From Methylovulum miyakonense HT12 (GTDB lineage Bacteria; Pseudomonadota; Gammaproteobacteria; Methylococcales; Methylomonadaceae), in contig NZ_KB913025.1 in the NCBI RefSeq assembly GCF_000384075.1, positions 1,306,119 through 1,370,118 of the forward strand: a stretch of DNA of 64,000 nucleotides, in the 5' to 3' direction. The translations under genes were made by a program, and so were the position numbers. Every line of letters starts with the position of its first letter. Positions within the stretch are counted from its first letter, which is position 1. Shown here in pieces: positions 1 to 64,000 of the stretch. The notes under the pieces were generated by a model. That model had not been told where the DNA came from, did no database searches, and saw only the letters and a program-made list of their open reading frames with translations.

Positions 1-1800
1 GGTAGTTCGCGTTCGGCAATTTTGGCCCGCGAGGAAGTCAGGACGATCGCCTTGGATGGCTTTTTCCCGCTCTCCGGTTTGGCAGATTTGCCCGAACGCA
101 AACGCAGCGGCGTGGTGGAATTTGGTTTGCCTTATGCCGCCGAACCTGCCGTCAGCAAACACATTGCAGCGTTTTTAAAGCAACACAAACTTGCCGCCCA
201 AGAAGCCTTGGGTGGCGAGGCGTGTGTGCCGGACGCATTGCTGTTAAACGGTGGCGTGTTCCGTAGCCAACCGATTACCCAACGTTTATTGGCTTTGCTG
301 GCTTCGTGGCGCGAACAAGCTCCTGTATTGCTGGAAAACCAGCATCCTGAATTGGCGGTGGCGTTTGGCGCGGTCAGTTATGCCGTGGCCCGACGCGAGA
401 AAAAACTCAAGATCGGCGGTGGCGCGGCGCGGAGCTATTTCTTGTTGGTCGATACCGATGACCAGCAACAAGGCGTGTGCATCTTGCCGAAAGGCAGTGA
501 AGAAGGCGACGAGGTCATTTTAAAAGACCGCCAGTTTGCCTTGCGCTTGGGGCTTCCGGTGCGTTTCCATTTGGCTTCGACTACAGGCGACAACGGGTTC
601 AAGCCGGGCGATGTCACTGCCATCAGCGATGATTTCCATTCCCTGCCGCCGCTTGCCGTGGCCTTGCAAAGCGATGGTGGTTCGGCGGCCAGCGAAGTGG
701 TGGTGCAATTGGCGGTCACGCAAACCGAGGTTGGCACGTTGAAAATCCAATGTGTCGCCGTGGATAACCCGCAGCAACGTTGGGACGTGGAATTCCAAAT
801 CCGCAAAAAAAGCCGTGCTTCCACGCCAGCGGATGTGGCTTTACCAGCGGAAAAAATGCAGCGTTTGGAAGATAAAATCCAGACCATTTACGGCACAAAA
901 TCCAAGCAAGTTGATCCAAAATCGGTAAAAAACCTGCGGGCCGATTTGGAAAAAATCGTCGGTAGCCCGCGTCCAGAATGGGCGACCCCTTTGCTCAGAA
1001 GTTTGTTTACGATGTTGCTGGAAGGCAGTAAATATCACCGCCGTTCTGATAACCACGAACGGATATGGTTGAGCTTGATCGGTTTTTGTTTGCGGCCCGG
1101 ATTTGGTTATCCGCTGGATGATTGGCGGGTTGAGCAATTATGGAAACACTATCCGAACGGTATCCAGTTTGTGAATGAAATCCAAAATTGGACCGAATGG
1201 TGGACGCTGTGGCGGCGGATTGCCGGGGGCCTAAATGCCGCCGCGCAAGAGCAATTGTTCAACGACATCAGCAAATACCTCAATCCCGCTTCGGCTCGCC
1301 AGCCAGGCGTTGCCAAGCAATTGAAAACCCGTGGTTATGAAGAGATTGTCCGCTTAGCCGCAGTACTCGAACGATTGCCGGTGGCGCAAAAAATCCAATT
1401 GGGCGAATGGCTATTGCAACGTCTGGAAAAAGTCAGCGAACCCGATCAAACGTGGTGGGCGGTCGGGCGTATCGGGGCACGGATTCCTTTTCATGGTAGC
1501 AGCCACAATGTCATCCCCGCCGAAACCGTTGCTAATTGGTTACAAAGCATGTTGCAAGAAGATTGGAAAAAATCCCCCCATATCGGTTTTGCGGCGACTT
1601 TGATTGCGCGGATGAGCGGTGACCGTAGCCGAGATATTGATGATGCGTTGCGGATGCAAATCATCGAAAAACTTAAACTCAGCAAAGCTCCTGTGTCTTG
1701 GGTATCGTTGGTTGAGGAAGTGAAAGAACTGGATGAGAAGGACGAAAAGCAAATTTTTGGCGAAGCTTTGCCGCCTGGGTTGAAGCTCATTAGCCAGTAG
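1..1800 (+). CDS. Hsp70-family (DnaK-like) protein, C-terminal part, cut by window edge
   Basis: The reading frame is open from base 1, so the gene begins upstream of the window; an internal TTG at 22 is not a credible start. About 600 residues are visible. The first 140 resemble the end of an Hsp70 nucleotide-binding domain (DALLLNGGVF, then AVAFGAVSYAVA), followed by a beta-rich substrate-domain-like stretch. The C-terminal half contains WWTLWRRIAGGL, a signature I associate with the DUF3731 extension of large bacterial Hsp70-like proteins. It is probably a cytoplasmic ATP-dependent chaperone of the non-canonical long type; its client cannot be told. It ends 26 bases before a strong terminator shared with ahpC. 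Confidence 0.75.
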   Translation, partial: GSSRSAILAREEVRTIALDGFFPLSGLADLPERKRSGVVEFGLPYAAEPAVSKHIAAFLKQHKLAAQEALGGEACVPDALLLNGGVFRSQPITQRLLALLASWREQAPVLLENQHPELAVAFGAVSYAVARREKKLKIGGGAARSYFLLVDTDDQQQGVCILPKGSEEGDEVILKDRQFALRLGLPVRFHLASTTGDNGFKPGDVTAISDDFHSLPPLAVALQSDGGSAASEVVVQLAVTQTEVGTLKIQCVAVDNPQQRWDVEFQIRKKSRASTPADVALPAEKMQRLEDKIQTIYGTKSKQVDPKSVKNLRADLEKIVGSPRPEWATPLLRSLFTMLLEGSKYHRRSDNHERIWLSLIGFCLRPGFGYPLDDWRVEQLWKHYPNGIQFVNEIQNWTEWWTLWRRIAGGLNAAAQEQLFNDISKYLNPASARQPGVAKQLKTRGYEEIVRLAAVLERLPVAQKIQLGEWLLQRLEKVSEPDQTWWAVGRIGARIPFHGSSHNVIPAETVANWLQSMLQEDWKKSPHIGFAATLIARMSGDRSRDIDDALRMQIIEKLKLSKAPVSWVSLVEEVKELDEKDEKQIFGEALPPGLKLISQ

Positions 1801-1825
1801 CAAAACGTCTTATTTTCAAGCCAAT

Positions 1826-1861
1826 AAAAAAGGCGCGTTGCCAAAAGCAACGCGCCTTTTT
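1826..1861. terminator. Bidirectional Rho-independent terminator
   Basis: A 14-15 bp stem (GGCGCGTTG with CAACGCGCC at its core) with a 7-base loop is flanked by an A-run on the left and a T-run on the right. It can therefore end both the Hsp70-like gene (+) and ahpC (-), which converge here. Confidence 0.9.
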
Positions 1862-1889
1862 CGTTTCAGCTAGATTTAGCTAAAAACGC

Positions 1890-2492
1890 TTACAGTTTGT
1901 CAGCGTTTTTGTCCAAATATTCAGCAACACCAGCAGGGCTGGCGTTCATGCCTGCATCGCCTTTGTTCCAACCCGCTGGGCAAACTTCGCCATGTTCTTC
2001 GTGGAATTGCAATGCGTCGATCATACGCAACATTTCATCAATGTTACGGCCTAATGGCAGGTCGTTGACGACTTGATGACGTACCATGCCACTTTTGTCA
2101 ATCAGGAAAGAACCACGGTAAGCCACGCCTGCACCCGCTTCAACGTCATAAGCTTGGCAAATTTCGTGTTTCAGGTCAGCCGCTAATGTGTAACGGACTG
2201 GGCCGATGCCGCCTTGGTTGATTGGGGTGTTGCGCCAGGCGTTGTGGGTGAAGTGTGAGTCGATAGAAACACCGACCACTTCTACGCCACGGCTTTTGAA
2301 TTCGTCAATGCGGTGGTCAAATGCGATCAGCTCGCTTGGGCAAACGAACGTGAAATCTAATGGGTAGAAAAATAACACGGCATATTTGCCGCTAGTGCTT
2401 TCAGAAAAGCTGAATGAATCGACTATTTGACCGTCACCTAAAACGGCAGGAACAGTAAAATCAGGGGCTTGCTTACCAACTAATACGCTCAT
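1890..2492 (-). CDS. ahpC: Typical 2-Cys peroxiredoxin (AhpC/Prx1 type)
   Basis: The 200-aa thiol peroxidase reduces H2O2, organic peroxides and peroxynitrite in the cytoplasm. The peroxidatic cysteine is C51 in FVCPSE and the resolving cysteine is C171 in VCPAGW, the arrangement of typical 2-Cys Prx dimers or decamers. Length matches the family. A GGAGA Shine-Dalgarno lies just upstream of the ATG. No ahpF or AhpD is adjacent, so the reductant (probably a thioredoxin system) is encoded elsewhere. It is a single-gene unit with about 250 bp of upstream DNA shared with the divergent gene at 2750. Confidence 0.93.
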   Translation of the reverse strand: MSVLVGKQAPDFTVPAVLGDGQIVDSFSFSESTSGKYAVLFFYPLDFTFVCPSELIAFDHRIDEFKSRGVEVVGVSIDSHFTHNAWRNTPINQGGIGPVRYTLAADLKHEICQAYDVEAGAGVAYRGSFLIDKSGMVRHQVVNDLPLGRNIDEMLRMIDALQFHEEHGEVCPAGWNKGDAGMNASPAGVAEYLDKNADKL

Positions 2493-2749
2493 TGATTGTC
2501 TCCAAGGGATTGAAAAATAAAGTTATATTTATGTTCATCAGCCACTGTCGCAGTGGGTCGGGGCTTATTCTACACTAGATCGCTCAGGAATTGTCTAGTG
2601 CGGAAAATTTTTGCTTGCATTTGGGGAGCCTTTAGCGATAATTTGTTACAGTAACGTTACAGATTGGTTAACAATTTTTTAAAAGCATAAGAAAAAGGCG
2701 GCATAACCTTGCCGCTAATAAACTATAATTATTGGGGAAGGGTATTTCC

Positions 2750-3259
2750 ATGGACAAAAACAAACACATCACTGAGCCCGATGTTTTCGGGTATCAAGTC
2801 CGCATTGTCAGGCGAGGCAAAGAAAGTAGCCGTTATTTTTCGCATAAGCTGTGGGGCAACCGGAACAAATCACTCCAAGCCGCCATCACGTGGCGCGACC
2901 AGATGTTGGTCGTGCTGAAGGGCAGTAAAACCCGGTTCTTAAAGCCGCCTAAAAATAAAACAACAACAGGCTTGACCGGTGTTTCCAGAACCATCAAATT
3001 CGACCACCGCAAAGACAAAAGCTATTTATGCTACACGGTTTTCTGGGTTTGCAATGGCAAAGCCCGGAATAAAACCTTCCAAGTGGGCAATGTCGAGAAA
3101 GTCACAGCCGATGATGAGTTGCACGCCTTCCGCACCGCCCGTCTGTTTAGAAGCTGTTATGAGTATGCGATAGACAATGATTTGGAATTCCACGATGAAA
3201 AATTCTTAGGGTGGAAGAAAGCGCGGCTTTATGAAGATGAAAATTTGGATGTGGTGTAA
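2750..3259 (+). CDS. Unknown 169-aa basic protein, possibly AP2/ERF-like DNA-binding
   Basis: The family is not recognised with certainty. The ATG at 2750 is preferred over an upstream TTG at 2732 because a GGGGAAGGG ribosome site precedes it at good spacing. The N-terminal half is rich in K/R (VRIVRRGKESSRYF); the second half has a strand-strand-helix look (YTVFWVCNGKARNKTFQVG, then a helix with RTARLFRSCYEYAI). That pattern vaguely recalls bacterial AP2-type domains used by some homing endonucleases and regulators, but it is a by-eye impression. There is no signal peptide or membrane segment. It is a stand-alone gene, divergent from ahpC. Confidence 0.55.
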   Translation: MDKNKHITEPDVFGYQVRIVRRGKESSRYFSHKLWGNRNKSLQAAITWRDQMLVVLKGSKTRFLKPPKNKTTTGLTGVSRTIKFDHRKDKSYLCYTVFWVCNGKARNKTFQVGNVEKVTADDELHAFRTARLFRSCYEYAIDNDLEFHDEKFLGWKKARLYEDENLDVV

Positions 3260-3292
3260 AGGCTAGTCCCAACAACGTTGGTCAAGTGGAAA

Positions 3293-3324
3293 ACAGCTAA
3301 CACCCTTTAATGGGATGTTAGCTG
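3293..3324. terminator. Hairpin between convergent genes
   Basis: ACAGCTAACA pairs with TGTTAGCTGT around a short A/T-rich loop. On the minus strand it is followed by TTTTCC, so it most likely ends the radical SAM gene; on the plus strand it follows the 2750 gene by about 33 bases. Confidence 0.6.
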
Positions 3325-3343
3325 TGAAAATAGGGATAAACTT

Positions 3344-4195
3344 TCAAACGCTTACCGTCACCTCAAAGCCCAATTCCCGGATTTCCCCCGCAAACGCTTC
3401 CAAAATATCTGCAGGCAGCTTTGCCAACTGTTCCGCTTCCGGTTGTGCCGAGGGTCTGGCAATCGTGTACAACATAATCCTGCGTACATTGCTATGTTCC
3501 CAAACCTGCTTTAACACTTCCAGGTAGGCCTGTTTTTCCGTATCAGGTAAGCCGCGTCCGGCAAAATCAAACAAACAGGTCTGTAATTTGGTCGGGCATA
3601 ACTGGCTGGCGATCAGCAGGTTCTCCACCGCCGCTTGGCAGCTCTGGGTGGAGTTATTGACCAGCCTGCGGCCTTCCTCGGTGGCGCTATCAAATTTAAA
3701 CCAAATTTGCCCATGATATTCATTTAGCACCCGCAGGCCTTCCTGCACTCTAGGCAAATGGATTAGGCTGCCATTGGAAATCAACACGTAATCGCTGCTA
3801 GGGAAAACCCCCGCTTCCGTGGCGATTTGCCCGATCAAACCGACCGCCCGTGCAAATTCTTTGAGGGTGGTCGGCTCACCATTGCCGGCGATGGCAATAT
3901 CTTTGATAACCCGTTTGTCTGCGTCCACTTCAAAACGGTCATAAAAATCGCCGTGCAGCACGTCGTCAAGAAAGAGCCTTAGTTCTTTCGCCAGCAACTC
4001 AAAATCAATGTCAGGGGCGGCGCCGATGCTCAGGTTGGGGACTTGGCAATAGACGCAACGCCAGTTGCAGGTATTGTTGGTATTGAAGTTGATGCCGATG
4101 GACAAGCCGCCCGCCCGTCTGGACAGCACCGGATAGATGTAAGTTAGGCCGATAATGTCGGCACGGTGGTTATTGACTGATAATTTCGAACCCAT
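3344..4195 (-). CDS. Radical SAM protein of unknown function
   Basis: The 283-aa protein has the radical SAM 4Fe-4S motif CNWRCVYC (C43, C47, C50), a glycine-rich SAM segment AIAGNGEPTT near residue 120, and a strand ending in LISNGS. It should bind one 4Fe-4S cluster and SAM and make the 5'-deoxyadenosyl radical. No SPASM or second-cluster cysteine set is evident in the C-terminus, so it is a single-cluster enzyme. It stands alone, convergent with the 2750 gene and divergent from nadC, so context does not indicate the substrate. Confidence 0.85.
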   Translation of the reverse strand: MGSKLSVNNHRADIIGLTYIYPVLSRRAGGLSIGINFNTNNTCNWRCVYCQVPNLSIGAAPDIDFELLAKELRLFLDDVLHGDFYDRFEVDADKRVIKDIAIAGNGEPTTLKEFARAVGLIGQIATEAGVFPSSDYVLISNGSLIHLPRVQEGLRVLNEYHGQIWFKFDSATEEGRRLVNNSTQSCQAAVENLLIASQLCPTKLQTCLFDFAGRGLPDTEKQAYLEVLKQVWEHSNVRRIMLYTIARPSAQPEAEQLAKLPADILEAFAGEIRELGFEVTVSV

Positions 4196-4287
4196 GAACT
4201 CTGCTTAGTAATGACTTTTTAACCATGTTATTCTACGGGTTTATGACCGATTGATTTGATTTTTTTGGACACCTTAAATTAACTACC

Positions 4288-5127
4288 ATGCCCAATTCCG
4301 TAAGCACAGCTGATATTCAACATTTTCTTAACGAAGATGTCGGTTCCGGCGACCTCACCGCCGCCATCATCCCAGAAAATCTCCGCGCCCAAGCCCAGGT
4401 CATCACCCGCGAAACTATGGTGGTGTGTGGCCAGGAATGGTTCAACGCCGTGTTTGCCGCGCTTGACCCTGCTGTCAACATCGTTTGGCAGGTTACCGAA
4501 GGCGATACGGCTATCGCCGGTACGCGGTTATGTTCTTTGGATGGCAACGCCAGGGCTTTATTGACAGGCGAGCGCACCGCCTTGAACCTGCTGCAAACGT
4601 TGTCCGCCACCGCCACGGTTTCCAGGCGCTACGCCGATGCGGTGGCGGGCACAGGCTGCAAGGTGCTGGATACCCGTAAGACCTTACCAGGGCTGAGAAA
4701 GGCGCAAAAATACGCCGTGGCCTGTGGCGGTTGCCATAACCATCGGATCGGTTTGCATGATGGCGTGCTAATCAAAGAAAACCATATCATCGCCGCCGGA
4801 TCCATCGCCAACGCCGTAAAGGCCGCGCGTCAGCATCCGGGCATTCCCGTTGAAGTCGAAGTGGAATCGCTAGCGGAATTGACTGAAGCGCTGGCGGCGA
4901 AACCGGAGCGCATCATGCTCGATAATTTCACGTTGGACGACTTGCGCAGCGCCGTCGCCCTAACGGCCGGTGCAGTCGGGCTGGAAGCTTCCGGTAACAT
5001 CAGCCTGGCGAACATCCGGGCCATTGCCGAAACTGGCGTGGATTACATTTCCATCGGCGCGTTGACCAAAAACCTGCAAGCGGTTGATTTGTCGATGCGC
5101 ATCCAATTGGCACAAGCCTATGAATGA
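4288..5127 (+). CDS. nadC: Nicotinate-nucleotide pyrophosphorylase (carboxylating)
   Basis: This quinolinate phosphoribosyltransferase converts quinolinate and PRPP to nicotinate mononucleotide, CO2 and PPi in de novo NAD synthesis. Its 279 aa show family hallmarks: DVGSGDLTA near the N-terminus, [45 protein letters not shown] and LEASGNI followed by [12 protein letters not shown]. Length is normal. Neither nadA nor nadB is adjacent. The stop overlaps the start of the flavin-reductase-like gene by eight bases, implying co-translation. Confidence 0.95.
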
Positions 5128-5626
5128 AACCCTACCCGAGCTGTTAAAGCATATCAACACAGGCGTCTACGTCATTGGCGTCAGCGACGGCGAACAGCGC
5201 CATGCCTTTACCGCCGCTTGGGTGATGCAAGTCTCTTTCAACCCCCCACTGTTGGCGATCAGCATCAATCCGCACAACTATTCTTACCAATTGCTGCAAA
5301 GTGGCGGCGTGTGCAGCGTCAATGTCTTAAGCCAGCAACAGATGGCTATCGCCGAACATTTTGGGCGCAATGATTTGGCTGACAAAATGGCAGGCTTTGT
5401 CTGGCAACAAGACCGGACTGGCGCACCGGTCTTATCCGCTGGCTTGGCCTATTTCGATTGCCGCGTCAGCCATTACGCCGATGCTGGCGACCATAAAATC
5501 GCCTTTTGCCAAGTGCTGGCGGCAAAAAAACTGCGTGACGGCAAACCTATGTTGTACGTGCAAACAGGTGAAATGGATGGCGGCAGCCAACTTTATAAGA
5601 AAGATTTGAACGGGCATAAACCTTAG
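5120..5626 (+). CDS. Flavin reductase-like FMN-binding split-barrel protein
   Basis: The 168-aa protein has the pattern of flavin reductase-like domain proteins: the N-terminal strands [18 protein letters not shown], then [24 protein letters not shown] and a central HFGRND helix. Such proteins bind FMN and either reduce free flavin with NAD(P)H or act as small flavoenzymes. The ATG at 5120 overlaps the nadC stop; an upstream in-frame start inside nadC would add a tail unlike the family. Coupling to nadC may reflect flavin/NAD metabolism, but the partner oxygenase, if any, is not here. A similar fold occurs in rubredoxin:oxygen-type reductases, which cannot be excluded. Confidence 0.75.
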
Positions 5627-5710
5627 CAGGGCGTATTTACAAGCAAGCACATTGACAAAAACCAACGGTATCAGTATAGTTCGCCCTCACTTAGCTTTAC
5701 TGCATCCTCT

Positions 5711-5797
5711 GCCGAGGTGGTGAAATTGGTAGACACGCCAGCTTCAGGTGCTGGTGGGCGCAAGCCCGTGAAGGTTCAAGTCCTTTCCTCGGTACCA
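5711..5797 (+). tRNA. tRNA-Leu (anticodon CAG)
   Basis: An 87-nt class II tRNA with a 7-bp acceptor stem (GCCGAGG with CCTCGGT, the first pair being G-U) has anticodon stem CCAGC/GCTGG with loop TTCAGGT giving anticodon CAG. A variable arm and the T-arm GGTTCAAGTCC are present, and the CCA end is encoded. CUG is its codon. Confidence 0.96.
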
Positions 5798-5829
5798 AGC
5801 GTTGCTTAAGGGCTTTAATAAGATTCAAG

Positions 5830-5865
5830 AACCCGCAAGCTTTAAGGCTTAGCGGGTTTTTTATT
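5830..5865 (+). terminator. Rho-independent terminator after tRNA-Leu
   Basis: AACCCGCAAGC pairs with GCTTAGCGGGTT around a short loop, followed by a T-run. It lies about 33 bases after the CCA end of the tRNA gene. Confidence 0.9.
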
Positions 5866-5908
5866 GCCTTAAAAATTGTGGCGTTATTTTACTAAAATTG
5901 AGATATAT

Positions 5909-6106
5909 ATGATTGAAATCATTGCGTTGTGCTTGTTGACACTGGCTGTTACAGCTTGTTTCTTTTCGTTTTTCCCGGAAGCCAATGTCGCCAAGTTACA
6001 GGTGCCAAAAGATTCGATGTTAAGGCGGCATTTCTTGACACATTTACGGCACGAAAATCCGGCGCTAGCCGCCAAACTGGAAAAACAGCTGGCAAAAGCT
6101 AAGTAA
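5909..6106 (+). CDS. Small single-span membrane protein, unknown
   Basis: The 65-aa protein has one hydrophobic helix (IEIIALCLLTLAVTACFFSFF) and a short basic cytoplasmic tail ending in KLEKQLAKAK. The ATG at 5909 is preferred over a TTG at 5876, which would add an unlikely polar leader. The gene lies between two strong terminators, so it forms its own transcription unit. I do not recognise it; its compactness and isolation fit a small accessory membrane protein. Confidence 0.55.
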   Translation: MIEIIALCLLTLAVTACFFSFFPEANVAKLQVPKDSMLRRHFLTHLRHENPALAAKLEKQLAKAK

Positions 6107-6153
6107 ATCGGTCATCTACCTTATAGGCTGTGTGACCACGCTTTGCTGCCCCG

Positions 6154-6183
6154 AAAAAAAACCGCCCGAAGGCGGTTTTTTTT
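6154..6183. terminator. Bidirectional Rho-independent terminator
   Basis: AACCGCC-CGAA-GGCGGTT with A-run on the left and T-run on the right. It serves the small membrane protein gene (+) and the secreted-protein gene at 6208 (-). Confidence 0.92.
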
Positions 6184-6207
6184 CGGCGTTAATGTTGTAT
6201 CGCTAGC

Positions 6208-6849
6208 TTATTTAGGTATGACGGGGACATAACCATTCGTCAAACGGACGCTGTAAGCTACCGGGGTTGTTACGGTGGTGTCGGCACGGATCAGGTTGAT
6301 TTCAACGTAATAGTCGTAATTTTGGAAATCAAAGGTATGGTTGAATTGTTTCACTTCTTCATGCGCCACGACACTGGCTGACAGGTTGCTGTTGAAGGTC
6401 GCGACAGTCGATTCGCCCAGTGTTGCCCGGCTGACTTTCCTCAAGGCTGCGCTCACTTGGGCTTTGGTGCTGATGCCGTCAGTGTCCTTGTAGCCGACAA
6501 TCAGGGAATTCCAGCTTGGGCTTATCCAAGAAGCGGTTGAGCCAAATACGTTGGGGTTGGCCGGCACGTAATCATAGATAGGCGTGACATTGCAACGCAC
6601 GGTGATGGGTTGTGGCAGGAAGAAAGGGCTGCTACCGGCACCGCTGACGTTGCTGCCAAGGTAGCGGAATTGCGATAGCCAGAATTCGTATTTTCCGGCG
6701 GATGATTCATCGACGGAGCAGGAGGATGCCGTTGCGGTCCAAGCGGGCAAGGAATCCAGCCAACCTGCTGGCAAAGCTGATGCGCAGGTGGCGGTGGCGA
6801 TTGCGCTGGTGGCTAACAGGGCTTTTAATGTGTTGCGTAATGTTTTCAT
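6208..6849 (-). CDS. Secreted hypothetical protein
   Basis: The 213-aa protein has a clear Sec signal peptide (MKTLRNTLKALLATSAIATA, likely cleaved after CASA). The mature part is rich in S/T/Y/N and beta-prone, with two or three cysteines that could form a disulphide. No membrane anchor, PEP-CTERM tail or catalytic motif is visible. It is monocistronic with an AGAGAG ribosome site. Function unknown; a periplasmic or extracellular beta-rich protein is the most that can be said. Confidence 0.6.
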   Translation of the reverse strand: MKTLRNTLKALLATSAIATATCASALPAGWLDSLPAWTATASSCSVDESSAGKYEFWLSQFRYLGSNVSGAGSSPFFLPQPITVRCNVTPIYDYVPANPNVFGSTASWISPSWNSLIVGYKDTDGISTKAQVSAALRKVSRATLGESTVATFNSNLSASVVAHEEVKQFNHTFDFQNYDYYVEINLIRADTTVTTPVAYSVRLTNGYVPVIPK

Positions 6850-7275
6850 GGTCGTTCTCTCTAGTTAATGTGTAAGGTGTGTGGTGTTAAGATGCATCTA
6901 TTAAAATTTTAAAGGTTTGTCTGGATGCTTCGGACAGTTCATAGCTTACGCTTGTCACACCTTCATTGCTGTGATGCAGTTACCTGAAAAGATTGGATTA
7001 TTTACCAGCATAGGCTGATAAATTGCCTTTATCCCCAAATCCCGCCAGTATCCCCAAAAGTACAAAAACGCTAGGGCAAGCATTTAAGCCCTTTCCTCAA
7101 ACACGATGGCAATTTAGTTGCCTGATCGGATTATTGGCAATCAGCAGCCAAGCTGGTTTGGTAAACAGGTAACTTTTTACGGTGCCCTATCGCCAATCGG
7201 TTAAAATCGCCGTGAAGGTTTTGCAAAATGCAACCATCAGCCAAAACTTTTGCGGTTAAACGTAAGCGGGGTGTT
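6850..7275. other. Intergenic region, no gene seen
   Basis: About 425 bases between the divergent secreted-protein gene and the symporter gene. It is moderately A/T-rich and has no open frame with plausible codon use. It presumably holds two divergent promoters, but I could not pick convincing -35/-10 pairs. Confidence 0.5.
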
Positions 7276-8517
7276 ATGCGGGTGTCTTTAAATACACAGA
7301 TGTTGCTCGGCGTGTCCGCCGGCATACTGGTTGGCTTGCTATTTGCCGAACTCGGCCCTGATGCCGCACTGGCGCAATCAGGGCTTTATGTCAGCGGCCT
7401 GATTGGCAATTTGTTTATTGATTTGTTGAAAATGGTTCTGGTGCCCCTGGTGTTTACGTCCATTGCCGTGGGGATTGCCAATTTGCGCCTGCACCAGCAA
7501 ATGCACCAGGTTTGGCTTTCTACCTTAGGTTTTTTTGGGTTGTCGACGACGGCGGCGATTATCTTAGGCCTTACCGCGTGCAACCTGTTTGAGCCTGGCA
7601 GAGGCTTAAGCCTGGATGTGTTCCATAGCGCCATGCACAATTTTGATGCCAAGCAAATGACCTTGACGGATTTTATCGCCAAATTTTTCCACGGGCTGTT
7701 TGTCAATCCCTTCGCCGCGCTGGCGGACGGCAATGTCTTGGCGATAGTGGTTTTTGCGTTATTCCTGGGTATCGCGCTGGTCAAGGGCGGTGACCGTTAC
7801 CGCAATATCCTGGTTTTATTGCAGGAAGGTTTGGAAATTACTTTACGCATGGTCGGCTGGATTATGCATTTGGCCCCGTTCGGCATTATGGCGTTGCTGA
7901 CGCGATTGGTCGCCACGCAAGATATGGGATTGTTGGCGGGCCTTGCCAAGTTTGTCGCGGTGGTGATAGGGACGACACTGGTGCACTCGTTAGTGGTGCT
8001 GCCGCTGATGCTGTACGCGGTCACCCGTATCAAGCCGATGGCTTTTTTCCGGGGGGCGCGTGAGGCTTTGGTCACCGCTTTCGCCACCAGTTCCAGCTCC
8101 GCCACCTTGCCCGTCACGTTACGTTGTGCCGAACAGCATTTGCATGTCAAGCCGGAAATTGCCGGGTTTGTCGTCCCGTTAGGCGCGACGGTCAACATGG
8201 ACGGGACGGCCTTGTACGAAGCCGCCGCCGCATTGTTCGTCGCCAATCTGGCGGGGGTGGAGCTCAATTTTGTCCAGCAACTGATCGTGTTTTTTACTGC
8301 GATGATCGCTGCCATCGGTGCGCCCGGCATCCCTAGCGCAGGTATGGTGACCATGGTCATGGTGCTGCAATCGGTGGGCTTGCCTGCCGAAGCCATCGCC
8401 ATTTTGTTGCCGATAGACCGCTTGCTGGACACTTTCCGTACGATGGTCAATGTGCAAGGGGATATGGTTGGCAGTTTGATTGTGCAGAGGTTGGTTAGGG
8501 CCACAACGCCTGCATAA
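7276..8517 (+). CDS. Dicarboxylate/amino acid:cation symporter (DAACS family)
   Basis: The 413-aa inner-membrane transporter belongs to the GltP/DctA family, which couples uptake of glutamate, aspartate or C4-dicarboxylates to H+ or Na+. It shows the serine-rich hairpin motif ATSSSSATLPVT and the substrate/cation-site segment NMDGTALYEAAAALFVA, plus about eight hydrophobic segments. The ATG at 7276 follows a GGGG ribosome site and gives a family-like N-terminus (LNTQMLLGVSAGILVG); an ATG at 7228 would add a basic 16-residue leader and is less likely. Substrate specificity cannot be read by eye. Confidence 0.9.
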   Translation: MRVSLNTQMLLGVSAGILVGLLFAELGPDAALAQSGLYVSGLIGNLFIDLLKMVLVPLVFTSIAVGIANLRLHQQMHQVWLSTLGFFGLSTTAAIILGLTACNLFEPGRGLSLDVFHSAMHNFDAKQMTLTDFIAKFFHGLFVNPFAALADGNVLAIVVFALFLGIALVKGGDRYRNILVLLQEGLEITLRMVGWIMHLAPFGIMALLTRLVATQDMGLLAGLAKFVAVVIGTTLVHSLVVLPLMLYAVTRIKPMAFFRGAREALVTAFATSSSSATLPVTLRCAEQHLHVKPEIAGFVVPLGATVNMDGTALYEAAAALFVANLAGVELNFVQQLIVFFTAMIAAIGAPGIPSAGMVTMVMVLQSVGLPAEAIAILLPIDRLLDTFRTMVNVQGDMVGSLIVQRLVRATTPA

Positions 8518-8707
8518 GATTTGCTGGTCCACTGCCATTAAGAGGGGTAATTTTGATGGGGGGGATATTTCTGTCCATTACCCGATGAAGCCCTTTGCTG
8601 TGGCGTTTTTTTACCAAGAAGCGTTAGCAAATTTGGCGGGGTTTATTGTTTGTAGTGGACAGAATTGACGGTTTGGTGAGGGTGCAAATACGGGTTCGAA
8701 TGGCCAG

Positions 8708-9559
8708 TTATTTTTGCATGGCGAATATTTGGTAACGATGCAAGCCTAAGCGGGCGACCAAATGCTGGAAACGGTAAAGTTTAATCATCTCTTTGGCATC
8801 TTGGCTATTCGGCTCGGTAATTTTTTCTAAAAATTTATAAGTTGGCAATGTCCCGGCGGTAATGTTGCGGATTTCTAATAATGAAAAGCCCTCGGTAGCA
8901 GCCAATTGCTTATAGCCAGACTCGCTTATTGGTTCGGCAATCTCGCCAAAATGTTTTTTCAGCAGGCTAATGTAGGGCAGGCACATCAGGGCGAAAAGTA
9001 TAAACGTAGGGCGGTAGGCAATAAAATCTGAAAAAACTAACCGTCCGCCGGGTTTAAGGACACGGTAGGCTTCTTTGAAATAATCAAGCCGCGACGGGAA
9101 GTTAAAAATACATTCCATGGCGATCACCACATCAAAACTGGCATCAGGATAGTCAAGCTTGCAAGCGTCGCCAACTTTGAAATCGACAGTATTGCCCGAG
9201 CCTATCCTAGGGATTACATTTTGCCGGGCCCGTTCTATCTGGCGGGGATCTATATTGACACCGTACAACTCAAGGTTTTGGTATTGTTGGTTGAGTAAAT
9301 CTAATGAACCACCAAAGCCACAACCCGTGTCGAGTATTTTTAGGTTGTCAGTGATGGCGGCGAGGGCGAAGTGTTGTTCTGAAAGTTCGTTGGCGGCGGC
9401 TAAAAAACCGGTCAATGAAATATCGGCCGTTTGCGGTTCATGCCAATAACCCCAATGCACATGGTTCCCAAAAGCTTTTCCCATAACCGAATCTTCGTTT
9501 TTTAGTTCCTCGAAGATCATGTCAAAATAATGCGGTGTCGTATCGTTTGTTGTTTTCAT
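8708..9559 (-). CDS. Class I SAM-dependent methyltransferase
   Basis: The 283-aa enzyme has SAM motif I ILDTGCGFGGS, an acidic ribose-binding strand ending YGVNID, and the post-motif segments DVVIAMECIFNF and VLKPGGRLVFSD. This pattern belongs to the small-molecule/lipid methyltransferases related to UbiE and sterol or tocopherol methyltransferases. The N-terminal HVHWGYW element is typical of that group. A hydrophobic patch (FILFALMCLPYISLL) could help it touch a lipid substrate. It stands alone, so the substrate is unknown. Confidence 0.85.
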   Translation of the reverse strand: MKTTNDTTPHYFDMIFEELKNEDSVMGKAFGNHVHWGYWHEPQTADISLTGFLAAANELSEQHFALAAITDNLKILDTGCGFGGSLDLLNQQYQNLELYGVNIDPRQIERARQNVIPRIGSGNTVDFKVGDACKLDYPDASFDVVIAMECIFNFPSRLDYFKEAYRVLKPGGRLVFSDFIAYRPTFILFALMCLPYISLLKKHFGEIAEPISESGYKQLAATEGFSLLEIRNITAGTLPTYKFLEKITEPNSQDAKEMIKLYRFQHLVARLGLHRYQIFAMQK

Positions 9560-9752
9560 GGCAATTTCTTAAATGGATTGGGTGGCTTTAAGTATAGACG
9601 GCATCTTGTTAAAATCAAAAAATGCAAGGAATTCAGCAGGGTGATGGTATTTGGCCCATTTGCAAGAGCTTAGTGACCATCCTTCCGGGCTGGATTTTTT
9701 GAAGCCAATGCGGGTAAGCGTACGCAATGATAAAGCTATCCCCGTTTCTAAA

Positions 9753-9782
9753 GGGTGGCAACACGGAACCGTGTTGCCACCC
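9753..9782 (-). terminator. Perfect 14-bp hairpin downstream of galU
   Basis: GGGTGGCAACACGG and its exact complement are separated by two bases. Reading the minus strand it lies 38 bases after the galU stop and is followed by a short TTTAG, so it probably terminates the manC-galU transcript. The T-tract is weak. Confidence 0.65.
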
Positions 9783-9820
9783 ATTTGCCATGACTAGGTC
9801 AAAAAGACTGGTTTTTAAAC

Positions 9821-10708
9821 CTAAATTTTGTGGGTTTTGACTAAATTTTTCAGATAAGCCAAAAAGTCATCTTTCAAGTCCTTATGCAGTAAACCGTGTT
9901 CGACGGTGGCGATCAAAAAGCCCAGTTTAGACCCGCAATCGTAACGATGGCCTTCAAATTCATAAGCCAACACTTGTTCATCGTTCATGAGCGCAGCAAT
10001 CGCATCGGTCAATTGGATTTCGCCACCGGCACCACGGCCAGTGGTCTTGATTTTATCGAAAATGGCGGGGGTTAAGATGTAGCGGCCTACGACCGCCAAG
10101 TTTGATGGGGCATCTTCGGGCTTTGGTTTTTCGACAATGGTTTCAACAATGCCATGGGCGCCGATAAAATCACCCGTTTTGACTATCCCGTAGCTGCCCG
10201 TGTCGGCGGGATTAATGCGTTCAACACCCAGAACCGAACAATGGGTTTCTTGGTAGACTTTAACCATTTGCGCCATACAGCCGCGGTCTGCGTCTTCAAT
10301 CAGATCGTCCGCCAATATGATTGCGAAAGGCTCGTCACCGACGACAGGGCGTGCGCAATAAACGGCATGGCCTAGGCCCAGCGCTTCGGCCTGGCGGATG
10401 AAAATGCACGAAACATGGGGTGGTACGGTGTTGCGGAGCAAAGCCAGCAATTCGGTTTTGCCTTTGGCTTCCAGTTCCTTTTCTAATTCGTAGGCCTTAT
10501 CAAAATGGTCGGTGATGGCGTTTTTGCTACGGCCCGTGATAAAAATCATGGTGTCGATGCCTGCCGCGACGGCTTCTTCCACCGCGTATTGGATTAGCGG
10601 TTTATCGACTATCGGCAGCATTTCTTTAGGGCTGGCTTTAGTTGCAGGCAGAAAGCGCGTTCCTAAACCGGCGACAGGGAAAACGGCTTTGGTAATTATT
10701 TTACTCAT
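9821..10708 (-). CDS. galU: UTP-glucose-1-phosphate uridylyltransferase
   Basis: The 295-aa enzyme makes UDP-glucose from UTP and glucose 1-phosphate for envelope polysaccharides. It has the nucleotidyltransferase signature [17 protein letters not shown], the [14 protein letters not shown] segment, the IILADDLI metal/nucleotide region and [11 protein letters not shown]. Length is normal. A TTAAGGAAAAAAT ribosome site precedes the ATG. It lies 36 bases downstream of manC and is probably co-transcribed with it, forming a nucleotide-sugar supply operon for LPS or exopolysaccharide. Confidence 0.95.
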
Positions 10709-10744
10709 TTATTTTTTCCTTAAGATATTACGGGGGGTAAGGGG

Positions 10745-12145
10745 TTAAATGCGTCCGTAAACGTCATCAAAACGGACAATATCATCTTCGCCTAGATAGC
10801 TTCCAGATTGCACTTCAACAATTTCTAGCGGGATGACACCGGGGTTTTCCAAGCAATGGACGATGCCCAAAGGGATGAAGGTGGACTCGTTTTCAGTGAG
10901 CAAAAGCTTTTCATCACCGCGTGTGACCAAAGCCGTGCCCCTGACCACCACCCAATGTTCGGCGCGATGGTGGTGTTTTTGCACTGACAGTTTGCCCCCC
11001 GGTTTGACTACCATGCGTTTGGTCTGATGGCGGGCGCCTTCGTCAACTGATTGGTAATGCCCCCAGGGACGGTAGACTTTGCGATGGACATCGGCTTCGC
11101 TGCGTTGCATGGTTTTCAATTGCGCAACAATATCTTTAACTTCTTGGACGCGGTCTTTCGGGGCGACCATGACCGCATCATCGGTTTCGATGATCACCAG
11201 GTTGTCCACGCCAATAGCGGCCACCAGTTTGTTTTCGGCATAGATAAAAGAATTGCGGCTGTCAACGGTCAGCACATCGCCGCTGATGGCGTTGCCAAAC
11301 CCGTCTTTGTCGGTCACATCCCATAAGGCCGACCACGAGCCGACATCATTCCAGCCTGCATCCAGCGGGATCACCACCGCTTTGTCGGTTTTTTCCATGA
11401 TGGCGTAGTCGATGGAATCGGATGGGCAGGTGCTAAAAATACCTTTGTCTATCCGGGTGAAGTCGAGGTCGGTTTTGGCCGCATTCAGGGCTTTCCAGCA
11501 TATCTCCAGCATGGCCGGATTATACTTTTCCAGTTCACTGAGGAAGCTGCCCGCAGTAAAGGCAAACATGCCGCTATTCCAGAAATAATCGCCGCTTTGC
11601 ACATAAGCGGTGGCGGTTTCCAAATCGGGTTTTTCAACAAAGGATTCAACTTCAAAGGCGGCGCCTTGCTGGGCTTTTGCCCGTTTGATATAACCGTAAC
11701 CTGTTTCCGGTTCGCTGGCGACAATGCCAAAGGTGACCATAAAGCCTTGTTGTGCCAGCTGTTGCGCCTGGATGACGGCTTGGTGGAAGAGGGGGATATT
11801 GCTGATCACATGGTCGGCGGGCAATATCAAGAGGACATCATCTGGGGAACTTGCAGACAAAGCCGCCATTGCGACAGCGGGGGCGGTATTTTTACCGACG
11901 GGTTCCAGAATGATCGCGGCGGGTTTTATGCCGATTTCCCAAAGTTGCTCCGCCATCATGAAGCGGTGGTTTTCATTGCAAACCGCAATCGGTGCTTTTA
12001 ACCCAGGCAGTCCGGCCAGTCTGAGCAGGGTTTCCTGCACCATCGTTTGCTTGGATACCAGGGGTAGGAATTGCTTAGGATATTGTCCACGGGATAAGGG
12101 CCAAAGCCGCGTACCCGAACCGCCTGACAAAATGACAGGGATCAT
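10745..12145 (-). CDS. manC: Mannose-1-phosphate guanylyltransferase / mannose-6-phosphate isomerase
   Basis: This bifunctional type II enzyme (AlgA/CpsB/ManC family, 466 aa) makes GDP-mannose and isomerises fructose-6-P to mannose-6-P. The N-terminal guanylyltransferase has GGSGTRLWPLSRGQYPKQF at residues 6-24 and FVEKPD further on. The C-terminal cupin isomerase shows RPWGHYQ and the His-rich metal-site segment QKHHHRAEHWVVVRG. The ATG at 12145 is chosen over an upstream in-frame start because AAGGAAAA precedes it and the protein then begins exactly at the catalytic strand. Confidence 0.95.
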   Translation of the reverse strand: MIPVILSGGSGTRLWPLSRGQYPKQFLPLVSKQTMVQETLLRLAGLPGLKAPIAVCNENHRFMMAEQLWEIGIKPAAIILEPVGKNTAPAVAMAALSASSPDDVLLILPADHVISNIPLFHQAVIQAQQLAQQGFMVTFGIVASEPETGYGYIKRAKAQQGAAFEVESFVEKPDLETATAYVQSGDYFWNSGMFAFTAGSFLSELEKYNPAMLEICWKALNAAKTDLDFTRIDKGIFSTCPSDSIDYAIMEKTDKAVVIPLDAGWNDVGSWSALWDVTDKDGFGNAISGDVLTVDSRNSFIYAENKLVAAIGVDNLVIIETDDAVMVAPKDRVQEVKDIVAQLKTMQRSEADVHRKVYRPWGHYQSVDEGARHQTKRMVVKPGGKLSVQKHHHRAEHWVVVRGTALVTRGDEKLLLTENESTFIPLGIVHCLENPGVIPLEIVEVQSGSYLGEDDIVRFDDVYGRI

Positions 12146-12367
12146 AATATTTTCCTTAGTTGTTGTAGAAGTCGGTGTACTGGAAACCAGGGATAGCATA
12201 ACCTGATGGGGGTTATTTGCTGGCATTATACTGACGCGATAGCCAATAATGAAAGTGCATATATCACAGCCAGCCTTTATGGCGGGCCGGCTTAGTTTAT
12301 GCTGGTTTTTCTATCCGCCGTTAACCATACCAATCCGGTTATGCTATTTGTAAAACGGGTAGTTAAA

Positions 12368-12742
12368 AACTGATGTTACGCAGTCATTTTTGTCTTGTTG
12401 AAAAATGAGGTATAGAGTCGCTATCGCGACAGTTTATTTAAAGTCGGTTTCCGCACCGACAAGCGGGATACTTTCTTTTGCGCCGCCTCGGCAACTGCTC
12501 CTGCGTTGCCCTACCTCCTGCATCCTTGCAGTTGAAAAGAAAGTATCCAAAGAAAAGGCGTCCCGGTTGCCGCTTTTGCCTTGTGCTCCTCGATTTTGTC
12601 GGGGATCGGCAGAAAAGGGGCTTCCTGCCCCTCTGCCGATGCGCGGCTTCCTTGCCGCGCCCCTGCGGGCTGATCCCGACAAAATCTGCGGTGCTCGGCG
12701 CGGCAAACGGGAATAAAAAGACGTTACTGCGTAACGTCAGTT
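12368..12742. repeat. Multi-hairpin, inverted-repeat-bounded non-coding element (MITE/REP-like)
   Basis: The 375-bp element is bounded by a 17-bp inverted repeat with one mismatch (12368-12384 against 12726-12742). Inside are stacked palindromes: GTCGC/GCGAC (12417-12430), GTCGGT/ACCGAC (12443-12460), a perfect 14-bp pair GGATACTTTCTTTT/AAAAGAAAGTATCC (12466-12479 with 12535-12548), a long-range arm 12592-12607 with 12672-12686, an inner CGGCAGA/TCTGCCG stem (12607-12638) and GCGCGGC/GCCGCGC (12641-12660). It has higher G+C than its flanks, and no convincing ORF fits it. The AAAAGAAAGTATCC-type arm resembles dispersed intergenic elements I have seen in other proteobacteria. I cannot name the family. 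Confidence 0.75.
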
Positions 12743-12825
12743 AAAAATTTGGTTATAATCGAACACAAAAATCCCCGCATAAAGCGCCTACTTATCCAGT
12801 ATGGCCCCACTTACCTGAGCTTATT

Positions 12826-14280
12826 ATGATCAGAATCGAAAACGCTAAGGCCATGCTGCTTGCCATGGCATTAATACCCATCACCGTGTCGGCCCAGAAT
12901 GTCCGGCATTTCGGTTTGGGAATGTCCGGGTCTTTGCAATTGCATGATTTGCCGGCGAGCCGTTTACGCAGCAAGCTTGAGCGGCTGCCAGCAAGAAAAC
13001 GTAAAAAATCCATTGATGCCTTACGGAAGTTCTCATTTACCGATAAAGACCTTGCTTATTTGGATGCCGACAATAATGGCCGTGTGTTGTTTGTGGACAG
13101 GTTTCTGTTGCCTGCGGAACCTTCTACAGCAATCGCCAAGGGAGACATGCAAGTGCCTTTGATCAGCGCTAGGGATGCGTTTTCATTACATAGCCGTCCC
13201 GGCGCCAAGAGAATCATTTACCTGGACTTCAATGGCATGGATGTGAGCAATACCGCCTGGAATGAAGGGGCGGCAACAACTTTTCAGGCACAAGCTTATG
13301 ATACGGATGGCTCGCCGGAAACGTTTAGTGCCAGCGAACTTAACAGTATTGCGGAGATATGGCATCGTATCGCCGAAGACTATATGCCGTTTAATGTTGA
13401 TGTGACCACTAAAGAACCCAAAATTTTTGGGCCGACTGTCGGGCGCATTTTAATTACCCGGAATGTCGATAAAAACGGTGTGGACATGCCTTATTCCAGT
13501 GCCGGTGGTGTCGCGTACGTCGGGTATTGGGGGACGCCAATTTATACTTATGCTTCACCCGCCTTGGTTTATTACAACAACTTAAGTGGCGGGTCCGCCC
13601 CTGTCGTTGCCGAAGCGTCATCCCATGAAATGGGCCATAACCTTGGGTTGGCCCATGATGGCACCCCGTCCGATAGTTACTATGATGGGCAGGGTACTGG
13701 TTTTGTGTCTTGGGCACCCATTATGGGCAACAGCTATTCAAAAAATGTCACCCAATGGAGCAAGGGGGAGTATCTGGATGCCAACAATACACAGGATGAT
13801 ATTTCGATTATAAAAACTAACTTGGGGTACCGCCCTGATGACCATGGCAATACCTTGGACACCGCCACGCCGCTGGTCATTGGTGCAAATGGCTTAATTG
13901 CCGCGACGAACCCTGAAACCGACCCGTATAATGCCGATAAATCCAACAAAGGGGTCATCGGCAGATTGAATGATGCGGACTATTTTTCCTTTTATGCCAA
14001 TGCCGGGACCATTAACATTACGGTAACCCCGGCCTGGGGGGCTTTTTACAATAGCGGCCATCGTGGGGCTAATCTGGATGTTTTGGCAACTTTGCATAGG
14101 TGGGATGGTAAGCTGATCCAAAAAAGCGACCCTATTAATGAAACCAAAGCCGTTATTGCTAAGGCCGTCCCCGCCGGGCAATACTTTTTAGCTATCCGGG
14201 GAACTGGTAATACGGTAACCCCATATTCCAAATATGATAGCCTGGGCCAGTATTTTATTAACGGGACGGTGGCGCCTTAG
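12826..14280 (+). CDS. Secreted metzincin-type zinc metalloprotease with C-terminal PPC-like domain
   Basis: The 484-aa protein starts with a Sec signal peptide (cleavage near VSA at 21-23). The zinc site HEMGHNLGLAHD at residues 267-278 gives ligands H267, H271 and H277 with general base E268, and a Met-turn candidate M300 (APIMGNS) follows, so it is a metzincin. A D80-x-D82-x-N84-G loop resembles an EF-hand or dockerin calcium site. Residues 345-484 (DADYFSFYANAG, then VPAGQYFLAIRGTG) look like a bacterial pre-peptidase C-terminal domain. It is probably exported and possibly surface-acting. It is monocistronic, just after the hairpin element. Confidence 0.85.
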   Translation: MIRIENAKAMLLAMALIPITVSAQNVRHFGLGMSGSLQLHDLPASRLRSKLERLPARKRKKSIDALRKFSFTDKDLAYLDADNNGRVLFVDRFLLPAEPSTAIAKGDMQVPLISARDAFSLHSRPGAKRIIYLDFNGMDVSNTAWNEGAATTFQAQAYDTDGSPETFSASELNSIAEIWHRIAEDYMPFNVDVTTKEPKIFGPTVGRILITRNVDKNGVDMPYSSAGGVAYVGYWGTPIYTYASPALVYYNNLSGGSAPVVAEASSHEMGHNLGLAHDGTPSDSYYDGQGTGFVSWAPIMGNSYSKNVTQWSKGEYLDANNTQDDISIIKTNLGYRPDDHGNTLDTATPLVIGANGLIAATNPETDPYNADKSNKGVIGRLNDADYFSFYANAGTINITVTPAWGAFYNSGHRGANLDVLATLHRWDGKLIQKSDPINETKAVIAKAVPAGQYFLAIRGTGNTVTPYSKYDSLGQYFINGTVAP

Positions 14281-14304
14281 TTTGTTAGATTTTGGTTGTC
14301 CCGT

Positions 14305-14332
14305 TTTTGGGGCGCGGCTTGCCGTGCCCAAA
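14305..14332. terminator. Imperfect hairpin between convergent genes
   Basis: TTTGGGGCGCGGC and GCCGTGCCCAAA pair with one bulge and one G-U, loop TT. It lies 25 bases after the metalloprotease stop and 33 before the DUF1501 stop. There is no clean T-run, so termination is only suggested. Confidence 0.4.
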
Positions 14333-14364
14333 GCGCTTTTATTGGGAAAATATTAAAATCACGC

Positions 14365-15735
14365 CTAAGCCATAAAGCCAAGGTTGGCTGTATCAAAGCG
14401 GCTAAGGTGGGGGAAAATGGTTTCCAGTTGTGTCTCGCTAGCCCCAAACCAGCGGGCTAAGGTAGCCCCATATTGTTCGATCGAGGTGGTGGGGATCAAG
14501 CGGCCATAACCGGAATCGTCAGGGCCATCCAAGGTTTGATCGGGGAAGGTGCCGTAGACATCCCCCCCCACCACCGAACCGCCTGCGACCCATTGCACAT
14601 TACCCCACGCATGGTCAGTCCCGTCACCGTTTGACGTCAGGGTGCGCCCGAAATCAGACAAGGTGAAGCTGGTCACATCATTGCCAACGCCCAACTCATC
14701 CATCGCCCCATGGAAAGCCGCCATCGCTTGTGACAACTCGGAAATCAAATTGCCGTGGCGTTGGATTTGGTCATCATGGGTATCGTAACCGCCTTGGACA
14801 ACATAAAAAACCTGGCGTTTTATGCCAAAGGTTTGCCGGACGCTGATGACCCTGGCCACCATTTGCAATTGCTGCGCTATGGAACTGCCTGGCCAAATGC
14901 CAGTGCCGCTTGAGCTGTTTGCCAAAGCCGTGATCAAGGTCTGGCTTAAATCTATAGAGCTTTTGACTGATTTGGCGAATTCCCTTTCCAGTAAACGCCC
15001 GTTTGTCAGTGTTAAGCCCAGCATTTTATTGAAAGCTTTGGTCCGGGGGTCTTGGAGACCGCCGGAAGTGACATAAAAATTGTTGACACCACCCGGGCTC
15101 ATATAGTAAGGCACTGTGCTGTTCCCCACTTGAAACAAGTTGTTACCCGCGATGGACACGCCTAAGGGTAAGCGGCTCGTACCGTTAAGGTTAGTGAGAA
15201 GGTCCGCCATGCGCCCACCCCAGCCAATTTTTTCTAGCGCATCAAGTTCACAGGACATGCCTTGGTCGGATTGGTCGTTGTGTGAAAAAAGTTGCGGTGG
15301 CAAATGGACATTCGCCTGGTAATCAGTTTTGCTTGTAGGTTGCACCAAGGTGCCGACATTGGTCAAAAAGGCCAGACGGCCATTGTTGTATAGGTTTTGC
15401 AAGCCCGGTGCACGGCTAGAAACCGCATAGTTTTGACCGGACGGGGTAGGGTTTAAACTGAGCAAATTATCGCTGGCAAAAGCCAAGTTACCGCGTGAGG
15501 CTTTGTAGGTTTGATAGGGGCCGGTATCGGTTGGGACCAGCACATTAAAGCCGTCATTGCCACCAGCAAGAAAAATACAGACTAACGCCCGATAATCAGG
15601 GGTTGCGGCTTCAGTGGCTGCGGCTTGCATGCCGGCTAAAAAACCTAACGCGGACTTACGGTTACATGCGCCTGCTGCCGTAGCCGCCGCACATTGCAGA
15701 AAATCGCGGCGGGACCAATGTTTAGATGCAGTCAT
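14365..15735 (-). CDS. DUF1501 family protein, Tat-exported
   Basis: The 456-aa protein has an N-terminal twin-arginine signal (WSRRDFLQCAAATAA) and family features: LVCIFLAGGNDGFNVLVPTD, then QSDQGMS, a VQGGYDTHDDQIQRHGNL segment and FTLSDFGRTLTSNGDGTDHAWG near the C-terminus. DUF1501 proteins are related to the alkaline-phosphatase/sulfatase fold and nearly always pair with DUF1800; their substrate is not established. It follows the DUF1800 gene by 15 bases on the same strand. Tat export implies folding, possibly with metal, before transport to the periplasm. Confidence 0.9.
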   Translation of the reverse strand: MTASKHWSRRDFLQCAAATAAGACNRKSALGFLAGMQAAATEAATPDYRALVCIFLAGGNDGFNVLVPTDTGPYQTYKASRGNLAFASDNLLSLNPTPSGQNYAVSSRAPGLQNLYNNGRLAFLTNVGTLVQPTSKTDYQANVHLPPQLFSHNDQSDQGMSCELDALEKIGWGGRMADLLTNLNGTSRLPLGVSIAGNNLFQVGNSTVPYYMSPGGVNNFYVTSGGLQDPRTKAFNKMLGLTLTNGRLLEREFAKSVKSSIDLSQTLITALANSSSGTGIWPGSSIAQQLQMVARVISVRQTFGIKRQVFYVVQGGYDTHDDQIQRHGNLISELSQAMAAFHGAMDELGVGNDVTSFTLSDFGRTLTSNGDGTDHAWGNVQWVAGGSVVGGDVYGTFPDQTLDGPDDSGYGRLIPTTSIEQYGATLARWFGASETQLETIFPHLSRFDTANLGFMA

Positions 15736-15750
15736 GGTGGCTTCCTAATA

Positions 15751-17424
15751 TTAGCGTTGGATGAGGTAATGTGGGGAGCTCATAACTAAGTAGAGCGCTT
15801 CTAGGGCACGGTTCACGCCTTTTTCAGGATACGAAATATAAGCAATGGAACGGACATAATTAATCAATACAGTTTTCACATCAGCAGGCAGCTTATTGCC
15901 AGTCAGTATCAGGTTTAGATAAGCGACCAAGTCTGTAGGGGATCTTGCACGGGTTTTCAAGTTATTGATGTTGATCAGTATGTCGAAGGGGTTTGTATAG
16001 GGATTACCCTTGTACCGCCAATTGATCAGGCCAAATAGCTCATTATAAAAACGGGTGTTGTTGGCATCATTGACCAGTTGGAATTCAGGGGCAAAAAATC
16101 CCCTGTTTTTAATAGTCCCGCTGGGGGCAAAATCAGGCCGGAAAAAATTAAAAACACTGGGTGCCGATAAGGGAGCCTGTCCAATAGATGAATCGGGGTA
16201 ATAGTAACGGATAGTGCCATCCGCAGAATGACCATCAAAAGCCCGCCAAAGATGTGTCAGCACCAGTAGCGGTTCACGCAATTTGCCAAAATTAACGTTG
16301 GCCTGGGTTCCTTCCAATGCTTCAGGGTCAAGCAAGACCGCTTTAATCACGGCTTTCATATCACCCCGGACCCCTTTGCCGTTATCATCAAATTTGCGGG
16401 CGACACGCCGGATGTAGTCGGGTGAGGGGTTGCTGGTCACCAGCCGTTGGATAAGGCGGCGGCCAATAAAGGGGCCTACATTTGGATGGTTAAACAAGGT
16501 GTCCAAGAGGATTTTCAAATCAGCCGCCGCCAAACCTTTTTCGGGGATAACGATATTATCCAGGATCGTTTTCAGGGTTCGGTCATGATAGCCTTCAAAC
16601 GGTTTCATGCCGATACGCCAATCATCACCATCAAAAAATGACCAGGAATTCCCGAATGACCAGCCTGTTAGGGTCTTGGCTGAATTTTCAACGTCAGTTT
16701 GCGAGTAGGTTGGGATTGTGTTTCCACCCTGCAATAACGGGACGCCTGAAGGGCTTAGTTGCACCAGGCCGATGGTAAATAGCTGCATCACTTCCCGTGC
16801 ATAGTTTTCGTCGGCCCGGATACCTAGCTTACGGTTGGCTTTTTGATTGTGGAGCATGGACAAATAGCGTCCCATCGCCGGTGACAGGGTCACCCGCTCA
16901 AGAATATCGCGGAAATTGCCAAAGGCATTACGGACAAGAATGTCGTAGTAAACGGCCATCGCGTTGGTCGGTATGCCTGAACCGACATCGGAGACTACAA
17001 AAATTTCTGACAAGGCGAAAGCTACGCGCTGGCGTAATTGGTCCGGTGCGGTCACCGCATGACGGAACCAGATTTCCATACGGTTTTCGCGTTGGTTATT
17101 GTTCTGAGTTTGGTTCAGTGTGGCAAGATGGCAAGAGGCATCCATCCTGTACTGCTCATTGATCCATTCCGGTAATGTCATTTTGCTGAGATGGTTGACA
17201 TCCCTTGGCATCGCCCCGAAGGTCGCCATATTCAAAAACCGGACTGCCGTTGGTTGCGGGGTGACCGAAGGGATCTCCGCCGTGCTTGGATAAACAGGTG
17301 TTGCCATAGGGTCGTAGCAGTCTGCGGGAAGGTCCGCCAGGGCTATGCCAGGGAGCAAAATACCAAGCAAAGTGCCTAGCCTTAAGGTTTTTGCCGCAAC
17401 TTGGTGACAGGTTAAGCTTTTCAT
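15751..17424 (-). CDS. DUF1800 family secreted protein
   Basis: The 557-aa protein has a Sec signal peptide (MKSLTCHQVAAKTLRLGTLL onward) and hallmarks of DUF1800: FLNMATFGAMPRDV, LRQRVAFALSEIFVVS, NYAREVMQLFTIGLVQL, HPNVGPFIGRRLIQRLVTSNPS and a C-terminal SPHYLIQR. The start at 17424 has a GAAGGAAG ribosome site; an earlier in-frame start would precede the signal peptide with 22 polar residues. It is the first gene of a two-gene unit with DUF1501. The pair is widespread in marine and soil bacteria with no agreed function. Confidence 0.9.
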   Translation of the reverse strand: MKSLTCHQVAAKTLRLGTLLGILLPGIALADLPADCYDPMATPVYPSTAEIPSVTPQPTAVRFLNMATFGAMPRDVNHLSKMTLPEWINEQYRMDASCHLATLNQTQNNNQRENRMEIWFRHAVTAPDQLRQRVAFALSEIFVVSDVGSGIPTNAMAVYYDILVRNAFGNFRDILERVTLSPAMGRYLSMLHNQKANRKLGIRADENYAREVMQLFTIGLVQLSPSGVPLLQGGNTIPTYSQTDVENSAKTLTGWSFGNSWSFFDGDDWRIGMKPFEGYHDRTLKTILDNIVIPEKGLAAADLKILLDTLFNHPNVGPFIGRRLIQRLVTSNPSPDYIRRVARKFDDNGKGVRGDMKAVIKAVLLDPEALEGTQANVNFGKLREPLLVLTHLWRAFDGHSADGTIRYYYPDSSIGQAPLSAPSVFNFFRPDFAPSGTIKNRGFFAPEFQLVNDANNTRFYNELFGLINWRYKGNPYTNPFDILININNLKTRARSPTDLVAYLNLILTGNKLPADVKTVLINYVRSIAYISYPEKGVNRALEALYLVMSSPHYLIQR

Positions 17425-17614
17425 TGGTATCTTCCTTCGGGTGGCTTGGTATCGCAGTTTATCTATCTGCGTTACAGAAGTAAGGGGCACGTTCCGCTAG
17501 TGAGTTTAGATAACTCTTTGATGCTGTCAAGTATGGGGGCCAAAAAGTAGCCCCGTCCCCCTGTTGGGATTGCCTGACAGGATCAGCAAATCGGTGAGCA
17601 GGGAATGCTTGTGC

Positions 17615-18397
17615 TTAAGGTTTACGGCCTGCGACCAGCATTATATTGACACTGGCGAAAAACACCCCTTCAGTGTCCGCCTGTTCTTGGTAGCCGCGCC
17701 ATCGCCGCACTTCTTCAATGGAAAGTGTACCGGCCGTGATGGCTTCTTGTTCAGTCCTGTCCGCCTGGGTCGCTTGGCGGATCAACAGGCTTCGGTTGGC
17801 GGTGATCGGAAACGCTTGAAAAGAAATATCAGTCAAGCCTTGGCGTTTGAAGTGGCGGAATAATGTGCGGCCCGAATAACCGTTATGCAGTGCGGAACTG
17901 GCGACAAATCGGGCATAGCGCCGCTCAATGTCAATTTCATCAGCATCTATTGATAAGCTGCCCCAATCCGTGTCTATGGCAACAATCCAGCCGCCGGATT
18001 TGGTCACCCTGGCCATTTCCGACAAAGTTTGCGCCGGGTCTGGTAAATGTTGGAAGAGACGGTCGCTACGGCAGGCGTCGAAATAACCGTTGTCAAAAGG
18101 CAGTGATGCTGCGTCCGCCTGTTGATGTGATACCCATGCGCTGACTTCCGCTTGACCGGCCCGTCCATTGGCTTCGGCCAACATGGCCAAATCGTAATCT
18201 GCGCCGATGACTTGGCCCTGGTTGCCAACCAATAAGCCTAGCGGGATTGTGTCAGTACCCGGCCCACAGCCCAGATCCAATAGCTTATGGCCGGGTTGGA
18301 TATGCATGGCGTCATAGCTGCGCTGCTTAATGGAATTCAGTAACTTGGAGAATATATCGAGGGAATCGGCATCTAAGTAGCCTTTAGGGAGAGACAT
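17615..18397 (-). CDS. Class I SAM-dependent methyltransferase (UbiE-like)
   Basis: The 260-aa enzyme has SAM motif I LLDLGCGPGTDTIPLG (from about residue 40), acidic loop VIGADYD, DAASLPFDNGYFDACRSDRLFQHL (motif II) and a KSGGWIVAIDTDWG strand. This arrangement is typical of Methyltransf_11/UbiE-type enzymes acting on small molecules or quinone-like substrates. It is a single gene with AAGGAT ribosome site, divergent from the diiron-oxidase/acyltransferase pair at 18719. That proximity could mean a role in the same small-molecule pathway, but the genes are on opposite strands. Confidence 0.85.
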   Translation of the reverse strand: MSLPKGYLDADSLDIFSKLLNSIKQRSYDAMHIQPGHKLLDLGCGPGTDTIPLGLLVGNQGQVIGADYDLAMLAEANGRAGQAEVSAWVSHQQADAASLPFDNGYFDACRSDRLFQHLPDPAQTLSEMARVTKSGGWIVAIDTDWGSLSIDADEIDIERRYARFVASSALHNGYSGRTLFRHFKRQGLTDISFQAFPITANRSLLIRQATQADRTEQEAITAGTLSIEEVRRWRGYQEQADTEGVFFASVNIMLVAGRKP

Positions 18398-18718
18398 TGA
18401 TTATCCTTAGTTTTTTAGGGAATAGGGGGTTGGTTGGTTAGTGTGCGGCGGGCTATTTTTTCAAAAAATTTGCCAAGCGGTTAAATTGTGCGTTACTCTC
18501 AAAGCGTTTGTAATAGATTAAGCAATATTTCCATACTATCCATCCAGTTTATGGCGCGTCTGCGGGGAAATTGGTTTTAAAAACTTGGAGCCCGCCCTTG
18601 TTTTGGCACATCAGCGCAAATTCCCCAAATAGCCTCTTCATAAAATTCTCTGCCTTGCCTAAAAACGCCTGCTATAAATAGTAAATAAAATTTCAACATC
18701 AAATACATAGGGTCATCT
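18398..18718. other. Divergent promoter region, no gene seen
   Basis: 321 A/T-rich bases between the divergent methyltransferase and the diiron-oxidase-like gene. A TATAAATAG stretch about 45 bases before the 18719 ATG could be a -10 element. No lux-box-like palindrome was found by eye. Confidence 0.4.
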
Positions 18719-19351
18719 ATGCAAAATATTACAGTGCCACATGATGTATATGCTATTCAGGAGCTTGAAACACTTGCTGAAAAAGCGGCTAAAACGTTCA
18801 AACCTTTTTTAGAAGCTAACGGTTTCGATTTGGGCCAATACAAGCAATTTTTAAACATTATGTACCATTACACGGCGAGAAGCGGCGAGATGATCAGCCA
18901 CGCCGGCAATATAGCCCATGATGGATACTTAAAAGATTATTTTAAGCACATGTTCAAGGAAGAAAAAGCGCATTATATTTTAGCTAGGGAAGATTTGCGG
19001 GAATTAGGCGGGGATGTGTCAGAAGACATACCGCAATCAGTAAAAAATTTCCATGCCAACTGGTTAAGTTTAGGGGACAGCATTTATCCCTATTTAGGGG
19101 CGGTTTATGTATTCGAAAATATAGCCAAATATTTACAGGTTGAAGGCAAGCTTTTTTATGAACGCCTAGATTTAAGCAAAAAACAAAGGCGTTGGGTGGA
19201 TATTCACATGGAAGCGGATTTAGTGCATGGCCAAGAAATTATCGAAGTATGCTCACGTTATTTTGATGATGACCCGCTTGCCTGCATTGAAGGCGCTAAG
19301 ATGATGTGTGACTCCTGGATTGGGGTTTTTACCGATGTGGATAGCCATTAG
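18719..19351 (+). CDS. Heme-oxygenase-fold diiron oxidase-like protein
   Basis: The 210-aa all-helical protein fits the heme-oxygenase-like diiron oxidase/TenA-like superfamily. Candidate metal ligands fall in the expected helices: E57 (SGEMISH), E82 and H85 (EEKAHY), E133 (VFENIAKY), and E165/D167 with H170 (HMEADLVH). Known members include UndA (fatty acid to 1-alkene) and other O2-activating N-oxygenases or C-C lyases, so oxidation or decarboxylation of a fatty-acid or amino-acid-derived substrate is a reasonable inference. It is first of a two-gene unit, seven bases before the acyltransferase gene. Base use is more A/T-rich than in neighbouring housekeeping genes. Confidence 0.75.
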   Translation: MQNITVPHDVYAIQELETLAEKAAKTFKPFLEANGFDLGQYKQFLNIMYHYTARSGEMISHAGNIAHDGYLKDYFKHMFKEEKAHYILAREDLRELGGDVSEDIPQSVKNFHANWLSLGDSIYPYLGAVYVFENIAKYLQVEGKLFYERLDLSKKQRRWVDIHMEADLVHGQEIIEVCSRYFDDDPLACIEGAKMMCDSWIGVFTDVDSH

Positions 19352-19358
19352 GTAAACT

Positions 19359-20090
19359 ATGATTGATGCTTTTAATCAGTATTTTGAAATGGTTCCCGCA
19401 CTATCCAATGAGCTTAAGCAAGAAGTATTTAAGTTACGTTATCAAGTTTATTGTCTTGAAATAGCTGGTTATAAGCCCGAAGACTATCCTGACAAAATGG
19501 AATATGATGAATATGACCAACATGCCATCCATTATTTAATCCGCCATCGAAAATCCGGGGATTATGCTGCAACAACCCGGCTCATATTGCCTGATCTTGT
19601 TTTCCCGGAAAAACCGTTCCCCATTGAGGTGAATTGTAAGATCGACAATATCGAATTGATGCGGCAAATTAACCGGAGTAATTTGGCGGAAGCCTCCCGG
19701 TTTTGCATATCAAAAGCGTTCAAAAGAAGAAAGAATGAACCCAATACCTTGGTGGCAATAAACGAAGATTATTGTGAAAGCCAGGGGTATTTTTCTTTGC
19801 TAGAACGGCGGGCGCTTCCCCATATGAGTTTTGCGCTGATAACCTGCTTAATAAGAAGTTGTTATGAAAATAATATTGAATACCTTTTTGGGACTTTGGA
19901 ACCTGCTTGGTTCCGTTTTTTGTCATCGGCGGGGGTTCATTTTATAAAAATAGGCCCGTTGCTGGATTATCACGGGGAGAGATGGCCGTGCATCATTAAA
20001 ATCAAGGATTTAGTTGAGAGCATAGCAAATGAAAACAATCAATTATGGGAAATGTTAAGCGAAAAAGGGGATTATAAATTTTTTAAGTAA
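19359..20090 (+). CDS. LuxI-like / PEP-CTERM-exosortase-associated acyltransferase (GNAT fold)
   Basis: The 243-aa protein matches the family annotated as PEP-CTERM/exosortase system-associated acyltransferase, related to LuxI and FeeM N-acyl amino acid synthases. Markers are LRYQVYCLE (R27, invariant in LuxI-like enzymes), the acidic YDEYD loop, GDYAATTRLILP (R74) and EASRF (E111, R114). Such enzymes transfer an acyl chain, often from acyl carrier protein, to an amine. No exosortase or PEP-CTERM gene is in the window. The tight link to a diiron-oxidase-like gene suggests acylation plus oxidation of one metabolite. The LuxI comparison is structural; homoserine-lactone synthesis is not implied. 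Confidence 0.78.
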   Translation: MIDAFNQYFEMVPALSNELKQEVFKLRYQVYCLEIAGYKPEDYPDKMEYDEYDQHAIHYLIRHRKSGDYAATTRLILPDLVFPEKPFPIEVNCKIDNIELMRQINRSNLAEASRFCISKAFKRRKNEPNTLVAINEDYCESQGYFSLLERRALPHMSFALITCLIRSCYENNIEYLFGTLEPAWFRFLSSAGVHFIKIGPLLDYHGERWPCIIKIKDLVESIANENNQLWEMLSEKGDYKFFK

Positions 20091-20098
20091 AAGGAGGG

Positions 20099-22234
20099 TT
20101 AAAAATCAATGGAGGCTTCAAAATAAAAGCTTCTGCCGGCCAGAGGCAAATTTTGTGGCAGTTGCAAGGTTGCGGGTTCAAGAGGGTATTCATTAAAAGC
20201 ATTTCGTAAGGAAGCGGCAAGATTTAAGTGCTTAAATAATTTTTTACCGCGTAGGGTGAGGTCAACGGTCTCATAATCATCCAGTGGGCGTTGGTCATTT
20301 AGGCTACGGGTTCTCCCTGATATCCAGTTAAGTTGCGGCTGTAGCTGCCATTGAGGTGAAAAATGCCAGCCTAAGGCCACATAGATATGATGTTCTGGCA
20401 CGCCTGTAATGCGTTGCTTGGTATCGGCATTGGTCGCGTGTTGCCACGCATAATTGCCTTTTATCTGCCACTGCTGGTTCCATTGCCATTCCCATTCAAA
20501 TTCAGAGCCATAACCATTTTGATTGCCGTTGTTTTGATATTGGTTTAAGCCATTGGCCACTGGCACGGCGGATATAAGGTTGTTAATCTCATAATAATAC
20601 ACGTTAAGCGTTGTGTGCAGTGACAACAGGGGACGATAATCAAAAGCCAGTTCAGTGGTGTTGATGGTTTCCGGTTTCAGGTGTTTATTGCCCAGTACGA
20701 CGGGGTTGTTTTGCGTGCCTTGTTCAGAAAAATTAGGTGCCCTAAAGGCTCTGCCATAAAGCAGTTTTCCGGTTAACTGTTCATTAATGTCCCAAACTAG
20801 GGCTAAACGCGGGTTTAAGGTGCCGCCAAAATCAGAATAATTGTCATAACGCACACCTGAGGTCAGTTGCCAGTTTTTGGCGATTTGCCATTCGTCCTGG
20901 GCGACCAATGACCAAATTGAGCGGTTGGTATCAGCCAGGTAGACGAAAGGCGTGCCGGTCAGGTTCGTTAGCTGTCCGTTTACTACCGTTTGGGTATTGT
21001 CCGTTATCACGCCTGTACCAATGTTTTTACTCTCCGTCGTCGAAATCTCCTCATAGCGAAAGCCCGTGTTCAGGCGGAAGACATGCCGGTCCAAGCCATG
21101 GTAAATGGACGTCAATTCCATGGACGGGATGTTTTCTGAGCGCCCAACATTGGCGTTGACCCCATCGGGGAAACTTATCAGTGAAAAATTGGAGAGGTTG
21201 ATGTTGCCATTGGGGCCTATAGGCAATTTGGCGTTATTGGGGAATGCCTGGAATTGCGCGAGAAAATCGGTGTGCAGGTAACTGGCATGGGCGGTCAGTT
21301 CCCAATCCTCGAGCCAGTCCTCTGTGGAAAACCGCACATCGCTTAAATATTGTTCGCCGTTAGCGACGCCCTTGGGGTCTAAGGCGTTAGCAACACCGGC
21401 ACGTGTGCCGGCATCCATGGAATTAAATCCCCAAAAGCCGATGTCCCAGTGCTTGCGCTGTAAGTTGAGATGCCCATTCAAGGTTTCATAGCGTGAATTT
21501 AAAGCCCCTGGGGCATGTGAGGCATTGGTGCCAAGTGCGTTGTCGAATGCCGTTTGGGCGTCGGCATTCATAATACGCCCGCCATCGCCTTGGGTATGTT
21601 GGTATTGCAGGCTAGTGGCCACGTTCCAGCCTGCCAATTCAGCACTATGTTGCCCCCAAGTGCTTTGGGTATCCCAGTTGCCAGCACGCACACCTGCCCG
21701 GGTACCATTAATGTCCCCCGCTTTTTTAGTGATAATATTGATGACGCCAGCAAAAGCATCGGCACCGTATAATGCGGAGCCGGGGCCGCGGATGACTTCG
21801 ACGCGCTGGATGGCTTCAATTGGCATTTCTGTGCCGGTCATCAGCGTGCCAATAAAGGGCGTGGTGATGCGCGTACCGTTTAACAGGATCAACACTTGCG
21901 AATTGGCGGTGTTTTTTATGCCCCGTATCGTGTAGTTATAGTCATTACCGCCTTCCGTCAGGCTGGCATGGACACCCGGGACTGTTTCCAGCACTTCATG
22001 CAGCTCGGTGGCTCCCATGGATTTGATCTGGTCAGCGGTAATCACACTGGTGATGGCGGCGGATTGGAACATGGGCCGGGGGGTGCCGGTGGCGATGGTG
22101 ACGGGGATATTGGCAAGTTCTGCGGGTGACATCGCAAAATAATCTTCCACTTCAGCATCAGCCAGGGCTGCCTTGGTATAGGCGCAGCAGAAGAGCATTA
22201 AAAAGGTAGCGGGGTTAATGGCCTTGATGTTCAT
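20099..22234 (-). CDS. TonB-dependent outer-membrane receptor
   Basis: The 711-aa receptor has a signal peptide, a plug domain (TSVITADQIKSMGATELHEV, VRGPGSALYGADAFAGVINI) and a 22-strand barrel ending in phenylalanine (YFEASIDF). The plug resembles the CirA/colicin-I or BtuB type, but the ligand cannot be read from sequence. A DYFAMSPAELANIPV stretch precedes the plug, as in receptors of this subgroup. Its start overlaps the stop of the GGDEF gene by four bases (ATGA), making it the last gene of a yfiR-GGDEF-receptor operon. Confidence 0.92.
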   Translation of the reverse strand: MNIKAINPATFLMLFCCAYTKAALADAEVEDYFAMSPAELANIPVTIATGTPRPMFQSAAITSVITADQIKSMGATELHEVLETVPGVHASLTEGGNDYNYTIRGIKNTANSQVLILLNGTRITTPFIGTLMTGTEMPIEAIQRVEVIRGPGSALYGADAFAGVINIITKKAGDINGTRAGVRAGNWDTQSTWGQHSAELAGWNVATSLQYQHTQGDGGRIMNADAQTAFDNALGTNASHAPGALNSRYETLNGHLNLQRKHWDIGFWGFNSMDAGTRAGVANALDPKGVANGEQYLSDVRFSTEDWLEDWELTAHASYLHTDFLAQFQAFPNNAKLPIGPNGNINLSNFSLISFPDGVNANVGRSENIPSMELTSIYHGLDRHVFRLNTGFRYEEISTTESKNIGTGVITDNTQTVVNGQLTNLTGTPFVYLADTNRSIWSLVAQDEWQIAKNWQLTSGVRYDNYSDFGGTLNPRLALVWDINEQLTGKLLYGRAFRAPNFSEQGTQNNPVVLGNKHLKPETINTTELAFDYRPLLSLHTTLNVYYYEINNLISAVPVANGLNQYQNNGNQNGYGSEFEWEWQWNQQWQIKGNYAWQHATNADTKQRITGVPEHHIYVALGWHFSPQWQLQPQLNWISGRTRSLNDQRPLDDYETVDLTLRGKKLFKHLNLAASLRNAFNEYPLEPATLQLPQNLPLAGRSFYFEASIDF

Positions 22235-24636
22235 TGAGGGTCACGGGTAAAAGGTATTATCAGCTTGAGATCATGCAAGGGGACGGGTTTGCCGATACCG
22301 TAGCCTTGAGCATAATCCACTCCCAACTCTTTAAGCAAGTTAAATATACGTTCATTTTCGACAAACTCGGCAATGGTTTTTTTGCCCATCATTTGCCCGA
22401 CTTCGTTGATGGCCTTCACCATGGCAAAATCGATCTTATCATCCAGAATATCCTTCACGAACAAACCATCTATCTTCAAAAAATCGACCGGCAAGTTTTT
22501 CAAATAGGCAAAAGATGACAGCCCGCTACCAAAATCATCTAATGAGAAAGAGCAGCCCTTGTCCCTGAGCTGGTGGATAAAGCGGGTGGCGCTGGTCAAG
22601 TTGCTGATCGCGGCGGTTTCGGTAATCTCGAAACAGATTTTATGGGTGGGAATGTCCCAGGTTTTAAATTGTTCGATGATAAAGTTAAACAAGCTCTCAT
22701 CTGAGAGGGATAGGCCAGACAGGTTGACCGCGCAAAGTTCGAGTTGGTCAAGAAAATTGGGGGTATTGGCAATCCAAGCAAAGAGGTTCTTGATGACCCA
22801 TCTGTCCATGGCCGGGGCTAAATTGTAGCGCTCGGCAGCGGGTAAAAACGCCCCTGGCGGAATGATGCTGCCTTTGGCGTCCTTATAGCGGACTAGGGTT
22901 TCAAAATGGAGTTTCGTATCCGGTTTGTTAATGCCCGCTATCGGTTGCCCGTAGAGGCAAAACAGGTCTTGTTCCAGAGCCTGATGGATTTTTTGTACCC
23001 ATTGCATTTCGCCATGCCGCAGCGCCAATTCTTCATCATCAGGCCGAAATACGTGGACGCGGTTGCGGCCTTTATCTTTGGCCGCATAACAGGCGGCATC
23101 GGCCTCTTTAAGCAGGTTGACCGCATTGGCGCTGGTGTCCTTGATTAAGGCGATGCCGATACTGACGCCGACCGAAAACCGCCTGCCTTCCCAGGCAAAA
23201 TGGAAGTCCGTGACGGCATTACGTATTTTTTCACTGGTGTTAATGGCTTCCTCCAGCGAACAGTAATACATGAGTATGCCAAATTCGTCGCCACCTAAGC
23301 GCGCGATGAAGTCATTGCGGCGCAACTGTTTTTTGAGCAAGTCACCCAATTGCCGGAGCAGCTCATCGCCGGCCAAGTGCCCGGAAGTGTCATTGACGAT
23401 TTTAAATTGGTCCAAATCCAAATAACACAGGGCGTGTTCCGAGTTATTGGAACTGGCTAAGGTAATCGCCTGTTTTATGGCTTTATCGAATTCAATGCGG
23501 TTGGCCAGCCCGGTTAAGGAGTCATGGCTAGCTTGATAGGCAATTTGCAGGCTGAGGTTATGGGTCTCGGTGACATCTTCGCAAACCAATAGCAAATTGT
23601 TTTGTTGGCCATCGAAAGCGACCATACGGGCGGTGGCCCTGACCCAAATAATACGGCCATTATCACAAACTTGCCGCAGTTCCTGTTTGTGGACTGACAA
23701 GGGCATGGTCAGGCACTGTGAGATGAGTTCGCGCATTAAGGAGATGTCGGCCGGATGCACAAAATCCAAAACGGAGCTTTCTTCCAAGGCATTGACGCTC
23801 AGGCCCAAATGATTGGCCCCCGTCAGATTGACGGACATGATCATGCCGTTTTCAGTCAGGTTGAAAATCATGGTCGGGTTGTCATCGTACAAAGCCAAAT
23901 AGCGGTCTTTGGCCCGCGTGATGGCCTGGTTTTGGTTTTCTACGCGGATGATCAGGTCATTGAAGGCGTCGACTAAGACCCCCAGCTCATCGTTATAAAG
24001 TTTCTCCGCCCTTAACGAATAATCTTTGGAATTGCTGATCGCGATAACCGTGGTCACCAGTTTTTTTACCGGTAAGGCAATGAGTTTTATGAATGGCGCC
24101 GTCAAAAAGAAAGCAAGGACCGAACCGATGGCCAGTACGGAAAAGACCACGAGGGTAAACTTAATCTTCCGCGAGTAGGCTTCGGCAAAGTTGGCGTATA
24201 CGAGGATGCTGCCCTCAACATCCCCTTTGGTGATGATCGGCACCCTCACCCATAATAGGCTGTTGTCGAAATGGCTGGACTCCCCCTCAATTAATGGCGG
24301 GCAAACCCAGTTGGCGTTCAGGGCACTTTTTAAAAATTGGGCAAAAATTTGGCCTTGCTTGTTATAGATGCAGGCCGTTTCCACGGCGGGTTGGATATGC
24401 AGCGCGGCCAAGTTTTCCTTGGCCAATTCAGGGTCGCTGAAGGCTAGTGCGGCGGCGCTCCGGTTGCCTATCACGGTTGCCAGAGTAGTCAGGTCATTTT
24501 CGACGACTTTTTTAAATTCCGCCGTTTCCAGCACGATCAACACCACGCCAGCAAACAACAAGGAAATCAGGCTGGGAAACAGGACGGTTAGGAGCAGTTT
24601 GCTATGTATGGAGAGGTCGCGGATTTTGTTAATCAT
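22231..24636 (-). CDS. CHASE8-HAMP-PAS-GGDEF-EAL(ETL) c-di-GMP enzyme, YfiN-like
   Basis: The 801-aa inner-membrane protein has TM1 near 15-38, a periplasmic domain of the CHASE8/YfiN kind to about 155, TM2 near 158-185, HAMP, a PAS domain (245-360), GGDEF (365-525, motif GGDEF intact at 448-452) and an EAL domain. The EAL signature reads ETL (579-581), while DDFGSG and the later AEFVE element are kept, so phosphodiesterase activity remains possible. It probably synthesises or degrades c-di-GMP under control of the adjacent YfiR-like protein. The ATG at 24636 lies inside the end of the yfiR-like gene (8-base overlap). Confidence 0.9.
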   Translation of the reverse strand: MINKIRDLSIHSKLLLTVLFPSLISLLFAGVVLIVLETAEFKKVVENDLTTLATVIGNRSAAALAFSDPELAKENLAALHIQPAVETACIYNKQGQIFAQFLKSALNANWVCPPLIEGESSHFDNSLLWVRVPIITKGDVEGSILVYANFAEAYSRKIKFTLVVFSVLAIGSVLAFFLTAPFIKLIALPVKKLVTTVIAISNSKDYSLRAEKLYNDELGVLVDAFNDLIIRVENQNQAITRAKDRYLALYDDNPTMIFNLTENGMIMSVNLTGANHLGLSVNALEESSVLDFVHPADISLMRELISQCLTMPLSVHKQELRQVCDNGRIIWVRATARMVAFDGQQNNLLLVCEDVTETHNLSLQIAYQASHDSLTGLANRIEFDKAIKQAITLASSNNSEHALCYLDLDQFKIVNDTSGHLAGDELLRQLGDLLKKQLRRNDFIARLGGDEFGILMYYCSLEEAINTSEKIRNAVTDFHFAWEGRRFSVGVSIGIALIKDTSANAVNLLKEADAACYAAKDKGRNRVHVFRPDDEELALRHGEMQWVQKIHQALEQDLFCLYGQPIAGINKPDTKLHFETLVRYKDAKGSIIPPGAFLPAAERYNLAPAMDRWVIKNLFAWIANTPNFLDQLELCAVNLSGLSLSDESLFNFIIEQFKTWDIPTHKICFEITETAAISNLTSATRFIHQLRDKGCSFSLDDFGSGLSSFAYLKNLPVDFLKIDGLFVKDILDDKIDFAMVKAINEVGQMMGKKTIAEFVENERIFNLLKELGVDYAQGYGIGKPVPLHDLKLIIPFTRDPQ

Positions 24637-25216
24637 GGTTGCCACCTTCGATGATTTCAGCGACTTCCAATAATTTGGCACTGACTTTTAACTCGCTGAG
24701 CTGAAAAGCTTGCCGGTTGATTTGTAATTTTATCCGGCTGTCCTCGGTGACAAAGCCGATCATGCCGCCGTTACTGGCAAAATGTTCGCTTTCGCCTACG
24801 GTCAAGACATTTTTTGCATCCTTGACCGTAGGCGGCGTCTCAATGGATGAACTGATGAACAGGATATGGCATAAGGTCGATTTGCTGATCTTGGCCAGGG
24901 TGCTGTTATTTTCAAGCCTGAGAAGCTTGATCGGCTTGCCAAAGGCCGTACGCTGTTCGATGGGGTCAATTAAATCGCCAAAAGGGTCATTGCCCAAAAT
25001 GCATATGTTAAAGGTGGCTGAGGTGTCTTCGGGCCAGGTAACGAACTTGGTGAAGTTATAGAGATAACCGGCTTTTATTTTATATTCAATGTCGCCCGCA
25101 TAGAGCGTCCCCGAAAACAACAGGCCGCCTAAAGACAGGACAACCCATAGCCATTTTATGATGTTTATTATCGTACCCCAGCGGCGGGACAGGTAATCGA
25201 AGGATAGATAATGCAA
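24629..25216 (-). CDS. YfiR-like periplasmic protein (DUF4154), TTG start
   Basis: The 195-aa protein contains a signal-anchor-like hydrophobic segment (IIKWLWVVLSLGGLLFSG) and a DUF4154 domain: YKIKAGYLYNFTKFVTWP, FNICILGNDPFG, SLCHILFISSS-like strand and GGMIGFVTEDSRIKLQIN. In Pseudomonas YfiR represses the diguanylate cyclase YfiN in the periplasm and responds to redox or envelope stress; the same partner arrangement is seen here. No ATG exists between the upstream stop and the signal segment, so the TTG at 25216, with AAGG upstream, is the likely start. It is first in the operon. Confidence 0.85.
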   Translation of the reverse strand: MHYLSFDYLSRRWGTIINIIKWLWVVLSLGGLLFSGTLYAGDIEYKIKAGYLYNFTKFVTWPEDTSATFNICILGNDPFGDLIDPIEQRTAFGKPIKLLRLENNSTLAKISKSTLCHILFISSSIETPPTVKDAKNVLTVGESEHFASNGGMIGFVTEDSRIKLQINRQAFQLSELKVSAKLLEVAEIIEGGNHD

Positions 25217-25392
25217 TGGCCAACCTTGATGAGATAATTTGTTAGGAAGGTGTGTTAAAAGCTGCTACGCGACCCGATTGCCAGGTTGCGGGTTGCCCGG
25301 ACCCTCATGCGCGACGGGGGTTTCCGGCCCCGCACATCTGGTGTCCAAGCCAACTGCGGCACTTTTAAAGCAGGTTCTTAAGTATAGCCACA
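25217..25392 (-). promoter_or_regulatory. G/C-rich structured leader upstream of the yfiR operon
   Basis: Between the apeB stop and the yfiR start, bases 25265-25340 are distinctly G/C-rich and contain short palindromes such as GGGTTGCCCGGACCC and CCCG/CGGG pairs. It may be a structured 5' leader or a terminator relic of apeB. I do not recognise a known riboswitch; conserved c-di-GMP or cobalamin riboswitch cores are absent. Confidence 0.3.
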
Positions 25393-26697
25393 TTATGGGT
25401 CACAAAAAAACCTTTTGAGCACCGAAATCATGTAATTGTGGTCTAGTACCCCCGCACTTTCACGAATGCTGTGCATGGCCCACATAGGATTGCCGACATC
25501 CACGCAACGTATGCCCAACTTGGCTGATACTATCGGGCCTATGGTGCTTCCGCAAGGGAGGTCGCAACGGTGCGAATAATATTGGTAAGGGACGCCGGAT
25601 TCTTGGCACCAATTGGCAAATAAGGCCTCTGAACCGCTTTCGCTGCTGTAACGGCGGTTGGCGTTCACTTTTATGACCGGGCCGTTATTGACGATGACCT
25701 TGTGTTCAGGTTCATAAGCCAACGGGAAATTGGGGTGGTAGGCATGTGCCATGTCGGCACTGACCATGATGCTCCGGGCAAGTGCTTGGAGGTAGGCTTG
25801 TTGTCCGGTTTGGGTGGCAAGGGCGATCCGGCTCAGGATATCGGAAAGGAAGCTGCCAGCCGCGCCTTTATGGCTTTCGCTGCCGATTTCTTCGTGGTCA
25901 AAAAACGCACAAACTTGCGTGTTTTCATGATCAAGCACTGCTCCGTCAAGTAAGGCGGCCAATGCCGCATGGCAGGATGCCAGATTGTCCAATTGGCTGT
26001 CCGTGTAAAACTCCTGGTTTATTCCCCAAAAGGCACCTGGCTGGGTGTCATAAACAGCCAAGTCCCAAGCCAGGATTTGTTGGCCAGTAATGCCCGCTTG
26101 TTCCTGCAGCAGTTTAAAAAAATAATCCGGCGGCAGCTGCTCCTCTGTCCAACGCGTTAAGAGCAGGGGCAGCTCATTTTGTTTGTGCAGTTTTAGGCCA
26201 TCATCATTGACACCCCGGTTCAAGTGGATAGCCAGATTGGGCAATCTGAGCAAGGCTTGGTCAAAACGCACCAGGGTATTGGCAATTTGCCCTTGCGGTG
26301 TCTTATGGCTGATACGCCCCGCCAAGCTTAAGTCACGGTCGGCAAACGTCGCCAAAATCGGCCCGCCATAGATTTCCACGCCCAGGCGCACAAAACTATC
26401 CAACCAATTGACAGGGTTGGGTTTGATGCGCAGCCCCGGCGAATCAGTATGTGCGCCGACGATCTTAAAGCCGGAAGCTGATAACGGTTGTTGGCCTAAC
26501 ACAAAGGCAATGATGGACGAGCCATCGCGTACAACATAATGACGCCCGCCAGCTTGCAATGCCCAGGGCGCGGTTTCATCCAAGGCTTCAAAACCAAAGG
26601 CGTGGAGTTGCCCGACAATATTTTCTACGGCATGCCAAGGGCTAGGGCTGGCATCAATAAAATCCAGCAATTTTTGGGTTTGTAGGTCAGTGTTCAT
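25393..26697 (-). CDS. apeB: M18 family aspartyl aminopeptidase
   Basis: The 434-aa cytoplasmic dizinc aminopeptidase removes N-terminal acidic residues. Family motifs are [11 protein letters not shown] (zinc His), [13 protein letters not shown] (bridging Asp), [10 protein letters not shown] (catalytic/metal Glu), and the C-terminal [13 protein letters not shown] plus [13 protein letters not shown] with the last His ligand. Length is normal for bacterial ApeB. It overlaps msrB by four bases (ATGA) and is therefore translationally coupled to it. Confidence 0.94.
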
Positions 26698-27092
26698 GGG
26701 GCTTCGTGTAAATCAAGCGATGCTGAATTGATGCAATAGCGTAAGCCTGTAGGAGCCGGGCCGTCGGTGAAGACATGGCCTAAATGGGCCGCACAGCTTT
26801 GGCAGGTGACTTCGACCCGGCGCATCCCATAACTGGTGTCAACATGCTCTAAGATGCTGGTGCCGGACAGCACGTCCCAAAAACTCGGCCAGCCCGATCC
26901 GGAATCGTATTTGGTCTCTGATGTGAATAATGGGTTGCCGCAGCACACACAATGGTAAATGCCGGCCTTTTTGCAATCGACATATTTGCCGGTAAATGGC
27001 GGTTCCGTGCCCTTTAAACGGCAGATGCTGTATTGTTCTGGCGTTAGGTTGCCGTTGTCTTCGGGGCTATTATGGGGTGGTTTATCGGTCAT
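26694..27092 (-). CDS. msrB: Peptide-methionine (R)-S-oxide reductase
   Basis: The 132-aa enzyme reduces the R-epimer of methionine sulfoxide in proteins. Two CxxC pairs (CVCC and CQSC) make the structural zinc site. The catalytic cysteine is in RYCINSASL, and GSGWPSFW and HLGHVF complete the substrate site. There is no signal peptide, so it is cytoplasmic. It is first gene of an msrB-apeB unit; the pairing suggests repair and turnover of oxidised protein. Confidence 0.95.
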
Positions 27093-27354
27093 AGGGCATT
27101 CCTGAAGGTATGGGCAATTGGCTTTATTCTAGGTCTTATGAAAAACAGTTGGTCTGCCGGATGGTTTGGTAAGTAAGAGAGCGAGTTTGAACCCGGCGTG
27201 GCTATGCTACCAGAAAAAATCCAATTTATGTCCTGATGGACAGGCTATATCAACGATGCCCTAATCCTGTCAGGAAAATGGGGGCATGGATTCATAAGTT
27301 TCTGTTAAAAACTACTTTTATACAGAAAATGTTTGTGATGGGAGGCGGCTCTGG

Positions 27355-29457
27355 TCATTTGTCTGGGCGCGGAGCCATTTCATCAAGGCCATGCCAGCCT
27401 AAGGTGGCGTCCGCACGGTCGTAATAGGCGGCGATAAACCGGGTTCCTGCCGGGATGACAATACCTTGTAAACTCAGCAATATCCGTGTCTCGGGCTGAT
27501 TGGCGAATGCTGCAATTTGTTGGAAATTAAGCTTTGGGTCCAGGCCATTTGGGTCAGTATGCGCCGGATCGGATCCCACTAAAACCACGAAATCAGCGAA
27601 TTGCCCGGTTAAGCCAGCTGCCCGTAGAAAATTAGCGACGGCCTTTACGGGGACGTCACTCCCATCCGCAGTGTGCGGGAGGGGATCGTTGGGGGCGATG
27701 GTTGCTTTGGGGATCGCTGGGAGTTCTTGTCTTGGCGGTCCGGGGAATAAAATTCTGGTTAAGGTATAGGCTAAGGCCAGCGGCGCATGGATGAACGTCC
27801 ATAGATAAGCCAGTAAAGGGTGCTGATGGAAAGCATAGGTCGACGGGCGTACCCGCGGGAAGGCATTTGCCTTGTGGGGGGGCTGTGGAGGGTTAATGGC
27901 CGTAAAACCGTTGGTGGCCACGGTGTTTTTTAGGCCGGGATCATGGCCCCAAACAACGTGTACCTTGGGCCATCCGGAGGTGCTGGCCGTTGGATCCTGA
28001 CCCAGGGCCGCAAGCAATGCCTGCCTAACATGGTTTTCGTAGGCATAAAGCCAAACCGCCTGATGTTCAGCCGTCTTAAAACCGTCCAGCACTGACAGCA
28101 TGGCGTGTAAGTCGGTTTTGTCCAAGGCCTGGACATGGGTGGCGTTAAGCCCTAGGTGTTGGCATAGGCGGTACAGCCGCCAGATGTTGTTTTCTTGGCA
28201 TTGGGCTTCCGTTAAGTTACGTTGCCTAGTCAGGATCAGGTCGGCGAGCTGTTGCCAGTCGGTGCGGCATTGGCGTTCAGAGCCGGAGCGGATGATTAGG
28301 GCTTCGGCCTGCTGGGTCAGGTATTCGGGTAACAAACCTTGGTAAAGTTGTAAGCGTACCCAGAACTCCGAGAGGTTCTTACGGAAATAGCCTTGCAAGG
28401 AGCTGGTTTTGGCCTCAATTTTCCAGATGTCATGGCAAACTTGATTGAGCCAAAGCCTGTCTAGGGTCAGCCGTATCGCTAAAAAGTCCGTTAATGCAGG
28501 TGTCAAGGCATTGTTACAGGGAAGGGGCCTTGCCCATTCAGGAAGCTCCGATGTTAGGCGTTGCAGGTAGGCTTCCCATTGCCCGATGGGGATGTCGAAC
28601 CTTTGCAGTTGCAGGGCAACCGTTGTGGCCGCATCGTCGGGCAGTTCGGCAATAATGTTCTGCCAATCCGGCAGCTGATGTAAAAAAAGGCTTGCATCCT
28701 GGCGCGCCAATTTCCGCCATAGCCCATATAATCCTAGCCCTTGATGCGCGTCTATCGACCACTCCCCCTGTTCCATATCAAGCAATGAAGCACAGATATG
28801 CTGCAATTGAGGATTGACCTGTTCGAGAATATCAACGCCGCCCAAGGCCTGCACCAAGCCCCGCAGGGTGTACAGGCTACCCAAATTGGCTTGCATCCTG
28901 TTTAGCCCGTCACTGGCGAGCTGCCGTAGGGTATTGTGGATATTGCCGTTTTCAGCCAGTAAGCCTTTCGTCAATTCAGCTTCTGTCGGCAGCAAGGCCG
29001 TTGGCAATTCCAGTTTTTGGCTTAGGCCCGCCCATAATGAATGGGCGCCTACAGATCCGCAAACCTCATTCCGTAGCTGATGGTAAAAACTTTCCGGTGG
29101 CGTTGCCCCGGACGTCGGCCCTCCATCATGGCAGCGGATAACTTGGCTGTCACCGCTGGCGGGTAAAGCATATAAGAGCGCGATGCGGTAGATGTCTTGG
29201 TAGGTGACAACCTGCTGCTCGAGGCCACAGACCTGTTGTCCTGCCTGCGCAGCCAAGTGGCGGCGGATGGCGGCGGACACGTCGCTGTCGGTGATGCGCC
29301 ATTGTTGATAATTTTGGCGGTAACGCGCTTCCGTCCCGTCCCAAGTCCGCCCCGCTTGAAAAGGGTGCTGGTCTAAGGCGTGGGCTTTTGAAAGGCCATA
29401 AACAATATCAATGACATGGTGTCTATATTCGGCAGATTTTTCGCTAAGGTCTGGCAT
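27355..29457 (-). CDS. DUF2309/DabA-like protein with degenerate zinc site
   Basis: The 700-aa protein resembles DabA (DUF2309), the carbonic-anhydrase-like subunit of the DAB inorganic-carbon pump. The N-terminal YRQNYQQWRITDSDVSAAI and the C-terminal AFANQPETR...GIVIPAGTRFIAAYYDR line up with that family. Against the family pattern as I know it, key residues are missing. The Cys-x-Asp-x-Arg segment appears as VVWGHDPGLKN, and the His-Gly...Cys-Gly-Ala-Cys segment reads VVLVGSDPAHTDPNG with the CGAC stretch deleted. All four expected zinc ligands therefore look lost. It follows the NuoM-like gene by eight bases. The frame is uninterrupted, so it is probably still functional in another way. 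Confidence 0.68.
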   Translation of the reverse strand: MPDLSEKSAEYRHHVIDIVYGLSKAHALDQHPFQAGRTWDGTEARYRQNYQQWRITDSDVSAAIRRHLAAQAGQQVCGLEQQVVTYQDIYRIALLYALPASGDSQVIRCHDGGPTSGATPPESFYHQLRNEVCGSVGAHSLWAGLSQKLELPTALLPTEAELTKGLLAENGNIHNTLRQLASDGLNRMQANLGSLYTLRGLVQALGGVDILEQVNPQLQHICASLLDMEQGEWSIDAHQGLGLYGLWRKLARQDASLFLHQLPDWQNIIAELPDDAATTVALQLQRFDIPIGQWEAYLQRLTSELPEWARPLPCNNALTPALTDFLAIRLTLDRLWLNQVCHDIWKIEAKTSSLQGYFRKNLSEFWVRLQLYQGLLPEYLTQQAEALIIRSGSERQCRTDWQQLADLILTRQRNLTEAQCQENNIWRLYRLCQHLGLNATHVQALDKTDLHAMLSVLDGFKTAEHQAVWLYAYENHVRQALLAALGQDPTASTSGWPKVHVVWGHDPGLKNTVATNGFTAINPPQPPHKANAFPRVRPSTYAFHQHPLLAYLWTFIHAPLALAYTLTRILFPGPPRQELPAIPKATIAPNDPLPHTADGSDVPVKAVANFLRAAGLTGQFADFVVLVGSDPAHTDPNGLDPKLNFQQIAAFANQPETRILLSLQGIVIPAGTRFIAAYYDRADATLGWHGLDEMAPRPDK

Positions 29458-29465
29458 GGTTGGGC

Positions 29466-30938
29466 CTACAATGCCTGAAAGTTAAGCAAACGGTGCATCT
29501 GGGCAACGGTGCCGGCAGACAAGTCGAGCAACGTGGCTGGGAATAAGCCCAGTAACACGATAGCGGCGACCAACGCACCTGCCGCCAGGCCTTCTGGCAG
29601 GCGTATATCGTTGAGTGGCAGGCGGGGCGCATGCGTTGCGCTAATAAACAACACGCCGAGGGTCCGGATGGAATAAGCGGCGGTGATCAGAAGGCTTAGG
29701 GCTAAAAAGACCCATAACCATCCCCACTGTTGGTAAAAAGCCGTCAGGGTTTGAAGCTCGGCAATAAAACCAACGGTTCCAGGCAAGCCCATGGCGGCAA
29801 ATAAGCTGACAACCATTAGGCCGGACCAGCGCGGCATGGGTTTTATTAGGCCGCCATAATCCTGGATTTGACGGCTGAGGGTGCGTTTGAATAATTGCTC
29901 GGACAACAACACCAACGCCCCGGCGGTGAGGCTGTGGGCAAGCATTTGCAATATCGCGCTGTTGATGCCCGCTTGGTTCAGGTTGCTGATACCTAAAAAA
30001 ACGATGCCCATTTGGCTGATGGAGGCATAAGCGACCATGGCTTTTAGGTTGCTTTGCCGCCAAGCCAGCAAACTGCCATAAAGCATGCCTGCCAGTGCCA
30101 GCAACACCAGTACGGGCTGTAAGATATGGGCCGCTTCCGGTAGGATAATCAGCACCCTAAGCAGCCCGTAAGCGGCCATTTTCAACAGCACGCCAGAGAG
30201 CAAAATGCTCACCCCCGCTGGCGCCTCGACGAACGCCAGGGGTAGCCATCCGTGCGCGGGGAAAATCGGTAATTTGATGCCAAAGCCAATCAAGAAGCCC
30301 AGCAACACCCACACCTGCTGTTGGACGGGCATGGTACTGGCCGAATTCTGGATCGCGGTGATCAACGATCCGCTGTGTTCAAGATGGTATTGGCTGATCG
30401 CCAGCAGGCTGATCAACATGAACACGGAGCCAACCAGGGTATAGAAGACGAAATTCAGGCTGGCGGCATGGCGGCGGTTGCCGCCCCAACGGCCAATCAG
30501 GAAGAATAAGGGGATTAAGGTGAGCTCCCAGAAAATATAAAACAGCACCCAATCTTGGGCGAGGAATACGCCCAGCATACCGAATTCCAACAACAGCATG
30601 CACAGATGGTAGGCCTTGATATGGGTGGACACGTTGAGCGAGGCCAACATGGCGACCCAAGACAACAGGGTGCAAAGCACCAACAAGGGCATGGACAGGC
30701 CGTCAACGCCCAACGAATAAGCGCTGCCAAATGCGGGGTTGATGGCGAAATATTCGGCCAGCTGCAGGGTGGGGTCATGGGCATCGTACTGGGCCAGCAT
30801 CCAGCCGCTGAGCGCTACGCTAACCATCGTCACCAAGTTGGCGATTAAGCGTATCTGATAACTGTTCTGTCCGGGAACCCATATCAGCAATAAGCAGCCA
30901 ATAGCGGGAGTCCAGAGCAATAGGCTGAGAATCCCCAT
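29466..30938 (-). CDS. NuoM/MrpD-like proton-conducting membrane subunit
   Basis: The 490-aa protein has about 14 TM helices, with signatures of the antiporter-like Complex I subunits. FWELTLIPLFFLIGRWGG carries the conserved TM5 glutamate, GFGIKLPIFPAHGWLP the TM7 lysine, and LAWRQSNLKAMVAYASISQMG the broken-helix lysine. The usual WLPDAH is changed to WLPLAF. It is closer to NuoM than to the NuoL-like DabB usually paired with DabA. The ATG at 30938 follows AGGG and begins at the first helix. It is a two-gene unit with the DUF2309 protein; no other nuo or mrp genes are present. Confidence 0.82.
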   Translation of the reverse strand: MGILSLLLWTPAIGCLLLIWVPGQNSYQIRLIANLVTMVSVALSGWMLAQYDAHDPTLQLAEYFAINPAFGSAYSLGVDGLSMPLLVLCTLLSWVAMLASLNVSTHIKAYHLCMLLLEFGMLGVFLAQDWVLFYIFWELTLIPLFFLIGRWGGNRRHAASLNFVFYTLVGSVFMLISLLAISQYHLEHSGSLITAIQNSASTMPVQQQVWVLLGFLIGFGIKLPIFPAHGWLPLAFVEAPAGVSILLSGVLLKMAAYGLLRVLIILPEAAHILQPVLVLLALAGMLYGSLLAWRQSNLKAMVAYASISQMGIVFLGISNLNQAGINSAILQMLAHSLTAGALVLLSEQLFKRTLSRQIQDYGGLIKPMPRWSGLMVVSLFAAMGLPGTVGFIAELQTLTAFYQQWGWLWVFLALSLLITAAYSIRTLGVLFISATHAPRLPLNDIRLPEGLAAGALVAAIVLLGLFPATLLDLSAGTVAQMHRLLNFQAL

Positions 30939-31281
30939 GTCGCGTACCCTAAAGTCTGATTTGATCAGGTGGTTGGTAAAATAAGCCGGGCGTAAATGCC
31001 GGGATGGGGGGCTCAAGTCCGTCCCGTCCAGGTTACGCTAAGCGCAGGGTGCATTATATTCATACGGTACGGCTTAAAACAAATACGGTTTGTGCGCCGC
31101 GGGATAGTGTATGGCCTGTGTCATAAGCAGGGCTGGCGGCGAACTTAAGGATAAGCTTTTAGGTTATTATCCGGAGGGGGTTATGGCTTGGTTTGGAAGG
31201 CTGGCTGCTGGGTTAAACAGGCGTTGCGCAGCTTCGGGCGGATAGTAACGCAGTTTGGGCCTTGTTGCTATTCTGGGGCAT

Positions 31282-31313
31282 ACTTGCAAGGTGATTGAGG
31301 GCACCTTGCAAGT
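31282..31313. terminator. Perfect 12-bp hairpin after guaB
   Basis: ACTTGCAAGGTG and CACCTTGCAAGT are separated by an 8-base loop, 12 bases beyond the guaB stop on the minus strand. There is no T-run, so it may be a Rho-dependent or 3'-stabilising structure. Confidence 0.5.
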
Positions 31314-31324
31314 TGAAGGCAAGG

Positions 31325-32797
<1,473 letters not shown>

Positions 32798-33014
32798 CTA
32801 ACAAACAATTGAATAACTCTCTATTATACGGTTAGCCAGTGTATTTAGTAACCTTAAAAAACGTATCTGTAAATACCGCCCGCAGGGGGACGCGCAAGAA
32901 AGTAGAATGTAGCTGAATAAAATGATAAAGTTTCGGGCTTTCCTGTTTAAGCCACAGGCATAGGCTGTAAGTAAGCAGTGCGTCCTTTAACTTTATTCGA
33001 TGCGTTAATACCTT

Positions 33015-33482
33015 ATGAAAACTATAAAATTGACCCCAAAAACGATTATTGCGGCGATAGTCTGCGGTGTGTTGGCCATATCGGCTCCGGGTTGTTCCGA
33101 TGACAAAGAAAAAACTGAGGCGGCGCGGCCTAAAGCGACCCATAACCCCAACCCTTTCGACCATTCGGGTGAGGCAAAAGTCACCAACACCGAAAAACAA
33201 AAGTTTGAGGAAGAATTTGCCAAGCAGTGTGTGGCGAGGGAAATGCATAATTCGGGCAACAATGACGCCGACGGTAAGCGTTTTGAGCGGCCATGCACCT
33301 GCATAGCGACGTTTTTAATGAAGGATTTGACGGCGCAAGAGGCGGAAAAATTTCTCACCGAGCATGAAAATCCCCAGTCGTTAAGGATCAAATACGAAAA
33401 CGCCGCTTACCATTGCTTACAAGAAAACGTGCCGCCTAAAGAGCCTAATTTTTCACGCCCAAAACCGCTGGTTGCGCCTTAA
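33015..33482 (+). CDS. Putative small lipoprotein, unknown
   Basis: The 155-aa protein has a signal sequence ending AISAPGC at about residue 27, a weak lipobox. A charged, Pro/Lys-rich mature part has four further cysteines (QCVARE, CTCIATF, HCLQEN), which may form disulphides. No catalytic motif is seen. It ends 12 bases before trpD and may be co-transcribed, though no functional link to tryptophan synthesis is obvious. It may be a periplasmic or outer-membrane-attached accessory protein. Confidence 0.55.
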   Translation: MKTIKLTPKTIIAAIVCGVLAISAPGCSDDKEKTEAARPKATHNPNPFDHSGEAKVTNTEKQKFEEEFAKQCVAREMHNSGNNDADGKRFERPCTCIATFLMKDLTAQEAEKFLTEHENPQSLRIKYENAAYHCLQENVPPKEPNFSRPKPLVAP

Positions 33483-33494
33483 ACGATAGGTAAG

Positions 33495-34511
33495 ATGGAC
33501 ATTAGGGAAGCCCTGCAAACGGTATTGGACCGTCAAGACCTTAGCCTCGTGCAAATGCGCGGGGTGATGGGCGAGATCATGCGCGGCAATGTCACCGACG
33601 CGCAACTGGGCGGTTTTTTGGTCGCCCTGCGTTGCAAGGGCGAAACCGTTGATGAAATCGCCGCCGCCGCCGAAGTGATGCGCGAGTTGGCGGATAAGGT
33701 CACCGTCAACGGGGCAAATGTCATCGACACCTGCGGTACGGGTGGTGATGGCGCAAATACATTCAACATTTCCACCACTTGTGCCTTTGTGGCCGCCGCC
33801 GCTGGCGCGCAAGTCGCCAAGCACGGCAACCGTTCGGTATCCAGCCGTTGTGGCAGCGCCGATGTGCTGGAAGCGGCGGGGGTCAACCTGCACCTGACCG
33901 CCGACCAGGTGGCGCAATGCGTCAACACCTTAGGCGTAGGGTTTTTGTTCGCGCCCAATTATCACGGCGCGATGAAGCATACCCGTCAAGTGCGCAAAGA
34001 AATGGGGGTCAGGACGCTGTTTAATGTCTTGGGGCCGCTAGTCAATCCGGCCGCCGCGCCGAACCAATTGGTCGGGGTGTTTGGCAAGGAATGGCTGGTG
34101 CCTTTGGCGCAAGTGCTGCAAAAGCTCGGTAGCCAGCATGTGTTGGTTGTCCATGCCGATGACGGCTTGGATGAGCTGAGCATAGCCTCCGCATCAAGCG
34201 TTGCTGAACTGAAAGACGGGCAAGTGTCCACCTATACCGTCACACCGGAACAATTTGGCTTGGAACGCGCTAGCCTGGATGGTTTGGCGGTCACTGATGC
34301 GGAAACCAGTTTGGCCATGGTTAAAGGCGTGCTGGACAATCGACCAAGCGCCGCAAGGGACATTGTCTTGTTAAATGCCGGAGCCGCGCTTTATGCCGCC
34401 AACCTTGCCACTTCCATTTCTATGGGCATAGATCAAGCCCGGCAAGCCATTGCCAGTGGTGCGGCGCGTGAGAAAATGGCGGCCCTGGTTGAATTTAGCC
34501 AGCGGTTTTGA
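33495..34511 (+). CDS. trpD: Anthranilate phosphoribosyltransferase
   Basis: The 338-aa enzyme transfers phosphoribose from PRPP to anthranilate, second step of tryptophan synthesis. It carries the PRPP/Mg motif [17 protein letters not shown], the [19 protein letters not shown] segment, [12 protein letters not shown] and [10 protein letters not shown]. The ribosome site AGGTAAG precedes the ATG. trpC lies about 150 bp downstream; trpE/trpG are not in the window. Confidence 0.96.
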
Positions 34512-34662
34512 CCGAATCCTTACCTCGGCCTAAAATTTGGGCCGTAGTTTTTTATGAATTTGGTGTCCCCGTGATTGATACGGAGTGGACATATTTTTAC
34601 CTACACTTCTTAACAGATCATGCCTTTTGGCACGATCTTGACCTCCCCAGGATAACTGCAAG

Positions 34663-35463
34663 ATGAGCGCCCCCCCCGATATTTTACAAAAAATCCTTGA
34701 CCAAAAAGCCATTGAAATCGCCAAACGCAAGCAGTCCATGACCGTTGCCAATCTGGAAGATATGGCGGCGACTGTCGCTGGCCCGCGGGGGTTTGCAGAT
34801 GCCCTGGGCCGTCAGGTGCTTGCAAAAAAGCCGGCGATAATCGCTGAAATCAAGAAAGCTTCGCCCAGCAAAGGTGTTATCCGTGAGCATTTTGAGCCTG
34901 TCAGCATCGCCCAAGATTATGCGATGAATGGCGCGGCCTGTTTGTCGGTGCTGACCGATAAGGAGTTTTTTCAAGGCTCTGAAGTGTATCTGCAAATGGT
35001 CAGGGAGCGGTGCCCCTTGCCCGTGTTAAGGAAAGATTTTATGGTCGACCCTTACCAAATCTACGAGGCCCGCGCTTTGGGTGCCGATTGCATCTTGCTG
35101 ATTGTCGCGGCCCTTGAAGACGGCCTGATGCACGAACTGGAAGATACGGCAACAAAGCTAGGCATGGATGTGCTGGTGGAAGTCCATAATGCAGAGGAGT
35201 TGGAGCGGGCGCTGACATTGGATACCCGTTTGCTGGGCATCAATAACCGTAATCTGCGCACTTTTGAAACCTCTTTGCAAACTACCTTGGATTTGCAAGG
35301 ACGGATTCCGGCTGACCGCATCATCATTACAGAAAGTGGTATACACACTCCGGAGGATGTGCGGCTTATGTTGGACAACAATATTTACGGCTTTTTAGTT
35401 GGCGAGGCGTTTATGCGGGCGGATAGTCCCGGCCAAAAAATGCGCGAATTGTTTGCACTATAG
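34663..35463 (+). CDS. trpC: Indole-3-glycerol phosphate synthase
   Basis: The 266-aa TIM-barrel enzyme closes the indole ring from CdRP. Motifs in order: [67 protein letters not shown] and [16 protein letters not shown] followed by [10 protein letters not shown]. It is monofunctional, with no fused PRAI domain. It follows trpD on the same strand with a 151-bp gap that holds no gene. Confidence 0.96.
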
Positions 35464-35527
35464 TTTCCTGTAAAAAACGGTGTGCGGTATTGGAATATTT
35501 AATTGACAACTGACGGTGGGTGATTTT

Positions 35528-36235
35528 ATGGCTGAGAAAAAAAATCTGGTGATTAAAGTCAGATATCCGACTGCTTCGAAAGCAAATGAGGATTCATCGC
35601 CAAACGCCCAAGTGATCACGGTATGGAATGTCCCGCGCATTGGTTTGGCCGCTGGCGCCTGTATTGGTTTGATTGTGTTGCTGGTTTATGTGTTCGGTGG
35701 TGACGGCCGGCAGCCTGTTGTGGCAGAGGTTGCTGTGGAAAAAGAAGGGGAAAGTGCCGTCCCCCAAGTTTCACCTGGAGCCCCGGCCCAGATTGAAATG
35801 CCCGTAGCAAGCGTCAAAAATATGCCGTCTCCTGAAACCAGTGTCGGGCAGCCTGCGCTAAGCGATGCCCTGCCCTCTGGGCCATTGGCAAAAGATGCGC
35901 CACGAGTCCGTCGGGCAGTGGTCACTACGGGCATCACGGATAAAGAACCCGTCAATAAAATAGCCGGATCCTTGGTTATTAGGCCTTCAAAGCCAGTCAC
36001 GGTATATTATTTTACGGAATTGAGATACATGGCCGGCAAAACAATCTATCATGAATGGCTGCATGACGGCGTTTCGGTTGCTAAAGAGCCCTTGCTGATT
36101 GCTGCCGAGCGCTGGCGGGTTAGCACGCACAAAACCCTGGATGAAAAGGCCGTCGGCAGTTGGACGGTCAAGTTGACCGATGAAAACGCCAATTTATTGG
36201 ATGAGAAAAAATTTGTGGCCAATATTGGGCAATAG
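35528..36235 (+). CDS. Membrane-anchored DUF2914 protein
   Basis: The 235-aa protein has a basic cytoplasmic N-terminus, one TM helix (IGLAAGACIGLIVLLVYVFG, about residues 38-57), a Pro/Ala/Ser-rich linker and a C-terminal DUF2914 domain (YYFTELRYMAGKTIYHEWLHDG, then WRVSTHKTLDEKAVGSWTVKL). The domain is periplasmic by topology. The ATG at 35528 follows GGTGGGTG; an in-frame GTG at 35516 overlaps that site. Function of DUF2914 is unknown; it occurs often in methanotrophs and related gammaproteobacteria. A hairpin terminator lies downstream. Confidence 0.75.
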   Translation: MAEKKNLVIKVRYPTASKANEDSSPNAQVITVWNVPRIGLAAGACIGLIVLLVYVFGGDGRQPVVAEVAVEKEGESAVPQVSPGAPAQIEMPVASVKNMPSPETSVGQPALSDALPSGPLAKDAPRVRRAVVTTGITDKEPVNKIAGSLVIRPSKPVTVYYFTELRYMAGKTIYHEWLHDGVSVAKEPLLIAAERWRVSTHKTLDEKAVGSWTVKLTDENANLLDEKKFVANIGQ

Positions 36236-36307
36236 TAGACAAATTTGAAACTAAATGAACTGTGTCCGATAAAATATCTCCCAAGTTCAGCTTATGATGG
36301 CAGGGAT

Positions 36308-36330
36308 AACCTGATAAAATTCAGGTTTTA
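36308..36330 (+). terminator. Weak Rho-independent terminator
   Basis: AACCTGA and TCAGGTT pair around TAAAAT and are followed by TTATT, about 70 bases past the DUF2914 stop. Confidence 0.5.
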
Positions 36331-36387
36331 TTCACGATGACTAAAATAAACTGGAACCGCTATTTAATTAACGATAAAGGAAATTAT

Positions 36388-36783
36388 ATGAAAAAATTAT
36401 CAATCAATATTGCTTTTGCTGGAGTCCTGTTACTTTCAGGTTGTGCGAGCCAAACTGGCTGGACACCCACTGTTGACTCCTACAATGACCCCAATGCCTT
36501 CCGGATCAATCAAGATATGGCAGAGTGTAAGCAGCTGGCTTCCCAATCATCTGGTGGTACTGCAAAAGAGACGATGATAGGGGCGGGTGTAGGTGGTCTA
36601 GTCGGCGGTGCAGGTGGTGCAGTGGTTGGTGCCTTTACCGGAAACCCTGGCATGGGTGCGGCCATAGGCGCAGCGGCGGGTGGTTTGGGCGGCGCCGCCA
36701 AACAAGGATTTAGTGCGGAAGAGCGTTATAAAAATGCCTATAATAATTGCATGGGCGGTCGTGGGCATCACGTCATCCGCTAA
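36388..36783 (+). CDS. Glycine-zipper outer-membrane lipoprotein
   Basis: The 131-aa protein has a signal peptide with a good lipobox (LLLSGC, Cys about residue 18). The mature chain contains an alternating glycine zipper (GAGVGGLVGGAGGAVVGAF then GMGAAIGAAAGGLGGAA) as in the SlyB/17-kDa surface antigen and OmpA-associated lipoproteins. A C-terminal NAYNNCMGGRG with cysteine is common in these proteins. AAAGGAAAT precedes the ATG at 36388. It is probably an outer-membrane structural lipoprotein. It is a single-gene unit closed by a strong terminator. Confidence 0.8.
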   Translation: MKKLSINIAFAGVLLLSGCASQTGWTPTVDSYNDPNAFRINQDMAECKQLASQSSGGTAKETMIGAGVGGLVGGAGGAVVGAFTGNPGMGAAIGAAAGGLGGAAKQGFSAEERYKNAYNNCMGGRGHHVIR

Positions 36784-36868
36784 GTCGCGTGGCGCAAGTT
36801 AGCGTAAAAACAAGATACAGGTTGTCCGGTTTTTGATGCTAGCGTGGTAACCATCACGAATTAATTGA

Positions 36869-36893
36869 GGGGGTTCTTGTGAACCCCTTTTTA
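36869..36893 (+). terminator. Rho-independent terminator
   Basis: GGGGGTTC-TTGT-GAACCCC followed by TTTTTATTT, 86 bases after the glycine-zipper lipoprotein gene and before guaA. Confidence 0.88.
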
Positions 36894-36949
36894 TTTACAG
36901 AACATTTACAAACAGCCCCCTCCCTAATCCAACCGAAACGAGTGCCACC

Positions 36950-39009
<2,060 letters not shown>

Positions 39010-39047
39010 CGCATGGCGTTTCGGCAATGCGCCAGTTTCCGGGTCAA

Positions 39048-40685
39048 TTACGAAGATTTCAAACGTTTATATGCGTTAATCAAAGCATTGGTAGAGCTAT
39101 CATGGCTGCTGATGACTTCGTCATTTTGCAGTTCCGGCAAAATGGCTTTGGCCAAAACTTTGCCTAATTCCACGCCCATTTGGTCAAAGGAATTGATGTT
39201 CCAGATGATACCCTGGACAAAAATTTTATGTTCGTAAAACGCCAGTAACGAGCCCAATGTTTTGGGGGTCATTTTTTTGCATAAAAATGAATTGGAGGGT
39301 TTGTTGCCTGCAAAGACTTTTGATGCAACCAAGACGTGGTCTTCGCATTCGGCAGGCGTCAACTCCCGTTTGACTTCTTCGATAGTCCTTCCTTTCATCA
39401 AGGCTTCCGGTTGGGCGAGGAAATTGGACACCAGAATGTCGTGGTGCTCCGGCAAGTTATAATGGCTGTTGGCGGCGACCAAAAAATCACAAGGGATCAA
39501 TTTGGTGCCTTGGTGGATAAGTTGGAAAAACGCATGTTGGCCGTTTGTGCCTGGCTGTCCCCAGATAATCGGGCCGGTGCTGTAATCCACTTTTTCGCCA
39601 TCCATGGTGATGCTTTTGCCGTTGCTTTCCATGTCGCCTTGTTGGAAATAATCGGCGAAATAACGCATGGACTGGTCATAGGGCAGTAAGGCGTGGGAAT
39701 CGGCATCGAAAAAATTGTTATACCAAACTCCCAGCAAGGCCATGATAACCGGAATGTTTTGTTCAAAAGGTGTGGTGCGGAAGTGTTGGTCAACCTCATG
39801 CGCGCCTACGAGCAAAGCCTCAAAATTATCCATGCCGATATATAAGGCAATGGATAATCCCACGGCTGACCACAGCGAGAAACGTCCGCCCACCCAGTCC
39901 CAAAACTCGAACATATTTTCGGTATCTATGCCAAATGCGGCAACGTTTTCGGCGTGGGTGGAAATGGCCACGAAATGTTTGGCGACGGCGTTAGGGTCTT
40001 GTGCTTTTGCCAGAAACCAGTTTTTTGCGGATTTGGCGTTCATCATCGTTTCTTGGGTGTTAAATATTTTTGAAGCGATAATGAACAAAGTGGTTTCAGG
40101 GTCGAGCGGCTTCAGTTTTTCGACAATATCGGTCTGGTCTATATTAGAAACATAATGGACTTTTAAGGCGCTTGAGCTGTACGGGGTCAAGGTCATCGAG
40201 ACCATTTTTGGGCCAAGGCCGGAGCCGCCTATGCCAATATTGACCACGTCGGTGATGGTTTTGCCAGTGTAGCCTTTCCAGCCGCCAGAGCGCACGGCAT
40301 CACAAAATACGCGCATTTTTGCCAACACCCGGTTGACATCCGGCATCACGTCTTTGCCGTCAACATAAACAGGTTTATTGCTACGGTTGCGTAAAGCCGT
40401 ATGCAAGACGGCGCGGCGTTCAGTGGTGTTGATGGCTTCGCCTGAGAACATGGCGTTGATTTTGGCTTCCAGCCCGACATGTTTTGCCAAATCAATCAGC
40501 AGCGGCAGGGTCTCATCATTAATGCGGTTTTTTGAGTAATCAAAAAGGATGTCGTTGAAAGTCAGTGAGAATTTGTTATGGCGTTGGGGATCCTGTTCAA
40601 AAGCATCGCGTAGGGCAAAATTGTGAATCCGTTGATAATGGTCTTGCAATGCAGACCAAGCTTTTGAAGTAGTCAATGATGACAT
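39048..40685 (-). CDS. pgi: Glucose-6-phosphate isomerase
   Basis: The 545-aa enzyme interconverts glucose-6-P and fructose-6-P. Signatures include [15 protein letters not shown], the [19 protein letters not shown] signature, GVWYNNFF, and the catalytic-region segment [16 protein letters not shown]. The ATG at 40685 has GGAGCC upstream and begins the standard protein; an upstream in-frame start would add 22 odd residues. In a ribulose-monophosphate methanotroph this step would feed hexose phosphates into the Entner-Doudoroff or pentose phosphate routes; that use is inferred. Confidence 0.95.
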
Positions 40686-40960
40686 GTGCTGGAGGCTCCG
40701 TTTAAATGAGAATGGCTTAAGTCTACGAAAAGGCAGAAAGTATAGCAACACAACTGTGGCGGCATAGCGATTTGCTTATAGGATATTTAATGGTAAGCTT
40801 GCTGTTATCGAAGCCTTTATTTGCGGGGCTTGATATGCTAGAGTTCATAGTTGATCAGGTAATAATACAACAAATGTAAGGTTATTTCTGGTTGGCTCAT
40901 GCGTTAAAGAGCAATAAATGTTTATATAATAATTACTATTTATCAAGACGGGAAGGCATT

Positions 40961-41551
40961 ATGAAAACTGCACATATTTTTAAAAAAGGTTGTTTGGTAC
41001 TGTTAGGGTTGTTTTTTTCAGCTACATTATGGGCGCATGGCGGGGCTGCGGGTACGGATACTGACCAATGTAAATTTGAATTGGAGCCTTCGCATTGGAT
41101 CCATTACACCGCTTACCAACCGGTGGCCTATTCAGCCGAAGAGTTTTGCGGCAGCCTTCCTGGAACTAACACCCGCACCCAATTAGTGTTCGACTATCAG
41201 GACATGCGTTATAGGAACATGACGGTCGAATTTGAAGTGACCAAAGAGCCAGAAGGCACCCGCGTGTTCTTCCTGCCAGCGGCAAAACATAAAGCCGGCA
41301 CAGTCAATCTTGATTTGCCTAACGGTGTGCCCGAAGCCGGTAAATATTTGATCCATATTACACTGGTTCCTGATCAAGGTGAAAGGCTTGATGCGCACAT
41401 GAGCTTTAAAGCCGGTGGTGGCGTCGCTGTGAGCAAAAATAACATCCTGTTGTATGTGTTTTTCGCCCTTGCTGGCTTATATGTGTTGTACCTATCACAT
41501 GCGGGCTTCAAAAGTAAAATCGACGAAATTATTGTTAAAGTTAAAAAATAG
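40961..41551 (+). CDS. PmoD/AmoD-like periplasmic copper-protein candidate, C-terminal TM anchor
   Basis: The 196-aa protein has a signal peptide whose likely cleavage (ATLWA then HGGAAG) exposes an N-terminal histidine, H26. The mature domain has C37 (DQCKFE), H45, H48, C63 (EEFCGSLP) and a beta-rich core; one TM helix (161-179) and a short basic tail anchor it with the domain in the periplasm. The layout AHGG, D-x-C, YQP, EFC and C-terminal helix recalls PmoD/AmoD, which bind copper in methane and ammonia oxidisers. I assign it by this pattern only. The ATG at 40961 has GGGAAGG upstream. The cupredoxin gene follows. Confidence 0.6.
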   Translation: MKTAHIFKKGCLVLLGLFFSATLWAHGGAAGTDTDQCKFELEPSHWIHYTAYQPVAYSAEEFCGSLPGTNTRTQLVFDYQDMRYRNMTVEFEVTKEPEGTRVFFLPAAKHKAGTVNLDLPNGVPEAGKYLIHITLVPDQGERLDAHMSFKAGGGVAVSKNNILLYVFFALAGLYVLYLSHAGFKSKIDEIIVKVKK

Positions 41552-41591
41552 CAGCGGCTTGCCCAAGTTTAAGCGGCGTATGGGCTATCAG

Positions 41592-41626
41592 CCCGATAAA
41601 TATCAGCTGAAGCGATTTTTATCGGG
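41592..41626 (+). promoter_or_regulatory. Intercistronic hairpin before the cupredoxin gene
   Basis: CCCGATAAA and TTTATCGGG pair across 17 bases, followed by TTGGTTTTC. It could attenuate or process the transcript between the PmoD-like and cupredoxin genes. Confidence 0.4.
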
Positions 41627-41656
41627 TTGGTTTTCAATATAAGAAGGAGACAATGA

Positions 41657-42580
41657 ATGGTGAAATTCTTTTCGGCGGGCCTGCTTATGGTTCTTTTTTC
41701 TGCATCCGTGGCGGCTGTAGATTATCAGGAGCATGACGGCATGCTTATGAACCATGGTGATGGTCATTTGATGGATATGGCTGGTGGCATGGTCATGGGA
41801 CAAAATGCGGATGTGTTGCCTGGTGGTTGCGATGGCATCTCCGAAACTAAGGAAATCACTGTTCATGCCGGTCATAAGTATGCTGAAAAATTTCCTGGAC
41901 GGATGTTCGCTTTTGACACCCAGGAATTTAACTTTAAGCCTTGCACAAAATTGACCGTGCATTTTGTTAATGAAGATAAGATACGCCATCAATGGATGAT
42001 GCATGGCCTGCCTAAGTATCTTTATCCTAAAGGTATGTTCCATCTGGAAATTTCTGGCCCCGCCAAGATCTCCGGCACGCTGATTTTGCCCCCTGGCGAC
42101 AAAACGTATCTGGTGCATTGCGATATTGCCCAGCACATGGAAAAAGGCATGAAAGCCCAGCTTAAAGTGGGTAAAGGGGACGGGGACTTGCCGAGCATCC
42201 CAGGCATCACAGCAAATGTAGTCGCCGATGACTACAATGTCGGCTTGCCGGAGTTGCTCGCCACCGCCGCTGCAGAAGAGAAAGCCGAGGCCAAAAAAGC
42301 GTTTGAGGCGCCTGTAGTTGCAGAAGCGGTTAAGCCAGCCAGCAAGCCCGCCCCCCAAGAACCAGAAGGCTTTATTACCGGTACGACCGTTATTGGATTG
42401 GCCTTAGGTTTGTTGCTTGCGCCCTACTTGGCGCGTAAGTTCAAGGGCATGACAGCATCGGAAATTATCGCCACAATTTTTGAAGGCATAAGCATGGTGG
42501 TTGACCGTGTTGTTAAGTTGGTTTCATCTTTATTAAAATTGGCGCTAAACAATAAAAACAAAATCTTGCCTAAAAGTTAA
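41657..42580 (+). CDS. Membrane-anchored cupredoxin with Met/His-rich N-terminus
   Basis: The 307-aa protein has a signal peptide, then a Met/His-rich stretch (residues 23-49, e.g. MNHGDGHLMDM) able to bind copper. The cupredoxin domain (65-172) has a type 1 site made of H111, C155, H160 and M165 (VHCDIAQHMEKGM). An Ala/Lys/Pro-rich linker follows, with a TM helix (about 252-272, GTTVIGLALGLLLAPYLA) and an amphipathic C-terminal helix. It is probably a periplasmic-facing electron carrier or copper chaperone. AAGGAGA precedes two nearby ATGs; 41657 is the one in frame. A strong terminator closes the unit. Confidence 0.82.
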   Translation: MVKFFSAGLLMVLFSASVAAVDYQEHDGMLMNHGDGHLMDMAGGMVMGQNADVLPGGCDGISETKEITVHAGHKYAEKFPGRMFAFDTQEFNFKPCTKLTVHFVNEDKIRHQWMMHGLPKYLYPKGMFHLEISGPAKISGTLILPPGDKTYLVHCDIAQHMEKGMKAQLKVGKGDGDLPSIPGITANVVADDYNVGLPELLATAAAEEKAEAKKAFEAPVVAEAVKPASKPAPQEPEGFITGTTVIGLALGLLLAPYLARKFKGMTASEIIATIFEGISMVVDRVVKLVSSLLKLALNNKNKILPKS

Positions 42581-42598
42581 ATAAAATCGTCGAAGAAT

Positions 42599-42629
42599 CC
42601 CCGTGCATAAAAAACACGGGGTTTTTTTT
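42599..42629 (+). terminator. Rho-independent terminator
   Basis: CCCCGTG/CACGGGG with A-rich loop and eight T residues, 19 bases after the cupredoxin stop. It separates the copper pair from the next three genes. Confidence 0.92.
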
Positions 42630-42662
42630 GGGTAAATGGCGGCATAGCCTGTGGGGGAATAA

Positions 42663-43088
42663 ATGCTGGGGAGCCTAACGGGATTGTCAGGGCTGTTTGT
42701 CAGCGCTTTTGTTTCATCTACCGTTGCCCCTGGTGGTTCGGAAGTGGTTCTGGCCTATTTGGCCAATCAAGGCCAGTATCCGATAGGGCAATTGCTTGTC
42801 GTCGCAACAATCGGTAACACCTTGGGGGCGATGACAACTTGGGGTTTGGGCGCGTTGGCGGCCAAAAAATTTCCCGCCGCCACGCTTTTGCCAACAAACA
42901 AACAAAAAGCGTTGGCTATCGTCAAAAAAACAGGTGTATGGATGCTATTGTTTTCCTGGCTTCCCGTGATTGGCGACGCGCTGTGCTTTGCTGGCGGCTG
43001 GTTAAGGCTGGCGTTTTGGCCCGCGTGCCTGCTGATCATGCTCGGAAAACTGGGCAGATATGCGGCCATTGCATGGGCATTCAATTAA
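42663..43088 (+). CDS. YqaA/DedA-type (VTT domain) membrane protein
   Basis: The 141-aa integral membrane protein resembles E. coli YqaA: SAFVSSTVAPGGSEVVLAYL, then GNTLGAMTTWGLG and FSWLPVIGDALCFAGGWLRL, a re-entrant-loop family whose members are proposed lipid or small-molecule transporters. It starts 33 bases past the terminator at 42599. The next gene starts 16 bases after its stop, so the two are co-transcribed. Confidence 0.8.
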   Translation: MLGSLTGLSGLFVSAFVSSTVAPGGSEVVLAYLANQGQYPIGQLLVVATIGNTLGAMTTWGLGALAAKKFPAATLLPTNKQKALAIVKKTGVWMLLFSWLPVIGDALCFAGGWLRLAFWPACLLIMLGKLGRYAAIAWAFN

Positions 43089-43104
43089 CAGAACAGAGGT
43101 GATT

Positions 43105-43890
43105 GTGGTACGGCATTTTCCTGAAGTGAATAAAGTTTATCTACATAAAAAAAGGGATTATTTCATTGCGGCCTTTACTTTTTTTTGCGTCGCCGTTTGC
43201 CTGGTCAGTGATGCGAATGCCGATATGGCAAAACAAAATGCCTTGGGTGTTTGTGGTTGGGTATTTTTGATTGGGCTGTTGTTAGGCGAAACTAAAGATG
43301 TCCGTGTACAAGTCCTTATCGCTGTCATGTTCGCCACCATCGGGGAGCACTTTGCGTCGCCTTTCATGGGGGGGTACACCTACCGTTTTGGCAACGTGCC
43401 GGCCTATGTGCCGCCAGGCCACGGCATGGTTTATCTGACCGCCGTCGCTTTGGCGCGTTCCGGTTTGTTCCTTAACCATGCCAGGCAAATCGCCGCTTTT
43501 GTGGTCGTCGCCTGTGGGCTTTGGTCATTATGGGGCATCAGCGGCATACCGGCGCAAGGTGACTATGTTGGCGCGTTGCTGTTTGTGGTATTTTTGGCTT
43601 ACCTTTTCAAAGGCCGTTCGCCGATGGTCTATCTGGCGGCATTTTTTATCACCACTTGGCTGGAATTGATCGGCACGGCGGTTGGGACTTGGAAATGGGC
43701 CGCAATTGACCCTGTCTTACATTTGCCACAAGGCAACCCGCCTAGCGGGGTTGCGGCTTGGTACTGTTTAGTTGATGCCGTTGCCATGGGTGGTGCGCCG
43801 CAGGCCATGAGGCTAGTAGGCACGGTGCGTGATTATCTGAAATCCCAAAAAATCCGGAAAAATGTTTATCAGGGTGCGGGCAGCGATTGA
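43105..43890 (+). CDS. Unknown polytopic membrane protein
   Basis: The 261-aa protein starts at a GTG preceded by AGAGGTG; earlier in-frame codons lie in the yqaA-like gene. It has about seven hydrophobic helices. A conserved-looking extramembrane patch GEHFASPFMGGYTYRFGNVP-AYVPPGHGMVY and another at GTWKWAAIDPVLHLPQGNPPSG are rich in Y, H, P and G and could form an active or binding site. I do not recognise the family. It lies between a YqaA-like and a superoxide-reductase-like gene in the copper/redox group, suggesting a membrane partner there. Confidence 0.6.
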   Translation: MVRHFPEVNKVYLHKKRDYFIAAFTFFCVAVCLVSDANADMAKQNALGVCGWVFLIGLLLGETKDVRVQVLIAVMFATIGEHFASPFMGGYTYRFGNVPAYVPPGHGMVYLTAVALARSGLFLNHARQIAAFVVVACGLWSLWGISGIPAQGDYVGALLFVVFLAYLFKGRSPMVYLAAFFITTWLELIGTAVGTWKWAAIDPVLHLPQGNPPSGVAAWYCLVDAVAMGGAPQAMRLVGTVRDYLKSQKIRKNVYQGAGSD

Positions 43891-43937
43891 CTTGCATCGA
43901 AAATTAACAATCCCATCATCAAAAATAAGGAAAAGGT

Positions 43938-44366
43938 ATGAAACGTCGTGATTTTATCCAATTAAGCGCAGCAGGTTTGGCCACCAGTCTAGTTGTGCCT
44001 GCAATTGCGCAAGCCGAAAGTGAAAAACACCCCGCCGCCACTGCGGACATCTACTACACTAAGGATTCTTTAGGGCGGTGGAGCGGTAAGGCCGCAACAC
44101 ATTTGCCTCATATCGAAGCCAGTAAGGCCGATGGCAAGATTACCGTCAAGGTCGTCACCCCGCATGAGATGAAAGGCTACGAGCATTACATCGTCAAGCA
44201 TGTGCTGTTGGACAAAAACCATCAGTTCATCGCCGAAAAAATGTTTAACCCTCTGGAAGATAAAACTCCTGTGTCTACATTCACCTTGGATGCCTATAGC
44301 GGCACCTTGTACGCCTTGAGCATGTGCAACAAGCATGATTTGTGGTTGAGTTCGGCCGAGGTGTGA
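43938..44366 (+). CDS. Tat-exported superoxide reductase-like (desulfoferrodoxin Fe-binding) protein
   Basis: The 142-aa protein has a twin-arginine signal (MKRRDFIQLSAAGLA) and a neelaredoxin/SOR-type domain. Expected centre II ligands are present: H55 (ATHLPH), H76 (TPHEMKG), H83 (EHYI), C130 and H133 (MCNKHDLW). The usual Glu-Lys before the first histidine, which aids superoxide reduction, is replaced by Ala-Thr, so chemistry may be changed or the site may serve another role. Export by Tat fits insertion of iron before transport. It is the last gene of the copper/redox group. Confidence 0.78.
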   Translation: MKRRDFIQLSAAGLATSLVVPAIAQAESEKHPAATADIYYTKDSLGRWSGKAATHLPHIEASKADGKITVKVVTPHEMKGYEHYIVKHVLLDKNHQFIAEKMFNPLEDKTPVSTFTLDAYSGTLYALSMCNKHDLWLSSAEV

Positions 44367-44494
44367 GGTATCAATAAACTGCTAATTACGCGGTTTCCAG
44401 CAGCATCCCCAGAAAAACCCTGTGATTGGCAGTGTGCGTTGGCTAGATTGTAAAGTGCGTAGCGCTAGCCATCCCTGTTGTAAGCCGGAAAGGT

Positions 44495-45544
44495 TCATAA
44501 ATCCCCGCCTTCGGCGCTTTCGTCGAACCAACTGATAATCTGTGCCTTGACATGTTGGGGGCTGATGGCCAGGATGCAGGGGCATGGAGTAAGGCTTTTG
44601 TCCCCACGGCAATCAGTCGAGCTGTATAGCGTGGTTGCAGAACGCCCAATAGGCGCCCATCTTTTATTAACCGTTGGTTTAGATTGGTACAACCCTAGCG
44701 TATGCAAGCCCAATGCCGCCGCCAAGTGTAGCGGGCCAGTGCTGCCCGCAACCAAGCCATCGCATGCGGGCATAAAGGTTATCAATTCATCCAGCGTCAA
44801 CTGTCCAACCGCATCAAGGACATCCCCCGTTGAATCAACAAGGTTTAGTAGGGGTTGGAGATAGGCTTTTTCAGCTAAGGTGCCAGTAACGATCCACTGG
44901 AACCGGTCGCGGTCAAATGAACTGACGAGTTCGGCATAAGCGGCCAAAGGCCATTGGTGGGCTTGGGACGTTATCAAAGAAGGGTGCAGGATAATGCGGT
45001 GCCTTGAAAAATCGAGCCCTATTTTTTCTGCGAGCCCGGTCGGGTCTTTTTGGGAAAAGCGGACGATATTTACTAAAGCCTGTCCGTTGCAAACGCCGAT
45101 GCCCAGTGGTTTTAAATATTCCAGATCGAGCAGGCGTTTGTTTAAGCCTTTATCCGCCCGCGAAATGGCGACATTGTGGGTGCAAAGCCACCAGTTATAG
45201 TGACGGTATATCGACCCGATGCGGATGGGGATTCCTGCTGATTTCGCAGCCAAACCGAGCTGTTTTGAGGTGTTTGCCTGGATGAAAACGTCAATATTTA
45301 GGCTTTTTAAAAGCGCGGCTAATTGCCCGGAGTTCTCCGGCATCGAATAAACTTCATCGACATCCAGGCAGCGTTTGGCAGCATCGGCCGCTTTGGGATG
45401 GGTTAAAAATAAAACCTTACTATCAGGGTAGCGCTGCTTGATCATACCCGCCATAGGCAGGCTGATTATCAAATCACCAAGATGCGAAGTTTTTGCAATT
45501 AAGATTCGTTGAAAAGAAATGGCTGTTTTCACTGAAAATTGCAC
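44495..45544 (-). CDS. Glycosyltransferase family 9 (heptosyltransferase-like)
   Basis: The 349-aa protein is of the ADP-heptose:LPS heptosyltransferase family. The N-terminal LIAKTSHLGDLIISLPMAGMIKQRYP and the C-terminal CDGLVAGSTGPLHLAAALGLHTLGLYQ (sugar-nucleotide site) are diagnostic. It has a GTG start with weak ribosome site. It lies 30 bases downstream of a second GT9 gene on the same strand and is probably last in a five-gene LPS glycosylation operon. Donor and acceptor are unknown; it probably acts at the inner face of the inner membrane on lipid A-core. Confidence 0.88.
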   Translation of the reverse strand: MQFSVKTAISFQRILIAKTSHLGDLIISLPMAGMIKQRYPDSKVLFLTHPKAADAAKRCLDVDEVYSMPENSGQLAALLKSLNIDVFIQANTSKQLGLAAKSAGIPIRIGSIYRHYNWWLCTHNVAISRADKGLNKRLLDLEYLKPLGIGVCNGQALVNIVRFSQKDPTGLAEKIGLDFSRHRIILHPSLITSQAHQWPLAAYAELVSSFDRDRFQWIVTGTLAEKAYLQPLLNLVDSTGDVLDAVGQLTLDELITFMPACDGLVAGSTGPLHLAAALGLHTLGLYQSKPTVNKRWAPIGRSATTLYSSTDCRGDKSLTPCPCILAISPQHVKAQIISWFDESAEGGDL

Positions 45545-45574
45545 TGGGTCAGAGAGCTTTGCCGGTAGCTGTTT

Positions 45575-46591
45575 TTAATGGACGAAAATATCATCATATA
45601 GCGTGTCCAAGTAAGCTTTTATTTCAATAGGCTGGATCGCCTGTGTGCAAGGGCAGGAGGTTTTGTCCACCCGGCAATCATTGCAGGTTTTGTTGAGCAC
45701 AAAAACTTTCACATGTTCCCCTATCGGTTGCCAGCGTCCGGGATGGATGGGCCGCATAGGCTGGTAAATGCCCAAGGCGTGTTTCTGTAGTGCGGCGGCG
45801 ATATGTAAAGGCCCGGTGCTGCAGGCGACCAGCCCGTCACAGGCGGCAATAAAAGGGATGAACTCAGGGAGCGTCATTAAGCCGCTGATGTCGGTGACCC
45901 GTTCACCCACGGCCTCCAGCAAAGGTTGTAAACCGGCTTTTTCATTAGCCGTGCCCGATATAAAAATTTGAAACTTTTCGGTGTCCAGCAGCTTAATCAA
46001 GCTTACATAATGGTTCAGATCCCACTCCCTGGCACTGCCACGCGATTTAGGGTGCAGGATGATTTTGAACTTGTCGGCCTGCAATAAGGTGGCGAATTGT
46101 GGCGGCAAAACAGACAGGTTGCTCATATCTGTCAATTCTGCGATTTCCGGCAATGAAAAATCGTGGTCTATTCCAAATGGCTTCAGCAGCTTTAGGTTTA
46201 ATTGCGCCTCATGCAAATGCGAGCGGTTCCGGCTTAGTTTGACCAGCTTGTTGCAGGTCAGCCAATGGAACCAGCGGTTAGTCGTGCCAATGCGTAAAGG
46301 GATCTGTAATTCTTTGGCCCGTTTGGCGATTTCGGCCCTAGGCAGGATGTGTAACAGGCACTGTGGCGGTTCTCCAGCCAAAGTGACTGGCTGGTTCAAG
46401 AATTCTTCTTTATCAACAAAAACGTCAATATACGGGCAAGATTCGATAATGGCTTTGGTGTAAGCGGTGCCAATAAAGCCGACCGTCATCTCGGGAAAAT
46501 GTTGCTTTATGACGGCGGCTACAGGGAGTGTCAGGACGACGTCACCTAAGCTGTCAGTACGGCTGATGAGGATATTAGTGGGTGCTTTCAT
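45575..46591 (-). CDS. Glycosyltransferase family 9 (heptosyltransferase-like)
   Basis: The 338-aa protein is a paralogue of the next downstream GT9, with LISRTDSLGDVVLTLPVAAVIKQHFP near the N-terminus and CDGLVACSTGPLHIAAALQKHALGIYQP near the C-terminus. A cysteine-rich tail (KTCNDCRVDKTSCPCTQAI) resembles the RGDKSLTPCPC element of its neighbour. It lies six bases after the GT2 gene at 46598. It probably adds a core heptose or similar sugar. Confidence 0.88.
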   Translation of the reverse strand: MKAPTNILISRTDSLGDVVLTLPVAAVIKQHFPEMTVGFIGTAYTKAIIESCPYIDVFVDKEEFLNQPVTLAGEPPQCLLHILPRAEIAKRAKELQIPLRIGTTNRWFHWLTCNKLVKLSRNRSHLHEAQLNLKLLKPFGIDHDFSLPEIAELTDMSNLSVLPPQFATLLQADKFKIILHPKSRGSAREWDLNHYVSLIKLLDTEKFQIFISGTANEKAGLQPLLEAVGERVTDISGLMTLPEFIPFIAACDGLVACSTGPLHIAAALQKHALGIYQPMRPIHPGRWQPIGEHVKVFVLNKTCNDCRVDKTSCPCTQAIQPIEIKAYLDTLYDDIFVH

Positions 46592-46597
46592 AAAGTA

Positions 46598-47545
46598 TCA
46601 GATCATTTTAAAAAAAACTTTAACGCAGTGGAGCCGCCGTTTTAATTCAGTATGACGATACTTTTTATGCAGCAAAATTTTATTACGGTGTTGGAAAAAT
46701 AGGCGCATTCTTAAAAAGTTATTGCTTAATGAGTAATTTTCATGGCTTTTGTATAGTTGGTCAATGACTTGTTTTTCAGGCAAATGGCCGGGGCATTTAT
46801 CATACAGGGTTTTCAAGCGTTGTCGGGCATTCGCTATGTGTTCTTGTTTCGTCCTTTTCTTTCCGGCCAGTTTTTTTCTAGTTTTCTTATCGAGTGCGTT
46901 GGTTAAATTAGCGTCATGAAGGCGATACTGCACCAGCACTTCATCAACAAATTTTACCGAACTATCAAGTGTGGCAACAAACCCTAGCCAATTGTCATGT
47001 GAAAAAATGACGGGGAAGGGCACCGCTGCCAGAGCCAGTTTTTTTGTCATGAGGATGGCATGCCCTAGTGCTGATATGCCCACTTCGATATACATAAGGG
47101 GGCTATCAAAGTCTGTCAGGGTTTTAATGTCGCTCATTTTTTTTCCGAGCAATCGCCCCCCGCCATCTATAAGCTCAGAATCACAATACGCGATGGCGTG
47201 GTCGCCTATATGCTTGACCAAAACTTCGATTTTAGTCGGCAGCCAGATATCATCTTGGTCACAGGGTGCAATATAGTCACCGTTGGCCAATAAAAAACCT
47301 TTTTCAAAGTTTTTGACATGGCCTAAGTTTTGCCCATTTATGACCACCGTGAAATTGCTATGTTTGGCGGCATACTGGTTGAGTAAGGCTACCGTATTGT
47401 CAGCGGATCCGTCATCAAGGGCAATGATTTCAATATTTTTGTAAGTTTGCCGTAATATGCTGTCCAGTTGGTCTTGTAAAAAACGTCCTCCGTTATAGGT
47501 TGTCAAAACGACTGATACTAAAGGGTTATTTGTAGTGGTGTCCAT
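46598..47545 (-). CDS. Glycosyltransferase family 2
   Basis: The 315-aa GT-A enzyme has VSVVLTTYNGGRFLQDQLDS, IEIIALDDGSADNT and CDQDDIWLPTKIE, the DxD-like divalent-metal/UDP-sugar site. The C-terminal third is basic and helical. It is clearly paralogous to the adjacent gene at 47589, down to the shared C-terminus (KVFFKMI against KVFFKII), so the pair arose by tandem duplication. Its acceptor is probably a growing LPS oligosaccharide. Confidence 0.9.
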   Translation of the reverse strand: MDTTTNNPLVSVVLTTYNGGRFLQDQLDSILRQTYKNIEIIALDDGSADNTVALLNQYAAKHSNFTVVINGQNLGHVKNFEKGFLLANGDYIAPCDQDDIWLPTKIEVLVKHIGDHAIAYCDSELIDGGGRLLGKKMSDIKTLTDFDSPLMYIEVGISALGHAILMTKKLALAAVPFPVIFSHDNWLGFVATLDSSVKFVDEVLVQYRLHDANLTNALDKKTRKKLAGKKRTKQEHIANARQRLKTLYDKCPGHLPEKQVIDQLYKSHENYSLSNNFLRMRLFFQHRNKILLHKKYRHTELKRRLHCVKVFFKMI

Positions 47546-47588
47546 AATTGCCGTTCAATGCGGCTGAAAATATTGGCGGATAGGGTGC

Positions 47589-48527
47589 TTAAATTATTTT
47601 AAAAAAAACTTTTAAGCAGTATAGCCAGCGCCTTAGCTCGTTACGCTTTTTATGCATCAGGATTTCTTTGCGGTATTTAAAAAAAAGGCGGGTGCGGGCC
47701 AGGTTATTTGCAAGCGAATAATTGAGATAACTTTTACATAGGTCTTTAAAAAACTGCTTTTCCTCAATCAGATGGTCTGGGCATTTGTCATGGAACAATT
47801 GTATCCGTTGCCTTGCCTTTTGTAGCTGTTGTTGGGATGTCGCTTTTAACCTGTTTTTTTTGGCGTCTTTTTTAAGGAACGCCCCATAGACATTGTTTTC
47901 ATGCCGCCGGTACAGCACCAATACTTCATTGACAAATTTGAGCGAACTATTGAAAGTGGCGACAAAACCCAACCAATTGTCGTGGGACATGAGTGTAGGG
48001 AAAGGCATCGCCTCGAGCGCAACTTGTTTTTTTATGAGCATGGCATGGCTCGGTGCTGACGCGCCCACCGTATACATGATCGGCGTGTTGAAATCGGCAA
48101 GCGTCTTGGTGTCGCTCATACTTTTGCCGATAATCCCCCCCGAGCTGTTTATAAAAGCAGAATTGCAATAAGCTATCGCATGGTCACCGATGCTTGCCAT
48201 TAAGGTTTCGATTTTGCTAGGCAACCAAATATCGTCCTGGTCGCAAGGGGCAATATAATCACCTGCCGCCAGCAAGAAACCTTTTTCAAAGTTCTTCTGG
48301 TAGCCTAGGTTTTGCCCGTTCCTAACAACGGTAAAATTGGCATGCCGGGCGGCATAATCGTTAAGTATTGACAGTGTGTTGTCTGTAGAGCAATCATCAA
48401 CAGCGATGATTTCAATATTTTTGTAGGTTTGTTGGATGACACTGTCAAGTTGCTCGTTTAAGAAACGTTCGCCATTATAAGTTGCGATAACTATCGACAC
48501 TAAAGGGGTATTTAAAATCGCGTTCAT
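47589..48527 (-). CDS. Glycosyltransferase family 2 (tandem paralogue)
   Basis: The 312-aa protein is colinear with its neighbour: VSIVIATYNGERFLNEQLDS, IEIIAVDDCSTDNT, CDQDDIWLPSKIE and MSHDNWLGFVATF. Divergence is spread along the length, so the duplication is not recent. Its ATG overlaps the stop of the unknown gene at 48524 by four bases (ATGA), which implies translational coupling. Likely another sugar-adding step in the same polysaccharide. Confidence 0.9.
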   Translation of the reverse strand: MNAILNTPLVSIVIATYNGERFLNEQLDSVIQQTYKNIEIIAVDDCSTDNTLSILNDYAARHANFTVVRNGQNLGYQKNFEKGFLLAAGDYIAPCDQDDIWLPSKIETLMASIGDHAIAYCNSAFINSSGGIIGKSMSDTKTLADFNTPIMYTVGASAPSHAMLIKKQVALEAMPFPTLMSHDNWLGFVATFNSSLKFVNEVLVLYRRHENNVYGAFLKKDAKKNRLKATSQQQLQKARQRIQLFHDKCPDHLIEEKQFFKDLCKSYLNYSLANNLARTRLFFKYRKEILMHKKRNELRRWLYCLKVFFKII

Positions 48528-49156
48528 AGTGCAATGCTATTAGTGGATAGCCAGAATGGCTTTTCAGCTTTTAGTCCCCAAAGGAGATAGCCCAAACGGT
48601 GGGGATTAATCATCCGTCCTTCTAAATTACAGGGGGATTTGGCGGTTGATTTTTCTGCGGTGGGCGTGGTTTTAAGGGCAACAGCTCCAACGTGTGGCTT
48701 TTCAAATGTTCCTTTAAACCCGTACCTGGCGGCAAAGGGGGCGTCGCCACAAAAATATCCATGTGTCCCTTGGGTGATGGGATTGGCATGTGCCGGGACT
48801 TGAAATGCCGACGTAGCAGGATAATTTGTCCTTACCGCATAAAAAGTCCCATTAGGCTTAACCCCCCGCCAAATTTCATCATCCGTTAACTCTACAGAAG
48901 GTAATCTAGTTTTGCCCGTATCCAGTAGCAGCAATTGCCGGGGCGTCTGTCCGATAAAATCGGATGCGCGGGCACTATCAAAATAATTGCCTTCAAACGG
49001 AAGGGCGTTTATGAGCGGGTTAGCTTGGACATAAGTGACGCCCCCGGTAACATGATAGCCTCGGTCGGCACCATATGGCCCTTCATGATGATATGGGTTT
49101 CGGGGGCCGCCATTGCAACCTAAACCTGGCGGCCTTCTGTTTCTTGTTTCAGCCAT
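48524..49156 (-). CDS. Unknown protein coupled to LPS glycosyltransferase
   Basis: The 210-aa protein is not recognised. It has no signal peptide or TM segment. The N-terminal third is rich in Gly/Pro/Tyr/Asn (GCNGGPRNPYHHEGPYGADR); a middle part reads DFIGQTPRQLLLLDTGKTRLP and EIWRGVKPNGTFYAVRTN. Its stop overlaps the next GT2 start (ATGA), so it is first gene of that operon and likely real. The start is uncertain: ATG at 49156 or a TTG two codons earlier, with a poor ribosome site. It could be a sugar-modifying enzyme or regulator; I do not assign a function. Confidence 0.5.
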   Translation of the reverse strand: MAETRNRRPPGLGCNGGPRNPYHHEGPYGADRGYHVTGGVTYVQANPLINALPFEGNYFDSARASDFIGQTPRQLLLLDTGKTRLPSVELTDDEIWRGVKPNGTFYAVRTNYPATSAFQVPAHANPITQGTHGYFCGDAPFAARYGFKGTFEKPHVGAVALKTTPTAEKSTAKSPCNLEGRMINPHRLGYLLWGLKAEKPFWLSTNSIAL

Positions 49157-49372
49157 GGGCAATATGCGATTTAAATAAGTGGGTTAACTTGCCGTTGAAA
49201 AAAGCCAATTGTCATTGAATTGAATTATTATATAGCGCCAACTTGGCCGGGAAGCAGTTTTCCAATAAAGGCTTAGGTTTTTATAGAGAGCCTTACGGCT
49301 ATAAAATTTACCGTTTTTCCACAATCAACCACAATTGTTGCCATCACTTGGGTATCTGAAGGTTAAAGCTGA

Positions 49373-50587
49373 ATGCAGACAGGTATAGTAATTAAAAGCG
49401 AGTATTTTCTGTTTGCCTTGTTTGTTATTTCAATTTATTTTTCCACAAGCCTTTCGACAATTCTATCAGTTTTCATTGGCTTACAGTGGCTATTTTCTGG
49501 CCGGTTCATGGCATTGCCCCGTGTGTTGAGGTGCTGCCCCGTGGCTTTATGGGCATTGTTGCTGTTTGGTTCTTTTATTGTGGGTTTGACGTATAACAGC
49601 GCGACCCTTCAAGAGGGGCTGGCCATGGTCAATAAATACAGGGAGTTGTTTTTTATCCCCGTGTTAATGGGCTTTGTAAGCACGGAACGTTTCCGTTATT
49701 GGTTATGGAATGCCTTTATTATTGCATCCATTGCCACTTTGTTGGGTTCGTCCTTGATGGATGCGGGGGTTCTTGAACTGAATAAACTTGGTGACCCGTG
49801 CTTTAAAAGCCGCATTACCCATAGTATTTTTATCGCTTTTTTTGCTTTTTTCTGCGCCCATAAGGCTTTCCAGGAGCAGCGTTACCGTCCGTTGTATCTA
49901 ATTGCCATGGCGTTTTGCCTTTATAATTTGTTTTTTGTCGTCCAAGGGCGTACAGGGCAATTGGTTATCATTGGACTGGCGCTATTGTTTGCCTGGCAAA
50001 GGTTTAGTGGCAAAGGCCGTCTATTGGCAATTGTGGTGATCGCCTCGCTATTGGCGTTGTTCGTTAACTTCTCTGATAAAACCAGTCGCCTGAAAGAAGG
50101 CATTGAAAATACCCAAGCCTATTTAAAACCGGTTCCTGAACAGGTCGATTCTTCTATGGGCTTGCGCTATGGTTTTTGGAAAAACTCCCTCATCCTGATG
50201 TCCGGAAAACCGTTGTTGGGTTATGGTACCGGCAGCTTTACGAAAGAATACCAGCATCTTGTTGGTGACAAGGAGTTTGCGACGACCAACCCCCACAATG
50301 AATTTTTGATGATAGGCGTCCAATTGGGCGTGTTGGGGGTGCTGGTTTACGTGGGGTTTCTTTGGAGCCAGTTCCAATGTGCCAGACAATTGGCCAAACC
50401 TGAGAAATGGCTGGCGCAAGGGTTATTGCTCTGTTTGTTGATCACCAGCGTTTTTAATAGCCCCTTCCTAGACCATGCCGAAGGGCATTGGTTTGCCGTT
50501 TTGATCGCGTTGTGTTTTGCGCCCATTTATAAGCCTGGCGTCCCGCCAGGTAAAGATAGCCCGCCAATTTCAAGGCCAGGCCTGTGA
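49373..50587 (+). CDS. O-antigen ligase/polymerase (Wzy/WaaL family)
   Basis: The 404-aa protein has about 10-12 TM helices and the large periplasmic loop typical of the Wzy_C domain, with LGYGTGSFTKEYQ and NPHNEFLMIGVQLGVLGVLVY. Such enzymes join O-antigen to lipid A-core or polymerise repeats on the periplasmic side. A VVQGRTGQLVIIGLALL segment carries the usual QGRTG arginine. GAAGG precedes the ATG. Divergent from the GT2/GT9 operon, it completes an LPS assembly locus. Confidence 0.88.
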   Translation: MQTGIVIKSEYFLFALFVISIYFSTSLSTILSVFIGLQWLFSGRFMALPRVLRCCPVALWALLLFGSFIVGLTYNSATLQEGLAMVNKYRELFFIPVLMGFVSTERFRYWLWNAFIIASIATLLGSSLMDAGVLELNKLGDPCFKSRITHSIFIAFFAFFCAHKAFQEQRYRPLYLIAMAFCLYNLFFVVQGRTGQLVIIGLALLFAWQRFSGKGRLLAIVVIASLLALFVNFSDKTSRLKEGIENTQAYLKPVPEQVDSSMGLRYGFWKNSLILMSGKPLLGYGTGSFTKEYQHLVGDKEFATTNPHNEFLMIGVQLGVLGVLVYVGFLWSQFQCARQLAKPEKWLAQGLLLCLLITSVFNSPFLDHAEGHWFAVLIALCFAPIYKPGVPPGKDSPPISRPGL

Positions 50588-50688
50588 TCGGCACTAAAAA
50601 TATGCATAAGCTACCTAAGCCTTGGGTGGATAATGGCGGCCAATAGGGCTTCCCCTTAAATTTAGTTATTGCCTGATTTGAGAAACAA

Positions 50689-51216
50689 ATGAGCATGGAT
50701 TCCGAAAAACATTTTATCCCGTTAAACATCGCAATCCTGGTGGTGTCGGACACGCGCACCGAGCAGGATGACGTCTCTGGTAAGGCCTTGGTGGAGCTGG
50801 CGATACTGGCTGGCCACAGGGTCATCGAAAAGGCCATCGTCCCGGACAACATCTATCAAATCCGTGCCGCCGTTTCCAATTGGGTGGTTGATGACGGCGT
50901 CAATGTCATTATCAGCACAGGCGGTACGGGCGTGACCGGGCGCGATGGCACACCTGAAGCGGTTTTGCCTTTGTTAGATAAGGTCTTGGACGGTTTCGGC
51001 GAAACCTTCAGGATGCTTTCATATCAGGACATTAAAACCTCAACTATCCAATCACGGGCGATTGCAGGGGTGGCTAACGGCACCTATATCTTTTGCTTGC
51101 CCGGTTCTTCAGGTGCTTGCCGCACGGCTTGGGACGGCTTGATAAAAGACCAGCTCGACCACCGCACCCGTCCCTGCAATCTGGTGCAACTGATGCCACG
51201 TTTAAAGGAAAGATAA
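50689..51216 (+). CDS. moaB: Molybdenum cofactor biosynthesis protein B
   Basis: The 175-aa protein of the MoaB/MogA family binds molybdopterin and supports adenylylation. Motifs are ILVVSDTRTEQDDVSG, the ISTGGTGVTGRDGTPEAV loop, and FCLPGSSGACRTAWD near the C-terminus. Its stop overlaps the DUF423 start by one base. Molybdenum cofactor enzymes are not encoded nearby; note that nitrogenase FeMo-co uses a separate Nif route. Confidence 0.93.
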   Translation: MSMDSEKHFIPLNIAILVVSDTRTEQDDVSGKALVELAILAGHRVIEKAIVPDNIYQIRAAVSNWVVDDGVNVIISTGGTGVTGRDGTPEAVLPLLDKVLDGFGETFRMLSYQDIKTSTIQSRAIAGVANGTYIFCLPGSSGACRTAWDGLIKDQLDHRTRPCNLVQLMPRLKER

Positions 51217-51635
51217 TGCCTTCTGTTTTTTTATTCCTCGGTGCATTTAGCGCGTTCTTGGGCGTCGCTTGTGGCGCCTTCGGGGCGCACGGTTTAAAAG
51301 CCGTCATCAGCCCCGAACTCCTTGCCGTCTATCAGACGGGCGTGAATTACCAAATGTGGCACGCACTGGGTTTGGTCGCCATCGGTTTGCTCCGCCAACA
51401 ATGCCCCGGTTCCAAATTATTAATTTGGTCCGGATGGCTAATGTTTGTTGGCATTTTGATATTTTCGGGTAGCTTATATCTATTGGCGGTGCTGGATGAA
51501 AAAGCGCTTGGCATAGTGACGCCCTTTGGTGGGATTTGTTTTCTCGTCGCTTGGCTATTGCTGGCATTATCCGCCCTAAAAAAACCACAACCAGGCACTT
51601 CCGCTACTTCAAAGAAACACAGCAGGTATCACTAA
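51216..51635 (+). CDS. DUF423 small membrane protein
   Basis: The 139-aa protein has four predicted TM helices and the DUF423 pattern GAFSAFLGVACGAFGAHGLK, YQTGVNYQMWHALGLVAIGL and LFSGSLYLLAVL-type segments. Its function is unknown. The ATG at 51216 has AAAGGAAAG upstream. It overlaps moaB before it and pepN after it by one base each, forming a compact moaB-DUF423-pepN operon. Confidence 0.88.
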   Translation: MPSVFLFLGAFSAFLGVACGAFGAHGLKAVISPELLAVYQTGVNYQMWHALGLVAIGLLRQQCPGSKLLIWSGWLMFVGILIFSGSLYLLAVLDEKALGIVTPFGGICFLVAWLLLALSALKKPQPGTSATSKKHSRYH

Positions 51636-54283
51636 TGCGCGACGCGAGCCCCCAAACCACTTATTTAAAAGATTACACCGTCCCTGAATATCTTATCCAC
51701 AGCGTTGCATTGAATTTTGTTTTGGACGAAGAAAACACGCTGGTGACTTCGCGCCTTACCCTGAGCCGTAATCCGGCGAGCAGGTCGATGGAAACGGATT
51801 TGGTGCTGACGGGTGAAAATTTGCTTTTGCGACGGATAGTCCTGAATGACGATACGGAACTGACGGATAAGGATTATCAAAAGACCTTGGATTCCTTGAC
51901 GGTTTACAACGTGCCGCAACAGCAACCGTTTGTCTTGACGATAGAAAACACCATCAACCCCAAAATCAACACGGCGCTGGAAGGGCTATACCTGTCCAAC
52001 GGCATGTTATGCACGCAATGCGAAGCCGAAGGGTTCCGCAAAATCACCTATTTCCTTGACCGTCCCGACGTGATGGCAAAATTCACCACCACGCTGGTGG
52101 CGGATAAAGGCCGCTATCCGGTGCTGCTCTCCAATGGCAATAAAATTGCCCAAGGCGAATTGCCCGGCAACCAACATTGGGTGAGCTGGGAAGACCCGTT
52201 CAGCAAGCCATGTTATTTGTTTGCGCTGGTTGCCGGACAATTGGAGTGCCTCGAAGATAAATTCACCACCCAATCGGGCCGTGACATCAGCTTGCAGATT
52301 TTTGTCGAGCCGCATGATCTGGACAAATGCGCCCACGCCATGCAGTCGCTGCAAAACGCCATGCGCTGGGACGAAGAAGTTTACGGCTGCGAATACGATT
52401 TGGATTTGTACATGATCGTTGCGGTCAGCCATTTCAATATGGGCGCTATGGAAAACAAAGGCCTGAACGTGTTCAACACCAAGTTTGTACTGGCCCGACC
52501 CGACACCGCCACCGATTCCGATTATGAGCATATCGAAGGCGTGATCGCCCACGAATATTTCCACAACTGGACCGGCAACCGCATCACCTGCCGTGACTGG
52601 TTCCAGCTTAGCCTGAAAGAAGGCTTCACGGTGTTCCGCGACCAAGAGTTCACCGGTGACCGCACCTCCAAAGCCGTCAAACGCATTGAAGATGTCAACA
52701 TGCTGCGCACCCGCCAGTTCGCCGAAGACGCCGGCCCCTTGGCGCATCCGATCCGCCCCGATGCGTATATTGAAATCAATAACTTTTACACGCTGACGGT
52801 CTACGAAAAAGGTGCGGAAGTGGTGCGCATGATCCACACCTTGCTGGGTGCGGAAGGCTTCCGCAAAGGCAGTGACTTGTATTTTGCCCGCCATGACGGC
52901 CAAGCGGTGACTTGCGAGGATTTCGTCAAGGCTATGGAAGCGGCGAACAATGTCGATTTAAGCCAATTCCGCCGTTGGTACAGCCAAGCCGGAACCCCGG
53001 TGTTGACGATCAGCCATACTTATAATGCCGCCGGGCAAACCTTGACGTTGACCATCAAGCAACATTGCCCGCCCACGCCGGGCCAAGCCGTGAAAGAACC
53101 GCTGCATATTCCGGTTAAGGTGGGGCTGATTTACCCTGCCGGCTCAGTCGCGCCCTGCCAATTAGAAGGCGGTGCGGCTGCGGATGAAGTGATTTTGGAA
53201 CTCACCCAAGCCGAACAAGACTTTGTCTTTACAGGCTTAACAGCCGCCCCTGCCATTTCGGTGTTGCGCGGTTTCTCCGCACCCGTCAAACTGGTCATGG
53301 AACGCAGTCTTGAAGAGCTGGCGTTTTTGTTAAGCCATGACAGCGACACCTTCAACCGCTGGGAAGCAGGGCAGCAATTGGTCGGGCAGGTCATCACCGG
53401 GCTGGTTGCCGATGTCCAAAACAACCGCGAGTTGCGTTTAGACCCGATCATCATCGACGCTTTTAGGCAAGTGCTTGCCCAGCCGTGGGAGGATTTGTCG
53501 TATTTCTCGCTGTTGCTAAGCTTGCCGTCCGAGACTTATCTGGCGGAACAAATGGAAGTCATTGATGTGGTCGCCATCCACAAAGCGCGTGAATTCGTCA
53601 AACTCACATTGGCCGAAAACCTGCAAAACGCCTTGCAAACCCTGTATCTGAACAACCACCGCGATGAGTCGGGCCAGTTTGATGCGGGCGCGATAGGCCG
53701 CAGACGCATCAAAAATACCTGCCTAAGTTATCTGTGTGCTTTGGATGATCTGGCGATCAAAAACTGGGCGCACCAACAATTTAAGACCGCCAAAAACATG
53801 ACCGACCAAATGGCGGCCTTAAGCGTGATGGTCAACAATCCGCACTACGCCAGAAAGCAATGCCTTACGGATTTTTACCAACAATGGCAACACGAAGCCT
53901 TGGTCATCGACAAATGGTTCGCCTTGCAAGCGTCCAGTCCGGCTCCTGACACGTTCGCCACTGTACAAGCGCTCATGGCACATCCGGCCTTTGATTTAGG
54001 CACCCCCAACCGTGTACGGGCCTTGGTCGGCGCGTTCAGCCAGGCCAATCCCTTGCATTTCCATGCCGCCAATGGCCAAGGCTATCAATTCCTTGCTGAC
54101 CAGATCATTGCCTTGAACACGCTCAACCCACAAGTCGCCTCACGCATGATCAGCGCGTTGACCTCTTGGCGACGTTACGATGCAGGCCGCCAAGCCTTGA
54201 TGACCGCGCAATTGGAGCGCATTATGTCCACCGAAGCGGTTTCTAAAGATGTTTATGAGATTGCCAGTAAGAGTTTGGCTTAG
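51635..54283 (+). CDS. pepN: Aminopeptidase N (M1 family)
   Basis: The 882-aa zinc aminopeptidase has the exopeptidase motif GAMENKG, the zinc motif HEYFHNWTGNR with a downstream Glu in the LKEGFTVFRDQEF helix, and the C-terminal helical domains of gammaproteobacterial PepN. Length matches E. coli PepN. The start at 51635 overlaps the DUF423 stop. It trims peptides in the cytoplasm. Confidence 0.96.
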   Translation: MRDASPQTTYLKDYTVPEYLIHSVALNFVLDEENTLVTSRLTLSRNPASRSMETDLVLTGENLLLRRIVLNDDTELTDKDYQKTLDSLTVYNVPQQQPFVLTIENTINPKINTALEGLYLSNGMLCTQCEAEGFRKITYFLDRPDVMAKFTTTLVADKGRYPVLLSNGNKIAQGELPGNQHWVSWEDPFSKPCYLFALVAGQLECLEDKFTTQSGRDISLQIFVEPHDLDKCAHAMQSLQNAMRWDEEVYGCEYDLDLYMIVAVSHFNMGAMENKGLNVFNTKFVLARPDTATDSDYEHIEGVIAHEYFHNWTGNRITCRDWFQLSLKEGFTVFRDQEFTGDRTSKAVKRIEDVNMLRTRQFAEDAGPLAHPIRPDAYIEINNFYTLTVYEKGAEVVRMIHTLLGAEGFRKGSDLYFARHDGQAVTCEDFVKAMEAANNVDLSQFRRWYSQAGTPVLTISHTYNAAGQTLTLTIKQHCPPTPGQAVKEPLHIPVKVGLIYPAGSVAPCQLEGGAAADEVILELTQAEQDFVFTGLTAAPAISVLRGFSAPVKLVMERSLEELAFLLSHDSDTFNRWEAGQQLVGQVITGLVADVQNNRELRLDPIIIDAFRQVLAQPWEDLSYFSLLLSLPSETYLAEQMEVIDVVAIHKAREFVKLTLAENLQNALQTLYLNNHRDESGQFDAGAIGRRRIKNTCLSYLCALDDLAIKNWAHQQFKTAKNMTDQMAALSVMVNNPHYARKQCLTDFYQQWQHEALVIDKWFALQASSPAPDTFATVQALMAHPAFDLGTPNRVRALVGAFSQANPLHFHAANGQGYQFLADQIIALNTLNPQVASRMISALTSWRRYDAGRQALMTAQLERIMSTEAVSKDVYEIASKSLA

Positions 54284-54360
54284 GCTAAGGTAGGCCCGAA
54301 GACCAAAAGTATGGATAAGGACGCCCGCGCATCGTGCAGGGCGGACGGTTTCCGATAAAT

Positions 54361-54463
54361 GGCGTCATGTGCCGTGACGCCTATCCCCGCTGCCCATTCC
54401 GTAATGTTTTTAGTGCCTCTTAGGTGGCCCAAAACGTTACGGATGGGGTTTCAAACCCCATCC
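54361..54463. repeat. Cluster of three intergenic hairpins
   Basis: GGCGTCA/TGACGCC (54361-54381), a 13-bp imperfect pair TCCGTAATGTTTT (54398-54410) with AAAACGTTACGGA (54431-54443), and a near-perfect palindrome at 54441-54463 (11-bp arms, GGATGGGGTTT type, one-base loop). They fill the gap after pepN and may terminate it or represent a REP-like element. The 54464-54813 stretch holds no gene I can support. Confidence 0.6.
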
Positions 54464-54813
54464 CGCCTTCATCTATACAACGTTAAAATTTAAGCCATTG
54501 ATATTTTATTGATTTTATATGTGCTTGCCCTGGTGCTTTTGCAAACTGACGTCTCCAAGTCCCCTAGGCATTTCAATTTGAGGGCCGCCTCGCTATCTAA
54601 TGCAGGCAGCGGGAGCGGATTTTTATCTTGACCACAATGCCCAATACCGGATATAAATCGCTTTAACATAAGGTATTGATATAACAAGCACAAATAATAT
54701 CTTAACCCGATAAAAACAATAAGTAAGGGGAATATTGGTCTCATGAACGATCTGCAAAAGCATGGCTTGGCTTGTCCCGTAACCCTTCCCATGCCTTGGG
54801 GCTAGGGGGGCAA

Positions 54814-56064
54814 ATGGCTAACGGACGTCTCCATAAAAACCATACCGGTAGCTTGGGTGGTTTGATCAATCGTATCCAAACGCTGTTTGTCAGCCTCTTG
54901 CGGATTTGGTCCATCCCTATCGTATTGATGCTTAGCGTCGCTTCGGGGTTTACGACTTACTATGGCATGTCGCATTTTATTACGCCGTGGATAGCCCTGA
55001 TCATCACCACCGCCATCCAATCCATCATCGTCATCTGCTCCTTGGAAATTGCCAACATCCATTGGAAAGCGAACCGCACCCGCTATTTAAGCGTCTGGAT
55101 TTCACTGTTTATCGCTATTGCCGCCTCCATTTCCTTTTCGTATTTTCAGTTTTATGAGATTTCCGAACATGAAACCATACAAATTAGCCGCTTAAACCAG
55201 CTTCGTGGGGAGATTAACGGTTATCTCGACAAGCTTCTGGTCGTCAAGACCAAAGTGCTGTCGCAACAACGTGAACAGTTGGAACAAGCGTCCAAAGATG
55301 TCAGCGCCGCCTATTTTGGTACGCACCCCCAGATAACCTTCAGTAAAAATCTGGTGGGCGAGGGGCCTTTTTGGAAGCATTACAACGACCTTTATCAGAC
55401 CAAAAAACAACAGGTGTCCGAGCTGGAAAAAGCTTTTGCCGAGATTGACGGGCAAATCCGGCAGGTGGAAGAAGGCATAAGCCATCTTGGTGGAGAGGGT
55501 GATGAAAGCACAACCTATCAAGCCGTCATCAACGGGCTGAATGAAGTGCAACTGCGCTTTAACCATTTGGCGGCGGGGATGGGGCAGACCGGGCCGCAAA
55601 TGCCTATTTTTATGACTTATGCACAGTTTAAGGAAAACATAAAACCTTCTTTTTTGATGTGGGAAGGCTTTTCTTTATTTGCTTTTGCGTGTGCGGCGAT
55701 GGTCGATTTTTTCACCGTCCTGTTGTCTTACCGTTTGGAATTTACCGCCCCCGGGCCCTTGACCGAACGCGAAGAAGATCTGGTGTTTGAATGCCTGAAA
55801 CAATTCACCGAGTTCCGGATCAACGGCAATGATGAACTTGAAATGGTCATCGAAAAGACCGAGCTGGAGCGCGCCCGCCGTTATTCCGATTGGTCGCGGA
55901 TGTTTGTCGTGGGCTTCTTGCTCAGCCGGGGGTTTTTAAGGAAAGTCGACGCCCGGACTGTTGAATTCGCCCCCAATCTCTACCCTTTGATTGCCGAGCG
56001 TATGGGGGACAAAATCCAAGCCCTAAAAGCGGCGAATGACAATCCGTCGGGGTCTGGCTTATGA
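54814..56064 (+). CDS. Four-TM protein with large periplasmic coiled coil, unknown
   Basis: The 416-aa protein has TM1 (33-50), TM2 (57-80), TM3 (91-112), a long charged coiled-coil segment (about 118-235), then TM4 (282-305) and a 110-residue C-terminal tail. If the N-terminus is cytoplasmic, the coiled coil is periplasmic and the tail cytoplasmic. The tail has a compact helical look (REEDLVFECLKQFTEFR, GFLLSRGFLRKV) like a winged-helix or TM-adjacent domain. It recalls DUF4407-type proteins, but I do not assert that. AGGGGGG precedes the ATG. The stop overlaps the next gene by four bases, so the two products probably work as a complex. Confidence 0.65.
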   Translation: MANGRLHKNHTGSLGGLINRIQTLFVSLLRIWSIPIVLMLSVASGFTTYYGMSHFITPWIALIITTAIQSIIVICSLEIANIHWKANRTRYLSVWISLFIAIAASISFSYFQFYEISEHETIQISRLNQLRGEINGYLDKLLVVKTKVLSQQREQLEQASKDVSAAYFGTHPQITFSKNLVGEGPFWKHYNDLYQTKKQQVSELEKAFAEIDGQIRQVEEGISHLGGEGDESTTYQAVINGLNEVQLRFNHLAAGMGQTGPQMPIFMTYAQFKENIKPSFLMWEGFSLFAFACAAMVDFFTVLLSYRLEFTAPGPLTEREEDLVFECLKQFTEFRINGNDELEMVIEKTELERARRYSDWSRMFVVGFLLSRGFLRKVDARTVEFAPNLYPLIAERMGDKIQALKAANDNPSGSGL

Positions 56065-57413
56065 ATGGCGAAAACACAGAGTTAAGCCAATGGCTTGCCG
56101 GGTTTGGCCAGGAACAGGTTAGCGATGGCGATGGGGCATGGGATCCGGGTTTTGATGCGGAACGGCGTATCGTGCATTTCCGCTTGGGATTTTTCGACAG
56201 GCTATATCTTAGGCCCGAGAATTTTAAGCAACGCTTTTACCACAAGCTTTATCCTTTGGAGATCGCCACTTGGAATATTGTCGCCCACTCGCAGTTATAT
56301 GATGGTTTTTGCCGCATAGAAACGACTTTGGATATTCGGTTCCAAGCCACCGCACAATACGCGATGGCCAACCGGGATGTCCTTGGCGACATCAACGGGC
56401 ATATCAAAACCGCCTATGAAGGCTTGGTCAGGGATGCCATTGACAGGGGCTTACAGGCTTTGTCGGACGGGGCTTGGATTGACTCCGGCCTGAATGGCGC
56501 CGAAAACCAAATCGCGAAAGCCGTTAACGAGTTGCTCATCCTTAAAAATGTGCAATGCCGGACTTTTTGCTCCTTGAAACCCACTTTTGAAGAGTTTTCC
56601 GAAGATAAGCGGCTAGACTCCCGTTTTGCCCAAGAATCTTTATACCTTAACGTCTTAAAAAAGAATTTCGAATTTAGGGAAAAGCAGCAGCAAGAAAGGC
56701 TACGCCAAGAACAGGCCTTGGAAAACCAAAAATTATTGTTCAAGCAAACGCAATTGCAACATTTGCGTCAGGAAGATGAAATTGAACGGGCAAAGGCTTC
56801 ACAAAGCGCCCAAAGTTTCCATCTGATATTAAGAGATAAGGAAAAATTGCAATTGGAGCAATTTGAAATCGAAAAACGCTTGCATGAAGAAAAAATCAAA
56901 TACGAGCAGTCTTTAAAAGAACAGGAATGGCTGGCCGTGCAGCAATTGGAAAAAAGCTTGCTTGCCAAAAAACGCCTGGCCGAAAAAGACGGCCTACAAG
57001 AAAAACTGACCCATGACAATTATTTAAAGGAGCAGGCGCTGGCGGACGAGCTTAAGGCTTACGAACGGGAACAGGCCAGCTGGGACGGGGTTAAGGAGCG
57101 TGTCCACATTGAAAACATCAAACGGGAACAACGCCTAAAAGAACTGGAGTGGCAGTTGGAATTGAACCATCAAGAGCAGCAGCAACAAATGAAGCTAAAA
57201 ATGCAGGAAAAGCTTTTGCTGGATAAGCTCAACACCGAGGCCAACCTGAAAGGGATTGAACTGATGGCGCAGGTTGAAGAACGGCAAAAGCGTTTTGAAG
57301 CGACCCATAATGATGAGGAATACTTGCGTAAGGAAATTGAGTTGCTGATTTTGGAAAAGCAACGTGCCGAATTAAGCAACCAAGTGAAACAAGCTGAAAA
57401 TAAAGGCCAATAA
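56061..57413 (+). CDS. Cytoplasmic coiled-coil protein with possible SPFH/band-7-like domain
   Basis: The 450-aa protein has no signal peptide or TM helix. Residues 35-190 have the beta-then-helix look of SPFH (stomatin/flotillin) domains: TTLDIRFQATAQYAMANRDV, then a DINGHIKTAYEGLVRDAID helix. Residues 195-450 form one long charged coiled coil dominated by E, K, Q and L. It is translationally coupled (ATGA) to the four-TM coiled-coil gene. SPFH proteins assemble rings or scaffolds on membranes, so the pair may form a membrane-spanning scaffold; that is inference. The Gln/Glu/Lys-rich coil makes similarity searches prone to false hits. Confidence 0.6.
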   Translation: MNGENTELSQWLAGFGQEQVSDGDGAWDPGFDAERRIVHFRLGFFDRLYLRPENFKQRFYHKLYPLEIATWNIVAHSQLYDGFCRIETTLDIRFQATAQYAMANRDVLGDINGHIKTAYEGLVRDAIDRGLQALSDGAWIDSGLNGAENQIAKAVNELLILKNVQCRTFCSLKPTFEEFSEDKRLDSRFAQESLYLNVLKKNFEFREKQQQERLRQEQALENQKLLFKQTQLQHLRQEDEIERAKASQSAQSFHLILRDKEKLQLEQFEIEKRLHEEKIKYEQSLKEQEWLAVQQLEKSLLAKKRLAEKDGLQEKLTHDNYLKEQALADELKAYEREQASWDGVKERVHIENIKREQRLKELEWQLELNHQEQQQQMKLKMQEKLLLDKLNTEANLKGIELMAQVEERQKRFEATHNDEEYLRKEIELLILEKQRAELSNQVKQAENKGQ

Positions 57414-57647
57414 ACCGGGGGGCAAAGGCGTTTTGGGCATCTTGTGTGCTGGGCCGGGTGGCGTCCGTGCCGGACAAAACCAGGCTTTAAAAAATATTAA
57501 AAATCAAATTGTTAAGCGGCTGTTCCTGATGTCCATGATGGCCATGGATTTAACTTGACATGAAAAAATTATCCTGTAATGCTCTCGGTGCGATTGTCAA
57601 ACGGCAGGCGCATTTTATTAAAATTATAAAAATTATGAGGTGGAGTT

Positions 57648-58346
57648 ATGGGTATAGTAACAACAAGCATCGGCATAGAAATGTTATTGAGGTGGGGACA
57701 TTTTTTGGCGGGCGTGACGTGGATCGGGTTGCTTTATTATTTCAACTTTGTGCAAATGGAATACTTTAAGGAAGCCGAAGCAGGGGCAAAATCCGATGCC
57801 ATACAAAAACTGGTGCCACGCGCTTTATGGTGGTTCCGTTGGGGTGCCGTGCTGACCTTGCTGACAGGTTTGGGCATTTTTGGCATCCGTGGCGGTGGCA
57901 TGTCCATGGACATTTACGTGGGGGCGTTGATCGCCATTTTTATGTTTACCAATGTTTGGTTAATTATCTGGCCAAACCAAAAAATCTTGATCGCCTCGAC
58001 CGAAGAAGTCGCCAAAGGCGGCGAAGCTTTTCCAGAAGCCGCAGGCGCGGCGGCAACGGCGGGTTTGGCATCAAGGACCAACACGTTGTTCTCCATCCCT
58101 ATGTTGTTTTTCATGGGGGCTTCGGCGCATTATCCGCATAGTTTCAGTGCCTTGGCGTTTATTGCCGCCGTGCTGGTCATTTTGGTGCTGGAATATAACG
58201 GCGCGTATCCCATGATCAAACATCTGGGCGCACTGCAAAAATTACCTGCTGGCGGCAAAATGAAGTTCTATGCGAGCGTTAATGGTGTGATCCATTGCGG
58301 TTTGGGCTTAACCGTTGTTTTATTCCTGATACTCGATTATTTGTAA
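57648..58346 (+). CDS. PuuD-N-like membrane protein (urate-oxidase N-terminal domain type)
   Basis: The 232-aa protein has about six TM helices. The opening LLRWGHFLAGVTWIGLLYYFNFVQ and a later LFSIPMLFFMGASAHYP match the N-terminal domain of PuuD-type membrane urate hydroxylases, including histidines in TM helices. The C-terminal cytochrome c domain of PuuD is absent. It is therefore probably a domain-only relative, not a proven urate oxidase. It is preceded by GGAGTT and followed by a strong terminator, and stands as its own unit. Confidence 0.72.
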   Translation: MGIVTTSIGIEMLLRWGHFLAGVTWIGLLYYFNFVQMEYFKEAEAGAKSDAIQKLVPRALWWFRWGAVLTLLTGLGIFGIRGGGMSMDIYVGALIAIFMFTNVWLIIWPNQKILIASTEEVAKGGEAFPEAAGAAATAGLASRTNTLFSIPMLFFMGASAHYPHSFSALAFIAAVLVILVLEYNGAYPMIKHLGALQKLPAGGKMKFYASVNGVIHCGLGLTVVLFLILDYL

Positions 58347-58373
58347 ACCGGACTACCATTATCTGCGGTAAGG

Positions 58374-58405
58374 AAAATAGCCACCCAATGGGTGGCTATT
58401 TTTTT
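58374..58405 (+). terminator. Rho-independent terminator
   Basis: AAAATAGCCACCC pairs with GGGTGGCTATTTT around AAT, followed by T residues, 28 bases after the PuuD-N-like stop and before the nifB promoter region. Confidence 0.93.
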
Positions 58406-58453
58406 GCCTACGGAAAAGAGGCTGCCATTGCTGCGGTTACCGGCCAAAAACAT

Positions 58454-58469
58454 TGTCCTGTTCATTACA
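58454..58469 (+). promoter_or_regulatory. NifA upstream activator site 1
   Basis: TGTCCTGTTCATTACA fits the NifA consensus TGT-N10-ACA exactly. It lies about 112 bases upstream of the -24 element. Confidence 0.75.
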
Positions 58470-58486
58470 AAACTTAAAAAGTTGGC

Positions 58487-58502
58487 TGTTATGTTTATAA
58501 CA
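58487..58502 (+). promoter_or_regulatory. NifA upstream activator site 2
   Basis: TGTTATGTTTATAACA fits TGT-N10-ACA exactly and is itself palindromic at its ends. It lies 33 bases after site 1, about three helical turns, on the same DNA face. Confidence 0.78.
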
Positions 58503-58565
58503 ATGCCCTTGCTTAAAAAATAATAAAAGCAGATAAATCAACAATATAATCAAATAAATTGCCAT

Positions 58566-58580
58566 TGGCACGGGCTGTGC
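58566..58580 (+). promoter_or_regulatory. Sigma-54 (-24/-12) promoter of nifB
   Basis: TGGCAC-GGGCT-GTGC matches the RpoN consensus TGGCAC-N5-TTGC except T-to-G at the first base of the -12 box; the key GG and GC doublets and their spacing are right. It lies 38 bases before the nifB ATG. Confidence 0.85.
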
Positions 58581-58617
58581 ATTGACCTATCTCAAACAGA
58601 CAACCGAGGCCATCACC

Positions 58618-60108
58618 ATGCAATTACCCGTATTAAATGAAGCCCCTGCGGCAAAAGGCGGCTGCTCTGCCAGCTCTTGCGGTACCACCGACAACCAAAT
58701 GGACACACTGCCCGATTCGATCCGGGAAAAAGTCCAGAACCATCCGTGTTATTCGGAAGACGCACATCATTATTTTGCGCGTATGCACGTTGCGGTGGCT
58801 CCGGCTTGTAATATCCAGTGCCATTACTGCAACCGCAAATACGATTGCGCCAACGAATCACGTCCTGGCGTGGTGTCCGAATTGTTGACCCCTGACCAAG
58901 CCGTGAAAAAAACCATGGCGGTCGCGGCGACGATTCCGCAAATGACCGTGTTGGGTATCGCGGGCCCTGGCGACCCGCTCGCCAACCCTGAGCGCACTTT
59001 CGAGACCTTCCGCCGTTTAAGCGAAGAGGCTCCGGACATCAAGCTCTGCGTCTCGACCAACGGCTTGGCTTTGCCCGATGCTGTGGAAGAATTGTCCAAA
59101 CACAATATCGACCATGTCACCATCACCATCAACTGTGTTGACCCTGAAATCGGCGCGAAGATTTATCCGTGGATATTCTGGAACAACAAACGCATCAAGG
59201 GCAAAAAAGCCGCGAAAATCCTGATTGACCAGCAACAAAAAGGCCTGGAAATGTTGATTGCCAAAGGCATATTGGTCAAGGTCAATTCGGTGATGATCCC
59301 TGGGGTCAACGACCAGCATTTGGCGGAAGTCAGCCGCGTGGTCAAATCCAAAGGCGCATTTTTGCATAATGTCATGCCGCTGATTGCCGAAGCCGAACAC
59401 GGCACCTTCTACGGCGTGATGGGCCAGCGCGGCCCGACTCCAGATGAACTGCAAGACCTGCAAGACAGTTGTTCCGGCGACATGAACATGATGCGCCATT
59501 GCCGCCAATGCCGTGCCGATGCGGTGGGCTTGTTGGGCGAAGACCGGGGCGATGAGTTCACGCTGGATAAGATTGAAGAGATGGAGATTGACTATTCGGC
59601 GGCGATGGAAAAACGTAAAGTCATCCATCAGGCCATCCAAGAGGAAATGGACAGCAAGCGTTTGGAAAAATCACAGAAAGCCGAGCAGTTCAAGGCCGAA
59701 CCTAAATTGGCAACCCGCCCTGTGCTCATGGCAGTGGCGACCAGTGGACAAGGGCTCATCAATGTCCACTTCGGTCATGCCAAAGAGTTCTTGATTTATG
59801 AAGCTTCCCCCGACGGCGTGCGTTTCATCAGCCACCGCAAGGCCGACCAATACTGTGGCGGCGACAGCACTTGCGGCGATGGCGAAAGCGTCCTGCAACA
59901 AACCGTCCGCGCCTTGGCCGGTTGCGAAGCGGTGTTGTGTTCCAAAGTCGGTTACGAGCCTTGGGATTTGCTGGAAAAGGCCGGCATCATGCCCAATGGG
60001 GAACACGCGATGGAACCCATTGAAGACGCGGTGTTGGCGGTGTACAAGGAAATGGCGGCGGCGGGCAAGTTGGACGCCAAGCCCGAAGCATTGCGGGCGA
60101 GCGCATAA
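58618..60108 (+). CDS. nifB: Nitrogenase cofactor biosynthesis radical SAM protein NifB
   Basis: The 496-aa enzyme makes NifB-co, the Fe8S9C precursor of FeMo-co. The radical SAM motif CNIQCHYC has C64, C68 and C71; additional cysteines in the N-terminal region (C16, C21, C44) and CRQCRADAVG in the middle serve K-cluster binding. Residues about 370-480 form a fused NifX/NafY-like cofactor-carrier domain. An in-frame TTG at 58582 is rejected because the ATG at 58618 begins the standard protein. A sigma-54 promoter and two NifA sites lie upstream. It leads the nif accessory cluster. Confidence 0.97.
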   Translation: MQLPVLNEAPAAKGGCSASSCGTTDNQMDTLPDSIREKVQNHPCYSEDAHHYFARMHVAVAPACNIQCHYCNRKYDCANESRPGVVSELLTPDQAVKKTMAVAATIPQMTVLGIAGPGDPLANPERTFETFRRLSEEAPDIKLCVSTNGLALPDAVEELSKHNIDHVTITINCVDPEIGAKIYPWIFWNNKRIKGKKAAKILIDQQQKGLEMLIAKGILVKVNSVMIPGVNDQHLAEVSRVVKSKGAFLHNVMPLIAEAEHGTFYGVMGQRGPTPDELQDLQDSCSGDMNMMRHCRQCRADAVGLLGEDRGDEFTLDKIEEMEIDYSAAMEKRKVIHQAIQEEMDSKRLEKSQKAEQFKAEPKLATRPVLMAVATSGQGLINVHFGHAKEFLIYEASPDGVRFISHRKADQYCGGDSTCGDGESVLQQTVRALAGCEAVLCSKVGYEPWDLLEKAGIMPNGEHAMEPIEDAVLAVYKEMAAAGKLDAKPEALRASA

Positions 60109-60112
60109 AACC

Positions 60113-60187
60113 TAGGATGAGCTGACGCAAGGAAGCCCATCCATCAATCAGGCATTGTGATGGGCTTCCTTAGTTCAGCCCATCCTA
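60113..60187. repeat. Nested inverted repeat in nifB-ferredoxin spacer
   Basis: Outer arms TAGGATGAGCTGA and TCAGCCCATCCTA (one mismatch) enclose perfect inner arms AAGGAAGCCCATC (60129-60141) and GATGGGCTTCCTT (60159-60171). A partial copy occurs at 62227, so this is a dispersed element; here it may also modulate read-through within the operon. Confidence 0.8.
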
Positions 60188-60201
60188 CATTGGAGTCCGA
60201 C

Positions 60202-60480
60202 ATGGCAGTAACAATCATCGAATCCTGCGTCAACTGCTTTGCTTGCGAACCCGTTTGCCCTAGCAAGGCGATTTTCGAAAGCAAGCCGCATTTTAAGGTC
60301 AATCCCAACAAATGCACGGAATGCGAAGGCGATTATCCGGTGTTCCAGTGCGCGAGCATCTGCCCGATTGAGGGCGCAATTTTGAATTCATTAGGCGAAG
60401 CCATCAACCCGCCTGGCTCATTGACAGGCATCCCGCCGGAAAAAATGGCGGAAGCGATGGCCGAGCTGCAATCGCATTAA
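60202..60480 (+). CDS. 2[4Fe-4S] ferredoxin (FdxN/nif-associated type)
   Basis: The 92-aa protein has two ferredoxin cluster motifs: C9, C12, C15, C19 (CVNCFACEPVCP) and C38, C41, C50, C54, the second with the eight-residue insertion typical of nif-linked ferredoxins. It probably donates electrons to NifB or nitrogenase. The ATG at 60202 is preferred over 60157, whose leader runs through the repeat. It lies ten bases before the NifO-like gene. Confidence 0.9.
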   Translation: MAVTIIESCVNCFACEPVCPSKAIFESKPHFKVNPNKCTECEGDYPVFQCASICPIEGAILNSLGEAINPPGSLTGIPPEKMAEAMAELQSH

Positions 60481-60489
60481 GGACAAACA

Positions 60490-60909
60490 ATGGCTACCGT
60501 GGTGTTTTACGAGAAACCGGGCTGCATCAATAATCGGCGGCAAAAAGAGCTGCTGGTGGCGGCGGGGCACCAGGTGATCGCTAAAAATTTATTATCCGAA
60601 GCTTGGCACGCAGACCGTTTGCGTGCTTTTTTTGGTTCGCTGCCCGTGCGCAACTGGTTTAACTACAGCGCACCGGCGATAAAAATTGGCCAAATCAGGC
60701 CGGAAAAATTGGATGAGCAACGCGCCTTGGCGTTGATGGTGGATAACCCGTTGCTGATCCGCCGCCCGTTGTTGCAAGTGGGCGAGGATTTGCGCGTGGG
60801 TTTCGACCCGCAGTTAGTGGATGAATGGATAGGCTTGACGGAGCGTACCGGCGCGGATTTGGAAAGCTGTCCTAAGACGCTTGCCCAAGCAAGCTGCGGT
60901 CATGGTTAA
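60490..60909 (+). CDS. NifO-like nitrogenase-associated protein (ArsC/Spx fold)
   Basis: The 139-aa protein has an ArsC-like start (VVFYEKPGCINNRRQKELL, C12) and the RPEKLDEQRALALMVDNPLLIRRPLL pattern of the nitrogenase-associated ArsC-family proteins (NifO type). In Azotobacter NifO is linked to nitrate tolerance of nitrogen fixation and molybdenum allocation. The redox role of C12 is unclear. Its 3' end overlaps the flavodiiron gene start by eight bases. Confidence 0.85.
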   Translation: MATVVFYEKPGCINNRRQKELLVAAGHQVIAKNLLSEAWHADRLRAFFGSLPVRNWFNYSAPAIKIGQIRPEKLDEQRALALMVDNPLLIRRPLLQVGEDLRVGFDPQLVDEWIGLTERTGADLESCPKTLAQASCGHG

Positions 60910-62185
60910 GCCGCCGCTACTGGTTCACGATGGCGTCGCGCAAGCCGTGGCCTTGTCTGGGCGGGTGCATTGGATAGGCGCGCTGGATCCGCATCTGCGC
61001 ACTTTCGACATCATTTTAAAAACCGCCAACGGCACCAGCTACAACGCCTATCTGGTGCGTGGCAGCACTGGCGTGGCGATCATCGACACGGTGAAGGAAA
61101 GCTTCGCCGCCGATTTTTTCGCGCGTTTGGAAACCGTGGCGCGCTATGACGAGATCAGCGTCATCGTCTTGAACCATCTGGAGCCTGACCACACTGGCGC
61201 GCTGCCAGAGCTGATGCGCCGCGCCCCACAAGCGCGTCTATACATCTCGCAAAAAGCGCAGACCATGGTCAAAGCCTTGCTGAAGCAAGACGATTTGGCA
61301 TTCACGCCCGTATTGACGGGCGACAGCGTATCGCTAGGCGATAGGACGCTGCAATTTTTGCACACGCCCTATCTGCATTGGCCCGATACCCAATGCACCT
61401 ACTTGCCGGAAGAACACACGCTGTTTTCCGGCGATGTGTTCGGTTGCCATTTTTGCGACAGCCGCTTGTTCAACGACCAGGTCGGCGATTTCCGTTTCTC
61501 GTTTGAATATTACTACGCACACATCATGCGCCCGTTCAAGGACTATGTGAACCGTGCCTTGGATCTGATCGAGCCGCTGTTGCCGCTGGAAAAAATTGCC
61601 CCCGCGCACGGGCCGTTGTTGCGTGACCGCCCACAGCGTTACGTGAAGCGTTACCGTGAACTGTCACAAGCGGCTTTGCAAAACGAAAACCATGACGGTG
61701 AGAAAACCCTGCTGATTTTTTACATCAGCTCCTATGGCAACACCCAGCGCATGGCTGAAGCGATTTACGAAGGCGCGATGGTCATCGAGCAAGTGCGGGT
61801 GTCGCTGTATGACTTGGAAGGCAGCGAGCTGGAACCGTTTGTGGATTTGATCGAAGGTGCGGATGGCATTGTTTTCGGAACCCCCACCATTAACGGCGAT
61901 GCCGTCAAGCCCGTTTGGGATTTGCTGTCGTCGCTGGCGGTCATCAACTTAAAGTCCAAGCTCGGCGGCGTGTTCGGATCTTACGGCTGGAGCGGCGAAG
62001 CCGTGCGGATGGTGGAAGACCGTTTGCGCGGCCTGAAATTGCGCGTACCCGTGCCAGGCCTGCGGATCAAGCTGATCCCGACCGAGGAAGAGATCGCCTT
62101 ATGCCATGATTTCGGGCGTGAACTGGCCCAGGAATTGGTGGGGCAACGGCAAAGCAAAGTCATTGATATGGCGGATCTGGCGTAG
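60902..62185 (+). CDS. Flavodiiron protein (FprA-type A flavoprotein)
   Basis: The 427-aa protein has an N-terminal metallo-beta-lactamase-like diiron domain with H92-L-E94-P-D96-H97 (NHLEPDH), then a further Asp and His (LFSGDVFGCH, APAHGP). A flavodoxin domain follows from about residue 262 (IFYISSYGNTQRMAEAI). These cytoplasmic enzymes reduce O2 to water or NO to N2O using ferredoxin or rubredoxin. Being inside the nif cluster, it may protect nitrogenase from O2. Its ATG at 60902 overlaps the NifO-like gene; a TTG at 60881 is also in frame. No rubredoxin domain is fused. Confidence 0.93.
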   Translation: MVKPPLLVHDGVAQAVALSGRVHWIGALDPHLRTFDIILKTANGTSYNAYLVRGSTGVAIIDTVKESFAADFFARLETVARYDEISVIVLNHLEPDHTGALPELMRRAPQARLYISQKAQTMVKALLKQDDLAFTPVLTGDSVSLGDRTLQFLHTPYLHWPDTQCTYLPEEHTLFSGDVFGCHFCDSRLFNDQVGDFRFSFEYYYAHIMRPFKDYVNRALDLIEPLLPLEKIAPAHGPLLRDRPQRYVKRYRELSQAALQNENHDGEKTLLIFYISSYGNTQRMAEAIYEGAMVIEQVRVSLYDLEGSELEPFVDLIEGADGIVFGTPTINGDAVKPVWDLLSSLAVINLKSKLGGVFGSYGWSGEAVRMVEDRLRGLKLRVPVPGLRIKLIPTEEEIALCHDFGRELAQELVGQRQSKVIDMADLA

Positions 62186-62226
62186 AGCCGAGTGAATATT
62201 TGTCCACGAAATAGACGAAAAAATTT

Positions 62227-62283
62227 GTAGGATGGGCTGGCGTAATGAAAGCCCATCGTGCGCTGTTTATTGATGGGCTTCCC
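62227..62283. repeat. Partial copy of the nifB-spacer repeat
   Basis: GTAGGATGGGCTGGCG begins a shortened copy of the 60113 element; its inner arms are AAGCCCATC (62249-62257) and GATGGGCTT (62272-62280). The right outer arm is missing. Confidence 0.7.
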
Positions 62284-62325
62284 TTTTATAGTTTCCATGC
62301 CGGAAACTGGGAACGATGAATGTAA

Positions 62326-62350
62326 TTTCGTGCCTTTCGTGTATTTCGTG
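62326..62350. repeat. Three TTTCGTG direct repeats, 9-base period
   Basis: TTTCGTG occurs at 62326, 62335 and 62344 with two-base spacers. It forms part of a short T/C/G-rich tract in the gap between the flavodiiron gene and the ferredoxin gene. The gap (62186-62394) holds no gene I can support. Confidence 0.6.
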
Positions 62351-62370
62351 GACAACAAACATAATTTTAA

Positions 62371-62682
<312 letters not shown>

Positions 62683-62707
62683 ACCAAACTTCACAGGAGC
62701 AAAACCC

Positions 62708-63058
62708 ATGGCCTTGATCACTTTTTCAAACCCCCAATATAAAGACAAAACCGTCTATGCGGTCGCTGGTAGCCACACCCAAACGCTGTTAAAACTTGCC
62801 CGCGAAAACAAAATCCCCATTAATTTTGAGTGTGAAGATGGCGAATGCGGCACTTGCCTGGTTAAGGTCAGCAGCGTCGATAAAAAACTTGAACGCATGG
62901 GCGGGACCTTAACGGAAAAAGAAAAAGCCGTGTTACGGCAATGCGGCAAAATCTCTAAAGAAGAGATGGAGCAAGTGATCGTCGATGACTTGCCACCGCC
63001 TTGGCGCTTGGCCTGCCAGATGATTGTCCGTGACGAAGACATTTTGGTCGAATATTAA
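62708..63058 (+). CDS. FeSII (Shethna protein II)-like 2Fe-2S protein
   Basis: The 116-aa protein carries a 2Fe-2S site at C42, C47, C50 and C103 (ECEDGECGTC, RLACQ). The long loop between them (TLTEKEKAVLRQCGKISKEE) and the ending DEDILVEY match Azotobacter FeSII as I recall it. FeSII binds oxidised nitrogenase during O2 stress and locks it in a protected, inactive complex. The ATG at 62708 follows AGGAGC. A simple electron-transfer ferredoxin is the alternative, but the insertion loop favours FeSII. It ends three bases before nifQ. Confidence 0.85.
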   Translation: MALITFSNPQYKDKTVYAVAGSHTQTLLKLARENKIPINFECEDGECGTCLVKVSSVDKKLERMGGTLTEKEKAVLRQCGKISKEEMEQVIVDDLPPPWRLACQMIVRDEDILVEY

Positions 63059-63061
63059 GCC

Positions 63062-63634
63062 ATGTCCGCCGCGCTCCAACTCCAGGATAGCCGGGAACGC
63101 TTCTATGACCGGCTCATGCCAGAATCCATCATTACGCCTAACCATGATTGGCTGGCCTGCATGTTGGCCAGTTGGTGCGATGGGGCGGGGGTATTGCCTG
63201 ACTATCTGGGGTTGGAGCCCCAACACTTTAAGGTTTTGACTAACCATTATTTCCCTAGCGTAAACTTTCCGGAACAAGCCCCGTCGGGCAGTAAGCTGGA
63301 CTATAGCCGTATGCTGGAGAAAGACGACCTGGTGAACCTGCTCAAGCTTTATAGCAAGGAAACGCCGGAAACTGATTGGATGATAGCCATCATCGTCGCC
63401 GGCTCTTTAGGTAGCGACCATCTTTGGCAGGATTTAGGGTTGTGGTCGCGCCCGCAACTCAGCGCGATGCTGCACTACAACTTCCCCGAACTTGCCGCCA
63501 AAAACAACAAGGATATGAAGTGGAAAAAATTCCTCTACAAACAGTTATGCGAGGCGGAAGGCATTTATGTTTGCCGCGCGCCCTCGTGTGAGGTTTGTAT
63601 TGATTACCCTAAGTGTTTTGGGGCTGAGGATTAG
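63062..63634 (+). CDS. nifQ: Nitrogenase molybdenum-donor protein NifQ
   Basis: The 190-aa protein ends with the NifQ cysteine signature C-x4-C-x2-C-x5-C (C171, C176, C179, C185), which holds a Mo-Fe-S cluster passed to NifEN/NifH in FeMo-co synthesis. The helical N-terminal two thirds are typical. It starts three bases after the FeSII stop, so it is co-transcribed. Presence of nifQ implies molybdenum nitrogenase elsewhere in the genome. Confidence 0.93.
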   Translation: MSAALQLQDSRERFYDRLMPESIITPNHDWLACMLASWCDGAGVLPDYLGLEPQHFKVLTNHYFPSVNFPEQAPSGSKLDYSRMLEKDDLVNLLKLYSKETPETDWMIAIIVAGSLGSDHLWQDLGLWSRPQLSAMLHYNFPELAAKNNKDMKWKKFLYKQLCEAEGIYVCRAPSCEVCIDYPKCFGAED

Positions 63635-64000
63635 CGTTCAAATTTTGATAAACCATTAACCTTAAGGCGCTGGTTCCGTTTTGCTTTAGTGGTGGCCATG
63701 CCTTCGCTAAGATTATCGAGAAAAGGCTAAACCGTCATCAGCCACGGAATTTCGTATTCCCTATCACTAGGAAAGCGGGTAAGCATCCGCCGTGATTATT
63801 GCTAGTGATGGTTTCTTGTTAAAAGCCTCATCCGTTTTTGCCTGAAAAGCCTATCCTTAACGCTGTGGCGGTCTGCCGCTATCATCCATGCCCAAGAATT
63901 CTGGTGAAATTACGGGGTATTGCCTAAAAATATGCAGATAAAAGCCGGAAATAGCCAGCCTTAGCAATCAGGGAGGCTATTTCCGGAGCTAGTATATGGA
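63635..64000. other. Intergenic region with one long hairpin, no gene seen
   Basis: The 366 bases after nifQ contain no ORF I can support. A perfect 12-bp inverted repeat (CCGGAAATAGCC at 63945-63956 with GGCTATTTCCGG at 63975-63986, 18-base loop) lies near the right edge. It may terminate an operon or belong to a promoter region of a gene beyond the window. Confidence 0.6.

Follow-up and report, generated by a model that had tools for sequence, protein, structure and literature searches.

What would a bacterium make with a predicted diiron oxidase and an acyltransferase whose genes almost touch? The question is raised by the methanotroph Methylovulum miyakonense HT12, within a window of 64,000 nucleotides (contig NZ_KB913025.1, positions 1,306,119 to 1,370,118), which is the whole stretch of DNA analysed here and from whose first base the features below are numbered. 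In the oxidase superfamily concerned, that of the haem-oxygenase-like dimetal oxidases (HDOs), about a dozen members with known reactions stand against more than ten thousand predicted ones, according to the available part of a review (PMC13108848). Touching gene pairs of this kind in distant bacteria suggest an uncharacterised pathway whose product would be a small, lipid-like molecule. A recurrent synthase partner narrows the substrate for an HDO branch that crosses phyla and makes it directly testable, and a tailoring oxidase in Methylovulum could matter for the life of such bacteria in gradients. No description of an HDO/N-acyl amino acid synthase pair was found, by title and abstract start, among the papers listed from a body of literature outside which most subscription journals lie.

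The gene pair and its flanks

Both genes are read on the forward strand. The HDO ORF (18719..19351, 210 aa), defined by PF14518, an AlphaFold model and residue conservation, is followed by a gap of 7 bases from its stop to the next ATG (19352..19358, forward strand) and by the ORF of an N-acyl amino acid synthase-type acyltransferase (19359..20090, 243 aa), assigned by its TIGR03694 score and Foldseek matches. The positions of both ORFs and the seven bases between them, as given in the initial annotation, are confirmed in the sequence. By coordinates, the gap is 7 bases in Methylovulum sp. STC_68 (locus L008) too, where 9428 is the last base of the HDO ORF and the homologous acyltransferase has its ATG at 9420. 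The genome of the window holds one match to the HDO and one gene over the TIGR03694 cut-off.

The pair is flanked by a methyltransferase on one side and by a TonB-type receptor (read from its translation) on the other. The divergent SAM methyltransferase (Methyltransf_11; 17615..18397, reverse strand) is syntenic in the second Methylovulum, with 80% identity. The intergenic region separating it from the pair (18398..18718) is alignable with that genome, and a simple promoter scan found no sigma-70-like site in it. That the methyltransferase is a third member of the pathway is possible but unproven. Its likeness to the methyltransferase upstream of the HDO in locus L048 is weak (28% over 130 aa, E 8e-11), and the family is a very common one. 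Both genes of the pair are under purifying selection in the two pair-bearing Methylovulum genomes, with dN/dS of ∼0.10 for the oxidase and ∼0.17 for the acyltransferase, synonymous changes being near saturation. The three flanking genes give ∼0.08–0.11 in the same two genomes; thus, the pair is kept like its neighbours.

The reverse-strand array that adjoins the pair (20099–25216) consists, in a row, of the TonB-type receptor, a GGDEF/EAL membrane protein and a YfiR-like protein, all named from translations. It looks like a cyclic-di-GMP signalling module and, judging by first residues, also lies beside the pair in L008.

Fold and family of the oxidase

The HDO ORF matches PF14518 (Haem_oxygenas_2) with E 3.3e-12 and 47 bits, against a cut-off of 28.9, and its AlphaFold model has a pLDDT of 85.8. 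The nearest solved structure is 3dde, a haem-oxygenase-like domain of unknown function. It is followed in the Foldseek ranking by CtCADD (E 9.6e-5, TMq 0.81), TenA homologues, HrmI (E 9.4e-4), UndA (TMq 0.71–0.76, identity 10–13%) and BesC, with haem oxygenase lower. The heme-oxygenase fold claimed at the outset is therefore borne out by the PF14518 score and the AlphaFold/Foldseek comparison, and the helical fold that defines the HDO superfamily is present in the predicted structure. On this model, the protein is predicted to group with the diiron oxidases CADD, HrmI, UndA and BesC. TenA and haem oxygenase have this fold as well, so the case for a diiron site depends on the ligand residues. 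Overall, the protein resembles the HDO superfamily (UndA, BesC, SznF, CADD, HrmI, PolF, AetD and MboA) in its predicted fold, its PF14518 match and its 3H/3C-type ligand residues, but is only ∼10–16% identical to characterised members in structural alignments. Close sequence kinship with the fatty acid decarboxylase UndA was rejected, given 10–13% identity in structure alignments and the absence of UndA from the sequence matches.

Metal ligands

In HDOs, the ligand pattern is 3H/3C (three histidines and three carboxylates) on core helices, as stated in the part of the review available (PMC13108848). Conservation was counted on an alignment of 37 HDO rows, of which 16 are acyltransferase-linked (window included) and 21 unlinked. 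The likely ligand set of the window protein, as read from its sequence, is E82 (or E81), H85, E133, H163, D167 and H170; E82 is preferred on the basis of what we take to be the E-x-x-H spacing of UndA. E82, E133, H163 and H170 occur in all 37 rows and H85 in 36 of them. The ligands initially proposed, E57, H85, E133, D167 and H170, hold in part: H85, E133 and H170 are invariant in the 16 linked rows, but E57 is not conserved, being Glu in 3/16 linked rows (window, L008 and L048) and 3/37 overall. D167 is Asp in 20/21 unlinked rows versus just 7/16 linked ones, and E82 and H163, each present in 37/37 rows, had been missed. All six residues of a 3H/3C site are found in the window protein and in L008. 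Of the 16 paired rows, nine, spread over five phyla, have instead H165 and E166 in an H-x-H-E motif, and Asp 167 is missing from every one of the nine.

The acyltransferase

Scores place the second gene firmly within TIGR03694 (exosort_acyl, 234.4 bits against a cut-off of 111.95) and over the cut-off of Acetyltransf_5 (57.4 against 22.4). It falls under that of the LuxI model PF00765 (Autoind_synth, 22.8 against 24) and just under the gathering cut-off of PF21926 (FeeM, 26.2 against 27). Being under the FeeM and LuxI Pfam cut-offs, it is best named a TIGR03694-type N-acyl amino acid synthase and, on these profile scores, best called a synthase of that kind rather than an AHL synthase. The earlier assignment to a LuxI/PEP-CTERM-associated family is upheld by the TIGR03694 score; its LuxI part is better put as the N-acyl amino acid synthase family. 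The AlphaFold model (pLDDT 72.1, poor at residues 123–151 and 236–243) is matched in Foldseek by TofI, LasI, BjaI and FeeM, the AHL synthases best and FeeM nearly as well.

The gene is a TIGR03694 member by score, and most partner genes of HDOs elsewhere pass the FeeM cut-off. Unlike many of its relatives in the order, which adjoin ThiF or cNMP genes, it adjoins an HDO, and it is far from the exosortases of its genome. The latter are matches that pass the PF09721 cut-off, one at 262455 and one at 4579371; with the pair at 1324837, the linear distances are ∼1.06 and ∼3.25 Mb. This whole-genome search agrees with the initial remark that the window has no exosortase. A function as ornithine-lipid synthase was set aside. 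OlsB belongs to the same Acetyltransf_5 superfamily, but another gene of the genome, near 2186094, matches Acetyltransf_5 with 117 bits and is presumably OlsB.

The pair in distant bacteria

Directly adjacent genes of the FeeM/TIGR03694 superfamily, in both gene orders, accompany 11 of 12 distinct HDO relatives outside the window. The relatives come from Methylovulum, another genome of the same family, Dokdonella, two further genomes of the class, Verrucomicrobiota, Cyanobacteriota, Bacteroidota and Planctomycetota, so that the phyla with the pair are these last four and Pseudomonadota. Searches with the window HDO alone found, the window itself apart, two matches in 201 genomes of the order and two more in 369 of the class, and all four are paired. 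In genome_contigs (84,980 species), a pattern scan picked out 115 candidate stretches, from which 10 loci were confirmed; two being repeats, eight were new, and seven of the eight are paired, in a scan drawn towards paired branches because its seed alignment consisted of four members all known to be paired. By our own estimate, assuming one or two such genes per ∼4000-gene genome, chance adjacency would be ∼1 in 1000 per locus. In the unpaired relative (L051), a synthase lies ∼14 kb away, apparently on the same contig.

The partners each match FeeM, Acetyltransf_5 or TIGR03694 models of Pfam and NCBIfam, that of L008 by TIGR03694. The gathering cut-off of PF21926 is passed by most, not all, partner genes elsewhere; the L011/L049 partner passes no curated Pfam or NCBIfam cut-off and the L050 partner those of generic GNAT models only. 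Two partners (L012:8206-9318 and L046:2492-3634) carry a fused cNMP-binding domain. In the H-x-H-E group, the oxidases are ∼40–69% identical across phyla (L052 and L053 left out) and their partners ∼19–33%, where BLAST matches them at all. Conserved oxidases beside diverged partners fit an oxidase that acts on a constant moiety.

A whole-genome FeeM search was run in eight HDO-bearing genomes and gave a match in seven. In five, the best match is the neighbour of the HDO. In one, it lies ∼14 kb from the HDO, apparently on the same contig, and in the L048 genome the match is a second pair, the known neighbour not being among the matches listed. The eighth genome has none at threshold, though the HDO neighbour there scores 26.5 bits. 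Locus L048, from a Saprospiraceae MAG, comprises a methyltransferase, an HDO, a synthase, KAS III, a methyltransferase-like gene (under cut-off), a desaturase and a second HDO-family gene (L048:5826-6533); on another contig of the same genome, a second synthase overlaps a PF14518 gene. With L060/L109 counted, three HDO-family genes surround the two synthases of this genome.

Limits of the pairing

Pairing is confined to certain branches and, in that of the window, is seen in two Methylovulum only. A close HDO occurs in 2/201 sampled genomes of the order and in 2/12 genomes listed as the same genus. The closest HDOs outside the genus, in L073 and on a Vibrio plasmid (L013), have no acyltransferase-profile match nearby. 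Neighbours of the HDO are a P450 and a fatty acid desaturase in L073/L108, and in L013 an FMO-like gene, transporters and, ∼4 kb away, a different GNAT with sub-cut-off similarity to NodA. A wider HDO profile matches 104 of 398 genomes of the phylum, and three of the 29 loci fetched with it besides that of the window are paired (L015, L018 and L020). By our own acyltransferase profile, applied within ∼1.5 kb, none of seven loci around the cyanobacterial centre and none of three around the planctomycete centre is paired. Together with the unpaired nearest HDOs, these unpaired loci indicate that pairing belongs to certain branches. On an HDO tree of 37 rows (16 paired, and 21 unpaired chosen from 39), the paired label changes six times, versus a mean of 12.3 after shuffling, and none of 500 shuffles is as low; the long branches leave the deep joins of this tree unsure.

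Samples of 257 genomes around the Bacteroidota match and 221 around the Verrucomicrobiota match returned, at E 1e-15, the centre genome only. Two scans of viral contigs found no relative, and a plasmid search with the cyanobacterial HDO gave nothing useful. Phage or plasmid cargo was set aside as an explanation, with no phage match and one distant plasmid match, as were defence genes, with no PADLOC match. Many wider-profile loci of Pseudomonadota (L016–L043) show another arrangement, read from translations, of an AMP-ligase, a PF14518-like protein, a short-chain dehydrogenase and a small exported protein, in which ligase and HDO sometimes form one frame.

Partners of the synthase in Methylococcales

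TIGR03694 is found in 37/73 genomes of the order. Thirty of the 74 rows listed were examined, as one best match per genome with that of the window included, and partners were typed by BLAST to one or two representatives within ∼1.5 kb, three representatives being checked by Pfam. The partner is ThiF at 10 loci, a cNMP-binding protein at seven and an HDO at two (both Methylovulum), and none of these at 11; nothing within 1.5 kb of the window acyltransferase matches ThiF. Given such varied partners, the synthase appears to have several interchangeable ones, the oxidase being one of them. The idea of a functional pair thus gains support beyond the window from the oxidase side (11/12 relatives) and meets rarity from the acyltransferase side (2/30 loci). 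The initial annotation had staked that idea on adjacency and on ligand conservation: adjacency is usual in close HDO branches and the core ligands are kept, but E57 is not.

In the clusters for N-acyl dehydrotyrosine, according to the available part of the source, the synthase occurs with ThiF and an O2-dependent nitroreductase (PMC12479983). TyzABC and the clusters for stieleriacines and thalassotalic and kyonggic acids are, in the same partial text, similar to the present locus in that a synthase stands beside tailoring genes, one of them O2-dependent (PMC12479983). They differ in their oxidant, a nitroreductase plus a ThiF protein, where the window has an HDO. With ThiF beside synthases of the order, this published set suggests that the HDO occupies the place of a tailoring enzyme.

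A proposed pathway and its alternatives

With moderate confidence, we propose that the pair is a small operon whose enzymes together make an O2-modified N-acyl amino acid. The pairing is observed, and the substrate, reaction and product that follow are what we infer. Judging from its family and fold, the acyltransferase would take a fatty acyl group from acyl-ACP and N-acylate an amino acid with it. The HDO would bind two metal ions, probably iron, through its 3H/3C ligands and activate O2. Its target would be the amino-acid moiety, either free or already acylated, which it would oxidatively desaturate, decarboxylate or cleave at a C–C bond, and it would so hold the place of the ThiF and O2-dependent nitroreductase partners in the N-acyl-dehydrotyrosine/tyrazolone pathways. 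The product may be, probably, a surface, biofilm or signalling lipid. A broader proposal, on balance doubtful, is that of a mobile or repeatedly assembled module of synthase and HDO, spread over at least five phyla and making an undescribed class of O2-modified N-acyl amino acids, with one HDO branch carrying a variant metal site (H-x-H-E-x-x-x-H without the usual Asp).

The oxidase could act on the acyl chain instead, a UndA-like enzyme modifying the fatty acid or acyl-ACP and the acyltransferase then using its product. UndA is indeed an HDO that acts on fatty acids and a structural match (TMq 0.71–0.76), and fatty acid desaturase genes lie near the HDOs of L048 and L108, with KAS III in L048. 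This is nevertheless unlikely, as identity to UndA is just 10–13% in structural alignments and the desaturases could themselves be the chain modifiers. HDO substrates include both fatty and amino acids, and the available part of the review favours neither (PMC13108848).

The synthase could also be an ordinary PEP-CTERM/exosortase one that works in trans with the exosortases of the genome, the HDO being an unrelated neighbour. A 2011 paper reportedly linked such synthases to PEP-CTERM systems. The genome has two exosortases and no other gene that passes the TIGR03694 cut-off, an HDO is missing from the surrounding ∼1.5 kb at 28/30 of the TIGR03694 loci examined in Methylococcales, and the nearest HDOs outside the genus are unpaired. 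Adjacency in 11/12 relatives from five phyla is, however, far beyond chance, and the 7-bp spacing and the purifying selection on both genes in the two Methylovulum also make an accidental neighbourhood improbable.

A protective or redox role for the HDO-fold protein, or one as a partner of the acyltransferase without catalysis of its own, is very unlikely. In the available part of its source, the HDO-like DtpC of Acinetobacter guards against desiccation-linked oxidative stress (PMC13232832), and TenA homologues and haem oxygenase match the model, so that the fold alone is no proof of a diiron oxidase; yet the ligand residues are conserved, and the partner in paired relatives is of an acyl-transferring family. 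A true LuxI-type AHL synthase, whose homoserine-lactone signal the HDO would tailor, is hardly credible, for although the best Foldseek matches are the AHL synthases TofI, LasI and BjaI, FeeM structures match nearly as well and PF00765 (22.8) stays under its cut-off of 24, against 234 bits for TIGR03694.

Minor features of the window

Two further features lie upstream of the pair. A near-perfect 17-nt inverted repeat (12368–12384 and 12726–12742, 341 bases apart), with two copies only within the window, flanks a segment without an obvious gene. On the reverse strand, two adjacent long ORFs (14365–17490) resemble what we take to be the common DUF1501/DUF1800 pair.
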